A stretch of DNA of 64,000 nucleotides, taken from NCBI GenBank assembly GCA_001466705.2, contig LATX02000200.1, positions 1,798,001 through 1,862,000 of the forward strand. Reading direction: 5' to 3'. Positions within the stretch are counted from its first letter, which is position 1. The number at the start of each line of letters is the position of its first letter. This DNA comes from Moniliophthora roreri (lineage: Eukaryota > Basidiomycota > Agaricomycetes > Agaricales > Marasmiaceae). Made by a program: the position numbers and the translations under genes. Below the pieces are notes generated by a model that worked only from the letters and a program-made list of their open reading frames with translations, had not been told where the DNA came from and searched no databases. Below, piece by piece: positions 1 to 64,000 of the stretch.

Positions 1-1735
1 CAGGTAGGGACCCGGTATGGGCAATAGGAAGCGCGCCATGGAATACCTGAGGAACCATGAACTGGGTAGGCAAAGTCATATGCATCAACGGAGGGCCGGC
101 CATTCTATTGCTCACCATACGCTTGGGCGTTGGTGGATGTGTGCCGTTTGGGTCAAGAAGAAACTGCAGTGAGAAGAGGGTCAGGAGAGCGTCGTTCCCT
201 GCATTATGCATGGTCACGTTAGGCAACATTAAAGGCGTAGAACGTCCGTCTGGCGAGGGGGTGAGTGCGAAAGTTCGGAGGAGATTCTCAAGGGAAAGAG
301 TCGATCCGGGTTGGCGGACGACTTTCCGCAAGCCTTGAGAAACCAAGTTACGCTCGAAGACTGCGGTGTCAATGATGAACATGTTATGCGGGATTTCTGC
401 GGAAGAAGTCAATAGCTGCGTATTGAAGTAAAAAAAAGAAAACCGTACTTATTTTCATTTCTTCGAGGCGTGCAAGATCACCGCTGACACCATGTGCAAC
501 AAGTACTAGCGTGTTCGCTAGGGTTTCGGAATCGGGACTGGCAAATGAACTAAAGTATAAAAGACTTGTAAGAATCACATCAGGGGAGATAGCTGCTAGT
601 TGGGTTTGACCTGATAACTGTTCCAATTATCTGTGGAAGTTTCGTCTTGGAAATGATTTGGCTCTCGCCAAACTAAAATTGCAACAGTTCGTTAACAGGC
701 GAATTGCATTGAACACAGACGCATACCGCGTACTAATTATCGCAAGTGAGTCTCCTCCTCTTAGGTGATAAATTACGAGACGTACAGCGTAGGGATACGT
801 TGGACAATGTTTATTGACGATTTTGTCCACATATTCCGAGATGATGAAGTGTCCTTTTCTGTTGAATTGACGTCAGTTTCATGGGTTCTGTAAGAGATTG
901 TGTCCCTTCACATCACCTGTAATTTGTATCAGGAACGGGTGGCCAATGCCCAGCTCTGTTGGAGGTCAACTTGTGTCGACAAGTTATGTATAGCATAAAT
1001 GACGCACGCTTCTAAATGCCCACATCTCACAGCTGCATAGCCCCACTCCAAACACGTTCTGTCGTTTCTCTCATTCCACTCAAAATCAATAGCCAGAAAC
1101 GTCTTGTCTTTTTTCTCCCAAAGTTCCCGGATTGCTTGAGGATCACCGCTCCGAATACGTTGTTTCTGGGCTGAAAGGACGTGGGCTGGAAGGGTCTGGT
1201 GAAGCTTTCGGTAGGTTGTGTAATCTGAAACATGATGCAGCCTTCGCTGACTGGTTTCAAAGGGCTTAACGATCTGAATATTAGAAGCCTCAGGTAGTGA
1301 TTCGCCGAACCTGGGAAAACACGGTAAGGGACGTCGAGAAGAACAGCAAAAGGGCATCAATCGACGCACCGTGTCTTTATCATCTTCAAGAAAGCACCAA
1401 TAGAGTTGAATCGTGTCACAACATGAGCCTTCCCGGTGTCGACATCGGTGACGACGATAACCGGCCATGAGAACGCTAAAAACTCTTCGAATGTCGAAAA
1501 TAGATGCCCCCAAGACCTTTCATACCTTCCAAAGAAGTAGAACGCGTGAGTGCAGATCCGTGAACGAATAGCAAAACTCACCAGGGAATGTTGTGCAGCT
1601 GGAAGTGGCCGATATACGCAGAGTAAACCTGTCCCAACGGTAAAATGGTGGGAAAAGTGAGAGCTCGATGGTAAAGCTCACAGAGTGAAGGTCATACTCC
1701 CAACCTTTTGGATCTGCCAGCGAAAAATCAGCCAT
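1..1735 (-). CDS. Gfd2/YDR514C-like RNase H-fold protein (partial at left edge)
   Basis: The protein belongs to the Gfd2/YDR514C-type family with a DEDD-exonuclease-like RNase H fold. Yeast Gfd2 is linked to mRNA export, but the substrate here is not known. The start is taken at 1735 (MADFSLADPKGWEYDL). At least seven exons join in phase. The landmarks, in order, are FLAIDFEWNERND (first acidic pair), a GHWPPVPDTNYRKGH block, EYVDKIVNKHCPTYPYA, LVAHGVSGDLARLEEM (third acidic residue) and NAGNDALLTL (last Asp). Introns are about 45-60 nt, for example starting at 1581. Near 160-180 the frame that carries NAGND meets a stop at 153-155, while the +1 frame continues with LQFLLDPNG and stays open to the window edge. 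This is either a one-base frameshift or the true end. The gene follows the MFS gene in the same direction. The family call is firm and the function is inferred. Confidence 0.8.
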
Positions 1736-1903
1736 TAATTGGCACTGAATGGGACAGCGAAGCAAGGGGAGAGAGAACCGATTACCGACCAGCTCGGACG
1801 CTTATGGAAGTGAAAACTGCTAAATCGGCTTGATATTGCCGCTTTGTTTTGATGTTCTAAGTACTGTAGTACAACAACCAACAACCAGACATTGATGTCA
1901 AAG

Positions 1904-3823
1904 CTACTCCTGGACCATCTCAACTCTCGAACTATATCTAACCATGTTCCGTGCAAGTAGCATCCCCACCATTGCCGTCGCACTAAGAAAAAGGGCCCAA
2001 AGGTATCCAGATACAACGTTTCCTTCTACTGAGACTGCAAAGATGGAGCTAGATAGCGATTATCAGAGAAGGATTGACCCGAATGGCTCAAAGTATAACG
2101 TACCTTGCGGTGATAGGCCCAAAGGCACGAGAGAGGCAAATGAAAAATTGCAAAAGACCGTTGGCTGATCCAAGTACAGATGCCGGACTGTGCCGTTTGA
2201 CCAGCAACATGTTGATTCTGGATAAATACACTTTCACGGGACTGACAAGGAAGATAGAGTGGCGCAACCTACGAGTATGGCCAGAACCCCAGGCGTGCAA
2301 TGGCCAGAATAGCAGCGATCCCGGTCCATATCATAGCCATATAGGCAGGGCTTGGCTTTCCTGTAGCCTCATCAAATCCACAGCGTGCCAGAATATTCAA
2401 TCCAGGCAAGGCGAGAAACACAAACGGCCATAAAGCTACACATGCAAAATACAGCTTCGCATGATCGAACCTTCTGAGGAGTATTGGCATAATCAAAACC
2501 TGAGAAAAGGCCGCCGCGAAGCCAGAAAATGCGAGAGAAAAGCCAATTTCCCGAACCTGCGTCGAGTCAGACTCGAATTCTGTGCCCCTGCGAGAGCACT
2601 CACCGAGAGCGCTAGGCCTCCTTGCTTTATGGGCGAGTAGCAAAAAAGAACAAATACAGCTTCAAAAGCAACGGTAATAAAGCTGAGACTGCATGCGGAA
2701 GCACATAAGCTCCGGAAAACGGGTATCGACAAAAGAGTTCTCGTAGTGATGGCGAAGCTTGGTTTACGGTTCAGGTTGTCCTGTCGTGATAAGCAAAGGT
2801 CAGTGATACTGTTGAAGAAAGCCATGATATTGACAAAAATCACCTTTTCCTCGAAGCGTACCGTCTTTGATTCATCAATATCTCCGTTCTCTGTATACTA
2901 TGCATGGGATACTCACCTCCTTCAGTACCGACGAGGCCAACATGGCACCAAGAAAGTTGATTGAAGCCACGATGAGACATGGCAAGAAGTACGGGTGGTC
3001 CTCGAATATTCTGTATCGGAAAGGGTCTGGAAGAATTTTTGGGTTGGAGAAGAAGCCACCGACGAGGGGACTATCGGAGAGTGTCAGTCCCCTCTCTTTC
3101 ACAAGAAAATGTAACTTGCCCAATGATAGCGCCTACAGGCCACCATACACTGAAAAGCGAAAACGCGAACGCTTGGTTTGATGCATTGGTGATCTCGCAT
3201 AGAACCGTAGGCACAAGGGGAACATTCCCAGAGAAAATGCCGGCTGTAGGATAGGTTCGAGTCCATCATAAAAGAGTCAGAGATCGAGCATCTTCACCTA
3301 ACGCCCGTGAAATAAGCATGCTCGCGAAATTCGGAGAAAAACCAAATGCTAGCGTGGCGCAGGATAAACCGAGAACGCCGGTCAATATAATGGGTTTGCG
3401 CCCAACTCGATCTAGGTGACGTTCCGGAATTGTAGATTAGCACTGATATACACACATAGTATCATTTGCAATTCACCAGATAACGATGCCCACGGATAGA
3501 TAGCAAGAAGCTGAGCGAATGCAAACGCGCTTTCCTGAACATATCGTTAGTTTCAAACTAAAACCGTGAATATCATAACACACCACTAAACCACTATACA
3601 GTCCAATTCTGGACGCATCCTTAGATGCGTGAAGATCAGAAAGAAACTGGTTTATATAAGGAAAGATCTGTGTGAAATTGAGAGGATCGAGCAAGCGCAG
3701 ATAGCACAACACAGCGAGTTGTTGTGCAAAAGAAGTAGGTGGTTTTTTCTCCTCTGGTTCAGTATTATGAAGCAGTGGCGTCAATTCATCATCGCTAGAA
3801 GTGTTCGACAGCAAGGAAGACAT
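1904..3823 (-). CDS. MFS transporter, DHA1/ZIFL-like (copy 1)
   Basis: This is a multi-exon major facilitator superfamily transporter, probably proton-coupled and in the plasma or vacuolar membrane. The start at 3823 gives MSSLLSNTSSDDELTPLLHN, an acidic cytosolic N-terminus. TM1 follows (LAVLCYLRLLDPLNFTQIFP). The MFS motif A, DRVGRKPIILTG, lies near 3380-3420. The last exon follows an acceptor at about 2057 and encodes SSIFAVSVEGNVVSGYLWAL, with the stop at 1904-1906. Length and layout match the 12-helix DHA1 group, which resembles zinc-induced-facilitator-like transporters and fungal multidrug transporters. The substrate cannot be read from sequence. The second copy at 6780-8744 is clearly paralogous (for example IFPYIN, GLYSGLV versus GFYSGLV) and lies in inverted orientation. 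Exon borders inside the gene are approximate. Confidence 0.85.
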
Positions 3824-3910
3824 TTTCAGTTTACAGAGGGCAAGTGAGTGGCAAGGGGCGAGTCGGAAAGATCTGGGAAAGATACTTATGGCGAACTAAG
3901 GACGATCATC

Positions 3911-3917
3911 TTTTATA
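3911..3917 (-). promoter_or_regulatory. TATA-like box upstream of MFS copy 1
   Basis: On the minus strand TATAAAA lies about 90 bp upstream of the ATG at 3823, a normal spacing for a fungal core promoter. It is supported only by motif and position. Confidence 0.4.
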
Positions 3918-4512
3918 TTTCATAGGTCTTCCTCCTCGGAATGTTTCATTGATGTTTCATTGAGTAATTACAGGGTTGGAGAAAAACATGCAGTCAGAAG
4001 AGTGAATGTATTCTTTGAGTGAAGCGTGACTTACACGTACTTGAAATTGCTCGGCAACAAATCCATCTAAATGAATCTTGTTCTACAAAATAGAAATGCT
4101 ATTTCCTCGAAATGCCTCGATGCTGGAACACGAGGATGGACATCAGTGAACATGCACCCGCTCTTGACATAAGTAACGCAGGGAACCTTTTGAGGCCCTT
4201 CGAGCCTTGGCGTGTCGGACCGGGTTGCAGGCGGATGGATAGCGGATGCTGGACGGCTGTCGGTGAGGAAAAAATACTTAGCCCGAGGCAATGCGACATC
4301 AATTGGGTGGACGAAGTTGCTAGAGCTGGAGTCTAGTGGAGCCCACAGCTTTTCATGGAATCTCCACTCATGATGCACCTTGAAGGTGGATATTTCATGA
4401 AACGAACCTCTCCTTGAGGGTCTCTCAAAACTTACGTATTAGCGGGTATGTGTCATGACGGAAGTGTACGCGACGCGACGCGAGTTTAAGTGCCAGATTG
4501 AAGAAAATGTGT

Positions 4513-6150
4513 TCATTGAGAAGTCGACTTGATGACAGGTACGCCGATCCGTAGCGAGCCTCGTTTTTCTGCAGCCATATCCATGATCTTCCACATATTA
4601 CATCCTTTTCCGTCATTCTGGGCGCCGGCATAGCAGGCCCACCAGTATCTGTCCACACTCTCGTGGCTCCTATGTTTCATGTCGGGTCGTAGGATCATTG
4701 GGGCATCACATTTGCAGCGAGGAATGCTTGGTGGACGAAAATCAGGTCGATAAAATCGAAACGTTACATTAATGCGGCAATTAGATGGTTCAATGGGTGC
4801 CCCTGGGGTCCGAGGATGAGCGGGTCGAAAGAGGTCCATCGAGGATTGCGGAGGAACTGAGTGCTTGAATCGTTCTTGACACGAAGCGTGCATAATTATA
4901 AGCTTCCGGTTACTTAGGTTACCCTGTATCAGACTACTCGAAAGGAAAAAAAATTGCTCACTGAGTTGTGGGGTAGAGGTATATTGAATGTCTGAGCGCG
5001 GCGAACTTGCGCTTCATGGGCGGGTATGACTTCTCGCAAACTGAAATTCCTTTGCGTCCCTGTATGATAGATACGTCAGGGGACGCCAGCCGTAATACCG
5101 AGGCAAACAGGTCCTTACCGAGACTTAGTGAAGCAATTGTACACATAGGACCTAGATACGTCATCTAGAAGACACTATCAGAATACGAACGGGCATCGTG
5201 AGATATGTAATGCGCACCTGATCAGAGTGCCAGCCGACACTCTCATTTCTTCCTTCGTAGCAATTGGACGCAGCGACATTGGCGCGCCAAAGTAAGCCGT
5301 CCTGATCATCTGGAACTCCCGGCCATTCGAGGGGCAGGCGTGGTCTCTTACGGAGTTCATCGCTAACTAAGCGTTCGATTATCTCGCACGCTTCTTCCAT
5401 CGGCGGCGGGAATACCTCTGGGGGGTCTGTGGGTCGGCCGTTATACCTGACGCCTGTCCAGCTGTAGATAACGCGTGGGTCGAAGACAGCTTACCAGAAC
5501 TGCGCTGCTTGTTGCCATGATGCATCTTTATCAATTCCATCGGTTCTCCGAGCAAAGAAAGATGTACGGTGAGGACTCTCTACTATCCGTTCAAAAAGCC
5601 ACCACTTGTTTCGTTTCCATCCGTGAGATGCATCCGTCATTGTGTGGAATAGCCTGGATGCCAATTCCGCGGGTAAAACCGAAAGATGGAGTGTGCACGG
5701 GGTGTGCTTCGCAACCATGGAAGGATTTCCTAGGGTTAAAGGTGGTTTCTGAGGAATGACTTTTTTAGGACTTGGAGGTTGTTGGAGTATACTCATGAGG
5801 TTACTGGCACGAGGTTCTGAACTTGCCGTGGATGCAGTGTCCATGGGAGACACATCAGCGGTAGAGCTACGTTGAATGATTTCTACACCCCGCTTCGCAT
5901 CCTTCTTCGCAACTTTTCGGCTTGATCTATTTCGGAGCCAGTCATCCAAGCCTCTCGCCCGTTTCCTTGTTCCTGTGTCCTCCATTTCTGCTTCGGTCTG
6001 TCCTTTGGAATTGAGGAGTTCGGCTGCTTTTGAAGCATCACCATCACATTGTACCAGCGCATCAAGGATGATATCTTGGTTGTCGACCGTTCGATTGAGT
6101 AGACTCCGTACACAAGCAAGGAGGGTTTCGGTGTCGAGTGCGTCGTCCAT
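4513..6150 (-). CDS. CUE domain + AlkB-like 2OG-Fe(II) dioxygenase + GRF zinc finger
   Basis: This is a predicted Fe(II)/2-oxoglutarate dioxygenase of the ALKBH2/3 type, which reverses alkylation on nucleic-acid bases. The large first exon (from 6150 to about 5491) begins with a CUE-like ubiquitin-binding segment (residues ~5-50, with DALVQCDGDASKAAELLNS). A basic linker with a KRARGLDDWL patch follows, and then the start of the dioxygenase domain. Later exons give NCYEGRNESVGWHSD (the HxD iron ligands), MTYLGPMCTIASLSLG, RNFSLREVIPAHEAQ, and MHASCQERFKHSVPP (the distal His). RINVTFRFYRPDFRP is the RxxxxxR 2OG-binding motif. The C-terminus is a GRF-type zinc finger with CKCDAPMILRPD, RYWWACYAG and CNMWKIMD. 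All key residues are present. The gene shares a divergent promoter with MFS copy 2. Confidence 0.88.
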
Positions 6151-6779
6151 AGCGGGCAGATGAAGAGTCAGACCTTGTCACCACGGTCCACGGGGGGTTT
6201 CGCATCATTTTCGGCACGTGACCTCGTGTCCTGACTGCGGAACAAAAGCAAGCTCCCCCACACTTGCTCCGCAAACCAGTTCCCATTCCGATGGGTGGCT
6301 GTCAGGCTTTTTATTTCTACGCAGAAAATCTGTTCATATTCTCATATCAATTTTTTCCGAACGTCGAGTAAGTCTGCGGAAATGAAATCTCGAAACAAAC
6401 ATCACACCTTCGAATGCCCTAAGTCGCCGTTTTCTCATTGTCGGACCATGTGTCACAAAACCATTGCTCTTTGTAGAAGAGTCATCGGACCAACGACGAT
6501 TCAAGCTTCAAGAGCAGCTCCAGAGGAAGCCCAAAATGATTTTTTATCCATCCCAAAATGATTTTATCAGTCGTCTACTACGTAAAATGTGTCAGGGTTC
6601 TTTACATGTACAATTCAACAACAACGGAACTTCAACTCTGGAAATTAACGAGAGCTTCGAGATGCCCTGTGCACGTCGGCCCGGCAGTGGAGGCGATGGG
6701 ACTTATAAAAAAAAACCCGAAACGCAACATCGGACCTTAGGCTTTCTCGCTGTCCCTTCTGTACCAGGTCTACCATCTA
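6151..6779. promoter_or_regulatory. Shared divergent promoter region (alkB-type gene / MFS copy 2)
   Basis: This 629-bp interval separates two divergent starts. No supported coding region lies in it. A TATAAA sits at 6704-6709, 71 bp upstream of the MFS copy 2 ATG. The repeated phrase cccaaaatgattttat near 6530-6565 is a short local duplication. Confidence 0.5.
6704..6709 (+). promoter_or_regulatory. TATA box of MFS copy 2
   Basis: TATAAA is followed by an A-run, 71 bp before the ATG at 6780. The evidence is motif and spacing only. Confidence 0.45.
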
Positions 6780-8744
6780 ATGACTGGAAGAGTCGAGTCT
6801 CTTGTTCAAGACGAATCTCTTCCTCTCCTTATTGACCAGCGACACGATGTTGAGCAGACTTCTCAACAAAGGTTAAATGGGCCGTCCTCAGTGTCCCCAT
6901 TGCCTAAAGCCCAGCTGGCGACGCTCTGTCTCATCCGGCTCATGGACCCAATTGCTTACTGTCAAATCTTTCCATATATCAACGAATTCATCAGCTACCT
7001 CCATATCACCGATGACCCTTCGCAAATTGGATTCTACAGCGGTCTAGTCGTATGTACCTTCGTCTTTGTCCTATCATATACTAAAACTGTTCCAACAGGA
7101 ATCTAGCTTTGCTGTTGCCCAGCTCTGTTCGATATACCAATGGACTCGTCTGTCCAGTGCGTAGCCCCCCCCCCCCTCTCCCTCCCTATCCTCTATGCTC
7201 ACCACTTTTTCAGATACTATTGGACGTAGACCAGTTGTCATGATGGGAACCTTGGGAGTAGCAATTGCAACTGCCTGGTTTGGTTTTTCAACGTCATTGA
7301 CGGAAATTATACTGTCGCGATGTTTGGGTGAGTGTCATTGTAAATAACCATTGAGTATATTGCTAAACCAGCCGCAGCCGGAATATTCGCTGGAACAGTA
7401 GCCGTTATCCATTCAATACTCGCAGAAATTACAGATTCCACAAATCAGTCCGTAGCATTTCCTATCTACGGTCTTTTTTGGCCCTTGGGTGCTATTCTTG
7501 GGTGAGTGCATCCAGCTAGGGTGGTATAAATTCTTGTCTGACCACGTCTAGACCTCTGCTTGGCGGATCCTTATCCAATCCGGCAGCCAAATATCCTCAC
7601 TTGTTTGCGAATACTATTTTCAGTGTGTACCCTTACCTTCTTCCATGTACGGTCGCCTGTACGCTTTCACTATGTGGAGTAATACTGTGTTACACATGCT
7701 TGAAAGAGGTACGTTCACGTATAATGTCTTTTCTACGCGGTGTATTGACCAAGAGAAACAGACTCTTCCTTCTAAACAACTACCCTCAGATAAGGATGAT
7801 CCTTCCAAAGTCTCTGGTAGTGAAGATGAAGAACCGCCCAAGCTTGGGGTTCAGGCTTTGCTTTCTATCCCTTTCATGCGTGCCCTAAGCTTGAGCAGTT
7901 TCGCGCTGAGCTTCAATGGTACCGCATTTGATGTCCTTTTCGTCCTTTTCTGCTACTCACCAATTAAGAATGGAGGCCTCGGATTCTCGGTCAGTCGTGC
8001 ATACTCTAGTTCATTTGGCTCTCTTGCTTATATATATATATTCAATGTAGGCTTCTCAAATTGGCTTCAGTCTTGCTTCAGCTGGTGCCGCTTCAGCACT
8101 AATGCAGCTTTTCTTTATGCCATCTGTTCTCAGACGATACAATCGCGCAGCCATCTACAACTTTTGCGTTGGTTTTTGGCCTATAGTATTTGCAGCTTTG
8201 CCCGTACTCAACGTGATAGCTCGGTGTGGGCTAAATGCTAGTAGTGGTGAGCTAGACGGTCATTCGGCATCACTCCTCTGGGTAGGGGTCATTGTCATTC
8301 TAGCTACGTCAAGGATTGCGTGTCTTGCATATTCGTACGTGGTAAAGGATTTTACCGCTTTGGTTCCTCTCTGACCTTGTTCTACACCTAGTGTCAACAT
8401 GGTTCTCATCAAAGAGAACACGCCTAACCCAATGGTTCTAGCAAGCGTCAACGGTCTAATCCAATGCTTCATGTGCCTCTCCCGTGCTATCAGTCCTACA
8501 GTTGTCAGGTGCGTCTCCAATACTTCTGTCAGATGCAGCGATTGTATTGACTGTCGTCGGCCATTACAGCTGCGTATTTGCGCTCTCGGAGGAGCATCAT
8601 GTCCTCGGGGGTTACTTCTGGTCTCTATTCATGGTTATCTGCACTCTAGCAGGATGCTCCTTGGCAAAAGGTATTTCTCAGGGAAACGACGCTTCGAAAC
8701 CGCGTCCCAATGCCACTTATGGAGCCACTGAACACTGCGGTTGA
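6780..8744 (+). CDS. MFS transporter, DHA1/ZIFL-like (copy 2)
   Basis: This is the paralogue of the MFS gene at 1904-3823. Exon 1 starts at 6780 (MTGRVESLVQDESLPLLIDQ) and reaches TM1-TM2 (LIRLMDPIAYCQIFPYINEF). The motif A exon near 7215-7330 reads DTIGRRPVVMMGTLGV. The central cytosolic loop, near 7750-7850, is acidic and rich in Ser and Lys. The C-terminal half has LSIPFMRALSLSSFALSFNG, VFCYSPIKNGGLGFS and a final exon with LGGYFWSLFMVICTLAG. The stop is at 8742-8744. There are about seven short introns, two with odd content: a C-run near 7145-7160 and TA repeats near 8028-8040. The substrate is unknown. The protein keeps the same N-terminal and TM signatures as copy 1, with roughly half to two thirds identity over the first 50 residues by eye. 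Confidence 0.87.
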
Positions 8745-8868
8745 CGATTCCTGGCATCGCCGCGATAACCTTAACAGTACACACGTGAACGTCGTTAGAC
8801 AAAGGCCAAAAAGATAGAAACAATGATATGATCAATAAATGAACGTGTTAAGCTAAAAGGACATAAGT

Positions 8869-11670
8869 CTACAACTTTGAGGACGATTCACTTGAAGGTT
8901 CACCCCTCGCGTAGAGGTCAGTCAGCTCCACCTTGAATTTGTTAAAGGCATCCTTTCTCCGGATCTTCATCGTCGGCGTTAGCGTGCCATCGTCGACAGT
9001 GAAAGGATCAAGTGTTATATGGATTCTCTTGACTGTTTCAAATCTGTAAGGAGGAGATTAGCCGCCGCACCGGTTGTTCAGGGAAAATAAATACCCTTTC
9101 AGCCCATTTCTCTTGGCCTCCTTAGCGAGCTCTTTCATGAAGGCATTGACGATCCTCTCATCTTCGCAAGCCTTACCCAAGGTATTCACATCATCGGATC
9201 CAATCTTGGTACCCATAGTTTGAGACGCAATATTGGCGAGGTAAACAGGATCGGCGACCACGACCGCGATCAAATATGACTGTAGCGAGTCTCCATGCAC
9301 GTATAGTTGAGCTGCTGCAGGGCAAGCACTATAGGTGTTTTCGATCTTCTCGAGTGCCACGTATTCTCCTTGTGCGAGTTTCATGATGTTCTACGGAAGT
9401 ATGAGAATGCGACGAGGAACCTAGAATAGGGCCTAGAGGATACCTTGACCCGATCAATAATCCTTATCCTGCCACAGTCATCTATCTCAGCTACATCCCC
9501 AGTATGGAACCAACCTTCATCATCAATGGCCTCTTTCGTGTTCTTCTCGTCTATTAGGCAGGTCAGCTACCTCGGCCAGAAAAAAAAAAAAAAAATGGAC
9601 ATCCCGCACCTTTGTAATAACCAGCGATAACGTTGGGGCCCATAACACAAAGTTCGCCACGAGGATGTGGCTTATCCTCGCTCGTGTAATTCATAGCAGG
9701 AACGTCCACCAGTTTGACCTCGTTGCAAACTTGTGGTGGTCCGACGGATCCGCCAGCCGTGGGATCTCCTGGCCAGCTCTTTGCAATGGTCGCGGCATTC
9801 TCTGTCATTCCATATCTGGAAGGACGAAGTGGTCAGACAGGACGTAGAAAAGTGCTTTTGGAATACACACCCTGTGCATATGATTCATTAGCATAACCGG
9901 GACATTGATATATAATCGAGACTCGCTCACCTTCGAGAACATCACAAGCGAGTGCAATTTTGAGAAAGTCTATCACCTCCGGATTGATTGGAGCGCTTCC
10001 TGAAACCACCAACGCCAGTTCTCCTCCCAGGACAGCCCTCACTTTTCTGAACACCAATCTATCCCAGAATGCATGCGTCACCTCTCCAGTCGCACGTAAC
10101 CTTTCTAGCTTGGCCTGGACGGCTTTCTTAAATAACATCCCCTTCAAACCAGGTAAATCCCCGGCGGCATTTGCAGCCTGGTAAATTCTATTCAAAACCC
10201 TGGGCACAGACGGGAAGAAATTGGGCTTGAGAATCTGACAATCTTCAAGGAGACGCAGGGGATCGCCGGTCCAGTAACCGATTCTGCCACCACAGGCAAC
10301 GAGACAGAGTTCTGCACAGCGCTAACGGGAGATGAGAAGGGAGCGGCACTGGAGGACCTAAAAACTTACACCATAGATATGCGCAAGAGGAAGATACGAG
10401 ATCAGGCACCCATTATCGGGAAGGTCAAGACCATACATATTAGCCGTCACAGCCAGCGCCATATTTCCGTGAGTCAATAAGGCACCCTTGGGCATACTAG
10501 TGGTTCCCTGCGATCATGGTCACACATTATGCCTACAGATAAGGCGAAAGCCGACGTACGGATGTGTAACATATTGAAGCCAGTTGTTCTGGGCGAGCGG
10601 GTATCGGTTCAATCAAATTGGCCTGTCCTAATGCCTCCACTGCATGATACAAAAGTCAGCCATTGCCAATCAGTGGCATGTGCGACAACTCACCTTCTCG
10701 CATTTCAAGGATTTTTGTATCGACGGTCTGACCCCACTCAGTAAAGATTTTTTTAGTTTCCGACGACAAATCATCGATTGATACGATTGTCTTGAGGACG
10801 GGTACTTTTGGCTTGAGTCTCAGTAACGTAGGGATATGGTCAGATGTCGTGAATACGACGGTGAGATGCGAATGGTCAACTCTGGAAGAGTAAACGGGAA
10901 ATGAATTTAAAAACCCAGAGTATAAGGTCGTGGACTTACATATATTCTGTTAATAGATTTAGCATTGTGGTCAAACCCATTCGAATCGAAAAAAACTTGC
11001 CTACAACGTCCTTGCCAAGGGTATCATAGATGCTGACAGCAACTTTTGCGTATGCTTGAAGCGCCAAATCCAGAATCTGCCATTCTGAGCGGGCGCAAGC
11101 CCTTCAGAACGGACGGACAAAGTGGGATTCCCGAGACTTACCAGGTCTATTTGCACTCCAAACACCTACAGTCTCGAACTCTCCACCACCTAGCTCACCC
11201 TTCTGGAATAGGAGATGCAAAGCACTTCCCAGCGCCCTCCTTCGTTCGTCCACGCGACCCCAACTCTCCCAGACGTATTTGTCGGCGAACTTTAGGGGAC
11301 TTTTTGATAACAATGGTCGATGGCCAAGCAAAGGGTGTTCTCTCCCGATTTTGAGGCCAGTATCAAAGATTTGTGGAAGAGTGAGAAAAGCGTTAGGCTG
11401 TTCCGCCTGCCTGAGCCCCCAAAGTGCTAGATGCCATGTATTGCTTCAATGTGCTTGGTTTTGGGATAGATGGAGGCTTGCTTTTCTCACCATTGCGATA
11501 ATGACCTGAGGTTGAGACACGTATTTTGTCAGGGTTTGTTCCACAACGGAACTTGCAAAGGCACACACACCTGTCTGACCAGGCCGCTTGGTCCCAGGAA
11601 CCTCTACGCTCTGCTTCTTGAGCGGTTTATCTGCAGGAAATGGTACCATTTGGTCCTTAACCAAAGGCAT
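8869..11670 (-). CDS. Long/medium-chain acyl-CoA synthetase with peroxisomal SKL terminus
   Basis: This AMP-forming fatty-acyl-CoA ligase activates fatty acids, probably for peroxisomal beta-oxidation. The start at 11670 gives [23 protein letters not shown]-family motifs are spread over many exons: [18 protein letters not shown] (P-loop, split by an intron near 10525-10550), [11 protein letters not shown], the linker [45 protein letters not shown], and the late motif [13 protein letters not shown]. The C-terminal exon reads [19 protein letters not shown] and ends SSESSSKL, with the stop at 8869-8871. The final SKL is a canonical PTS1 signal, which points to a Faa2-like peroxisomal enzyme rather than a cytosolic Faa1/4 type. 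One intron contains a 15-nt A-run near 9581-9595. The gene converges with MFS copy 2. Confidence 0.9.
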
Positions 11671-11695
11671 GGTGTCTGGAGGGTCAACGTGGGGG

Positions 11696-11721
11696 GTCGG
11701 GGGTGAAAGTCGGGGGTGAAA
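11696..11721. repeat. Tandem duplication of a 13-bp G-rich unit
   Basis: The unit gtcgggggtgaaa occurs twice in direct succession, 26 bp upstream of the acyl-CoA synthetase ATG (on the opposite strand to the gene). It may be a replication-slippage product in the 5' leader. Confidence 0.8.
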
Positions 11722-13299
11722 AGGGAGTGCTTGGATGATTACTGTTGCCCTGAGCTCCTTGGGGCTTGCACCGGTCAAAAACACGTGAAATCAGGTCCAA
11801 AGTCGTAGAGACTGAGCGGTGGGTTTCTCTTGACGCGAAGCACGATGACTCTTTGGAACCCCAATGACTACTATGTGCAGGTTGAATTATTACCCCCAAG
11901 GCTTGCAACATTACACCCTCTGCCTTTGCAAAAATAAGATCAACAGTGACAAGCAGTGACACGGTGGCAACGGCGGGCTCCCGGTGTCCCGGCACGGGGA
12001 GACCAGCAAACTTGGCATATAATCACAAGTCACAAGTAATGGGTATACTCGGATAGCTCTTGCAAGGGGGGGTCGTGCGACCTCATGCGCTTCAACGGAT
12101 TTTCGTTTGTTCGAAATCTCCGTGTCTATCGAGCATCAAGATTGACAGCAATACTGGTGGAACAGCTCCAAGTCATCATTTCCAAATATTAGTGCTTTTG
12201 CAGTGAAACATTTGTTCAGTTCCCTTTGTTGCATCAGCGCTTCACAATCCTGGCCTGGTCTCAAGGTTGACTCAAGCGCTAATACGCTCAACGACGGCGT
12301 CTGTCTCATAGTCATGCTTACACACAATCCACGATACGTCAGTTATCAATTGTTGATCAGATCCGACGGAGAGCACCAGCTGCAGAGAACTTGTATGCTT
12401 ATCCAGTAATACGCGGCCGCTCCCTTTCGCATGTGCACGCGACAGTGAACCCCTCCAATTCTCTGTGTCCAATGTCGTCTGCAAAAATAACCCAACATGC
12501 GAAATTTTCAGATCTTATTACCATTAGTGGTATGAAATCTGCTCATCATCTTACCACCCACCCAATCATTCTTCATCACATCTCTTCGGTTAGCGGGAAA
12601 ACTTATTCCGGTGAACGAATGAGAAAGCGCGCGGATACAATTTGTGAGAGCGACCAAGAGCCAAACCAACTTTGTTCACGCCACAGTTGACGCCCCAACA
12701 TGAACGACGGCGATCAACATTTCACGTCTCTCTGACATTACAGTTCCACCTCATAAACCACTACTACGACAACAACAACAACAACCAAAAGAGTCACTCG
12801 GCGGAATTACTTACTCCTTTTAAGAACCCTAGGGATACGAGAACCGCCACATTCGCAGGGGCATTACCGTTAATTAATGAACATCAAAACTTCTCGTCTT
12901 TGTCCCTCAATAGTGGTACGATACCGATAACGTCCCCCCCAGGGTCTTGTGGCATCACATCTCAACCTCTTCTGGGGATCTTCTTGTTCAAGCTGTACAA
13001 GTAAAGCACCTCGTTACGCAGTCAGCTGAAGAAGGCCAGTGAGCAGCCATCGATCGATGAGAACAAAATTTACATGCGGTAAGGTACACCCTTTTTCTTT
13101 TTTTTTTTTCTTTTTTCTCGTATTGATGTTCACGTTCATGGTTATCTCTGGCACTTTTCTTTACCAGCCAAGCATTCGTCACAATGACCCCATCTATGAC
13201 CGCTCCTTTTAATCTCCACGACGACAAGTGTCCAGGGAAACCAAGGACTCGAGTTTTTGGTAGCACGGATGCAATCGCAACCACTCTCACGCGCGCCTT

Positions 13300-13318
13300 C
13301 CCCCCCCCCCCCCCCCCN
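13300..13318. repeat. Poly-C run ending in an ambiguous base (N)
   Basis: Eighteen C in a row are followed by N at 13318, the only ambiguous base I noticed. The true run length is uncertain, so frames reading across it should not be trusted. Confidence 0.9.
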
Positions 13319-13843
13319 AAGTCCTGCTTTGTCCATGCGCATGCACAAAGAGAGAAGCGACAAATCTATTTTTACGCGATGGTATATGTGACAACAAAGG
13401 CAAGGTGGGCGGACCCGGGATATATGAGGACGAATACGGTAATGCGTACGATAACGATAAACATTGAACACATTTTCCTTTTGACCTTTTGAAACTGAAA
13501 CAGCAAACAGCAAGACAGCACAACATAGACGACGACGATGATGAGTACAGTAAGCAAGTAGTAGGGCTGACAGTAACGTAACGAAACGGAAGCTTGACAT
13601 TTCAATTTTGAGGGGAGGAAAACCAAAACATTTACGGAGAACGGAGATGGATGGGGAATTGTGGCCAATAAACAATGCATGTAGGATGAGAATAGACATT
13701 CTAGAATATTGCATACAACCGAGAGGATCGATGATGAGGGAAGGTCCACGAACAATGCGGGATGAGATGGAGGAGGATAGCGAGAGGGAGAAGGAAAAAA
13801 AAAAAAAAAAGTCCAATACAATGCAAGTCAACTGATAGATTTT

Positions 13844-16442
13844 TTAAAAGTCCAGATACCCGCTCGTAACACCTTGCACAACGCCAACGCCAACGCCAAC
13901 GCCAGCCATCGCGTAAAAATCCTCTGCCTCAGTCTTGAAACCCGTTACTGGTGAGCCGCCTGAACTTCCATGAGCGGTTCCCGGTGGTGTATACTCGGGC
14001 CAAACACCAGCATGTCCAGCACTCAGCTCAGCGTTGGTGACGGGGGCTCTGCCTACACCTGAGTTGAGGGTAAGCGGGGGAAGAACTGGGTGTTGATGAC
14101 TCGTAGACGAGCTCAAGTGTGGATACGGATTAGTGGAGGCTTCAGGAGACGAATGTGATGAGGAGGACGACGAGTGAGAGACAGAATGCGCTATAGACGG
14201 GACCTGATGGTACGAAGGATGATATTGCCGAGAGTTGAAAGTGACCTGAGATGGATGTCCCATACCAAGATCCTGAACTGAACCGCCAAAGTGCGAATCT
14301 GGAGTCGAAGAAGTAGAACTTGAGGTCATATACCTCATTTCCACATCACTCGTCGCATAAAATTCGGTCATTTGGGAGTGATGCGGCTGCTGAGTGTAAA
14401 GGTAGCTTGCCGTGGGCGACTGCGCATGCGTCTGCATACCCATGGCAGGCATCATGATTGACGCTGCATAACCAGCTGTCGAAACATTTCCGCGAACGCC
14501 GGTCTTCCTCTCCTCCCAGACGACCCTGATGCTATCATCTCTCTCTTCGCTCTTGCTGAATGCCCATCTCATGTCTCCAATAGCTTTCAAACAGACATTG
14601 GTACCTTCGTTAGAATCTAGTATTGGCAAGAGGCCCGGTCGTACGATTTCGACACCGGCTCCGACCTCCTGCTTGATGGTATCCACTGGGGAAGGACTAG
14701 GAGCTGGCGAGGTGACATAGTCGACTAGTTCCGCACTCGTCATCGAGGCACTGAGGAAAGCTGCGTAGAATACACCATCCCGGACAAGTCCGGTGTCGTA
14801 TCGGAACAAGCCTGCTCCGCCATCGACAGAGTCGTACGACGAGGCATCCGTATAGGCGAGGTTGTATTTTATGATACTGAGCACGGTGGGCAAGAGTCTA
14901 AATGTCTTCTTCGTGGCAATCTCGTAAGGAGAAGGCGCTGGTGATGAGGCAGCGGCAGAAGTCGGAGAATGCGAAGCGATCGAGGCGGGTGGTGAGTGCG
15001 CCGGGGGTGAGTACCGATGATGGTACTGCTGATGAGAAGACCCGGGCCTTGACTGTGGTGTCGATGAACCATGGAGTTTTGCGAGAAACTCCCGGAGTAC
15101 ATTGTCTGCGTTAAGTCCCTCAGTAAAAAAAAAAAAAAGCATAGGGTAAAGTTGAGAAATACTCACGACACTCGAAAATGAATATCTGCCAAGCAGATAC
15201 GAAACGTTCGACCTGTACATCGGCCTGCCCCTGTCCCTGCGCAGCACATCTTCTCATGCCCTCAAAGTCATCCCAACATCTGTCCAAGCCAGACCATATT
15301 TCCGACAGTGTTTCAGGATCGTCCTTGCGTTTGAGGACGCGATGAATATTTCGACAGATCCCGCTTAAACAAAGTGGAATAGAGAATAGATGTGTGAAAT
15401 GCTGTAAGCCGGGAAGGCTTGACATGGACGGAGAATTCCGCGATGATGAGGAAGATGGCGAAGACGATGACGGGGGAAACGTGGGAGAAATAGGAGAGGG
15501 TAGATGGTAATTGGAATTGAAGCTAAACGTCGGCGGACTTTGCGTAAGGGGTGCAAATGCGTCCAAGTCCTCTTGGCTGAGCAGTAGACGACCACCACGA
15601 ATAGCAGTCGTGATTCCTTCCTGGACATAGGCGTACCAGAAAAGTCTGGCTCTGACAGCGGCCTGGTCGTCACTGCTGTCCATCGAGCATAATGCGACGA
15701 CTTGTGAAAGACTGGCGTCATGTATCGCGAGCCTATCCAGTGGATGCACAGACGAGTCGTCGAGCAAGGGAAGGATGAGGAGTAAGACCCGAAGTCCGTC
15801 CCAGGTCGGGCTCCGCATGATGGCATGTAGATCAATGAACTCGAGGACCTCTCGAACCATTGTCTGTGTCCTTTCCTTCCGACTTGATCGTGAGGAGTCG
15901 CTAGAAGGGAGACCCCGTTCATCTAAGCCGTACGAGGCAGCCCAAACTACAAGCAACATTGTAATAAGAGTAGCCTGTGGCGAGAGAGTTTGAGAGGCTT
16001 GACAATAGCGAGCCGGGAACTCTGTAGGATCGAGGATGGGTCTCTGCAAGCTGAACCAGGCCCAGAACGCAGAGTTGAAGAAATCTGGATGTAGCTTGGG
16101 TATCGTGGTTGCCCTCGATGAACCCTGCAGACTGTCGTTACCACCCGTCGCAGCCTTGCCGTATATGGCCTCGACCTGCTGCAATCTCCTTCCTCTCCTC
16201 AACAACTTGACTGCCTTGACATCCGCGAATTCATCGACACATTTGAGACCGCGTTCGCGACAATTTGAGCAGGCGGGATTGGGACCTGATACTGGAACGG
16301 GTAGATCCTTGAGGTCACATCGAACTCGACGCATTCTGCATGCTCCGCACGCGCTAAACTGCTGCCTGGAAGACTTTGGTTGGCTGGAAGGACGGCGCTG
16401 GTATGGGGCAGTCGCGGAAGACCGGGTATTAGTGGGGGACAT
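13844..16442 (-). CDS. Zn2Cys6 fungal transcription factor
   Basis: This is a nuclear zinc-cluster regulator of about 845 residues. Exon 1 (15167-16442) starts at MSPTNTRSS; an ATG nine codons upstream (16469) is also possible. It carries a binuclear cluster near residues 25-65: CGACRMRRVRCDL, then CSNCRERGLKC, with an unusually long middle loop (LPVPVSGPNPA). A basic segment, KLLRRGRRLQQVEAIYGK, follows. The middle homology-like region is helical (residues ~100-400, with SPTFPPSSSSP low complexity). A 61-nt intron (15106-15166, with an internal T-run) uses an acceptor that gives FECHNVLREFLAKL. Exon 2 (13844-15105) is Ser/Pro/His-rich, resembling an activation domain, and ends near a Gly-Val repeat (GVGVGVGV) made by a hexanucleotide repeat at about 13881-13903. 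The regulated pathway is unknown. Confidence 0.88.
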
Positions 16443-19400
16443 GGGGGGATAGAAAAGCAAGATTTTCATTAGCCATCTAGTGGGCCTTTTTGAAGGCGTA
16501 ACTGTGGTGGCATCATGTAACACGCACAACCCTTTCTGTGAGTTTGGTCTTGTTGTTCCCGAGGCAATCTCATTATTAGATGTAGATCCACAATCTATCC
16601 ATCCGCGGCAACCCGTCTTACGTACCACACACATCTTGAACCTTATCTCTCCTCCTTCCAAACTCTGTCCCCCCCATCTCACTCCCCCGCCCCATTCGGA
16701 AAAGTTTCTTGTCACACCCGGCTTCATATCCACCCCCGGCTTCAAGTCCACCCTGCCCTCTTCAGTGCCCGCCTCAGCTCCCCCTCCGTCCTTTGTTCCG
16801 TATTCAGCTTTCGGTCCCTGGCCATCTTTTCCACGCTCTCCCCTCCAAGTCCATACTTTTCAACCAGCCGTCCAAGGTAGTCCTTCTCTCCCTTGGACGC
16901 GTATCTCGGTCCTACTCCGCTCAGAGAAGCCGAAATCCCTGAGCTCTTGGTCCGAAGCGTGGACAGTTTTTCTAGTTCTGAAAAATCAGAAAAAGAATGA
17001 GCATTTCATCATTCATCAACGTAGCGCAAGAGTGCAACTCGAAAAGAAGACCGGTCTAACCGTGCGAAGCCACAGATGCAATATACGCTGTGACCCCCTC
17101 CGATGAAAATCCCGTGCCGTCCCTCCGGTTCAAAAGTGGCTTTGGGTCCAAAAGTGTAATGATGGTGCATGCTTGTTGTTCCATGCGTAATGAAAGAGAG
17201 GGGGTCAATTCCTCCCGCCGTAAGAATGCATAGGAGAAGAATGATATGACTAGTTCTCCCACTCGCGAGACCCCCCGGCAGAGAAATTAGCGAAATAAAG
17301 AAGAACGAGTATTCTCTTGCCCTCCATTGAATGAATCATTGCAAAGAAGGAACGAAGCACCACGAACGGAATCGGAATCGGAGAAACAGCCACAGAAGGC
17401 TCCAAGGACAACTAAAAACGAAGGCCGCGTCCAAGTGAACTGTGTAAAAAGAAGCCCAAAAATTGAAAGCAAAAGGGAGAAGCATCTTGGACGTCGAGAA
17501 ACGTTTTACGTTCGCCGCTGTTACGAACGCGAGTAACACATCAATTGCCAAATCGCCAGTATTTGACTCGCACACCTATGCGGTCCTTACGGACTTGCGC
17601 ATGTACAGTATCCGCCTCGTATATCAGACGTATTGCATGAGCGACGATTCATGCATATACAGGCAAGATACGTAAGTCCGGCGTCGGTATCGGTGTCCTG
17701 TGGCGTTGCGCTGTCCAAAGAAGAGAAGAAGAAAAAAAAAAAAGGGACGACAGACGTTTCTGTCGCTTCTGAAAAAAGAAGTCCCGTCCCTCAAACCCGC
17801 CGTCCCGGAGCCACGGAAATCGAGAAACGTTTTCCGACGTGTGGTACTGGACTCGATTGTCAAATGCACCTGCCAAGTTGACTAGCGAGTGCCCTCAAAC
17901 TCAATGGCAATTCGCCTTTGAGCTTGTAAGGACCGCCGCCTCGCACCAGTGCAAAATCCGCCCCAAACGTGACACATCTGCACCCGTAACAAGTCCCTTG
18001 ATTCCGGCCCCGTCGTCCACGCAGATCCATAAACTTTTGGGTCCTCATCACTGTGAATTGTGAAAGAAAATAAATAAGAAGAAAACGAAATCCCGAAACT
18101 AAACGTGCCAAAGACTAAGTCCAGGCGGGTACGCCGCCCCGCAAGTGTACCAAGGACACACGTTCGACGGTGTCCGTGTTACACTCGGAATATGAACACA
18201 AATGCAAAAGAAAAGAAAAAAATACTCAAACCCCAGCCCCAGGCCAGCGCCGCCACATTCACCTCCGAATACGGTAAATGTGGGAACATCCAGCAAGGTT
18301 GTGAGTGCGAGGAAATAAGGTTTGCGAAAACATGGCAAAGACCCAAGCCGTGCTCGGCTGGAAATAAACATATCCCAAACTGGTTATACCATCAGTGATG
18401 ACGGCGATCATCTGGTTGGGCGCTCAACGCTGGGCGCTGACAAGCGTAATGGAAGGTGAACTTTGAAGCAAAAACTGGGGAAATGACGAAAAAGGACCAA
18501 GAGGATCAAAAATAGGAAGAAGATAGAGAGAAACCACGCTAGCATATTGCCTTGTCAAGCCTTGTCACCGAACTTAGCCGTGTCCCGTGTCTCGTTAGTG
18601 CATCATCATCTACCGCATTTTCCATCCATGACTGGTGATTGATGTCCGTCCCATCATGTTTGAGAATCGCGATTCTAACGCCTCCGGTACATCTTCATCT
18701 CGCCAAAACACCAGGATGGACAGATCCACGCGTAATGCGAGGATACGGAACGGAAGAAGGTGCACTGGAACTCGGCTATTAGAAAGGCATTATGCAGCTG
18801 GACATAAGAAGGACTCCATCCGTGAGTGAAAACAGATACGCAATCATAATAGTCACCGCAGTAAAAGGGTCAAGTGAGAGTCCGAGTGACCAAACGCGTC
18901 GAAAGGGATAATGCAAAGAAGGAACCATGAGTCACTAGTGCCGGTAGACAGAAAATGATAGGCAAGAAGCCGGAACAAAACACCGGGCGCAAAGTAAAGA
19001 GACGCAAAGTAAAAAGACGATCGGATAGGACTTTCCACGAGGGAGAGAGAGGTGCAAAAGTAATAATAAGTCACCGCAACGAAAGGACCAATATGGTTTC
19101 CAACTAGAACGCACTGCAGTATCATAGTGATGATCACTTAACACCGAGATGCAGTGCGCCCAGGTTAAGTGCGCATCACCGAGGTGACAATGGAGAACGG
19201 AAGCAATGGCAGAAACATGAACGAAATAAACGTGAAAGTCACCATAATTAGAAAGAATGAAAGCGGTGAAATTTAATTAGATGAATCAACAGCATGCTGA
19301 CCATGCTACATCCAAAGATGCCAACTGAAAAGGGAAAAGGGAAAGAGTGGCTCAGACAAACGGTGTCATACAGCAGTCAAATCAGGTCGTCCGCATGTGT

Positions 19401-19933
19401 AAAGGCCCAAGTCAAATGAGAAGAGGAAAAAAGGAGGCTAACCCTGAGAGAGAAATGACAGGTGAGATCGAAGGAAATGACGACATTCCGGAGACTTTGC
19501 AAGTGCGAAGGAGGTCCACCAGCGGATGCACGCGTAAATGTAACAGGGCTGCGATTGGGACGGTGTCGACTCTGTATTGAGGGGGTGCCAGGCGCTTGTT
19601 GTGTCCGGTCCCAAAGGAACACTACGGGGGCGGGTCGGGGGAGGGTGTTAGAGGAAAAGAGCAAAGAAAGAAAGAAATTGACTATCGCTGCTTTGGTCTA
19701 AGGACCAAATCACGACGAGTTACATGCGTTGCCGAGCCGAGGAGGGACGCAACTCTCAGGGGAACGGAAAAAAGAAAAGTAGGAGGTTATACAGTCTACG
19801 AAGGAAAGAAGCCTGAAGGATCGACGCCAGGTGTGCCAAAAGCTAGGCCAAGGAGATGCGCAAGACAACGCGTTTAACCCGGTCAAGGAACAGAGATGCA
19901 CCCGAAGAGTTGGGCAAGGATAGAGCCAGAGAA
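16443..19933. other. Long gene-free interval upstream of the Zn2Cys6 gene
   Basis: About 3.5 kb contain no coding region that I can support. The left part (16443-17100) is pyrimidine-rich on the plus strand, with CT-rich blocks near 16640-16860, and is probably the promoter and 5' leader of the zinc-cluster gene. The rest is purine-rich on the plus strand. ORFs here are short, lack conserved motifs and conflict between frames. The size is unusual next to the compact gene spacing elsewhere, so a long promoter or a noncoding transcript is possible. Confidence 0.55.
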
Positions 19934-21105
19934 TCATATCCAAGACTGGAAGTTAAACTCACCTCCTGTGATATCTTTCCTATCATTATCTTTCAGCAGG
20001 ACCCTTTTTCCATTAGCACCTAGGTCCTGGATCCACTTTTCCTTGACAGCTTCATCTAGCTCGGGTTCCAACTGCTCCATGTCCACGTTTTTGTTTCCCG
20101 CTGGCGACAAGTTTTTCTCCTCCTCGGCCAATTCTATCCTAAGGATATTGCCGTCCTCGTCACGTATTATTCGACCATAGCCTTTTGGAATACTGTCGCC
20201 ACTTCGACTTCCGTTAGGTCGAACGTCACTTCGAGATGAAGAGCTCTCGGGACCGGATGCTCTGGCACTAATTTCTACGATAAATGACAAACGTTTGATG
20301 AAGATTGCGACAACGTACTCTTCTTGGTCGACATCGACCTCGATAATCTCGGCGCCACCAGAGGCAGATGGGTTAAGGTCGTGTATGAGACCAAGGGCGG
20401 CGTAGCTAGGAAGGAAAAGGTCAGCAAGATAGTCAACCTAGAATGTGAGAAAGGTGAAGAGGTCGATTGTGCCAAAAACAAGACAACAGCATCGCATGCA
20501 TTCAGGAGATCTGGAAGCACCGTGCCCAAAGGTGCCATTTGCAAGGCTTGACTATGGTGACATAGTTCCCACTATAGAGGTGCCGACGATGGAAAACCAT
20601 GTTGAACGTGAATTAAGGGCACGAAAATTGGCATGAGTTACGATGCGCTGAGGAACTCAGAGGCCCAATCACCCTAACTTAGTTTATTCTAAGTCTAGCA
20701 CCATGCCCTCGAACAATAAGGACAGGGATGTTTCTGGAGTGTTTACGGCTCCGATTCCGAGCGTTGCGGACGAATGTACGAAAGACTTGAGCCAGTATAT
20801 TGAATTCTAAGTTTGGAGTCCGTTCATAGGAATGAAAGAGAAATGGACGTGACAGCAATAAAGTTACTCCAACAAGGATAGAATCACTCACTTCTGTCGG
20901 ACTGTCTTCCGCTTATTCCATGCCTCCTGTAACACTTTTGGTGCACGAATCGCTACGCAATCCATTCATTACCATTTTCAGCACTCCACATCATGGTCAA
21001 AGACCTACGGGGCATTTTCTTCAGGTTCCTTTTAGCGTTTTTTGAATGGGATACCGGTCGATATGAGGAAGACCGAACTTTTCGTCGCTGTCGAGGATTC
21101 GCCAT
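19934..21105 (-). CDS. NOP16: NOP16-like ribosome biogenesis protein (C-terminus unclear)
   Basis: NOP16 acts in the nucleolus in 60S subunit maturation. Exon 1 starts at 21105 with MANPRQRRKVRSSSYRP and continues SHSKNAKRNLKKMP. Exon 2 encodes IRAPKVLQEAWNKRKTVRQN. Exon 3 reads YAALGLIHDLNPSASGGAE and then IIEVDVDQEE. Exon 4 has IPKGYGRIIRDEDGNILRIE. All are hallmark NOP16 blocks. After KEKWIQDL the family normally has a conserved tail with a YG.D.. and M..DRK.N pattern. Here I read GANGKRVLLKDNDRKDITGG and a stop at 19934, or other weak alternatives after introns at about 19955-20020. The 3' end is therefore uncertain. The gene diverges from QCR10 with 244 bp between the two ATGs. Confidence 0.82.
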
Positions 21106-21349
21106 TTTGTAAGAAATTTAGCGTCGAATGTAGGATAGACAGTGGCTGTCGACCGAACGGGAATGGATGAGCAAAAGCAAACACTGGCGGTGCCGAACGA
21201 GTACAAGCTCTTGCAAGCTCTTCGCTTGATATTCTGTGACAGCGCTGTCACACGCTGTGACTAAGGCCTCGGGACAACTCGCTCGTCGTCTAACTCAACG
21301 AACAACCTTCATTATCTCCCACTCAAAATTCTCTTAGACTTCGACTAGA
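21106..21349. promoter_or_regulatory. Compact divergent promoter NOP16/QCR10
   Basis: Only 244 bp separate the ATGs of NOP16 (minus) and QCR10 (plus), so the two genes must share regulatory DNA. A near-palindrome, gtgacagcgctgtcac, sits at about 21236-21251, and the related cgctgtgac follows at 21253-21261. No other feature is seen. Confidence 0.6.
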
Positions 21350-21731
21350 ATGGCTAGATTAACCATCCAACCCCGAACACCAGTTCAACATACTCTCTCT
21401 GTGCGTTTTGAATGTCCTTGGGCGAACCAGACTCATTTTCCCATTTTTTTAGGTTGCATCACGCTGGGCTCCTAGTCTGGGTATGTGGGGGGCTGGTGCC
21501 GGTGCTGCTGCCGTGCTAGTGCGTTTTACTACTACGATGTACTGGGCTTGAACTTACATTCGACTTATAGTTTCTCTCCGTTACACCACTCTTCAAGCGG
21601 GAAGTCCTCATCAAAGTCCCAGTTGTCAGTAGCGTGTTCCCTTCCTTTCTTCTTATGATCAAAGCCTTACATTTCATCAGCTTGGAAACTACTTCGAAGA
21701 CAAGACACCTGCTTCCGATAAACCCTTTTGA
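21350..21731 (+). CDS. QCR10: Cytochrome bc1 complex subunit 10 (QCR10)
   Basis: This is a small single-TM accessory subunit of mitochondrial ubiquinol-cytochrome c reductase. Four short exons join in phase. MARLTIQPRTPVQHTLS starts at 21350. VASRWAPSLGMWGAGAGAAA then begins the helix. FLSVTPLFKREVLIKVPV continues it. The last exon reads LGNYFEDKTPASDKPF, with the stop at 21729-21731. The G.YFEDKTP.SDKPF ending matches the yeast QCR10 C-terminus (LG...EDHTPPEDKP). The total is about 70-75 residues, the usual size. Introns are about 50-70 nt. Because every exon is so short, ordinary ORF finding would miss this gene. Confidence 0.88.
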
Positions 21732-21975
21732 GCAAGCTCCTCATCCTTTGGAAGCATTGGGCATGAGGAACCTTTGTATAATGTGACGACTAATATAAGG
21801 GAATTGTCTATTATTGTCCCTCACACGAAGACTGCAATTACACTACCGTATCAGACATGCCTAGCACCTCGTGCTCAGTGTTCTGAGCCCGGTGCCATGC
21901 ATAATAGAACCCCATCCCCGAATGCCGACTCAGATGCTTCGATTCACTGTGCCTCGTCTATAAGGAGTATTCCAA

Positions 21976-23353
21976 TTAAAGCTTTGCGACGTTATCATGG
22001 GCATTGCCGGTTAGATCCATGCCCAACTTGGCTCCAAGTTGCTTCACTGCTTCGAAAGTACCGCCGATAGGAACGTCTGGTATCCAACAGTAGAGGAAAG
22101 TTTTGGAATTCAGGACCAGGAGAAGCATGAAGGGTAATTATTCAGTACTGCCCCTTCTGTGAGCGAGAATATCTTACGGATTGTGTCCATCCCAAGTTCC
22201 TTCGCCACTTTGAGGTTCCTGAAATTTTCATATCAATGAATTCATCAGGTTAACTGACAACCTCGATTCTAGCCGCTTTTCGAAACCAATAAATGCTCAC
22301 AGTCCGATGTCATCCAAGAAAACAGCTTCATGCGGTTGTATTCCATTACGCTCGCACGCGATCAGGTAAAATTTAGGTTCCGGTTTCCTAAACGCAGCCA
22401 TCGCTTATCAGCCCATTCATTCATGAAAAAATGAGAGCCTCTCAGTGACTCACCGGGTACCTAAGGCGCTACTGTCGCAGAAGTCGTCGAATAGGCTGCG
22501 AAGATCCTCTGTCGTAGCGCCTTCTTCCCACCCTAGGAATGTTCGTTCCGAGGGTGGCACGGAAGAATGAGAGTAATTATTGGTAAGAGCGATAATCTTG
22601 TGCTTTCCTGCGGCTGTAGGGACAGAAACTAAGTGAAACAAACTAAAAACGGACGACATCGACGGACCTCGTATACGGTGAATAGCTTCGACCATGTGAG
22701 GATCGTAGACCCTCGATACACGCATCATGGCACCAAAAAGCTGCTGTCATCAGTGCCTCAAAGTAGAAAACCTACCGAAGGAAACTTACATCCCGCCCAT
22801 TCACATTCAGGCGCTCCGGTAAATGTGGACAATCTGTCCCCGCGGGGGGCATGAGAAAGCCTTGAATCAATGTTCGATTACACATTCTCGCTAATTTCAC
22901 CTACCGATGCCTTTCCGCTTGCAGTAGGCCTTATACCACGTATTTCCATTTACTGTATCGGATAGGTCGCGGCTGAACGCTTCGTAGAATTCAAGTAGCT
23001 CCAGTTCACCGCGCTCAAACTTTTGCCATGCTCCTTGAGATCCTCGAGCCACTCTATTCAACGATGAGTCACTCCGATTCGTTTGGCTTTCCTTGTCTTA
23101 TATGCGGAACACTCACATTGAGCAGTTGAGGTAATTGTCCGGGATCCCACGTTCACGTTCGTATTCCGCAATGGCGATGAATGGACTCCGGAGTACAACA
23201 CCCCCGATCTAAACAGAAAGGGCGATGCATCGTCAGCAATGGCTCTGCCATGTGCGTACGAAACACAGGAAAATGGCCCAATGGGATCTGTGAATGATGT
23301 GAAGCGCCGTGTCTTACATCAAATATGGCCGCTTTGTAGGCACGCTCTGGCAT
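21976..23353 (-). CDS. HAD-family hydrolase (epoxide-hydrolase N-domain / ACAD10-like)
   Basis: This is a haloacid-dehalogenase-superfamily phosphatase-like enzyme. The start at 23353 gives MPERAYKAAIFD, and an intron then splits motif I before IGGVVLRSPF. FD.GGV is the variant with Gly instead of the second Asp, typical of the soluble-epoxide-hydrolase N-domain and ACAD10 group. The cap exons carry AIAEYERERGIPDNYLN and ELLEFYEAFSRDLSD. Motif II is IIALTNNYSH, motif III is KPEPKFYLIACERNGI and motif IV is EAVFLDDIGLN. The last exon reads VPIGGTFEAVKQLGAKLGM and ends VAKL, with the stop at 21976-21978. The natural substrate is unknown. A short upstream exon with PQTLNSSKFELQ may extend the N-terminus. 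The gene converges with QCR10. Confidence 0.85.
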
Positions 23354-25496
23354 CTCGATTCTCTGGAGAAAAAAATGAAGGGTTCAATGGCGAGGGGATC
23401 CAAGAAAACGTCCCTGGAATCTAACCTGAAGTTCAAACTTGGAAGAATTGAGGGTCTGTGGGATGACACCTGCCTAGTCAGAAAGCGACATGAGAAAAGT
23501 GCAAAGACACGCACACAGTGATAGAGTCAATTCAGTGAGACCTCGTTATCAGTCAATGCCAGCAGGAGCAGCGTGAAGCAGTCAAAGAAATGAACATTGC
23601 AGTCATGAGCTTGCTCCGGTCCGGGAATTCTGAATACCGATCATTTCGCCGAGAGTTACCGCCGGCAAGTTGCTTTTGACCGGCGTAGACAAACATCACG
23701 TTCACCTCACTAGAAGTAGAACACTTTTCTTAAGAGATAATTGCCAAATTATTCCCTAACCTATGGATCTCGCTCACCCTGCATTACCGACCCTACCGGG
23801 ACAAGGGAATTCTTCGTGCAGAATTTGCTCAGGATTGTAGCTGACATCGGTAATAGGCAAAAAGGCTCTAACATACTCCTAACTCGTGACATTATGCAAG
23901 CTGCTCAGAGCTTTTCCCTGCCGATGCTCCCTACTCTGTTGTCGTTCTTGACCTAATTGCAATGACGGAAGAAGATAGGTCATGTCCTTGGACGAAAAAG
24001 GTGACAAGCACACCAATTTTTCATCATACGACTTCAAGCATGCGCAGCTAACTGTATGTGTGGCGTCAGCCAATACCATCAGATTGCCACCAACGCCACA
24101 GTGCTACACCCATCAATCCTGGGTCTTTCTGGACGTGGGGTCGTATTGCGGTCAGCATATGGTTTTTTGCGCAAACGGAGTTCGCACGACTCGGAGTTGG
24201 TAAGCTTTTGCTACTTCTTCCAAAGGGAGCTGAGAAAGATGCCGTAGGGGCTCAGCTGTGTATCATCCGTTAGTTTTCCGAGAACCCCGAACAAGTCGTC
24301 AGTACGATATCGTTCATTCCCTCCCGAAATGGAATGCTTCAAGACGAGGGTTGCTTTCGAGACATCTTTCCCTAAGTGAAGATCCAGTAGATACGCATTC
24401 AAAATTTCTGCCTTTCACACGGTGGCTTCATTCAACTGCTCCTTCTGAAACAAGCTCATGAATTTAATCTACTTCATTGCTTAGACTTCCGTGACAATCG
24501 TACAGCGATGAACCTCAATCGTACTCAAGGGATCAACATTGGCGCTTAGGTATTAGTCATGTTGTTCCTCTATTGGTGTTGGCTGTCGGTTCCCACTGGT
24601 TCAGAACGCTAACTCGGGTATAGCGAACGGATCGTCTCTGTTGACGCTTCGGCGCGCTTTTCCGTTCTTTCCCTGCCCTTTCGAGTATTAATTTCCCCTA
24701 TATTAATAAGAGGCGAGATCCTTGTCAGGTTGGTACATCAACCAATCGTGTCGACCTTTCCATTGGTCACTTCTCTCGCCCCATTCTGATAGCCACTTTC
24801 GACTCATCCAATCGTCTGGTGCTAATACCTAGGACGGGTATTGTGTTTTCTCCGCCATTGACGCGACGCGGAGGAATGCAGCAGCCATTGTAGCTTCTTG
24901 GAGGATTTTCACGTACGCAATAACGCAAGTAATGAATCCCAAGCGTCGCTTGATGATCTCTTTCCTTCCTGAAGACTCCTTTCTTTATGATGGGAGAGCT
25001 GCTGACAAACTATAGGCGAGCGATGGGTGAGGTTGATGCTGCCATATTTGCGAGACCTGGGAACTTTAAGCCGAGGCTATTCACCTTTTTGTTCAACAGA
25101 AGACCGTGCTGGCTGAAAATCATTGGGTCTGACGCATCATGTTACCATTTTCATTTGGAAACAAGAACTTTTTGTGATATCGCATTGACTCCGCACTGAC
25201 TTCTACCTCAGGTCACTGCCTTCAACCCCAGTCCAACCCCACTATGCACAACCATGTTCACTTAGGACATATACCTTCTCTCCTCAGGCTCCAAAGGTTC
25301 TCATCCCAGAAATCAAACCGCTCGTCGAGGCTCGAGGCATTAAATCCGCACAAAGTCCCCTGCGCTCCAACACTGCGGTGCCTCCTGCTGAAGAATTGCC
25401 GCCACTTCTGATCCATCGGCTGCCCACGCTGCAAATTCTGAAGACACTGGACTGATTGGATGCTAATTTCTTTCCACGGATTTAGGCGATTCTATA
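23354..25496. other. Interval with no supported gene; one possible exon
   Basis: About 2.1 kb lie between the HAD gene and the membrane-protein gene. I find no family signature. Between about 25289 and 25454 a stop-free frame without ATG reads APKVLIPEIKPLVEARGIKS and continues about 35 codons; it follows a plausible acceptor (tcctcag). It could be an upstream exon of the next gene or part of a decayed one. The rest shows only short conflicting ORFs. Confidence 0.4.
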
Positions 25497-26639
25497 ATGA
25501 GGAGAGCCACGCTTCCGCCCTTCTTTCCCTCACCACTGATGCCTTTGACACAGCTCTATCCGCCTTCAATTGCACGACGTCAACGAGGAGGTGATGATGA
25601 TGACGACGACGACGACGATAGTGGACGGTCGAGGCATAATACGAACACTTCCTCCGGGATAACGGGTACCACAACCGGTACATCCGGTAGTTCGACGCCT
25701 ACAAACTCTGCGTCAATCGGAGATGGTGGAAAGAAAGGAGCCAACGGAGGTGCGATAGCAGGGGGAGTTATTGCTGGATTGGTTGTGATGGGATTGTTGG
25801 TGTTTCTGTGGTGGCGACGAAGAATGCGTCGAGGCCGATATCCCACGACCGCTGTGCTGGATAACGAGTCTCTTGGTATGTGGATCATTTTTTTTAAATC
25901 ATATTTGAATGCGTGACCTTTGCCTCGGACAGTTGAACATAAAAACCACAGTCCTACCCTAAACACCGCCTCGTCTGGTGGAGCAGGTGTGATTGCTGCA
26001 GATGCTTCTGCAGTGCATCGCAATATCTCTTCTGAGAACCGTGAAGCACTCGAATCTGCTCATAGTGGTCCTGAATGCCTAGGGACAAGAGCTTCTAGGC
26101 AGATGACCGTAGCCAATCCGGATGCCAGCGTGAACTCGGGCCTATCGACAGCGCTCGGTGATATCAAGGTTACAAAATCTGTCAAGAGTGGCTCAGTAGG
26201 GGCGGCTTCGGCAGTATCTCGAAAATCGACTGAGGCTGCGGGCCTGTCGAGTTCGCAGAGAGACTCGGAAGCACCTTCGTCGTGGAGGTATGGAGAATCA
26301 GACATGGCAAAGATACGGCAATCTTCTCGCTCGCCATCTGCAAGGCATGACCTTGACAACACATCCATTTCGTCGGGACTCTCGAACCCATACTCTCTAT
26401 TTGATAACCAACCGGCGGGAAGTCAGGGAACGACAACGGGCAGCAATCCTCCAAATGAAAAGCGTCGTTCTGCCCCGGTTCATCTCTCTGCAAACGATTA
26501 TCCTATCGTTGATGACCGTAGCACTTCCCCAGAAACCACTACCACTGCCGATATCTTCGAGCTGCAGCGCCGAGTTGAAGCTCTGCAAAGGGAGAATGAG
26601 ATGCTACATCTTGATGCAGCACCCCCAGCGTATCAGTGA
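25497..26639 (+). CDS. Single-pass membrane protein with acidic repeat and C-terminal PPxY
   Basis: The protein is not assigned to a named family, but it resembles fungal SKG6/Mid2-like single-span proteins. Exon 1 (to 25875) has a run of nine Asp (GAT/GAC repeat at about 25593-25620) and a Ser/Thr/Gly-rich stretch (TTTGTSGSSTPTNSASIG). A hydrophobic helix follows (GAIAGGVIAGLVVMGLLVFL) and then the stop-transfer WWRRRMRRGR. A 57-nt intron leads into exon 2 in phase (ESL/VEHKNHS), encoding a Ser-rich cytosolic tail. The tail has a coiled-coil-like segment (ELQRRVEALQRENEML) and ends DAAPPAYQ. PPAY fits the PPxY motif bound by WW domains of Rsp5-type ubiquitin ligases. No signal peptide follows the ATG at 25497, so the true N-terminus may lie in an upstream exon. 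Confidence 0.6.
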
Positions 26640-29600
26640 TGCTGAGCCACTTCTTTTGGTGGGTAATCTACGCCTTTCCGCGAAGAACTTTCCCTGAGAA
26701 ATATTCTGTCAGCTTTTGGTCTTCCGGTCAACATTCGTGTATTGGATAGAACTAGTGAATAAACGGACATTCGACGTATTTACGATAGATTAATGATAGA
26801 TATGAGATTAAGTAGTACACTGACTTCGATCCTGCGTGCCAAAATGCCAGTGAGACCCATCGTATTCGAGGATCTGAGGATGAGTGCCAAAGAGTGAACA
26901 CTCTAACTAAAGAATGCATGCCATTCTGGCAATTTCCCTGACAAGCACAGCCATATTGCAGTATATCGCGGCCTTTGCCGAATCAACAATTCCCAGTCAC
27001 TTTACTTGATATTTCTTCACGGTCTACCACATTTCCGCACTAATTAGTAAGGGGCGCAAGACTTGAAAACGTCATATACAGCGGATTTTGCGTCGCCAAC
27101 ATCCGGTCAATATGACTTCGTAATTCCACCTGCCATTGGTATGTCATAACAAACCTGTCAGGAAAAGAGAGAGAACAGAGAGCACTGATACTCACACAAG
27201 TCTGGAAGGGCCCCAGGTCATTGAAGAAGACCATAGGCTAGCGCCAGACACCTTACTGCGGTCTCTACACTGTCCTACTAAGTCGCCAAAAAAGTCCAGA
27301 TTCCATGAGGCCAAGGCCCCCACCCCCGGTGGATATGTCGAATTCCGATCCCGCTCTCGCCTTTTTTTCTCACCAGTTTTATTCAAACCTTTTAGCGCAG
27401 CGCTCCGGGCTGCTCCTGCCCCAAGATCCAAGCTGTGCAAAGGAAACTGAGCATTTCAACTGAGTAGTCGTTCTCTTGAGGCGATTCTCCCGTGTTGGAT
27501 GAACAGAGATAGGGCCATGTTCTGTCTGGACCATGAATCATCAGCCTGTTTGACAACTCGACGTCAAAGTCTCGCCTTCTTTGCACGCGCCACCCCCCTA
27601 TAGTTTGCTTAAGCCATGACCTCCTTATGCTTCTTCGTAGTGCGCGTGCGCGGAGCCATCCGATGGCATTAGAAGCAGGGTGAGCACAGGGATTTAAAAC
27701 TGATGCATCATGACTCAAACTGGCAGCTACGTTTATCCCAATTCCGCCCCGTAGCAGTCGTTCGACACACAGTTCCAATGGATACGATCAATGAACACTC
27801 ATCATTCACCAGCATTGAGATACCCTGAGCCTACCATGTATAGCGCGGTATCAGAAAGATGTCTGATGGAGTGTAAATACTACTCGTCCACGTCCACGGC
27901 AACTCTAGGTCACAGGGATGGCGCCAGACTATTGCACTGGGGTGCCATAGCATAGCGGACTCCACATCGAGCATGGACCCGATTAAATCTATATGCGTAT
28001 GAGTAGAGTGATTCCCGGCATTAGGAGTGAAACACGCAGACGTATTCAACAATTTAATGCAGACAGATAAATGTAGGGACTCTGGTGGAAATTTCGGAGC
28101 CTGCGCTTTGATCAAGATCTCGAATGTTTGTCGTTGCAGTCCGGGTTTTTCATTCATTCATTCATTCAATCTTCTCTCTCTCTCGCTTTTTCGGACATGA
28201 GCTATAAAATCAGCCACTAGTTCGCGTTATGAGAGTATCTATCAATCAAAGCGTCAAAGTCATTCACGATATGTCTCAAATTTCATATCATTCCGGAATA
28301 GACTACTGGCCGGCAACGCTGTGCGTGAGTGTTTGTGTGGCGCGAGGAGCTGTTATCCACAAGAAAAACCTTTTTACGGTAAAAGGTCGTGATAGAACTT
28401 GAATGATGCCGGTCTCATTATCAGCACTCTCTCTCTCACGACGGGCGGCGTAAAAGTTTGATTGAGAGAGCTGTTTACCATGGCTCCTCTTTCCTAGATC
28501 ATTGGTTTGCTAAGGCGCGGCGAACTCTCCCGTGATCTACAGACAGAAGTATGTATTGTCGCTTAGGAGAAAATGAGCGATCAATGAACTCGCCTTCCCT
28601 GAAGTGAACGCTCCTTTCCTTTTGTTCTACGCACTCCCGTAAACGTATGATCGATCGCGTGTTTGGTCCCGGAGGGGGTAGACGGTGAATGAAGTCGTAG
28701 GACCACATTCCGGCACTAAGTTTGGACACCCTGTAAGCTGCGCACATGGTCAAGAGAAAGGCCTCCGTTCGATGATCCTTTGAAATCGTGGGATCAGGAA
28801 TCGAGCAAGCAATAAAGAAAGAAGTGCCAGCGGATAGTGCGATACAGTGAGATACACGACATGGTCATTGACAGGTCCCAGAGGTCGTTTTAGCGGGAGT
28901 TTATCCAGCTGAGATAACTGTTCTGCAGGGGGATATATAGGTAATATTAATAGCTGGTCCAATGCCACAGCTTCGGAATACATACAAATCTGGTTGTCAA
29001 AGCACTGAAGGGGAATGGTAGTACTCGACGAAGGTGTTCTGTTTGTGTCTGTCAATGTCGGGATGAGACAGTCAGACGAGTATAAAACCAAAGCGGCAGA
29101 TCTTCAGTACCACGATGGATGATATTCAACAGAAGCGTGTTCGAAATTCTTGAAAGCACGAGCAAACACTACCGACGCGTTACCTAGCAAGGAATTTGAA
29201 GTACACCGCAGACACTATACTCCAAGTTGATGCGAAGCTTCTTTTGGAAGAACAGTCGCTTGAACTTCACTGGATAAACGTTGGCGTCCGTCAGAAGATC
29301 CTTTAGCACGATTGCTGACATTAGGCCTAGCCCGTTGTAATTGGATTACATTAAGCCGGCGCTCCCTATATTGAGGGCATGAGCAACAAGTCTCTGGATG
29401 TACCTTTGGCCATTTAGTTTCCGATAGATGGGTGTCAAAGTGAGGATGTGACTGGTCCCGTGTCATGGCACAAATACTACAAAAGGATTGGTCGATGTAG
29501 CCTTCTCTTTGTCTATCAATTCGCTCTTGACGAGCGGCGATGCCGGCAGGCCAAGAATGAAAAATTGGAGTATCTCTCCGCGCTCCTTGAGAAAGACTTG

Positions 29601-30331
29601 CTCAGTAAGGTCGGAGTGATCTAAACTTGAACCTTGAAACCTTACCTGCAATAGGAATAGAGTAAAGAGGCGTACGTTACGAAGGAGTTCCATAGAAGCC
29701 CCCGAGTTTTATGGGATTCCATTGTTGGGATTCTCCGAAGGCAGGTCCCGTCCCGGACTCTAGCGTACCACGTTGAGCGAGCGGAGCGGGTTTCATGCTT
29801 CAGAGAAGACCTGCGAAAGCAGAACCTGGACCGCACTTGTCAGTTTTTGGTGTAGTGTATTGCGTTTCGCTGTGACATGCGTTTCGCACCTGTATAATGA
29901 TAGCACGTTCCAGGTTGTATGTTTGAATCACGAAGTATCACTTGCGCATCTGATGTACGTCTATAAAAAAAAGATGGCCGAAATAATTCTAGATGGAGAA
30001 GAATGTCAATCAACAATGGCAGGCATATGGCAAAAATCCGAAGGGTGATCTTCTGGGGTTTGTTCCCGATTCAGCAGGGATTGCTGATTTACATACGCAC
30101 CAGCTAGTACGACAGCTCCAGCCAAACAAGATCAAGCGCGAGGGAACCGGCTTTCGGAGCTGACATCCCCGCCAACGCGGGGTTAGTATGCTATTTTTCC
30201 ATCTTCGAACGTCGTTGTAGCATGACAAAGTGATATCCGTCTACATTTGCTCCAAACGTTCAGGAATTTCTGGAAGAACTCACGAAACGTACATTGACAA
30301 CCAGTAGACCGGACAAAGAGGAGTGTCGAAA
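26640..30331. other. Gene-poor interval; only unconvincing ORFs
   Basis: About 3.7 kb carry no gene that I can support. The longest frames are on the minus strand: 27392-27778, 27831-28157 (108 codons, starting inside an ATGA tetranucleotide repeat), 28750-29091 and 29463-29693. None shows a known motif, a continuous exon chain or a clear signal peptide. A TATAAAAT at about 28203-28210 on the plus strand has no supported gene downstream. The stretch may hold fast-evolving or orphan genes, or remnants. Confidence 0.45.
28145..28168. repeat. ATTC tetranucleotide microsatellite
   Basis: About four to five copies of cattcattcatt are followed by a CT-dinucleotide run (ctctctctctcgc, about 28174-28187). 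On the minus strand the repeat gives ATGA units with overlapping start codons for the doubtful ORF at 27831-28157. Confidence 0.8.
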
Positions 30332-32087
30332 TTACAAGGAAGCCGCTGCACTCTTTGAATACCGTCTGAATCCCCACATTCTTCGTCGAGCGCGAAAGAG
30401 CGTAGTCGACGCTGCTCCGATAACGAATCCGCTAGCAGTGACCAATGAATACAACATCGGTGCCGCAAGACTAGCTCTCCTCTCCAAGGTTCCATGAATA
30501 TGTGGCATTGACGATGAGCCAGACTCCAAATCAGGTCCCCGACTAGTGCGAAAGTCAGTCAACGCTGCACTTTGATTCATAGTACCCAATAGACCAATGA
30601 ACGGTGGATGCGTCGAGTTTCCACCGTGATGAATGCTGTAGACGTTCTGGAAGCACACTTCAGGTTCTAGCTGAGAAAAAGAATAGGATGGCGACTCACG
30701 CGGAGAAACACATCCCCAAGAAGCCAATCCCCAGAATCGACCTGTCGCGTACAACCTGTGATTCAGACTTCTCCCATCGAACTAGAAATAATTCCTCACG
30801 TTATCATTGGCTTGAATGCCTCCCATACACCATTCGCCATCAGAACCCCCTTCTGCCCAATTGACGTCCGCGTAGTCCATCGTGAACGCCCTGTGTGCAT
30901 CCTTATCCCCCAATACAAACTGAACACCGACGGCTTTGTTACATTTTATTTCCCACATGCAGCTTGCGATGTTGTACCTTGCATCGGGTCCTATCATTGC
31001 CCAAAAACTGTCAACGTCTGAAGTAGGTCCCAAGATCAGTGTAGTGCCAGTGTCAAGAACGGCTATTTGCTCCTCATGGACTCCCTGGACCGACGACTGC
31101 GATAGAGGAAGAGTGTAATTGTTCACGATAATGGATTGAAGAGGGAGCTTCCAGAAGCTGTAATCGTTCGCGCCTGCTTGAGAGACGGGAGTGATAAGGA
31201 AGGATGACATGTCAGACGAATATGTAGTGTCCAATTGACCGAAGGTGAGCGAGGAGGTGGGGGAATTCGGACCCGAATTCTTTCCGAGTTTGAACGCGAA
31301 GAACGGTTCGTCGAGGTACGCGAAAATGTTTTCCAATACTGTGGAACCTGACTTGATAAAAATCGTTGCCTCAGTGGGAAAGGAGAGGCCAAGAATGCCG
31401 GAGTTCCCAGTGCTGGCAAGATTCATACTTTGGATAACGTTGACGAGACCTTGAACGCAAAAGATTCAGTAACCAATGCCACACAACTCCTAACCACCTT
31501 ACCGAGAACTTGAGGGTTGATTTCAAATAGACCCATTGAGACCGTTTCGAAAGCTACGAGGCCTGAAACAGACCCTTTGAGATAATCGAGATGAAAGGGT
31601 TTTCGTGAAATCGAGAGATCCTTGGAGGAGGCTGGAGAATAGCGCCTTACAGTCGCGCAGTCTGAAACATCGCACTCGTCTGACACAATCCACTGCAAAA
31701 GAACGGTTATTCACGTCCATTAGTCACTTCAGTGGACACTCACCAAATCTGATGAGCCGGTATCTAGAATCAATGGAAAAAATTGCTTTCCGACCCTAAG
31801 TTGTCATAATATGAGCATCTTCACCACAATCTCGACAGCCGTAACGTGTACCCTACGTCGACAAGGTAGGAGCTGTACATTACAAGTTATTCAGTGTATC
31901 ATACAACATTTGAACTCGCTTACAATTCGTTGACATTCGAGATGGGTACAGAGTCCGTAATTCCGCGACGCTCAACTCGTGGAACGCGATGAAGCGGTAT
32001 CTTGAATCCTTTCTTGAGAGAGCTAGTAGCAGTGACATGACAGACATGAAGAAATAATAGGAAAAGAATGTGGACCATGACATGCAT
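30332..32087 (-). CDS. Membrane-anchored aspartic peptidase (pepsin family A1)
   Basis: This is a secretory-pathway aspartic endopeptidase. The start at 32087 (MHVMVHILFLLFLHVCHVTA) is a good signal peptide. A propeptide-like segment follows (KIPLHRVPRVERRGITDS). The first catalytic motif is LILDTGSSDL, completed across an intron as WIVSDECDVSDC. The second is QIAVLDTGTTLILGP. Near the end I read VDSGDWLLGDVFLRNVYSIH and then PPFIGLLGTMNQSAALTDF. The C-terminal exon adds a Ser-rich spacer, a hydrophobic helix (APMLYSLVTASGFVIGAAST) and a basic tail, RARRRMWGFRRYSKSAAASL. Both catalytic Asp motifs are intact. Small introns split the gene into about eight exons. The C-terminal anchor suggests a cell-surface or vacuolar enzyme rather than a fully secreted one. 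Confidence 0.9.
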
Positions 32088-32906
32088 GGTGGTAGTAGTG
32101 AATTGAATTTGGCGCCGGTCGCGGAATTTCTCCAAAGCCTCAGCTCGCTCAGTACCATCCCATCCTACTCATCTATAGCTTTGCTACGCGATGCTATCTT
32201 GTATGGTTACAGTGTAAAGTTGTACGCAGGAGACCGTGACGATAACTAGGGATGCAAATTATCCAGACCAGAGACCTGCTCTTCGCCAGAAGTACGAGTG
32301 AGCTGTGATTGAGCCTGAACTTCATTGCTGCGAATGTAGAGTCAAGACAAGAACTCCCTCCAGCGAAACTTGACCAAGAGCCAACCAAGGACTTAGTCAT
32401 TCTCAGCGAGATCGAACATGTGCAAAATGCCCGACTCTTAAACTTTCAAGTACTTCGGGCGTACCATATCAGCCTTGAAAAGTTTGAAGAAAAGTCAACT
32501 TGCTCACATCCATGACGGTTTCGTGTACCACGCTTCGAAAGGGCATGACTCTACGCCCAGTAGCTCTGAACGGCAGTAGCGCTTTACTGACCTTACTCGG
32601 CGCAATTGCGTCACAGCCGTTGAAAATCTAGCTGAAAATATGAATCCCCAGTCAGTATCCGCTATATCAGGTGTTTCTATGACCTCGACGTACCCTTCTA
32701 TACTTGTCCAAGCTCCATTTGCATTCTTCTCAAGCCGTCCAGTTATGCAGGCATGAGCTGCCAGAGCTGGACGATATATAAGTGTATTTGTAAGCGGCCA
32801 CAGCCAACAGCACACTGCCTTGACGCGTGTCTGACTCTGACAGCGCCCTTTCAACTCTCCCTTTGCCAGGACCACAGCTTGCAGCCTCTGCTAACCTCAT
32901 ACCACG
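32088..32906. promoter_or_regulatory. Divergent promoter region (aspartic peptidase / Ypt1)
   Basis: About 820 bp lie between divergent starts. A TATATAAG at 32775-32782 on the plus strand lies about 125 bp before the Ypt1 ATG. No coding signal is supported inside. Confidence 0.5.
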
Positions 32907-34075
32907 ATGCACACGAGCGAATACGACTATCTCTTCAAGCTCCTTCTCATTGGTGACTCTGGTGTTGGCAAGGTCAGCTTATTTTCGAAACTGCGGTCGA
33001 CTTCATCCACTGACGACTCCTTTTCTCGCTTTTTCAATCTAGTCTTGCTTGCTTCTCCGTTTCGCAGACGACACATACACCGAGAGCTACATTAGTACCA
33101 TTGGAGTTGACTTCAAGATTCGGACAATAGAGCTCGAGGGGAAGACAGTAAAACTGCAGATTGTAAGTGTCATATTTCTGCATCTCTGCCCTGTAGCAGC
33201 ATTTCACTCCTTTCATATTTCTTTCGGTATTCTATTCGAGCGAAAAGCGTTTGCTTGTGGCGTTTTTATCTTGAAGGCCTGTATGTTTGGCCTCCTCCTG
33301 GTCTTAAGAACCTGGTCTTAAGAACCTCCAAACCCATAATCATCCCAGAATTACCATTTATCCGTCTTTCTTTTTCTGACTGAGAATCATTGCTAATGTT
33401 GACTTTTCATGTTTCTCTTAGTGGGATACAGCCGGTAAAGTTGCTCAACGCTGCATTCAGACTTAGTGACTCACGATGGTGGCAATGTCCTTTCCAGGTC
33501 AAGAACGATTCCGTACCATTACATCCTCATACTACCGGGGTGCTCACGGTATCATTGTTGTATACGACGTCACTGACAATGGTACGCAATCCGCTGGTCT
33601 TTGATGGAGTTATTACTTAACTCCGCCTCAGACACTTTCACCAACGTCAAGCAATGGCTTCAAGAAATCGACCGATATGCATCGGAAGGGGTTAACAAAC
33701 TTCTCGTTGGAAATAAGTCAGATTTGACAAGCAAGAAAGTTGTCGAGTACAGCGTTGCTAAGGTGCGTCTCCTTTGCGTTCCTTATCGCACAAAAACCCG
33801 CTCATTCCCGCCTATCCCAGGAATTTGCTGACCAGCTCAGCATTCCCTTCCTTGAGACATCAGCTAAGAACGCTACCAACGTCGAGCAGGCTTTCTTGAC
33901 TATGGCGAAACAGATCAAGGACAGGTATGTTCACTTCCTCTATACAGTTCGTTACGTCACTGAACTCATCATCCTTAGGATGGGCTCTACCTCTGCAGCT
34001 CCGGGAGCTGGCAAGTCGACGGTCGTTACACCAGGTCAAAGCGTTCAGCAACAGCAGTCTGGGGGCTGCTGCTAA
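32907..34075 (+). CDS. YPT1: Rab1/Ypt1 small GTPase
   Basis: Ypt1/Rab1 controls ER-to-Golgi vesicle transport. It reads [19 protein letters not shown] from 32907, and the P-loop GDSGVGKSC is split by intron 1. Switch I is [16 protein letters not shown]. The G3 block is WDTAGQERFRT, split by an intron within the Gly codon. Then come [18 protein letters not shown], the G4 motif NKSDL and the G5 motif [14 protein letters not shown]. The C-terminus SGGCC (stop 34073-34075) carries two prenylated cysteines. All nucleotide-binding motifs are intact and the length is about 200 residues, as usual. At least six exons are needed. Intron 2-3 contains a perfect 14-bp tandem duplication at 33298-33325. 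Confidence 0.95.
33298..33325. repeat. Perfect 14-bp tandem duplication in a Ypt1 intron
   Basis: The unit ctggtcttaagaac occurs twice in a row inside the intron after the EGKTVKLQI exon. It is probably neutral and could serve as a strain marker. Confidence 0.85.
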
Positions 34076-34699
34076 ACGTTTTCATTATCTCCGCATGTCT
34101 TGGATCGACGCTTCAACGTTTGGAATGTTCTTTACCTCTATCACCTTATACACCGCTATTTTCATGGACTTTTCCCTCTCCACCTCTCCGCGGTCTATGT
34201 AGGTATTGACCACACTGGAGAGCTTGGATACTACCGAGTAGACCATGGGTATTATTTTTACATTTTACTGTGAATATAGTACTATATGCATTATCGCTGT
34301 TGTTCGAACTCGTGTTGATACTCATGCCTATCGTTCATCTATAAGGTTCAGTAGCAGCTGGTGGATTTGAAAAATATACGCTGACTGATTGCTTTTAGCG
34401 TTGACTTGGAACACCAATTGCTAAATTTCAATTAGTGAATTCAGGTGTTCGAGAATCAGATATTACCTTAGATCTCCGCCGAGCGCGCATATACACCTAT
34501 TCACTTAAATACTAACCACAGATCCCAACCGCAGTTCTCGATCCATCGCATCATAAATCTACGTTCTATGGTTCAGTTTTCAACCAAAGTGTCGTGATTC
34601 TCAACACATTATAAAAGTCGAGCTCTGACTCGATCTAGTCAAACTCTTCCTTTCTCTCCTACTTTCACCGTCCGCTTGTTTCGTCAACTCATCCTCAAC
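34076..34699. promoter_or_regulatory. Ypt1 3' flank and Argonaute promoter
   Basis: This 624-bp gap holds no coding signal. A TATAAAA at 34610-34616 lies 90 bp upstream of the Argonaute ATG and is followed by a CT-rich leader, typical of a fungal core promoter. Confidence 0.5.
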
Positions 34700-37600
34700 A
34701 TGCATCGTGGCCGCGGTCGAGGTGGTCCCAGCCGAGGTGGTCCCAGAGCGTCAGGGTCTTCGTTTAGACCACCGCCTTCAGAAACCCCACCTGGTGGGAG
34801 CAACGCTACGATGGTCACGACCAACCTATTTCCTATCACAAAGTACGTTTTTTATCTCACGCGTAGTGTTCTTCAGTCGGCTTATTCCTTTTCATAGACT
34901 TCCGAACAAAAAATACTGGCAATACGAACTAAGTAAGCCACCGTTGCTCCTCGTTGACCCTGAACACCGATGTTCGTTCTATTCTACAGCTATCACTCCC
35001 GAAGTCAAGAATTTTGCCAGAAGACAGGAGATAATGGCGAGGTTGAAGACCAACGTGGCGCCAGATTTGTTCCAGTCGCTTCCTATCTACGATGGAATGA
35101 AACAAGTCTATGTCTGCTCAGAACTCAAACTTCATGGATCAGGCGGAGGAAAAGTAAGGTATCTGCATACTTTATCATGGAATATATCTGACTTCGATGC
35201 TTGCAGTACCTCGTGTCGATGAACAATTCCCCGCCTCAAGTTGGGCAACGAGGAACGTATGAAGTCCGACTGACAAAGACGAGTGCTGTACCGGTCAATT
35301 TCTCGTAGGCTCTTCTCCTTGCGTCTTGGTACGTGCCTGAAGGCCTGACGCTTTCTTAATAGTGACTTACCACGTCTGTTGAAAACGCGAGGATCTTCAG
35401 TTGAAGCCATTACCGTGGCCACAAACTTGTTGCAACTAATCATTAAACAAGCTTCCAACCAGTAAGTCAACTCGTGACATGTTCCTTCATTTTGTTGACT
35501 GACTCCACCAAAGAAACCACCCTCACAACGCTCGCTCGTACTTTACGGATCAAGGCAAGATGATCGTTCAGGGAAGTGGCCTCGAACTTTTGCGAGGATT
35601 CTTCCAGTAAGTACTTGTCATTGAGATTGCTTGGTCATGTTAACGACAGCTATCTTGTAGGTCTGTCCGCCCAGGCATCAACCAGATGTATATAAACGTC
35701 GACACTTCCATGACGGCCGCGTATGTTCCTGTTGCTCTATCTCACTCCCTGAACTCACTAAATATCTCAGCTATCGGCCGGGGAACCTGGTAGACCTGTG
35801 TATGGACTTTATGAACACAGGTAACGCTCGGGATCTCGCCCTGCCCGCAGGTTCTCGCGGTTTCAAGAAGCTGGAAAATTTTGTCAAGAAGATTCAGGTC
35901 TACGTCAGCTCGATGAAGAGAGTCAAGGTTATTCGAGGCCTCGAACCAAATGCCGATGGATTCCAGTTCAATAAAGACGGAGTGGCGATGACTGTCGGGG
36001 TGCGTATACGTCCCCATAAATAATCTCGTGTTCTTCCTGATCGACTTTGTTGACAGACGTATATGAAATCTGTACACAACATTGATCTACGCTATCGTGG
36101 GATTGTTGGTGCAAAACTTTCAGGACCAAATGAGACCCCAATCATTGTACCTCTGGAAGTCTGCATGGTTCAACTGGGTCAATTGTACAAGAAGAGGTTT
36201 CCAGAAGAGTTTACATCCGCTGCCGTTGGTTTCGCAACCCTCAAACCACAAGAACGATTGGATTGGATCTCTGCAAGGGGTTTGGCACCTGTGAGTCGTT
36301 TCGGCTGCATCATCAAAGCTCATTTATAACACTAATACTCAGGTTGGCGACTACGCCCGCTCGGAGTATATCACGGAAAGCGGCATGGAAATTGCCACAC
36401 AGCCTAAGACGATTCAAGGCAAGGTCCTCGACATACCATCGGTTATGTTTAAGGGGGAGCTGGTGAGTCTTATCGGTACAGTGCCATACCTATTTAACTC
36501 TTGGCGCTATGTTTAGAAACCCCAGAATGGTGCCTGGAACGTTTTGCACCAGCACTTGAACGAGGCGGCTCCTTTCACGACGTGGGCTGCCGTTACTTTT
36601 GCAGATCGCGTTCATAGAGCCGCCTTAGAGAGTCATATGAAGTCTCTTGCCGAATGTTGTTCCAACCTGGGTAAGCTTGCGTTAAGATACCATTGTTACC
36701 TTACCAACTTGCTAACTAGTTCGTAGGGATGAGTACGTGTATGAACTGTATTCGCGTGTTCTTTTCGATTTATTTTTATCTCTTCAGAGGTGGGACCGCC
36801 AGTAAAGATCTTAGAGGGTGGTGGCCAATATCCTGAACGTGTAAGTCTATCATGCTGCTGATGAAGCACTGATCTCACGGCATCCAAAAGGCTTTGAAGG
36901 AGATCATAGATGAAGCAGCACGACTTGGGTTGCCTAAAAATTTGTTTATCGTCCTCATTGTCCTCCCAACAAACGCTGCCGATTTACGTACTCAAGTAAA
37001 GCATTGGGGTGATATTGAGAATGGTTTGTGTGCACCCCAGCAAGGAGTTAATCAGGGACTGATTAGATTGACAGGTGTCCGTACACAATGTATCAGGGAG
37101 AGCAAGTTGTTCAAAGCCAATAATCAATATTGGAACAACATTGCCTTGAAGTGAGGATGCATCATGATTCCTGTGACAGACAGATATTAATGTACTTCCA
37201 AGATTGAATGCCCGGCTTGGGGGAAGAAATTTTGTTGTCAAATCCCCAGCAATGGCAAGATTTCGTTGTGAGCCGACCATTATCATGGGTGCGGATGTGG
37301 GGCACCCCGGACCAGGAATTCAGCGCCCTTCAGTTGCAAGCCTTGTCTGGTCTACGGATCTAGATGCTTCCAAGTACTGTGCAGTCACAAGTATTCAACA
37401 CCCTCGGCTAGAGAGGATTGCTGATTTAGAAGGGATGGCCGAGATTGCAATCAAAGACTTTGCCAGTAGGTTTGGTGGTACACCACCTTCTCGTATTCTC
37501 TTTTTCAGGGATGGCTTGTCCGAGGGCGAATACAAGAAGACAGCACAGGAGGAGATTCAGATGCTGGAAAGTAAGCCTGTGTTTTGTACCTTTCATGTTG

Positions 37601-38444
37601 CCACTCCTGACTGATCTTCTCACTTCTAGACATCTGGAAGGTTAAGCACAGTAATAAATTTCCAAAGCCACCCAAGCTCACCTATGTAATTGTAGGGAAA
37701 GGGTAAGATCACATTGAATACTATTTACACCGGACTTGCTGACAGGTCCATAGGCACCACCTTGTCTTCTTCCCTGGCAGCAGGAACGCCGCCAATGATG
37801 GCAAAGGCAACTGTAGAGCAGGTTTTGTGACTGACCAAAATACGGAGATCGCAAGTGCCTTGGCGCCAGACTTCTACCTCATGTCTCATCAGGCCATCCT
37901 TGGGAGTCAGTTTATTCTTTGACCTTGTCGTCTTGTTAGTGTTCCATGGACTGATTAACTCTTCCAGCGTCTCGCTCAAGTCATTATATTTTACTGCGTG
38001 ACGACAACAACGAGGGCATCGCAGGGTAAGATCCAACTGATTCCCATTATCGCTTTGCTGATGTGTAGATGCTTTGTAGGATTCAACAACTTGCATTCTC
38101 TCTATGCCACGTCTATGCTAAAGCAACTCGTTCAGTTTCCATTCCTGCCCCGGTTTACTGTAAGTCTGTGTACTTTATGGTGGATTACTTTCTCTGACAT
38201 CTTCATGCAACAGATGCTGATGTGAGTTGATATCTCCCACTTAGACAAGCTGACTTACCTGTTACCTGCTTAGCTGGCTTGTTCTCGTGCTGGATTCCAC
38301 TTCTCGCCCAGGTCACAACACCACTTCAGCGATACCTCTAGCGTTAGCAGTGGTGGAGGTGGTCGTCAGTTCGACTTGGAGCAGTGGACACAAGAATATC
38401 GACCCATCAATCATTCCATGCAGACTTCGATGTACTTCTTGTAA
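34700..38444 (+). CDS. Argonaute (PIWI-domain small-RNA effector)
   Basis: This is the core effector of RNA interference. From 34700 it reads MHRGRGRGGPSRGGPRASG, an RG-rich N-terminus. It continues KLPNKKYWQYEL (ArgoN), the L1 linker with GSGLELLRGFFQSVRPG, and a PAZ domain (YRPGNLVDLCMDFM to about 36010). L2 follows with HNIDLRYRGIVGAK and CMVQLGQLYKKRFPEEF. The MID domain has PKNLFIVLIVLP and TQCIRESKLFK. PIWI carries IIMGADVGHPGPG (first Asp), LERIADLEGM (Glu finger region), ILFFRDGLSEGEYK (second Asp) and, across an 8-nt microexon at 38214-38221, VYYADLACSRAGFH (third Asp). The protein ends SMQTSMYFL, with the stop at 38442-38444. All slicer positions are acidic, so cleavage is likely. 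ADVGHP replaces the common ADVTHP. About 20 exons; roughly 900 residues. Confidence 0.93.
38214..38221 (+). other. 8-nt microexon in Argonaute
   Basis: The eight bases atgctgat lie between an acceptor (caacag) and a donor (gtgagt). Joined to the flanking exons they give VYYAD and then LACSRAG, which restores the conserved PIWI block. Skipping it would shift the frame and lose the third catalytic Asp. Confidence 0.8.
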
Positions 38445-38693
38445 TGAGTAGGTTTGCTCAGTCATTTTAGCAAACATGCTGTGTGTAAGATAGAGACGTC
38501 GACGGACTTCGCAGTAATCACGAATCGGTTTTACGTTTCATGAGTTTGGTTATTGAGTCTCGTGCCGTACATACAGCCGTTTCCTGAGACTTTGAATAAC
38601 GCTCACGTCCTCAGAGGGAACGATAACGAAGGGTCACCAAACAGGTAAGGTGTTCAAGTGCGGAAAGTAGATTTCTATGCAATTAGGATGAAA

Positions 38694-39488
38694 TTACATG
38701 ACATTGAGGTCGCCGAACTTCTCTCTGTACCCTATTAGATGATGTTAGCAGTAGTTTCAAATGAACCACAGCAATAATCACACACCTGGTACGCTCCATT
38801 TACCCTTCTTCATCATGGTCTCTACGGTCTGGACGATACGTGGGTGAGCATCACCGACATCGTCGGCCTGGGGAACAGAAATGAGTAAAGCGAGTAAGAA
38901 CCAGCGTACGAAAAACGCACGGTGAGCTGGTCGAAGGGCCGGGCCTCCTCGATGTTTGCGAGAGTGGCCTGAAGTTGCTTAATCTCAGCATCGACCTTCT
39001 CCTCGGTCTCCTTTGCATTTGCGAGCTATTGTAGCAGAAATAATGTGAGAGTGTGTTACAAGGTAGCCGTTCGAAATAACTTACAGCCTTGGCCTCGAAA
39101 GATTCAATAGCCTTAACGTGTGCGCTAACGTCGTAGGTCACGGGCTTAAACTCCTTCAGAGTCCTCTCGGCCTCGTCAACGATAGCCTTGTTCTTCAAAA
39201 CATTCCGGTAGTGCGCGAAATCAACGGTAGTGGGTTGAGAGGCATATTGGCCATGTATACGTTGGGCTTCGCTGTGACGCTTGCGAAAGGCTTGGACCGC
39301 AGCAATGGTCTCTATAGAGTCTATGAGGATACCTCATAATAATGGTAGGGTCTACTGAAGCTCACCCTTTCCGAGACCAAGAGAGGTATAAATACGGGTG
39401 AAATCCTAGGTGGAAATGAGCTTGACGCAAAATTTCTGTTAAAGAATCAACTAACCACCGCTGCAGCGGCTGTTCTAGCAGCAGCCAT
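38694..39488 (-). CDS. ATP7: Mitochondrial ATP synthase subunit d (ATP7)
   Basis: This is a peripheral-stalk subunit of F1Fo ATP synthase. The start at 39488 gives MAAARTAAAAVDFTRIYTSL, followed by GKGETIAAVQAFRKRHSEAQ. Next come VDFAHYRNVLKNKAIVDEAE and FKPVTYDVSAHVKAIESFEA. The later exons give LANAKETEEKVDAEIKQLQA, ARPFDQLTV and ADDVGDAHPRIVQTVETMMK. The last exon reads KGKWSVPGYREKFGDLNVM, with the stop at 38694-38696. The WSVPGYREKFGDL ending is characteristic of fungal subunit d. Five to six exons; about 170 residues, normal size. The gene converges with Argonaute. Confidence 0.93.
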
Positions 39489-39799
39489 GTCCTATTAAAG
39501 CTGACATATTAAAGCCAGTAAGCGTAGAAAAATGGCAGGAATTCGCACTTTTCAAGTGAGTGGGGTCGGTGAACGGTGGTGGACGGTGGAAAGCTGGCTT
39601 TTTGACTCCGGCTGCATCCGTGGGTTTCTTTCTCACGGCGCGTACCCAGCAACTCTCCCACCACTGTACCAGGACAACCCCCACTCTTCCTAGGTTCCAT
39701 CTGTCTGTATCCCATACTTCAACTTATGTGTATACGAGCTTTAAGATGAAAACTTCGCCGAAGCATTTGAGATGAAATCTCTACCGACTTACAAGACGG

Positions 39800-40780
39800 A
39801 TTCGGCCCAGGACAGTGAGCCCGTGCGTTTTTTCTGGCGTGCACTTGGTTCCTCAACATGCTCCTAGAATCGGAAAACCGCGTCAAGGTATTACCGCTGC
39901 TTCAGGAATGTAGTTGAGAAGAAGCCCGGGGGGGCTTTCTATCATCACATCTGAAGGCCCTCGCCTCTTGGACGCACCGGTCGCAGAGTGCATCAAGCTT
40001 CTGGAGAAGTGCACGTCCCTTTGACATCTCGGAGTTGACTTTGCTCGGGTTGACTTTGATGATTTTAGTGATATCCTCGAGCGCGCCTCCGATGCCGGGT
40101 TCAACAATCCCTGGGACTCGGCGCACGAGATTTGGCTCAACTGCATCTCCCGACTGCCACTGCATGGTCTAACGGTGGTATCAGGTCATAAAACCTGGTG
40201 GATAGCAAATCATATCACCACTCTCTCCAAGGCACTGACCCATCTCGATCTTCGAGATACCACCGAGTGGGACCTTCCCCTGGAATACGCGTTCGTCTCT
40301 AATATCACCCACGTCACTGTACATCAACGCAGGCAGCACGATCATTGGCTCCAGAACGGGTGTATAATCAACCAAATTGCGAAGACAAACTCATGGAGAA
40401 CATTGCCGAACGTTTAGAACACCTCGAGAACCTGAAAGTTCTAAGTAGCGGCGTCCATAGTCGACGCAGTCATGCTCTGGCATGAATCCACCCCGTCTGG
40501 AGACTACCAGTATCCGCATGGCAATTCAGAAGATTGCCTATAACCAGGAAGAACAAATGACTCAAAAGCTTGAGTCTGCGGGTCACTAGGATGGCCGAAT
40601 GGTTACCATGGAGAACTCAACAATGGAAGCCGAGTACGATGAGCCTTCTCTTTTCTTTGGTTGGCATGAACAGTGGAAGAACGGTATCGTTCCTTCAGAG
40701 TCTAATATTTGGTCGCAAACTGAAAAGGTCATTGAGGGTTATCAACATCGCAGATGGCAATTTAAATGGTAAGATCTCCG
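39800..40780 (+). pseudogene. Probable decayed gene for an agaricomycete hypothetical protein
   Basis: Coding-like phrases run along the plus strand but in shifting frames. They are IITSEGPRLLDAPVAECIKL (ending at TGA near 40022), VDFDDFSDILERASDAG and HEIWLNCISRLPLHGLTV. Then come LTHLDLRDTTEWDLPLEYAF and HDHWLQNGCIINQIA, and after a frame change MENIAERLEHLENLKVL. After another break the frame reads EYDEPSLFFGWHEQWKNG to a stop near 40769. The content resembles leucine-rich, F-box-associated hypothetical proteins of mushrooms. At least one in-frame stop and two frame changes have no convincing splice signals, which argues for decay, though very short introns cannot be excluded. Confidence 0.5.
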
Positions 40781-41284
40781 TTCGCTCGAACATATTTTCA
40801 TGAACTGACTGAGCTGTAGCCAACGCCAGCACTGGAAAATCCCGTCTTTCTTCCGTAGAGTGTATATGCTTGAATACTTCACATACGCTACTCCGACATT
40901 CATTACAATACATATCTACCTTTCTCAGAATTAATTCATCGTTGAATTTCCGGCCAGGCGATTCCACAAAGGTCGTTGAGATACATTTGAAATGATGACC
41001 GGTCACCACGCGCGATCCGTTTTTCCCTTCAACCACTACCACTCAAGCCGGGCGCGACCTTGTATGATCTATAGCTTCGAAAAACACCCTGCGTGCTTAT
41101 TCCTTGCGACCATTCAAGTCATGGCCAAGAACTTACTCAATGTCCAACGTATTGGCCCCGAGAAGATGAGTGCCCGCCGGTGATTTGCCGTCCAGGAGCC
41201 CAGCATCTTGACAAGAATATCCCCTACTTGTGGGTCCTACCGTTCCGACCACGACTCTGCCATTCTTTTCGAAATTTATGCTAA

Positions 41285-43873
41285 ATGTCAACCTTTGAAA
41301 GTAATCTTCGGCGAAGACGCGTAGAACTCCAATTCAGGAAGGTTACTCGTGAGTTCGACTTACACCTCTGGGAAAGGACTGTCTGACCAGGTTGCAGAGC
41401 AGATATTGAGATATCCGCCATGGATGTACGTCGTCGGACTGGGACTCTTGAGCTTCATCTCATACGTGCGTTGTCAACTGCAGCTTATCCTATAACTTAA
41501 TTTCTTGAAATACTGAACACTTTCGACAGATGCTCCTACGGCCTCAAGCAATGCGAATAGGCGTCCCTCCTTTATTCTACTCCGACCCTTCGGATTCAAC
41601 TGAATCATATCCCATCTTTCCCGATGCCTCCACCGCAAACTTAATCTCCGTACAAGCTACTAGACAAAAGGCAGTGGTCGGTGCTTTCAAGGTGAGTGAG
41701 TACCATGGTGGCGACACGCATATTGACACTTCACATATAGCATGCATGGAAAGCCTACGGTTTGTACTTTCAATGGCTATATTCACGTCCTATTCATCCA
41801 CAATACAGAACGTGACGCAATGGGCTCGGATGAATATCACCCAGATAGCGGAGAGGGAACCGATTTCTCGGGAGACGGTGGAATCGGGTATTTTATCGTC
41901 GATGCGCTCGACACCATGCATCTCATGGGTCTGAGATCAGAATATGAACGAGCGAGGCAATGGATTCAGGACGAGCTGTCATTCAAAAGGAACGGGATGT
42001 ACAGCACTTTCGAGGTGCATCGTATTACGTACCGACTGCGGAACTACAGCTGACTGTTCTCCACATAGACCACTATCAGAGTCCTCGGTGGGCTTCTTAG
42101 CGCATACTTTCTCACATCGGACCCATTATACCGCGAGCGAGCGATTGAACTTGGGGAACGTATCCTTCCAGCATTCAATACACCTTCCGGTCTTCCTATA
42201 TCTACCATCAATCTTGCTACCATAGAGGACATGCAAGGTGGATTACGAGGTGGTATGGGAATGGCACACGGGAACATTGCCGAAGTTGCTTCACTTCAGC
42301 TCGAGTTCAAGTATTTGGCAGAAATTGCGAAGAACGAGACCTTTTGGAGGAAGGCCGAGAATGTGATGGCGGTGGTCAATAAGGCGCTTCCTGAGAATGG
42401 GCTGGCCCCAATTCAAATTGAGTGGGTTTTCTCTTTGGAATGATGATCCCTGGCTGAGACGACTGTAGCATATACGGTGGATCCTTCATAGACTCGGAAA
42501 TTAGACTGGGCTCTCGAGGAGACTCGTATTACGAATATCTATTGTAAGTCTGTTTCGATTCATCCAGTCGCATAAACCTGACTCTATTGGGCAGGAAACA
42601 GTATTTACAAACGGTGAAATCGCTCTCCCAGTTTCCGTGAGGCTTTTAACATTTAAAGACTTAGGATCGAACGGAACCCATCTACAAGAAGGTATATGTC
42701 GTTTTCTTTTCTTTGATATGAGGCTGCCGCTCATCAATCTCATAGATGTACGATACAGCAATGCAGGGTGTCCACGACAAACTGGTGCAGAAGACCCCAA
42801 CCAAGGGACTAACTTACATTGCCCCACTTACCCCGCAACGACTCCTGAAAGGTGGGAAGTACGTACTGCTCAGGTGGAAATAGTCAACTACGTCTAATCA
42901 TTCTGCGAATAGAACTTGGAAGACCGGCAATCGTCAGGAACACCTGGTCTGCTTTTTGGCCGGTTCACTGATGCTTGGCGCAACGACATCAGGCGCACTA
43001 TCGCAGGGTGTATCCCTGCCTCCGTTACCCGAAGAACTGACGCCACAAGGACGTAGAGATTGGAAAACTGGGGTTGAATTGTTGGAGACGTGTATGCGAA
43101 CACACGAGACTGCGACGTGAGTCAACTGTGGCGCAAATCGGACACTAAATGACGCCATTCTAGAGGGCTCTCTCCCGAAATTGTGACATTTGGAACGGAT
43201 CCTGAAGGCTCGGACCGTGACTGGTACATACAAGATAGCAGGCATGTCCACCTTCGTTGTTCGCTTCTCTTGATGGTCAACCTTTCAATCCAGTATGGTA
43301 AGAGGTGGATCACCACCCTATGACGCTCGATATATGTTACGGTGGGTACCGTGTCATGCCCAAAAATACTGCGTATCAACGATCTGTTACAGCCCAGAGA
43401 CTGTCGAATCGCTGTTCATTGCCTTCCGCCTCACCGGAGATCCACGATACCGCGATTACGCATGGAACATCTTTTCTGCAATCGAGAAGCATTGTAAGCT
43501 TCAAACAGGAGGATATCTCACTGTATTGCATGTGGACCAGACTCCTGTGAGGCGCTTTGACCAAATGGAAACCTTCTTGATGGTGCTTCATTGGCCCCTC
43601 CTTGAATCATACCCGCGTCGCTGACCACTTCCTCGGAAACAGAGCGAAACATTCAAGTACCTGTACTTGATCTTCGGCGATTCGAGTGTCCTTCCGTTGC
43701 ACGGTGAAGCCTTCACTTAATCTTGTGGAATGTTTCTGATTTTTGCCATTTATAGACGTGGTGTTCAACACCGAGGTAAGTGGTCGTGTGCTAGGTTTAC
43801 ATCCGGTAGTGACTTTTCTCAGGCACATCCTTTCCCCATCTTCAAGCCGTCGATAAAGCCCGGATTCTTCTGA
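41285..43873 (+). CDS. GH47 ER-type mannosyl-oligosaccharide 1,2-alpha-mannosidase
   Basis: This enzyme trims N-glycans (Man9 to Man8 type) in the ER or Golgi. Exon 1 at 41285 encodes MSTFESNLRRRRVELQFRK, a basic cytosolic tail. Exon 2 carries the type II signal anchor (PPWMYVVGLGLLSFISY). Luminal GH47 blocks follow: DGGIGYFIVDALDTMHLMGL and HGNIAEVASLQLEFKYLAEI. The block EIRLGSRGDSYYEYLLKQYL contains the catalytic acid region. HLVCFLAGSLMLG, DWYIQDS and RPETVESLFIAFRLTGDPRY (second catalytic Glu) come next, then ETFKYLYLIFGD and VFNTEAHPFPIF, with the Ca-binding Thr. The stop is at 43871-43873. The expected acidic residues are all visible. About 14 exons; length near 530-560 residues, normal for the family. 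Confidence 0.92.
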
Positions 43874-44076
43874 TTTATTCATGCCACACGAGGTAGTTTA
43901 AGCGGAACTGTATATAGTATATTATGCTCTGCGTATACCTAATAGACCTGTCACCGGCCGGTCATGAAGCAAGCTGTCGATACTTAGAAGTTCCATCCGT
44001 GGGTCCCTGACCTCGAAAATGACGCAAGACCCTACTTATGACGATTGAGTCGAGGCACTGCACACGCGCCTGCGGC

Positions 44077-44084
44077 TATATAAA
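44077..44084 (+). promoter_or_regulatory. TATA box of the TspO/MBR-like gene
   Basis: TATATAAA is a strong core-promoter match 52 bp before the ATG at 44136, with a short leader, which suggests an efficiently transcribed gene. Confidence 0.6.
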
Positions 44085-44135
44085 CAGGGGAGGCTACTCA
44101 TCCCGATTTTCTATTCCGCCCCCATCCTCACGACA

Positions 44136-45003
44136 ATGGCAGACTCATGGACAGACGGTCTCTTGCTCAAAATTATCAACGTTATCGTTTACTTCCTATT
44201 CCTCGGTTCCAATATTTATACCGTCGCCTCACCCAAGGGCATCTATTATTCCTCTAAAGTCACCTACATAACCCCAGCATCATGGGCATTCGCAATTTGG
44301 TCTCTCATTCATCTTCTTCTCCTCGGCACCATCATCTACCAATTTTTCAGTGGTGGTAAAAAGGTCATCGTTGACGGAATCAGTTGGAGGTTTCCATTGC
44401 TCGGTGTGCTGAACGCCATCTATGTCAACCTGTGGGCTGCGCAGTATTATATTGTCGCATTCGTTTTTGCGCTATTTGTGTCTAGCGCAGTCACCCACAT
44501 TTACTACATTGTCAAGAAGCACCACTCTTCCCAGAGCACTGCGGATGAAGTGTTCGTTCACCTTCCCTTCTCCTTGTACCACGGTTGGACGACTGTCCTC
44601 GTCGTGCTCACGGCGTTCGAGGCTTTCGGCGTCAACGCACTTGAAAAGCCTGCCGGTGTCTGGACGAAGGTGTTCGTGTTCCTTGGGTTGTAAGTTCATA
44701 TTCTTTAAACATCAGGACTCTTATTTTGAACACTGCTTGTGTTCTAGGTTCTTCCTCGAGGGCACGGCCGCTACCTACGCCTTCTCCAGTCCTGAAGGCG
44801 ACCTTCCAGCTTCCATTGCTATTGCGTGGTCTCTGTTCGCTATTTTCGCCCGCCAGACATCATCTGGTTTCATCCACTGGTCCGCATTGGCATTTGCTAT
44901 CCTTGCATTAGTTTGGGTTATCAAGGGTGCCTTTGGGTTGAGCTCCAGAGTCAGAGGTGTGAGATTGGAGGACGAGGAGAGGGCGCCGTTGGTTGGTTCA
45001 TGA
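44136..45003 (+). CDS. Multi-pass membrane protein, TspO/MBR-like
   Basis: Two exons separated by one short intron (about 44691-44747) encode an integral membrane protein of about 270 residues. The hydrophobic segments are [100 protein letters not shown] and [19 protein letters not shown]. Two more follow the intron. The pattern [18 protein letters not shown], with Trp/Pro in the first loop, resembles TspO/MBR-related proteins. Overall it looks like a conserved but uncharacterised fungal membrane family. It ends EERAPLVGS, a possible acidic sorting tail. The function is not established; I infer only membrane location. A strong TATA box precedes it. Confidence 0.75.
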
Positions 45004-45531
45004 ATATGAATTGTGAGCAACCGTAGCAAAATGCTGCTGCTCCATAATGCTTGTCAAAACACGGTAACACGGCACGATGATCTCAATTTCTTTCCGCTTT
45101 CCCATTTCATTTCATATCACTTTTAGTTATGCTTCTCAGTATCTGTAATTCTATCTTGTATACCTATATAGGCATACATTAAATGTCTGCTTTATTTCGC
45201 TGTCAAAGCACAAGAGGGAGAACGGGTGGATCTTGGTGGCGTGAAAACGACGTCAACGTCGGTAAAATGAGCACATACTATGATACAGTAGCGGGAAGCG
45301 GGGAAGAAGAGGAATGATGAATGATGAAGACGCTAAGCTATGATACAATTGGCCATGAATGATGTAAAATTACAGTGTTGCCGGCTGTAAATAGTTCGTG
45401 CGTGTGTGTTTACGGTATCGTTCTGTCCGCTAGTGAGTGAAAGAGGAGTTGGAATGTGGATAGCAGGTCAAGATGACGAGAATGGTAAAGCAAGTGAGGA
45501 AACGCAGCATTTAGACGCAGTTGGGCAGGGA
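45004..45531. other. Convergent 3' flank
   Basis: This 528-bp interval lies between the TspO/MBR-like gene and the small preproprotein gene, which read toward each other. Several AT-rich TATCTGT/TATACCTATATA stretches near 45140-45180 could carry polyadenylation signals. I see nothing else. Confidence 0.5.
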
Positions 45532-45936
45532 TCAGAAACATCCCCAACGGCAGGCTCTCTTTTCCACATCTTCCTCTTCGGCCGATTCGCCCACCATGCT
45601 TGGTGTACCCTCAAGCTCCTCCTTCCCTTTATCGACGTTCTTTATCCGGCTCTTCTTCGCATGCCGCGCGACTCCGGCCACTGCGTAGTCCGGATGTTCA
45701 GGGAGCATCTCTTTTCGCTGACGAAAAGACAGTGACGACGGTAATGAAACGTGAGTAGATGGATTCGAAATCGAATTGGCTGCTTCTCCATTCCACTGTA
45801 TAGCGACAGGAGAACACGATGATGCTATCCATGACGCATCGTCAGCTCGGGAAAGCAAGGAAGATAAAGGCAGTGACATACGAGTAAAGAGCAACATTGT
45901 GACCAATAAAACATACAGCCACCGACAAGGGTGCAT
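45532..45936 (-). CDS. Putative secreted preproprotein ending in KR + two-Cys heptapeptide
   Basis: This uninterrupted frame of 134 residues matches no family that I recognise. The start at 45936 (MHPCRWLYVLLVTMLLFTRM) puts a hydrophobic, signal-like segment at residues ~6-17. The frame is open upstream to 46224, but only this ATG places the hydrophobic segment at the N-terminus. The middle is Ser-rich. Near the C-terminus a basic stretch (RHAKKSRIKNVDKGK) is followed by an acidic one (GESAEEEDVE). A dibasic KR (residues 126-127) and the last seven residues ACRWGCF come next, with the stop at 45532-45534. An acidic spacer, KR and a short peptide with two Cys is the layout expected for Kex2 maturation of a disulfide-closed peptide. 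It does not end in a CaaX box, so it is not a typical basidiomycete mating pheromone. Expression is unproven. Confidence 0.45.
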   Translation of the reverse strand: MHPCRWLYVLLVTMLLFTRMSLPLSSLLSRADDASWIASSCSPVAIQWNGEAANSISNPSTHVSLPSSLSFRQRKEMLPEHPDYAVAGVARHAKKSRIKNVDKGKEELEGTPSMVGESAEEEDVEKRACRWGCF

Positions 45937-46776
45937 AACTAGTATGCAGTAGATAGAAATCAATGGTGGAGGGGAATAACGCGTCAAACGCGTCCGGAAA
46001 ATGGAAAGAATGGACCAATGCGAGGAGGGAGTCAAGGTGCGAATAATATCGGGATCGTAAGAGCTACACCGACGAAATCTGTGCGGCCGTCCCGGTTTGG
46101 TAGCTCGGAGGGTTGCTGTTAGCGTTTGGATAGTTGATCCCAAAAACAGCACGGCACGAGTGGCACCAGCTGAGAGGGGACGGAACAGATTGGCGATACA
46201 GCAATGAAATGTAAGAAGGGACACATTCTTATTTTATTGGCTGCGCCTCGTTGCATGTCTGAAGGGGACGTCAAAGACCAAGTTGAAAGGAGCTGTTTGT
46301 CACTTGCAGCATAGTAAACATGGTAATCCCGTAAGATGGACTTGAGGTATCAACGTGCATGCGGCATGCACAAGGAGAACGAAACGCCAAAACTGTAAAC
46401 AGCAGACTCGACTCAGTTCCTCATCTGTACGTACTTAATTGTCCAAGTTCGGTGATTCCATGCAGATACGAGGTCAGAAAAATGGTGACATACCCGAGAA
46501 ATTCTTGACACGCCTTTACCAGCTGTCAAAGAACTCTTTGTCCTATGCAAGTGTCCCGGTGTTGACTTTCTTACCCATGATCTCGTAGTAATACACTGAG
46601 TGCCTGCCGAGTATTGCTGGTATTGATGATAGTAGTGGTCGATTAGGTAACTATTCTTCAAGTTCTCTTAGAACTACTCTGACTTAAACTACGAAACCAG
46701 CTCGGTGTGTACGTCATCGATACTATAAACTTGACGAGTGACATTTTATTAACAGGCATTGTCGAATTTGGACTGA
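45937..46776. promoter_or_regulatory. Divergent upstream region
   Basis: About 840 bp lie between the preproprotein ATG and the OB-fold gene ATG. The only frames are short, and one continues the preproprotein frame upstream. No clear TATA box is seen for either gene. Confidence 0.4.
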
Positions 46777-47840
46777 ATGCCGACCGTCCTTCGAGTCTTC
46801 ATTGGCGCACCAACCGCAAGTGATCTGCGAACAAACCAAGCAGGATCTCTACAAGACCAGTGGATAAACGTGACTTCATCTCAGCCATTGAGCAGGCGAA
46901 GATTATCTCTCGAATTCGTGCCGTTACTACCACCGGCGACGTTGGAAGCAGCTAGTCGGCGTATTTCCGAGGTTTACAAATACGCTATTTTTCAGGATGA
47001 AAACGATGAAGAGGGAGAACGCGATAAAACTCAGGCTATGATAATAGATCGAACTGAACATGAAGGTTTGAATAGTTCTGCTCTGCTCTTCGGCCGACCG
47101 CTTATGAGCTTTGTCAGGTCAAACCACCGTTATTACATGGGACCTTACACCGTCTCGGGGAGCCAACCATGACAATTCGATCGAAATAGAGCGCTCGTTA
47201 ATGAGCATCACAGCATCTCGTATCGAAACTCAAGAAACCCAGTCTTACATCTATTCCGATACATCCTCAATAGCCCGTTTCCCTACTTTCAATATCAACC
47301 TACATTCTCTTACATCGCTTTCCATCATCACGAAGTCAAAAGGCAAAGGGACTTCTAAAGTAAACATGCTCTTGGCTGTCCTTGAGGTTGACGGCCCCGA
47401 AACCATCCGTTTGAAGAAGGGTCCAGACGCTGGCAAGGAGATATCAATTCTGAAGCTGATTCTGGGCGATGAGGAAGGGAGCTTGTGTAAGCTTACCGCC
47501 TGGAGAGAGGTCGCCGAGGCGTGGAGCGGAGCTGATGATTGTATTGCGGTGAAGCGAGGAGATGTGATCCTTCTGCAAAGTAGGCTTTTCCAAAACATTG
47601 GCACTGTACACTCCTCAAGACAACCTCCCAGATGTCATAATAAATTACGATCCTTCGACCTCGCCCACTATCACAGCGTCACCATACCTCAAGTCCAGGC
47701 TCGAAATTTGCTACCGGACGATGCCATGCGCTCGTGAGGACATAAAATTGCGACCTGATCTAAGATTGGGCGCCAGCGATGCCGCTGTAAGGAGGGTAGA
47801 GACTATCGTGCGCTGGTTTGAGAAAATGGCAGGCTTATAG
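46777..47840 (+). CDS. OB-fold-like, possibly nucleic-acid-binding protein
   Basis: Three exons join in phase. Exon 1 from 46777 reads MPTVLRVFIGAPTASDLRTN and ends TEHE. A 53-nt intron (47065-47117) leads to GQTTVITWDLTPSRGANHD and SIEIERSLMSITASRIETQE. The core, VNMLLAVLEVDGPETI, GKEISILKLILGDEEGSLCK, LTAWREVAEAW and VKRGDVILLQ, has the strand spacing of an RPA-like OB-fold. The second intron joins to NNLPDVIINYDPSTSPTITA and SRLEICYRTMPCAREDIKLR. The stop is at 47838-47840. The OB-fold call is inferred from the pattern alone. A role in single-strand DNA or telomere/repair complexes is possible, but nothing in the neighbourhood supports it. Basidiomycete orthologues probably exist, since all exons read cleanly. 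Confidence 0.65.
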
Positions 47841-50253
47841 CGCCTGCATAAAATTAATGAGGCTAGCAATCAGACGGCGAGTTTCCTCTGCTTCCTGTAT
47901 ACACTATTGCCTCAACCTCTCTTCGGCGCTACCTTCACGAATATTCTGACATGAAACAGCGCAGATTCCCGAAGTTACCAAAATCATTCCAATGGACAAT
48001 ACTATGATTTGTTGTGATACCGCTCGTAGCAGTGTTGGGTAGCTTTCTTGGAATCCTCTTTTGAAGTGCGCTGTGACATACTTTTTCACCCGGATGACAA
48101 TTTCTCTGATGCAGCGACTAGGGCACATCACTGATGATTGTCTTACCCGTCGGCGATGTCGCCGCTGCTTGATATTAACTTGAGTGTTCACAGACAGACA
48201 TATCAGCGATGAACGAGCTTGGATAGCCGTATTCCGGCCATATCGCGACTCATATGGCACCCAAGAGCAGGCTCGTCCCTTACCGCCATTAGCTATGTAA
48301 TGCACACAAATCAACAGTCCTCTTTCTAAAGGTTTTACTCTCCCCTCCGCTTCTACCTCCGCTCCTGTCTAACATCAGTCTAATAGTACTGTATTTACAA
48401 GTATCTCCTTGTGTTTGTGCCCCACAACAGCACCGCTGTATCCTTTGATACCATACCCTGGTTCACCGATGGGAATTGTCAACGCGATATTTCTTCCCGG
48501 CTTCTGAATAGCTCTGACCCTCGCAAAGTCACACCCTGCACGACTCATACGGCATATTCCTACTACGCTATGTACTGCTGCGTCGTCTCAAGCGGATCCG
48601 ATTCGGATACTTGGTCGATTGTCCGAGTTTTCGGTAGTTTAGAGAGGCGCTGTGCGGAAAGCTAAGGATAGCCATAATGTTCACCTTACCTGGAAAAACT
48701 CATTCGCTGCGGATGTGGAGCATGATCGATGGAACGGTTTTCGTAGATGGGTTCCCACCACTAAATTGCGAATGCGCTTGGGATGTCAACGTTATTCCCG
48801 TCTTGGGGTCGTCACTTCTTTATATTAGACGATTTTCCATATGATGATGCCCCAGCGGCCTCAAGTTCGGAGTACGCGCCACTCCTCCTCCGTATTTACC
48901 GTACCTGCGACGCACCTGGTTGTATACCTGAGCTCATTTACTTTCACCAGCAAATGAGTTGATTTCGCAGTTGAACACGCGGCCACTTACCGCCTCGACG
49001 CGTGATGACAGACGCGTTTCCATGTCTCACGTGCTTTACTTACAATTGACTTCAACCACCGTCATTCAGCCTGAAGAGGGCCAGGAAAAGGGTATACCTT
49101 TTGAATGATGGAACGGTAGGTTGGCGGGCGGTACGTTTCATATTCCGTCCTAAACGAACCAAAATTTGACATCCAAGCCCGCTGTAGGATCCTGTACCCG
49201 ATGGCGTTTTCGGGAGTCGGGATGCGCTGCTTCATCAGGTGAAACGCCGCTTGAGTTGGTCAACGTATTCGTCGAGTGACATAGGAGCATCATCTTGTCA
49301 CCTTAGTGCAATCAGATCATGAATATTCCAGATTTTTTTGGGAAGCCGTTGCTGTGGTTCGGTCTAGTGAGTAACCAGTCATGCCATTTGATGAATTGCT
49401 TCCAGTCCTCACGCTTTGACAACAAGGTCGTATCCAAGAGGAGAGCATATCTTTTGTGCGGGTATCATCAGATCAGGCCAGCTCGAACAATGGATCGAGA
49501 AACCGCAAGGCACCACTGAGGATCCATTTGCGAATACATAAGGGCGTCACCTCGCACTTTCTACGCTGACCTGTGCCTATACCCTACTGCGTAACATTGG
49601 ATTCCGGTTAATATGAATGTCCACTTCGACCCGAGGTTTTCACAAAGAGCTTCCAAGACCTCCGAATGCTCCTTTTTGAGGAGCTTGATTCTTCCGATGA
49701 TGCCCAGTCGAAATAAGGAACTCGACGTGTGTCATGTCTAACGCTGTGAGTAGTAACCACGCTTCCAATCAATATATTGTTTTATTCGACAGGGTCAACT
49801 TCCAGGCTATTACTCACTACGGGCTTGTCTTGACCGTGAGGAGTAGAGCTGTCATACATTTTACAGCTTCAGCGTACTGCGCGGTAGCACGGCTCCTTAG
49901 TCGTACTCACCGCGCAGTCATGCATTCAAACCTTCAAATGGGTAATCTCCTGATGGATTCGTAAGTCATACCGCATTCATCCTCATTCCGTATCCTCACA
50001 TGCACATACACTTTCGTGTTACAGAGACGAAACCGCACGCGGCGCTACTCAGCCTTGTCAATCTCAATATAGATCTTCCGACCCCTCCGACCCCGGGTAA
50101 CTCCGATCTCCCCTTCCCTTCTTAGATTCCAAGTCTGAGATAGCCGAAATTGCATCGCACCTGTTACGAGTTACGGGTTCCCTATATAAAGTCAGACTGC
50201 CATGTTACCGTCCCTTGTCCCACCTCTCCGTTCCCAACCCCACGACAGAAGCC
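47841..50253. other. Gene-poor interval
   Basis: About 2.4 kb contain no supported gene. The frame at 48411-48665 (84 codons) lacks a signal peptide and motifs. Near 49905-49965 the phrase HRAVMHSNLQMGNLLMDS faintly recalls a protein-kinase catalytic loop, but the catalytic Asp is replaced by Asn and no DFG motif follows. This could be a remnant. No repeats, RNA genes or transposon genes were recognised. Confidence 0.45.
50183..50190 (+). promoter_or_regulatory. TATA box of the small basic protein gene
   Basis: TATATAAA lies 64 bp before the ATG at 50254 and supports this small gene being transcribed. Confidence 0.5.
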
Positions 50254-50890
50254 ATGACTTCTCCTAGTTCAGATTTTGAGCTGTCCCATCTCTCGCTCAC
50301 CGGAAGCAATACCTGGGACACACCTGTATACGAAGATTCCAGGTTGTACTGGAACTCGGTCTTGCTCAGCTCTGCCTCAATGGTCAATTGTGCGTCGTCA
50401 ACTAAACGACTCGATTCTTTTACTGATCGTCTCTGTAGTCCCTCCATCACCATCGGATAGAAGCTCGACTAGTTCGTCTGCGTCAATGACGACGCCGCAT
50501 TACAACACTTACACCTCATCATACGCTGCCCCATATTTTACACCCTACACATCACCCTCCTACACGTTTTCTTCGCCTCCTCTACATCGCACCCAAACAT
50601 CCGTCCCTCTCACCGTGACATGCACGGCACCACTCATCGCGCCCAAGCCATTACCATATCATTCCCCCACGTTTCTAAAGTTTGATCTCCTCCCGGAGAT
50701 CGATGAAGACCTCAGCTATCCGCCCTATTGCCAGAGACCTAAACGGAAACGTGGCGAGGACGGAAACGAGGGTGCCTTTGTAATGAGGAAGAGAAGCAAG
50801 GATATGGCGTGCGAGCGGCCCCCAAGACCACCGAGTGTGTCTACTGGACGTCGAAAGATCACTGTTTCCACACGCACAAGACACCGATAA
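50254..50890 (+). CDS. Small Ser/Pro/Tyr-rich protein with basic NLS-like segment
   Basis: This is a two-exon gene of unknown function. Exon 1 (from 50254) encodes MTSPSSDFELSHLSLTGSN, then WDTPVYEDSRLYWNSVLLSS and ASMVN. A 49-nt intron (gtgcgt...ctgtag, about 50391-50439) joins in phase to SPPSPSDRSSTSSSASMTTP. A long low-complexity stretch rich in Tyr, Ser, Thr and Pro follows. Toward the end are FLKFDLLPEIDEDLSYPPY, then QRPKRKRGEDGNEGAFVMRK, a bipartite nuclear-localisation-like block, and a basic tail (GRRKITVSTRTRHR). The total is about 195 residues. I infer a nuclear, intrinsically disordered protein. A TATA box sits at a normal distance upstream. The stop is at 50888-50890. Confidence 0.6.
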
Positions 50891-53825
50891 GCATCCCTAT
50901 CCACTCGATTCCACCCGATAAACACCCACTCGATATCCTTCCACCGGGGCTCGGCAAAACCTGGGTTACAATTTGCCCCGATGCCCAGAGATCAGTCTTG
51001 AGAACCCCTCACGCGAATATATTCTCAGCTGACACCGAGCTTGTATATTTTGTATCCACTTAGTTGTCTTCGATAGACGCAAAAGTGATCGGTGTCAGTC
51101 GGGACGCCAGGTGGTACCTGATAGGGATGGTTCCTAGACTATATTCTTGGTTCCTGATGCGTACCTCCTTTACACGCTGCACATTGCATTTAGTTATGTG
51201 CTATGTGCCATTGTCATTTATCAGAACATTCAACCGGTACATCACCCTAAATTCGAGCCCCCACCTCAAACACCGCACATGGAAATCTCGGTTTCACAGG
51301 GAAGCTGCGGCGAGCGGCGTATGGGTATGTGAGAATACGGGTTGTTCTCATCTGCAGTTATCCATCGCTTGCTATGTTTAGTTTTCCCTTCGCTTGGAAC
51401 CCTCAATCTGGCATCACTCCCGCTGGTCGGAGGTGCACGGGTACTCATATAATTTCATTCTATAAGATGGTCATTTCGGCTGCCAGCGGGTTCTTGTTGC
51501 TTCGCATTCTGCACTGCATTCCCTTGCCTCCATTCATGATGTATTATTACCACAACCACAACATTTCATTGCATTTTTGGCGTTTTTCATTCACAAGACA
51601 TTATACGTATTCAGTCATAGTACCAAAGAATGGGGTGTAAGATACGTACATTACTTTCCAGTTCTAGTATCTGCTTCACGGACATGCATGTGGCCAATGG
51701 ATCTTGTTATATTCAACCGTGTCTTAGCATTGACAATCGGTGGCCCGTCCTTCAGAAACGCCACTCCGCTCACAGGGCCGCTATCAAATAATGATACGGC
51801 ATTGCGTGCCCCACACCCGTCGTGAAACAAAGCATTAGGATTGGAGTTTGAAAAGTATTCTTGCCTGGCCCCATGTCTTGAACATTTTTAGTGTGCAAAA
51901 CATATCACGATAACGGCTACGGCAGATGATAGCCATCCCTCAGCTCTATATTAACATCAGCCCCCACAAGTACTTCACCCTGATGGCACATGCTCCCGAA
52001 GGATGACTGAAATAATTGGATTCTTGGTTGTGATGTATCTGCCATCTGCGTTGCGTCGGTATACATCGGGAACACATCACAGATGGTACTCATTCCAGAA
52101 CGTGAACACCACACTGCAATAATCATGTAGAGCAAGTGTATAACCAAGTTACTTGTAGATGGCATCAAGCTGTGGTTACATATTACACATCAGTGCGCGT
52201 TAGGAGCGCCCTAGTTCTACAGCGTCAAGCGATGGCATCATGAAACAGGCAAGACAAGAACAGTTGATACAACAGCCATCAAGGAGGAACAGCGGTCCTG
52301 TTTGCTGTATCTTGATTTTTCGTCAGGCATCTACCGGTAGAAAGGAACAATTACATTCAGTAGTAGCGACGGTGAAGCCCTGATACGCGAAGCAGTGACC
52401 GGCGATTAGAATCCTTCCTCTATCATACCGTGGAGTTGTTCGACGCTCCCTTGCCGATGGAGTTTGAGGGCCTTGACAGTAGTAAATATGGTCTAGCGTT
52501 GGGAATAACATATAGGCAGTCGAGAGGCTAGAGGCCGTAGCGGTGATGGAATACATACACCAATGTGTTATTTTCCGCTCACCGAGCTTTTCGGGTGTCG
52601 GAAGTGGGAGAAGGGTACTTAATGCGTCTCAATCTGAGGGCTATTTCTGCATCACTCCAACGGGCTGTAACCTTGAATCGCCAGGACAAAAGACATTGGG
52701 CCAGTCATTGGGGTATTTCCAACGATAGGTCCGTCTTTCGGCACACAGCACGAGATCGTTGGGAACGGGGTAATGAACCAGTGCAGTCTATCTGGACACT
52801 GTCCTGAGGTACGTGCAGGCCAAATGGAAATTCACGAAACGACTGGGCGAGGCTTGCGTGCGGCGAGCCGTACGTAAAAGGGTCCAGTGGAGATGGTCCA
52901 TCTGGTTGTATAACTAGCGAAGGGAAGATAAACCGTTTTCACCCTGGTCTTAAGCTTGCCGTCGGACGAACGCCCGTGCACCTACTTACCAGGACAAAGT
53001 GAGAGATGAATGATACCTTATGCATTCATTGCAGGGCCGGGCCAGCTTTCACGGAGGCTCCAAGGAGGATGTCCGCGGATAGGCACTGAGGAAGTGCCAA
53101 ATACAACGATCTTTGACGGGGATTATTAGGTCTAATGGATTTCGAAGGTACTCGTTCGTTCGGTTAGAAAAGTGGCGTTCACGGCCTATCAAAAAGTGTA
53201 CACTAGTAATTAGAGCATCAATAGCCAAGCACATCTAGGCACTAGGAGTGATTCTTGCGTCCAACCTTGCGGAAATATATGCAGCCTATTCTGTCCTAAT
53301 GTATGTCAGTGTGTAAATTACATTCATAGGTGAGTACAAACTCACGTTCACGTAGCATCCAAAAGCAACAGGTCGTGAAGATCAACCACGAATGGATGAG
53401 AGGTGGTAAAGGATTCTGGCGTCAGAAGTGCAACTTGAGACACGAGCATCAAGTGGTAAAGCTTCCAGAAGACAAGTCTCATTCGCAGTCGGATGGTACC
53501 TTGCAGATATCGATAACTCGCATATTTTCCAGAAATAGAGAGGTTAGACTCTGTCGAGAAGTGTCGAAGTAGCTAGGTGAACTTCAGCAGAGAGCATCCG
53601 ACTTTTAGAGCTTCTCATTTTTCGTTAAACAATTTCTAAGAGTTTGAATCGCTAGTATCACTGAGTTCCAATCGTAGACACACTTGAGAATCGCACTCTG
53701 GCTCGGAAGCACGCAAGTCGCGGATGGGGGTTTAGGTCAAGTGAAACCACGTGGAAGCATGACCGAAGCATGACCTGTGTCAGCCGGACCCTGTTCTAAG
53801 TAATCCTCGTATTCGTTCTTTCCGA
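50891..53825. other. Gene-poor interval
   Basis: About 2.9 kb separate the small basic protein gene and the SRP receptor gene. Many short frames occur on both strands, none with a recognisable motif, signal peptide or consistent exon chain. I see no tRNA, rRNA or transposon signature. Confidence 0.45.
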
Positions 53826-56500
53826 AATGCTCGACCATTGCTCAATATCTCATAAAGGTAGTTCTTCAGCATGATAGGATTTCGTTTAATTGATCTATTC
53901 TCTTTGCAGGCGGTATTGTCTTATGGTCAAGGTCCTTCACTCCGGAAGCATCCAACATTACTTCCTCCGCCGAGTCACCCGTCAATTCTCTCATCCGTGA
54001 CGCCCTGATCGAAGGTCGTACGACAGACGAAAAGTATGAGAAGGGCAGCTATGCTGTAAAATGGTCTTTTGTCAATGACCTCGAGCTCATATTCGTCGTA
54101 CGTGTTTACCTACATCCCCGAGTCTGCGTCTCACTGTTAGCACAGGTGGCATATCAACGCATTCTACAATTAACCTATGTCGAAGACCTTCTCACAACAC
54201 TCAAGGCTCTGTTTGTCAAGCTATTCCAGCCGATTATTGCTACGCTTGTTGCTTCATTGCACGCAGTAAATTCTGGGAAAGCGGCTGCAGCTGAAGCCAT
54301 CACATCGTTCAACTTTGCGACTGCATTCGAGGGCTGGGACAAAGTTTTTGACAAAGTTCTCAAAGGTCTTGAAGATAGAGCTGCTTTGGTGCGCGCGCCC
54401 TGTACATCTTGAATACCAGCTTGCTAACCAAGTTAAAAAAAAGGAGCGCCAGTCTCGGCTTCGGGGTACCAACCGACCACAGCCTGTTGTAGACTCGACT
54501 CCACCTTCAGATGACCCAGACATCGGTGAGACGATTCTATGATCCATTCAATGCCCCTCCTAATCCTTCCCGACGCATCAAGTTTCTTCTGATGCTCCAC
54601 AGGACGAACAACAAATAGCCCGGAATGTCCAGGCATTGAAAAATCGCTTGCGAGGACGTGGCGGTCGGCGTGGGGGGAGGAGCGGTGGGCGGCCCCTCTC
54701 GGATGCCGGTAGCGGGCGCGAAAGTGCACCAGCTTCTGAGTGCGTGTGTTGTCTTCTTCCCATTTACTGTCCTTACCTATACAACCAGCTCCGAAGCGAC
54801 TCCCAAAAAGAAAAACAAGATTAAAACGCAACGGAAATGGGGAGATGAGGCCCCATCCGAGTTCGATATGGCATCTCTGGACTTCAGTATGGATAAACCA
54901 GGTGCAATAAGCGACATGAGTTCGCATGACCTTCAGGCATTGGTCGATCAAGCATCTCTGGGAACTCGTACCCGTGACGGCTTGTATGAAGTCAAGGACT
55001 GGGAATTCACTAAGGACGCGTCTGAGACGGACGAGACTGACAATGTTATCCTTCGGACCCTGAAATCCAACGAATCCAGTTCGGCGTCAAAATCCGGATC
55101 GCTCGGTGCCCTTGGATCATTGTTTGCTAGATTAACTGGGTCCAAGGTGCTCACGGAGCAAGACCTAAAGCCAGTTCTAGAAGGAATGAAACAGCACTTG
55201 ATGAAGAAGAACGTAGCAAAGGAAATAGCGGATAAGGTCTGCGAGGGTGTTGGAGAGAGCTTGGTCGGCAAGAAGGTGGGAGGGTTCCAAAGTGAGAGCT
55301 ATCCTTGCATCCCTATTTCCGCCATGATACTGATGGGCTTTAAAGGTACGAATGCCGCTGTCCAGCTAGCTTTGTCGAATTCTTTGACTCGAATACTAAC
55401 ACCGAAGACATCCACGGACTTACTGCTCTCCATTCGGACCAAATTGTCGTCCCCGCTTGCGTCAACCCACCAGCGTGTCCCCTACTCTATCACGTTTGTT
55501 GGCGTTAATGGTGTTGGGAAGAGCACTAACCTTTCCAAGGTCTGCTTCTGGCTCATCCAGAATGGGCTTCGGGTGCTGATTGCAGCTTGTGACACCTTCC
55601 GGTAATGCTTGAAGCTACTGTAAACAACTCTATCTGAAAAAGTTCACCACAGGAGCGGAGCTGTCGAGCAACTGCGTGTCCATGTTCGTAACCTCAGTAT
55701 GCTAGGTGTCAATGGTGCAACGGATAGCAAAGGCAGGGTAGAGCTTTTTGAACGGGGATACGGAAAGGATGCTGCTGCTATCGCGAGAGAAGCTATCACT
55801 TATGGTGAGGCATTCCATCGGTAACCCTCTTCCCGCTCTTCTATTGACGTCCCTGTCTCTCCAGCTGGTAGTAATGACTTTGATGTCGTACTCATTGATA
55901 CCGCGGGGAGGATGCAGGACAACGAGGTAAGCAGCGTCTTGTCTGTTCATGGAATGCAAGAAATCTGATAATGCCAATTTTACTTAGCCCCTGATGAGAG
56001 CTTTAGCCAAGGTACGTACCTTTCATCATCTTTTCCATCATTGATGTCAAATGAATGAACCCTCATTGTACAGCTCGTCGCTGTCAACAACCCGGATAAA
56101 ATCATTTTTGTTGGAGAAGCACTGGTCGGGAACGAAGCTGTTGATCAGCTGACCAAGTTCGATCGTGCATTGCGAGACTTTTCAGCGATATCTGGATCTG
56201 GGAAGGAACGAGGGATAGATGGGATGTTGGTCACGAAGTGGGACACTGTGGATGACAAGGTGAGGGTACCGAAATTCGATCAATTTCAATTCTTCTAACT
56301 AAATGCTGGCTCAGGTGGGAGCGGCGCTCTCCATGACATATGTTACCGGACAACCGATTATTTTCGTTGGGTGTGGACAGGTCAGTTGCCTGCGATGTTC
56401 TGCCAGACGCCGATCACTGACGGGTCCTGATTTAGACTTATACTGATTTAAGGCAGTTGAGAGTAAGCAATGTAGTTCAGGCTATCCTGAGCGATTAACG
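53826..56500 (+). CDS. SRP101: Signal recognition particle receptor alpha subunit
   Basis: This is the ER-membrane-associated GTPase that receives SRP-ribosome complexes. Exon 1 at 53826 is MLDHCSISHKG. It continues GIVLWSRSFTPEASNITSSA and the longin-like (SRX) domain with YVEDLLTTLKALFVKLFQP. A charged linker follows. The NG domain begins near 54950 (KNVAKEIADKVCEGVGESLV). Its GTPase motifs are G1 GVNGVGKSTNLSK, the ACDTFRSGAVEQLRVH block, G3 LIDTAGRMQDNE, G4 TKWDTVDDKVGAAL (canonical TKxD) and the closing GQTYTDLRQLRV. It ends NVVQAILSD, with the stop at 56498-56500. All nucleotide-binding motifs are intact. About eight exons; length near 640 residues, as in yeast. Confidence 0.93.
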
Positions 56501-56718
56501 GAGTTGTATCTTTTGTAATCGATTTTGGGATTTGTGCTCCTCTATTTTACCAGTACTTGTAGCTGTTCATGTAATATCTAGTGGATAAATTGCTTGTTTC
56601 ATCCAGGAAAAGCAAGACATGCGCTATTCGGGCACCTCGAATCACAATTAAAATATGTTTCGTGAATCTCAGCTCAAGGTGTGACAACACGCACTCACCG
56701 TGACAGTCTTTGACCCTC

Positions 56719-59252
56719 ATGCGACTCAACGCTTCCAAGAGGCGCATTCAATCCTCAGACTCAGAGCAAGAAGAGGAAGTCGATTCCAAGAAAGATACTC
56801 AACTAGTCGGTTCCGTTTTTCGGGATGTCTGGTTTGCATTTTACAGGTGGCAGGAGACGTATCAAAAGTCGTCTATAGAATCTCTACGTGCACCGAATCC
56901 TTCCAAGCCCCAGCAGAATTCCATGACATCTTTGTTCAAAGATACTGCGGACGCCGAAAATGAATACCTCTATATCACAAACTTCGACAGCCCCTCCGGA
57001 ACGATTCGTATACCGTTCATGCCCCCTATAGAAATCAAACACACGATTCTCTCTCAGCCTTCCTTATCCTACGACTCGTGTACACCCATCTCGCGCAATC
57101 TCATGGTTGGGGATGATCCTAGCGACATGCCATTCATTCCCCTCGCGGATGATCCCATTTTCCCTATACAAGCTAACATGAGTTTTTACAAGGCTTTTGC
57201 GTGGCAGAATATGCAACTGAATGATCCAGATAGTGAGTGTTGACTGCCTTTCAATCCTGTCTGACTTAACAGCCTTTCCCAGTGAAGGTCATATCTATAC
57301 AGACAGCTCAAAAATTGGTGGAGATCCATGGCATGACCCTTGAGGCGATTGACGCGACTGAAGTGTTACCATTTACGCTTTTGGGTCAACGGGGACTGTT
57401 GTATATGGGCGGGCTGAGGTTTGTACGGGAAGACTTTCTTTGCGTGAATGTATTTATTTTGATCTGCTAGTGACCTTCTAGCTGCCTCAACTTCATTGGT
57501 GAATAAAGGTGACACTCTCCCTCGTTCACTAATACCTCCAAACAATACATACCCTTCATTGGACACTGGAATGATCCTTGGAGCTGATATATTCTGTAAT
57601 AATTTGAATTGTATCATCTCGTGCTGTTTGTCACACAGTGAGTGGTACACCTCCCACTCAGATTTCAATTGCCAAACGTCTCGTTGCAGCTGATAGGCCG
57701 GCGCAACCTCGAGGTATCTTGGCTACCCTAACAAGCACAAAGTTACTCGACGGAATAGTCGATCCGTGCGGAAAACGTTGTTTTGTTTATGGAGGTTCCC
57801 TCACCAGAATCCACGAGGTAGTCGACTGGACCCCAGAGGATACAAAAACCCTCAAAACGGTTCTCAAATTTTCTCCTGATATCTCGCCTTGTGATTTGGC
57901 CGTAATCTGCAGGAAGCCATGTATCGAGGTACTTCTCAAAATGCAGCCTTCCGTCTAGATGTTGACCAGTTTTCAACTAGGTTTTTAGACTCAGGAAGAA
58001 AATGATCAAGGTAGATACAGAAAAAAAATCAAAATGCTCAAAATCAACACCAACACCATTATTCAACGGTCTGTTGGTACACTTGATCATGTTTCTAGCA
58101 TCACTCATAACGATCCCTAGATCTGGATTTCCGATACTTTGCACCGTTCGTCTGATTTCACTCATACATTCTCGATATTCAAGGTTTGAACAGGAATCCC
58201 CCTTGCTCTCACCCGGGAGCTTGTACTGCCAATTCAGAATGTCTGTGCTTCAGCAACAGCTCCCGCTGTGAGCACGGTTGCCAATGTGATCGTTCTTGTG
58301 AGTCATATTCCCTTGAGATGGGGTTCGGAGCTCACACGAGGGACGAAATAGGTGAACGACGCCGAGGCTGTTCATGTTCAAAAAGCAGCCTCAAAGATAC
58401 CTGTGGGTCTGTGCGGTGTACGTGCTTCAGAGCGAGGAGGGAGTGTGATCCTACTGTGTGTCTGAAGTGTGAATCCAAGTACGTTCAATTACCCCTGTGT
58501 AGGACGGATACATGCTGACGTGTTCAGCTAGAGGTGACTATTCCACGAAAATATCATGGCTCTAGCTCACTTTCTCAGTTGCCGACTCGAGCCTGTGCAG
58601 AAATGTCTGCATCCAGAGGGGGGTGAAGAAGAATATGCAAGTCAAAGATAGTCAGTATGGTTTCGGGTGTTTTCTTCTCGAGCCAGCGAGTTTAGCTGAA
58701 TTAGTTGTCGGTAAATTTATTTCTCACTCCCCTGGTTATCATGTTGATGCTCAGAATAACAGAATACGTCGGAGAACTGATATACGAGACGACCATAGAC
58801 TCTCGAGAGTATGCGATTCAGCGCTATCCTTCTCGTACTTGCTGACATCCAGTTAAAAAGCGACATATCTGTTCATCGATCCCGAAACTATGTATTTGAG
58901 TTGAACAACTGTGGGCCCGGCTCCAGTGACGGCATATCCATTGATAGCTTTTACGCGGGCAATGAATCCCGGTATATTAACCATAGCGAGGAGAATGCCA
59001 ACTGTACTGCCGTCGGTACGCTCTCCTCATTTATATCGCATTATTGGTGGCTTATCCTTTTTATCCAGTCAAATTAGTGAATGGAGAGCACAGGATTGGA
59101 ATTTATGCAGGTAGACACGTTTTACGCTTGGTACCTTCGCCTCGTCTGACAATTTGATGACAGCAAAAAACATTCCAGCTGCAGAAGAGTTATTTCTGAA
59201 CTACGGGCCAATGTTTTTCAAGGATCACGGCAATACTGAACCCAGCGTGTGA
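56719..59252 (+). CDS. EZH2-type histone H3K27 methyltransferase (PRC2 catalytic subunit)
   Basis: This is the catalytic subunit of Polycomb repressive complex 2, which methylates H3K27 in chromatin. The first ATG in frame is 56719 (MRLNASKRRIQSSDSEQEEE); an upstream exon cannot be excluded. A long N-terminal region is followed by a Cys-rich CXC/pre-SET stretch (about 58190-58500; CSCSKSSLKDTCGSVRCTC, RRECDPTVC). The SET domain joins across introns: KNMQVKDSQYGFGCFLLEPA, EYVGELIYETTIDSR, HRSRNYVFELNN, then DSFYAGNESRYINHSEENAN. The end reads CTAVVKLVNGEHRIGIYA and IPAAEELFLNYGPMFFKDHG. NHS and the ELF..Y tyrosine are present, so the enzyme is probably active; AEELF replaces the usual GEELF. 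The stop is at 59250-59252. The gene lies 218 bp behind SRP receptor alpha in tandem. Confidence 0.9.
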
Positions 59253-59519
59253 AATTACTAGTTCAAAAGAACCAGCAAGGGGTGACGATAGACGTATATA
59301 TGCGACCAACGTGTAGATATAACGATGTATTATCTCTAGCATATGCCTACGGCGGAATGGAGAAAATGGAGAATGAGCTTGCTGCGCGCTGAGGGCACCC
59401 GAGGTTCTATTTCTCTGGAAGCAGTGAAGATACCCGGTGCTGATCATGACTCTAATAGGGCGCGCTCTCATATGAGAGAAAACTTTTGGTCCCCACCACG
59501 ACCACGACTACGCCCGAGC
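59253..59519. other. EZH2 3' flank and P450 5' region with a local duplication
   Basis: This 267-bp gap contains a TATATA at 59296-59301. It also holds a decayed partial copy of the P450 start: gagcttgctgcg at 59373 is repeated at 59521, each copy being followed by gggcaccc and later by atttctctg or atttctgtt. An in-frame ATG at 59343 would extend the P450 by 59 residues across this duplication. The shorter start is preferred because it begins directly before the membrane anchor. Confidence 0.55.
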
Positions 59520-62071
59520 ATGAGCTTGCTGCGGGCACCCGGCATCCTATTTCTGTTCAAGCTTCTAGTACTCTTGAGTATCCCTCCGATTGCTACTATC
59601 CTCTTCAAAAAACTGCTTGATTTTATCGACATTCACATACCGACTTGGTTGTACATCCTAGCTGCGGCGCTATGTCTACCTGCTTACGCGATGACGGCCT
59701 CGGTGCTCAAAGAAGACAGGCAGAGGCGCGAAGCTAACACTATGGGTGCTAGGCTTGCACCCAAAGTCAAGGGGAAGTGGCCTGGTAACGTTGATATAAT
59801 CGTGGAAGCTCTGCAAAAGTTCAGGTTCGGATATCCAGGTTCGGCATTGTTATGTATAACGTATACCTATCCTTCCCGTTACTGACAAACTTACAAGGTG
59901 AAAGGCATCAAGCGATGATGAATAAGCTTGGCAGTCCCTGTTTCAACCTGGCGCTTCTTGGAGGCGACATCCTCTTTACCTGTGAACCTGAGCACATTCA
60001 GCAGATTCTCGCCACAAATTTCAATAGCTATGAGAAAGGTTCTTCTGCACAAACTAACTTCTATGCATCGAATTCTGATTGTATATTACAGGTGAAACCT
60101 TTCGCAAGGAATTGGCCACAGTTCTCGGAGTGGGAGTCTTCAATGCCAACGGTGAGCCTCCATTTGCCACAATAATACCATTATTTATCTCCCTCTCCGC
60201 AAGGGGACATGTGGAAGTCAGCAATGCTCGTTTGAACTCGACTATTTGAGGACTTCTAATGACACGCTCTAGATTCCATCGTCAAATGACTCGACCTTTC
60301 TTCACCAGAGATCGAATCGTTCACTTCGACATTTTCGATCGGCATGCCGATGCTGTCTTAACGCAAATGAAACAACGTCTGCGAAGTGGCTACCCAGTTG
60401 ATTTTCAGGTTGGTTTACTTCGCGAGTTGTCGACCTGTTTAATCACGAGATACTTTAGGATCTCATGGGTAGATTCGCATTGGATGCTGCTACGGAATTT
60501 CTTTTCGGTTCTTGCGTCAACAGTTTGTCAGCCAGTCCTCCGTACCCTTACAATGCACCCCCAGAACTTTCTGCCGTCCCTGAAACTGATGAAACTCGAC
60601 GAGCGCAAGCATTCGCAACAGCTTTCTTGGAAGCACAGGAAGTTGTTGGGATACGTCTCTGGGTAGATGCCTTATGGCCACTAGTGGAGTTCTGGGAAGA
60701 CAAGACCGAGAAGCCAATGAAAATCGTCAATTCCTTTATAGAGCCCATCATTGCGGAGGCCCTTGCAAAGAAGAAGGCTACAGGCAGACCATCGAAAGAG
60801 GTTAAGGAGGAAATTGGGGATGACGAGACCCTCTTGGATCACTTGGTAGATTTGACAGATGGCAGGTAACCTCCTTGTAACAAATCATCCTGTATTGGCT
60901 GACGGATTTCTAGACCCCGCTGTCCTTAGGGACGCCATGTAAGCAACACCACATCTTGTCGATCTAAAGTATGGGCTTGACTCGATGGATCTCGCAGCGT
61001 GAACATCATGATTGCTGGACGCGACACCACTACTGGAACGCTGACGTTCATTGTTTACTTCCTAGCGAAGTATCCTCATGTCACTGCCCGCCTCCGTGAG
61101 GAGGTACTCTCCAAAGTTGGACCAAGTCGAAGGCCAACCTATGACGATGTAAGGGAAATGAAGTACTTGCGTGCCGTTATCAATGGTGCGTGCAGTTTTC
61201 TTGACTTTGATATTAGTCCTCAAATACTTCCCAGAGACGTTGCGATTGTATCCAGTCGTGTAAGCATTTATCTTATTTCCGGGCTTTCTGTACTGAAAGA
61301 CTTCTTTTGGGTACAAGGCCTTTCAATACTCGGTCGGTTTTCAGCATTCCTGTTACCGTAAACGTATTGATTTGCGAACAGGACCTGCGTACAATCGACA
61401 ACTTGGATTTCTCCTGATCCGTCGCAGAAGCCAATCTATGTACCTGCTGGTTCTCTGTGAGATGGGTCCCTACAGGCTCGTGAGGACACCTCGCTCAAAG
61501 GCTTCTATTCTAGCGTTCCCTATTCAGTGCTCTTGATGCATAGGCGTAAAGATCTATGGGGTCCTGACGGTCAGTACATGTGGGCTATTGAGACTCGCTT
61601 CAACATACCGATAATTGCATAGCTGAGGAATTCGATCCCAACCGCTTTCTCGACGAACGGCTCAAGAAATATCTTACACCTAGACCTTTCATCTTCCTTC
61701 CATTCAACGCTGGTCCAAGAATATGTTTGGGCCAACAGGTTGGTCAAACTGAATCTCAGGTATCAAGACCTACTGAAAATGCCTCGCTAGTTTGCATATA
61801 ACGAGATGTCATTCATGCTCATCCGCCTGATGCAAAACTTCGAATCATTCACATTTGAACCAACTGCTGTTCCTCCAGAGTTCCATACTCCCCCGGAATG
61901 GGAACAGAATTTTGGCCGGCAGGCAATGGACAAGTTCTTCCCGAAGCTCGCATTGACGATGTATAGCGGGGTTAGTCTTCTGACTCAAATGAATGTAGTT
62001 GGTCGCTCATATCGTTTCTTCAGGGCGGTTTGTGGATTCGGGCTAAGGAAGCTGAAGAGGGTGGGTCATGA
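59520..62071 (+). CDS. Cytochrome P450, CYP63-like
   Basis: This is a membrane-bound microsomal monooxygenase of the basidiomycete CYP63 type, a clade linked to oxidation of alkanes, fatty acids and xenobiotics. The start at 59520 gives [20 protein letters not shown] and a second hydrophobic stretch, [19 protein letters not shown]. The C-helix is [15 protein letters not shown]. The I-helix is [20 protein letters not shown]. The K-helix is [10 protein letters not shown] (E and R of the ERR triad). A 15-nt microexon at 61318-61332 supplies PFNTR, followed by [20 protein letters not shown]. The heme loop is [17 protein letters not shown], with the Cys ligand. It ends [15 protein letters not shown], with the stop at 62069-62071. 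All catalytic motifs are intact. At least 12 exons; length near 600 residues. The substrate is not predictable from sequence. Confidence 0.92.
61318..61332 (+). other. 15-nt microexon in the P450
   Basis: gcctttcaatactcg lies between an acceptor (gtacaag) and a donor (gtcggt). Joined in phase it turns the gap after LRLYPVV into PFNTR, matching the conserved P450 segment after the K-helix. Without it the conserved PFN.R residues are missing. Confidence 0.75.
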
Positions 62072-62359
62072 GCTGGCTGCCTTGCTGAACTTCCGTATCT
62101 GTATTTACTGTTTCGATTTGCCTGTATATAATCTGTGGAATTCGGAGTGACTGTGGCCTAAAGGTACATGTAGTTCGGTCACTGGATGCATGTTGTTGGA
62201 AACGCATGTCCAATTCGTTACTTATATGAAGAGCCCTTATGAAGAGCCAGGGGAGGAGAGCCCATAAGTATGGAGGCATAAGTCGTGGCTGTGTTCCTTT
62301 GTAATCACGCGCTCTTTCTTCCATAACTTCCACTACTGTGCAGACCGTGAACTTGGACA
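62072..62359. other. P450 3' flank and SNW1 promoter
   Basis: This short 288-bp interval lies between tandem plus-strand genes. A direct repeat, atgaagagccc/atgaagagcca, sits at about 62226-62249. No TATA box or RNA gene is evident. Confidence 0.5.
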
Positions 62360-64000
62360 ATGAGCGCCTTGGCTGCGTAAGTTACAAGATTTATTCCTCT
62401 TGGAGGTCCTTTTCTGATGATTGATTTCCTCAGTGTACTCCCTAGCCCTATCTACACTGCTTCGGTTGAAGGCGAGGAAGTTCCTCAAACCAGTTATGGC
62501 GGACCTTCACAGCAAGTAATCGCAAGAAACGTTATTCCACCATATGGTCAACGTAGTGAATGGAAACCGACACGACAGGAGGACTTTGGTTAGCTCGTTG
62601 CATCTTTCTGTCCAGGTATTTATTGACGAACTCTTCAAACAGGTGATGGTGGTGCTTACCCAGAATGTCATGTCGCTCAATATCCGTTGGATTTAGGGAA
62701 GAAAAAGGTGCGTAACCAGTCATACTCTTAGCTCTGCATGCTTACAGCTACTAGACTGCTTCGGGGAACACACTCGCTCTTCAAGTGGATAGCGAAGGAA
62801 ACGTTCGATACGACGCCATTGCTCACCAAGGCCAACGACCCGATAAAATCATCCAATCCCAATTCAAGGACCTTGTTCCCCTCGCCCATCGCAAAGACCT
62901 TGATGACACTGACCGCACAATGGAAAGACCTTCAGAAGAGGAAGTCCAGGCAACGGCGGAAAAAACCCGGGCAGCGCTCGAGAAGCTCGTCAATGGAAAA
63001 ATCAAGGCAGCTCAGCCAAAAAATGTACCGGACAGTCAAGGAAAGACGTCGTTCATACGGTATACACCTGGACAGCAGAATGGGGATGGATTGAAGCAGA
63101 GGATCATCAAGATGTCTGAGGTAGTTGAAGATCCTCTCGAACCACCGCGTTTCAAGCACAAAAAGCTTCCTCGAGGTCCACCAAGCCCACCTCCTCCGGT
63201 TTTACGCAGTCCTCCTAGGAAAGCGACCGCTGCTGAGCAGAAGGAATGGATGATACCGCCTTGCATATCCAACTGGAAGAACAACAAGGGTTTCACAATA
63301 CCTCTAGATAAACGGCTGGCCGCTGATGGTAGAGGTCTTCAAGATGTGAGTGACTCATTCTAAGTTAACCTCACTTTACTAATTCTATGCTTTTACAGGT
63401 ACACATCAATGACAACTTCGCGAAGTTCTCCGAAGCCCTATTCGTTGCTGATCGTCATGCTCGCGAGGAGGTCCGTCAACGATCACTTATGCAACAAAAG
63501 CTGGCCCAGAAAGAGAAGGAGGCCAGGGAGGAGAACCTTCGTATGCTTGCACAACGTGCTCGCGAAGAACGAGGTGGCATCGCGCCTAAACCTTCCGCCC
63601 AAAGTCAAGCTGCTATGAAATCTTCGTTAGCTGCATACGGTAGCGATAGCGAGAGTGGTTCTGAGTCGGAAGCTGAGTCTGTTGACAGCGCGGAGGATTC
63701 TGAGGCGAGGAGAATACGCGATGAGATGCGGGCAGAGAAGAGACGAGAACGACAGCGAGAGATGAGGATGAACAACATGGGTGCGGAGCAACGTGCCAAG
63801 CAATTAGCACGACAACAAAATCGGGATATATCTGAGAAGGTTGCTTTGGGTCTTGCGAAACCTACGTTATCGAAGGAGTCGATGCTGGATTCGCGGTTGT
63901 TCAACCAAGAGTCATTATCAAACAGTTTTGCTGACGATGATGCCTACAACCTCTACGATAAGCCGCTCTTCCATGGATCAACGGCAGCAGCAGCTATCTA
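62360..64000 (+). CDS. PRP45: SNW/SKIP splicing factor Prp45 (partial at right edge)
   Basis: This is a spliceosome component and transcriptional coregulator. Exon 1 is the tiny MSALAA at 62360. It joins to VLPSPIYTASVEGEEVPQTS and RNVIPPYGQRSEWKPTRQED, then FGDGGAYPECHVAQYPLDLG. The SNW domain core follows: RPDKIIQSQFKDLVPLAHRK, RYTPGQQNGDGLKQRIIKMS and EDPLEPPRFKHKKLPRGPPS. PPCISNWKNNKGFTIPLDKR contains the SNWKN signature. The next exon has GLQDVHINDNFAKFSEALFV and a long charged region rich in Arg/Glu with a Ser/Glu tract (SESGSESEAESVDSAEDSE). The C-terminal block DNLYDKPLF-like (YNLYDKPLFHGSTAAAAI) is reached at the edge, so only about the last fifth is missing. Confidence 0.95.

What the first reader, a model, noticed from the sequence alone, without database searches (positions are those of the whole stretch)
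45532..45936. Possible new Kex2-processed disulfide peptide precursor (KR-ACRWGCF)
The frame combines an N-terminal hydrophobic signal-like segment, a Ser-rich pro-region, a basic then acidic spacer (ESAEEEDVE), a dibasic KR and a seven-residue C-terminus with two cysteines three residues apart. This is the layout of fungal kexin-processed peptide precursors, but it carries a single C-terminal copy rather than tandem repeats. It is not a CaaX pheromone. The C-R-W-G-C ring recalls small cyclic peptide hormones and toxins, which may be chance. No modifying enzyme lies beside it.
Basis: partly seen in the sequence, partly recalled or inferred. Interest (0 to 1): 0.75.

Follow-up and report, generated by a model that had tools for sequence, protein, structure and literature searches.

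The report
Possible single-copy fungal cyclic peptide precursor
A fungus that rots cocoa pods carries a small predicted gene that looks like the precursor of one short, secreted, possibly ring-shaped peptide, but no expression and no relative in another species has been shown, so it is a candidate rather than a proven gene.

Summary
The frame exists as described: 134 codons on the minus strand ending KR-ACRWGCF-stop. The host is Moniliophthora roreri. A public M. roreri protein, P0002, is identical over the last 96 residues. From the first ATG the spliced product is 115 aa: a hydrophobic leader, a single KR and one C-terminal heptapeptide.

Chance is low but not negligible: 1 of 21,355 shuffled frames has the whole layout, meaning a few per genome. 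Coding tests disagree: one puts the frame among non-coding frames, a better-trained one among coding pieces except for the leader. Two searches found no relative outside M. roreri, in a database with 681 matches to the neighbouring gene. No paralogue was found.

It fails a defining feature of KEPs, alpha-pheromones, CaaX pheromones and UstYa RiPPs. It would work most like a single-copy kexin-released peptide. I give 0.42 to a real precursor releasing ACRWGCF, against 0.36 for a chance frame. Two published KEP surveys require repeats, so could not have listed it.

The parts
45882..45936 (-). Exon 1: first ATG plus hydrophobic core (MHPCRWLYVLLVTMLLFT + 1 nt), probable signal peptide
   Evidence: 11-residue hydrophobic mean 2.74; -3 is G at this ATG and A at the inner ATG. 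P0002 starts at the inner ATG, at 45897. Exon 1 scores poorly for coding (hexamer -0.62; 40-codon window over the leader -0.06).
45825..45881 (-). Probable 57-nt in-frame intron (GTATGT donor, CTGAC branch-like site, TAG acceptor)
   Evidence: P0002 has exactly the residues expected if it is removed. The same strict motif occurs 3 times in 528 kb of strand against a mean of 1.7 in 10 shuffles, 3 of which reach 3 or more.
45535..45824 (-). Exon 2: end of leader, Ser-rich pro-region, basic then acidic spacer, KR, ACRWGCF
   Evidence: codon score 0.056, above 64% of 77 coding pieces and reached by 3.4% of 385 shadow pieces.
45556..45561 (-). KR, the only Kex2-favoured dibasic in the predicted protein (context VEKR|AC)
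   Evidence: other dibasics: RK at 55, KK at 75.
45535..45555 (-). ACRWGCF: predicted released heptapeptide, possible Cys2-Cys6 disulfide ring (calculated [M+H]+ 840.328 oxidised)
   Evidence: mass.
45532..45534 (-). Stop codon TGA
45191..45196 (-). AATAAA about 336 nt after the stop, possible polyadenylation signal (weak; two more AATAAA lie upstream of the gene at 46238 and 46750)

Best explanation
A small two-exon secreted-protein gene of Moniliophthora roreri whose product enters the ER through an N-terminal signal peptide. It passes through the Golgi with a Ser-rich, basic-then-acidic pro-region, and kexin cuts it once after VEKR. That releases one C-terminal heptapeptide, ACRWGCF, whose two cysteines (C-x3-C) could close a small disulfide ring, for action outside the cell as a signal or a lineage-specific secreted factor. 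Shown: the frame, the single KR, the intron signals and matching public gene model, and kexin-type P-domain matches in the genome. Inferred: transcription, signal cleavage, kexin cutting, the disulfide and any activity.
For: The frame is exact. A public gene model, P0002, has the spliced frame. The intron signals are canonical and keep the frame. The combined layout is found in 1 of 21,355 shuffled frames. The codon score of the 134-aa frame exceeds 51% of 77 coding pieces and is reached by 6% of 385 shadow pieces; the open extension upstream of the ATG scores -0.061. There is one favoured dibasic site, right before the two-cysteine tail. Two PF01483 matches lie on C45, from 3 candidates. The 1.1-kb region matches only itself in the genome, and the frame sits between two plus-strand genes.
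Against: No RNA or peptide evidence was available. The only database match is M. roreri itself (1 of 50 candidates; 1 of 1), although the neighbouring gene has 681 matches (itself included), with three Marasmius species at 83-85% among the 120 listed. P0002 lists only uniref and metaclust as sources while the neighbour lists ncbi, uniref and nr, so another annotation set may lack the gene. The first hexamer test (15 training ORFs) put the frame inside the non-coding range: 29 of 165 short frames and 10 of 29 shadow frames scored as high. In the codon model the leader itself scores -0.06, like the sequence upstream, so the positive score comes from exon 2. Synonymous choice gives no support, though that test has almost no power (AUC 0.57). 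By the looser end criterion 2 of 632 real frames qualify, one of them elsewhere in the window. The strict intron motif is not clearly enriched (3 against 1.7). The spliced leader lacks an ideal cleavage site: PVA has Pro at -3.
Confidence: 0.42

Rival explanations
1. Chance frame: an untranslated open frame in the 1.8-kb interval between two plus-strand genes that happens to end in KR-ACRWGCF; P0002 is an ab initio over-prediction.
For: Shuffled DNA yields the full layout about once per 16 Mb, a few per genome (from one event). No relative in annotated proteomes. Negative first coding test and negative codon score of the leader. First-stage readers pick out the rarest-looking frames, so selection is strong.
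Against: Canonical in-frame intron with the same junction in a public model; codon score of exon 2 typical of coding pieces; rarity within the 264 kb examined.
Confidence: 0.36
2. A real small secreted protein (orphan effector-like or cell-wall protein) that is not cut at KR; the C-terminal cysteines pair within the whole protein or with other chains.
For: Orphan status is usual for small secreted proteins of plant pathogens (general knowledge). The spliced precursor has four cysteines, at 4, 22, 110 and 114, two of them in or near the leader.
Against: After signal removal few cysteines remain outside the heptapeptide; VEKR|A is a textbook kexin context (resembles the LEKR/LDKR sites of yeast alpha-factor, recalled).
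Confidence: 0.15
3. RiPP precursor whose core is further cyclised by UstYa-type oxidases encoded elsewhere in the genome.
For: The genome holds UstYa matches (23 matches from 27 candidates), and a Kex2-released C-terminal core would be a possible substrate.
Against: None of the 23 matches lies on contig C100. The core is not repeated. In the 22 window frames scanned against Pfam besides P0001 (a subset of the window's frames) no oxidase, cyclase or methyltransferase family appeared; one aspartyl protease did (30782-31465).
Confidence: 0.04
4. Part of the UTR or an intron of another gene.
For: The interval is flanked by genes at 44136-45003 and from 46777.
Against: Both flanking genes are on the plus strand, and the next minus-strand open run of at least 130 codons upstream is 47904-48368, so a same-strand host gene would have to span the plus-strand frames at 46777-47737.
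Confidence: 0.03

Closest known systems
KEX2-processed repeat proteins (KEPs) of fungi (PMC6339444, PMC7329392, PMC9769878; passages seen)
   Same: Signal-like leader, pro-region, KR site, short secreted peptide; Agaricomycetes secrete such peptides, and PMC7329392 lists Moniliophthora among genera with a KEP type.
   Different: One unrepeated C-terminal copy. PMC6339444 required at least four fragments and excluded the C-terminal part of each protein; PMC7329392 required highly repeated sequences.
Ascomycete two-cysteine alpha-type pheromones (e.g. motif RFCHLPGQGCSK quoted in PMC6339444) and the Trichosporon QSWGGCGGRGTPCW peptide (same paper)
   Same: Kexin-released short peptide with two cysteines and aromatic residues.
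   Different: C-x3-C rather than the longer spacing, no GQ core, no Ste13 dipeptides, one copy.
Qsp1 of Cryptococcus neoformans (PMC7537855 and PMC6571750; passages seen)
   Same: A basidiomycete makes a short signalling peptide from a secreted precursor.
   Different: Released outside the cell by Pqp1, not at a kexin KR; no sequence likeness was tested.
Hydrozoan neuropeptide GPPCRWGCamide (Clytia; PMC8638164, one passage seen)
   Same: Identical CRWGC segment, said there to become cyclic through a cystine bridge.
   Different: Animal, multi-copy RWGamide precursor, amidated. Taken as coincidence or convergence; no homology claimed.
Single Kex2-flanked peptide upstream of a GH128 domain in Coprinopsis cinerea (PMC9769878, passage)
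   Same: Single non-repeated Kex2 peptide; the authors say it cannot be classed as a KEP.
   Different: There the peptide precedes an enzyme; here it is the C-terminus of a small precursor.

Membership tests
KEP | Signal peptide | tested here: inconclusive
   Hydrophobic leader (2.74 over 11 residues); no SignalP available; spliced cleavage site imperfect.
KEP | Repeated core peptides separated by Kex2 sites | tested here: not met
   One KR and one core in the whole protein.
Ascomycete alpha-type pheromone precursor | Several copies with Ste13 XA/XP dipeptides after KR | tested here: not met
   KR-ACRWGCF, single copy, residue 2 is Cys.
Basidiomycete lipopeptide (CaaX) pheromone precursor | C-terminal CaaX box | tested here: not met
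   The last four residues are WGCF.
Ustiloxin-type (dikaritin) RiPP | UstYa (DUF3328) gene close to the precursor | tested here: not met
   23 UstYa matches from 27 candidates in the genome, none on contig C100.
Single-copy kexin-released secreted peptide (functional kind, not a sequence family) | KR directly before a short C-terminal peptide, with a kexin-type protease in the genome | tested here: met
   PF01483 P-domain matches on C45, each with one stop inside in six-frame reading, so an intact kexin gene was not assembled.
Single-copy kexin-released secreted peptide (functional kind, not a sequence family) | Mature peptide detected | not testable with these tools
   No peptidomics or RNA data held.
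Any Pfam family | Profile match | tested here: not met
   0 families for P0001 at E up to 10; 0 for P0002 at E up to 0.1.

The most novel reading that the evidence does not exclude
A cyclic disulfide heptapeptide hormone of a mushroom-forming fungus, made as one C-terminal copy per precursor like an animal prohormone. It would be an example of a whole class of single-copy fungal prohormones missed because KEP surveys demand repeats and at least one sets the C-terminal fragment aside.
Probability: 0.15. Interest if true: 0.75.

Novelty: new variant of a known kind. Interest (0 to 1): 0.4.

Why it matters
If real, it shows that agaric fungi may use single-copy prohormones with a small disulfide ring, a layout that the repeat-based KEP surveys seen here could not list. 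It would also give M. roreri a secreted peptide candidate with no Pfam match. If it is not real, it is a useful warning: the same layout is expected a few times per fungal genome by chance.

Tried and rejected
Rejected: CaaX pheromone (ends WGCF); KEP (no repeats); alpha-pheromone (spacing, copy number, no Ste13 site); UstYa RiPP cluster (none on the contig); UTR or intron of a neighbour (strand layout); multi-copy or transposon-borne frame (the 1.1-kb region matches only itself). The 48 CRWGC-coding DNA hits in the genome (23 forward, 25 reverse; reversed-pattern control 23) were not taken as relatives: 22 of 48 share one DNA form (TGTAGGTGGGGCTG), and only this locus has KRxCxWGCx-stop. I did not read the other 47 places one by one.

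Led nowhere: Pfam for P0001 (0 families) and PDB (one chance-level match, E 1.3); tblastn against phages (3 records at E = 9); literature for CRWGC (2 papers, neither fungal); Moniliophthora with Kex2 (15 of 707 listed, 2 papers, listing only); single or disulfide kexin peptides in fungi (2 papers, 12 of 18 listed). CCAAT occurs at four places on the minus strand of the interval, two of them downstream of the ATG, so it says nothing about a promoter. The first hexamer test is kept although it speaks against coding. Its training set was 15 ORFs; the codon model (77 runs, AUC 0.83) is better trained. No structure was predicted: a 7-residue tail and an orphan pro-region would give no usable model.

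Full report
What is there. On the minus strand, 45936-45532 encodes MHPCRWLYVLLVTMLLFTRMSLPLSSLLSRADD...GESAEEEDVEKRACRWGCF-stop, 134 aa. The frame is open for 233 codons, but its first ATG is at 45936.

Host. The only database match is P0002, UniRef A0A0W0FZQ3 of Moniliophthora roreri (taxonomy). The neighbouring membrane protein is 100% identical to one of M. roreri MCA 2997. The assembly holding the window is 59.4 Mb in 154 contigs. [quoted passage not shown]

The gene model changes. P0002 is 102 aa and reads MLLFTPSSCSPVA..., where the genome reads MLLFTRMSLPLSSLLSRADDASWIASSCSPVA...; the last 96 residues are identical. The difference is the removal of 57 nt at 45881-45825 on the minus strand: GTATGT at the start, CTGAC near the end, TAG at the close. 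The segment is a multiple of three and has no in-frame stop, so it does not break the frame. Taken from the first ATG, the spliced protein is 115 aa. Its leader is MHPCRWLYVLLVTMLLFTPSSCSPVA. The (-3,-1) positions are imperfect (Pro at -3 for the PVA site; SSC or PSS are alternatives), so the signal peptide is likely but unproven. SignalP was not available.

Chance. In 264 kb (the window plus twenty 10-kb pieces of contig C110), there are 632 ATG frames of at least 60 aa. One ends in KR with two cysteines in the strict tail pattern, and it is this one; the 200 kb outside the window has none. Sixty dinucleotide shuffles gave 21,355 frames: 10 with such an end, and 1 with the hydrophobic start and at least 100 aa as well. 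So the layout is expected by chance about 0.004 times per 64-kb window and about four times per genome. Shuffles hold fewer frames than real DNA (about 356 against 632 per 264 kb); per frame, the expectation in the 632 real frames is about 0.3 for the end alone and 0.03 for the whole layout. The last figure rests on one event. A looser criterion (KR or RR, at least two Cys after it in the last 20 residues, hydrophobic start) is met by 2 of 632 real frames, the second at 13142-13714, against 5 of 3,573 shuffled frames. Rarity alone therefore cannot prove function.

Coding evidence. A hexamer model trained on 15 long ORFs put the frame at -0.097, among short non-coding frames (29 of 165 as high) and shadow frames (10 of 29 as high); exon 1 scores -0.62 and exon 2 0.016. 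That result is against coding. A codon model trained on 77 non-overlapping stop-to-stop runs (19,246 codons, target excluded; leave-one-out AUC 0.83) gives 0.033, above 51% of 77 coding pieces and reached by 6% of 385 shadow pieces. Exon 2 alone gives 0.056 (64%; 3.4%). The 99 open codons upstream of the ATG score -0.061, but a 40-codon window over the leader also scores -0.06, so the support comes from the pro-region and tail. A well-conserved gene next door scores 0.024 over its first exon, and the overlapping plus-strand frame 45454-45735 scores 0.003. Synonymous choice alone carries almost no signal here (AUC 0.57). I read the two tests together as mild support for exon 2 being coding.

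Intron. The motif in strict form occurs 3 times in 528 kb of strand against a mean of 1.7 in 10 shuffles, 3 of which reach 3 or more. By proportion that is about 0.001 expected within a 405-nt frame, but I chose the strict form after seeing it. P0002 uses the same junction, though a gene finder would read the same signals.

Context. A plus-strand gene ends at 45003 and another plus-strand frame starts at 46777. No minus-strand open run of at least 130 codons lies between 46233 and 47904. An AATAAA lies about 336 nt after the stop. The 1.1-kb region matches only itself in the genome, and the protein has one match, itself, from 3 candidates.

Processing. The spliced protein has three dibasic pairs: RK, KK and the terminal KR. 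KR is the favoured kexin site. Its context, VEKR|AC after an acidic run, resembles the yeast alpha-factor spacer (recalled). Two PF01483 (proprotein-convertase P-domain) matches lie on contig C45, each with one stop inside in six-frame reading. A single cut would release ACRWGCF. A Cys2-Cys6 disulfide would make a small ring with calculated [M+H]+ 840.328. None of these steps was observed.

Relatives. Searches of 5.8 billion proteins with the whole 134-aa frame and with its last 40 residues returned only P0002 (1 of 50 candidates at E up to 10; 1 of 1). As a control, the neighbour's protein returned 681 matches at E up to 1e-10, itself included. Among the 120 listed are Marasmius tenuissimus (85%), M. 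crinis-equi (83%) and M. oreades (83%), so close agarics are in the database. The negative is weak in three ways. Small spliced genes are often not annotated. The tool needs several shared 5-residue words, so a relative sharing only CRWGC would be missed. Only proteins of about 74-234 aa were candidates. DNA of other fungi could not be searched. Whether M. perniciosa has the gene is unknown.

Comparison with known kinds. It is not a KEP (no repeats), not an alpha-pheromone (one copy, C-x3-C, no Ste13 dipeptide), not a CaaX pheromone (WGCF end) and not in a UstYa cluster (23 UstYa matches, none on C100). PMC6339444 required at least four fragments and set aside the C-terminal part of each protein (passages). 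PMC7329392 required highly repeated sequences, and lists Moniliophthora among genera with a conventional KEP type (passages). PMC9769878 describes one single-peptide Kex2 protein in C. cinerea that its authors decline to call a KEP (passages). In how it would work the frame is closest to a single-copy prohormone. Cryptococcus Qsp1 is a basidiomycete precedent for a short signal cut from a secreted precursor, by a different protease (passages). The hydrozoan peptide GPPCRWGCamide shares CRWGC exactly (passage). I take this as coincidence.

Verdict. A rather well-formed candidate precursor (0.42), with a chance frame nearly as likely (0.36). Interest is moderate: RNA-seq and assemblies of both Moniliophthora species have been published but could not be reached here.

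Noticed in passing
47108-47737 (+): Match to SHLD2_OB1 (shieldin complex subunit 2, first OB fold; E 6.8e-7, 29.5 bits against a cut-off of 26) in a basidiomycete, on the plus strand beside the peptide frame. One literature search listed 6 of 170 papers; none of these 6 held SHLD2.
   Followed up: partly
42231-42443 and 43295-43624 (+): Two frames matching glycosyl hydrolase family 47 (E 1.6e-9 and 6.4e-19), presumably exons of one alpha-mannosidase gene.
   Followed up: partly
37177-37614 (+): Frame matching the Piwi domain (E 1.2e-22), probably an exon of an Argonaute gene.
   Followed up: no
one search hits, e.g. L003, L009, L011: 22 of the 48 CRWGC-coding DNA hits share TGTAGGTGGGGCTG across many contigs, which suggests a repeat family.
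   Followed up: no
G000 contig C45, 128696-129001 and 159320-159493: Two kexin P-domain matches 30 kb apart, each with one stop inside the matched stretch in six-frame reading: two kexin-like genes, or one plus a fragment.
   Followed up: no
44136-45003 (+): Two-exon membrane protein, 74-85% identical to its listed relatives other than itself (120 of 681 listed; the named ones are mushroom-forming fungi), with no Pfam family above its cut-off; some relatives are named DUF1774 or tryptophan-rich sensory protein.
   Followed up: partly
13142-13714 (-): A second frame in the window (190 aa) with a hydrophobic start and a dibasic pair before a two-cysteine tail by the looser criterion.
   Followed up: no
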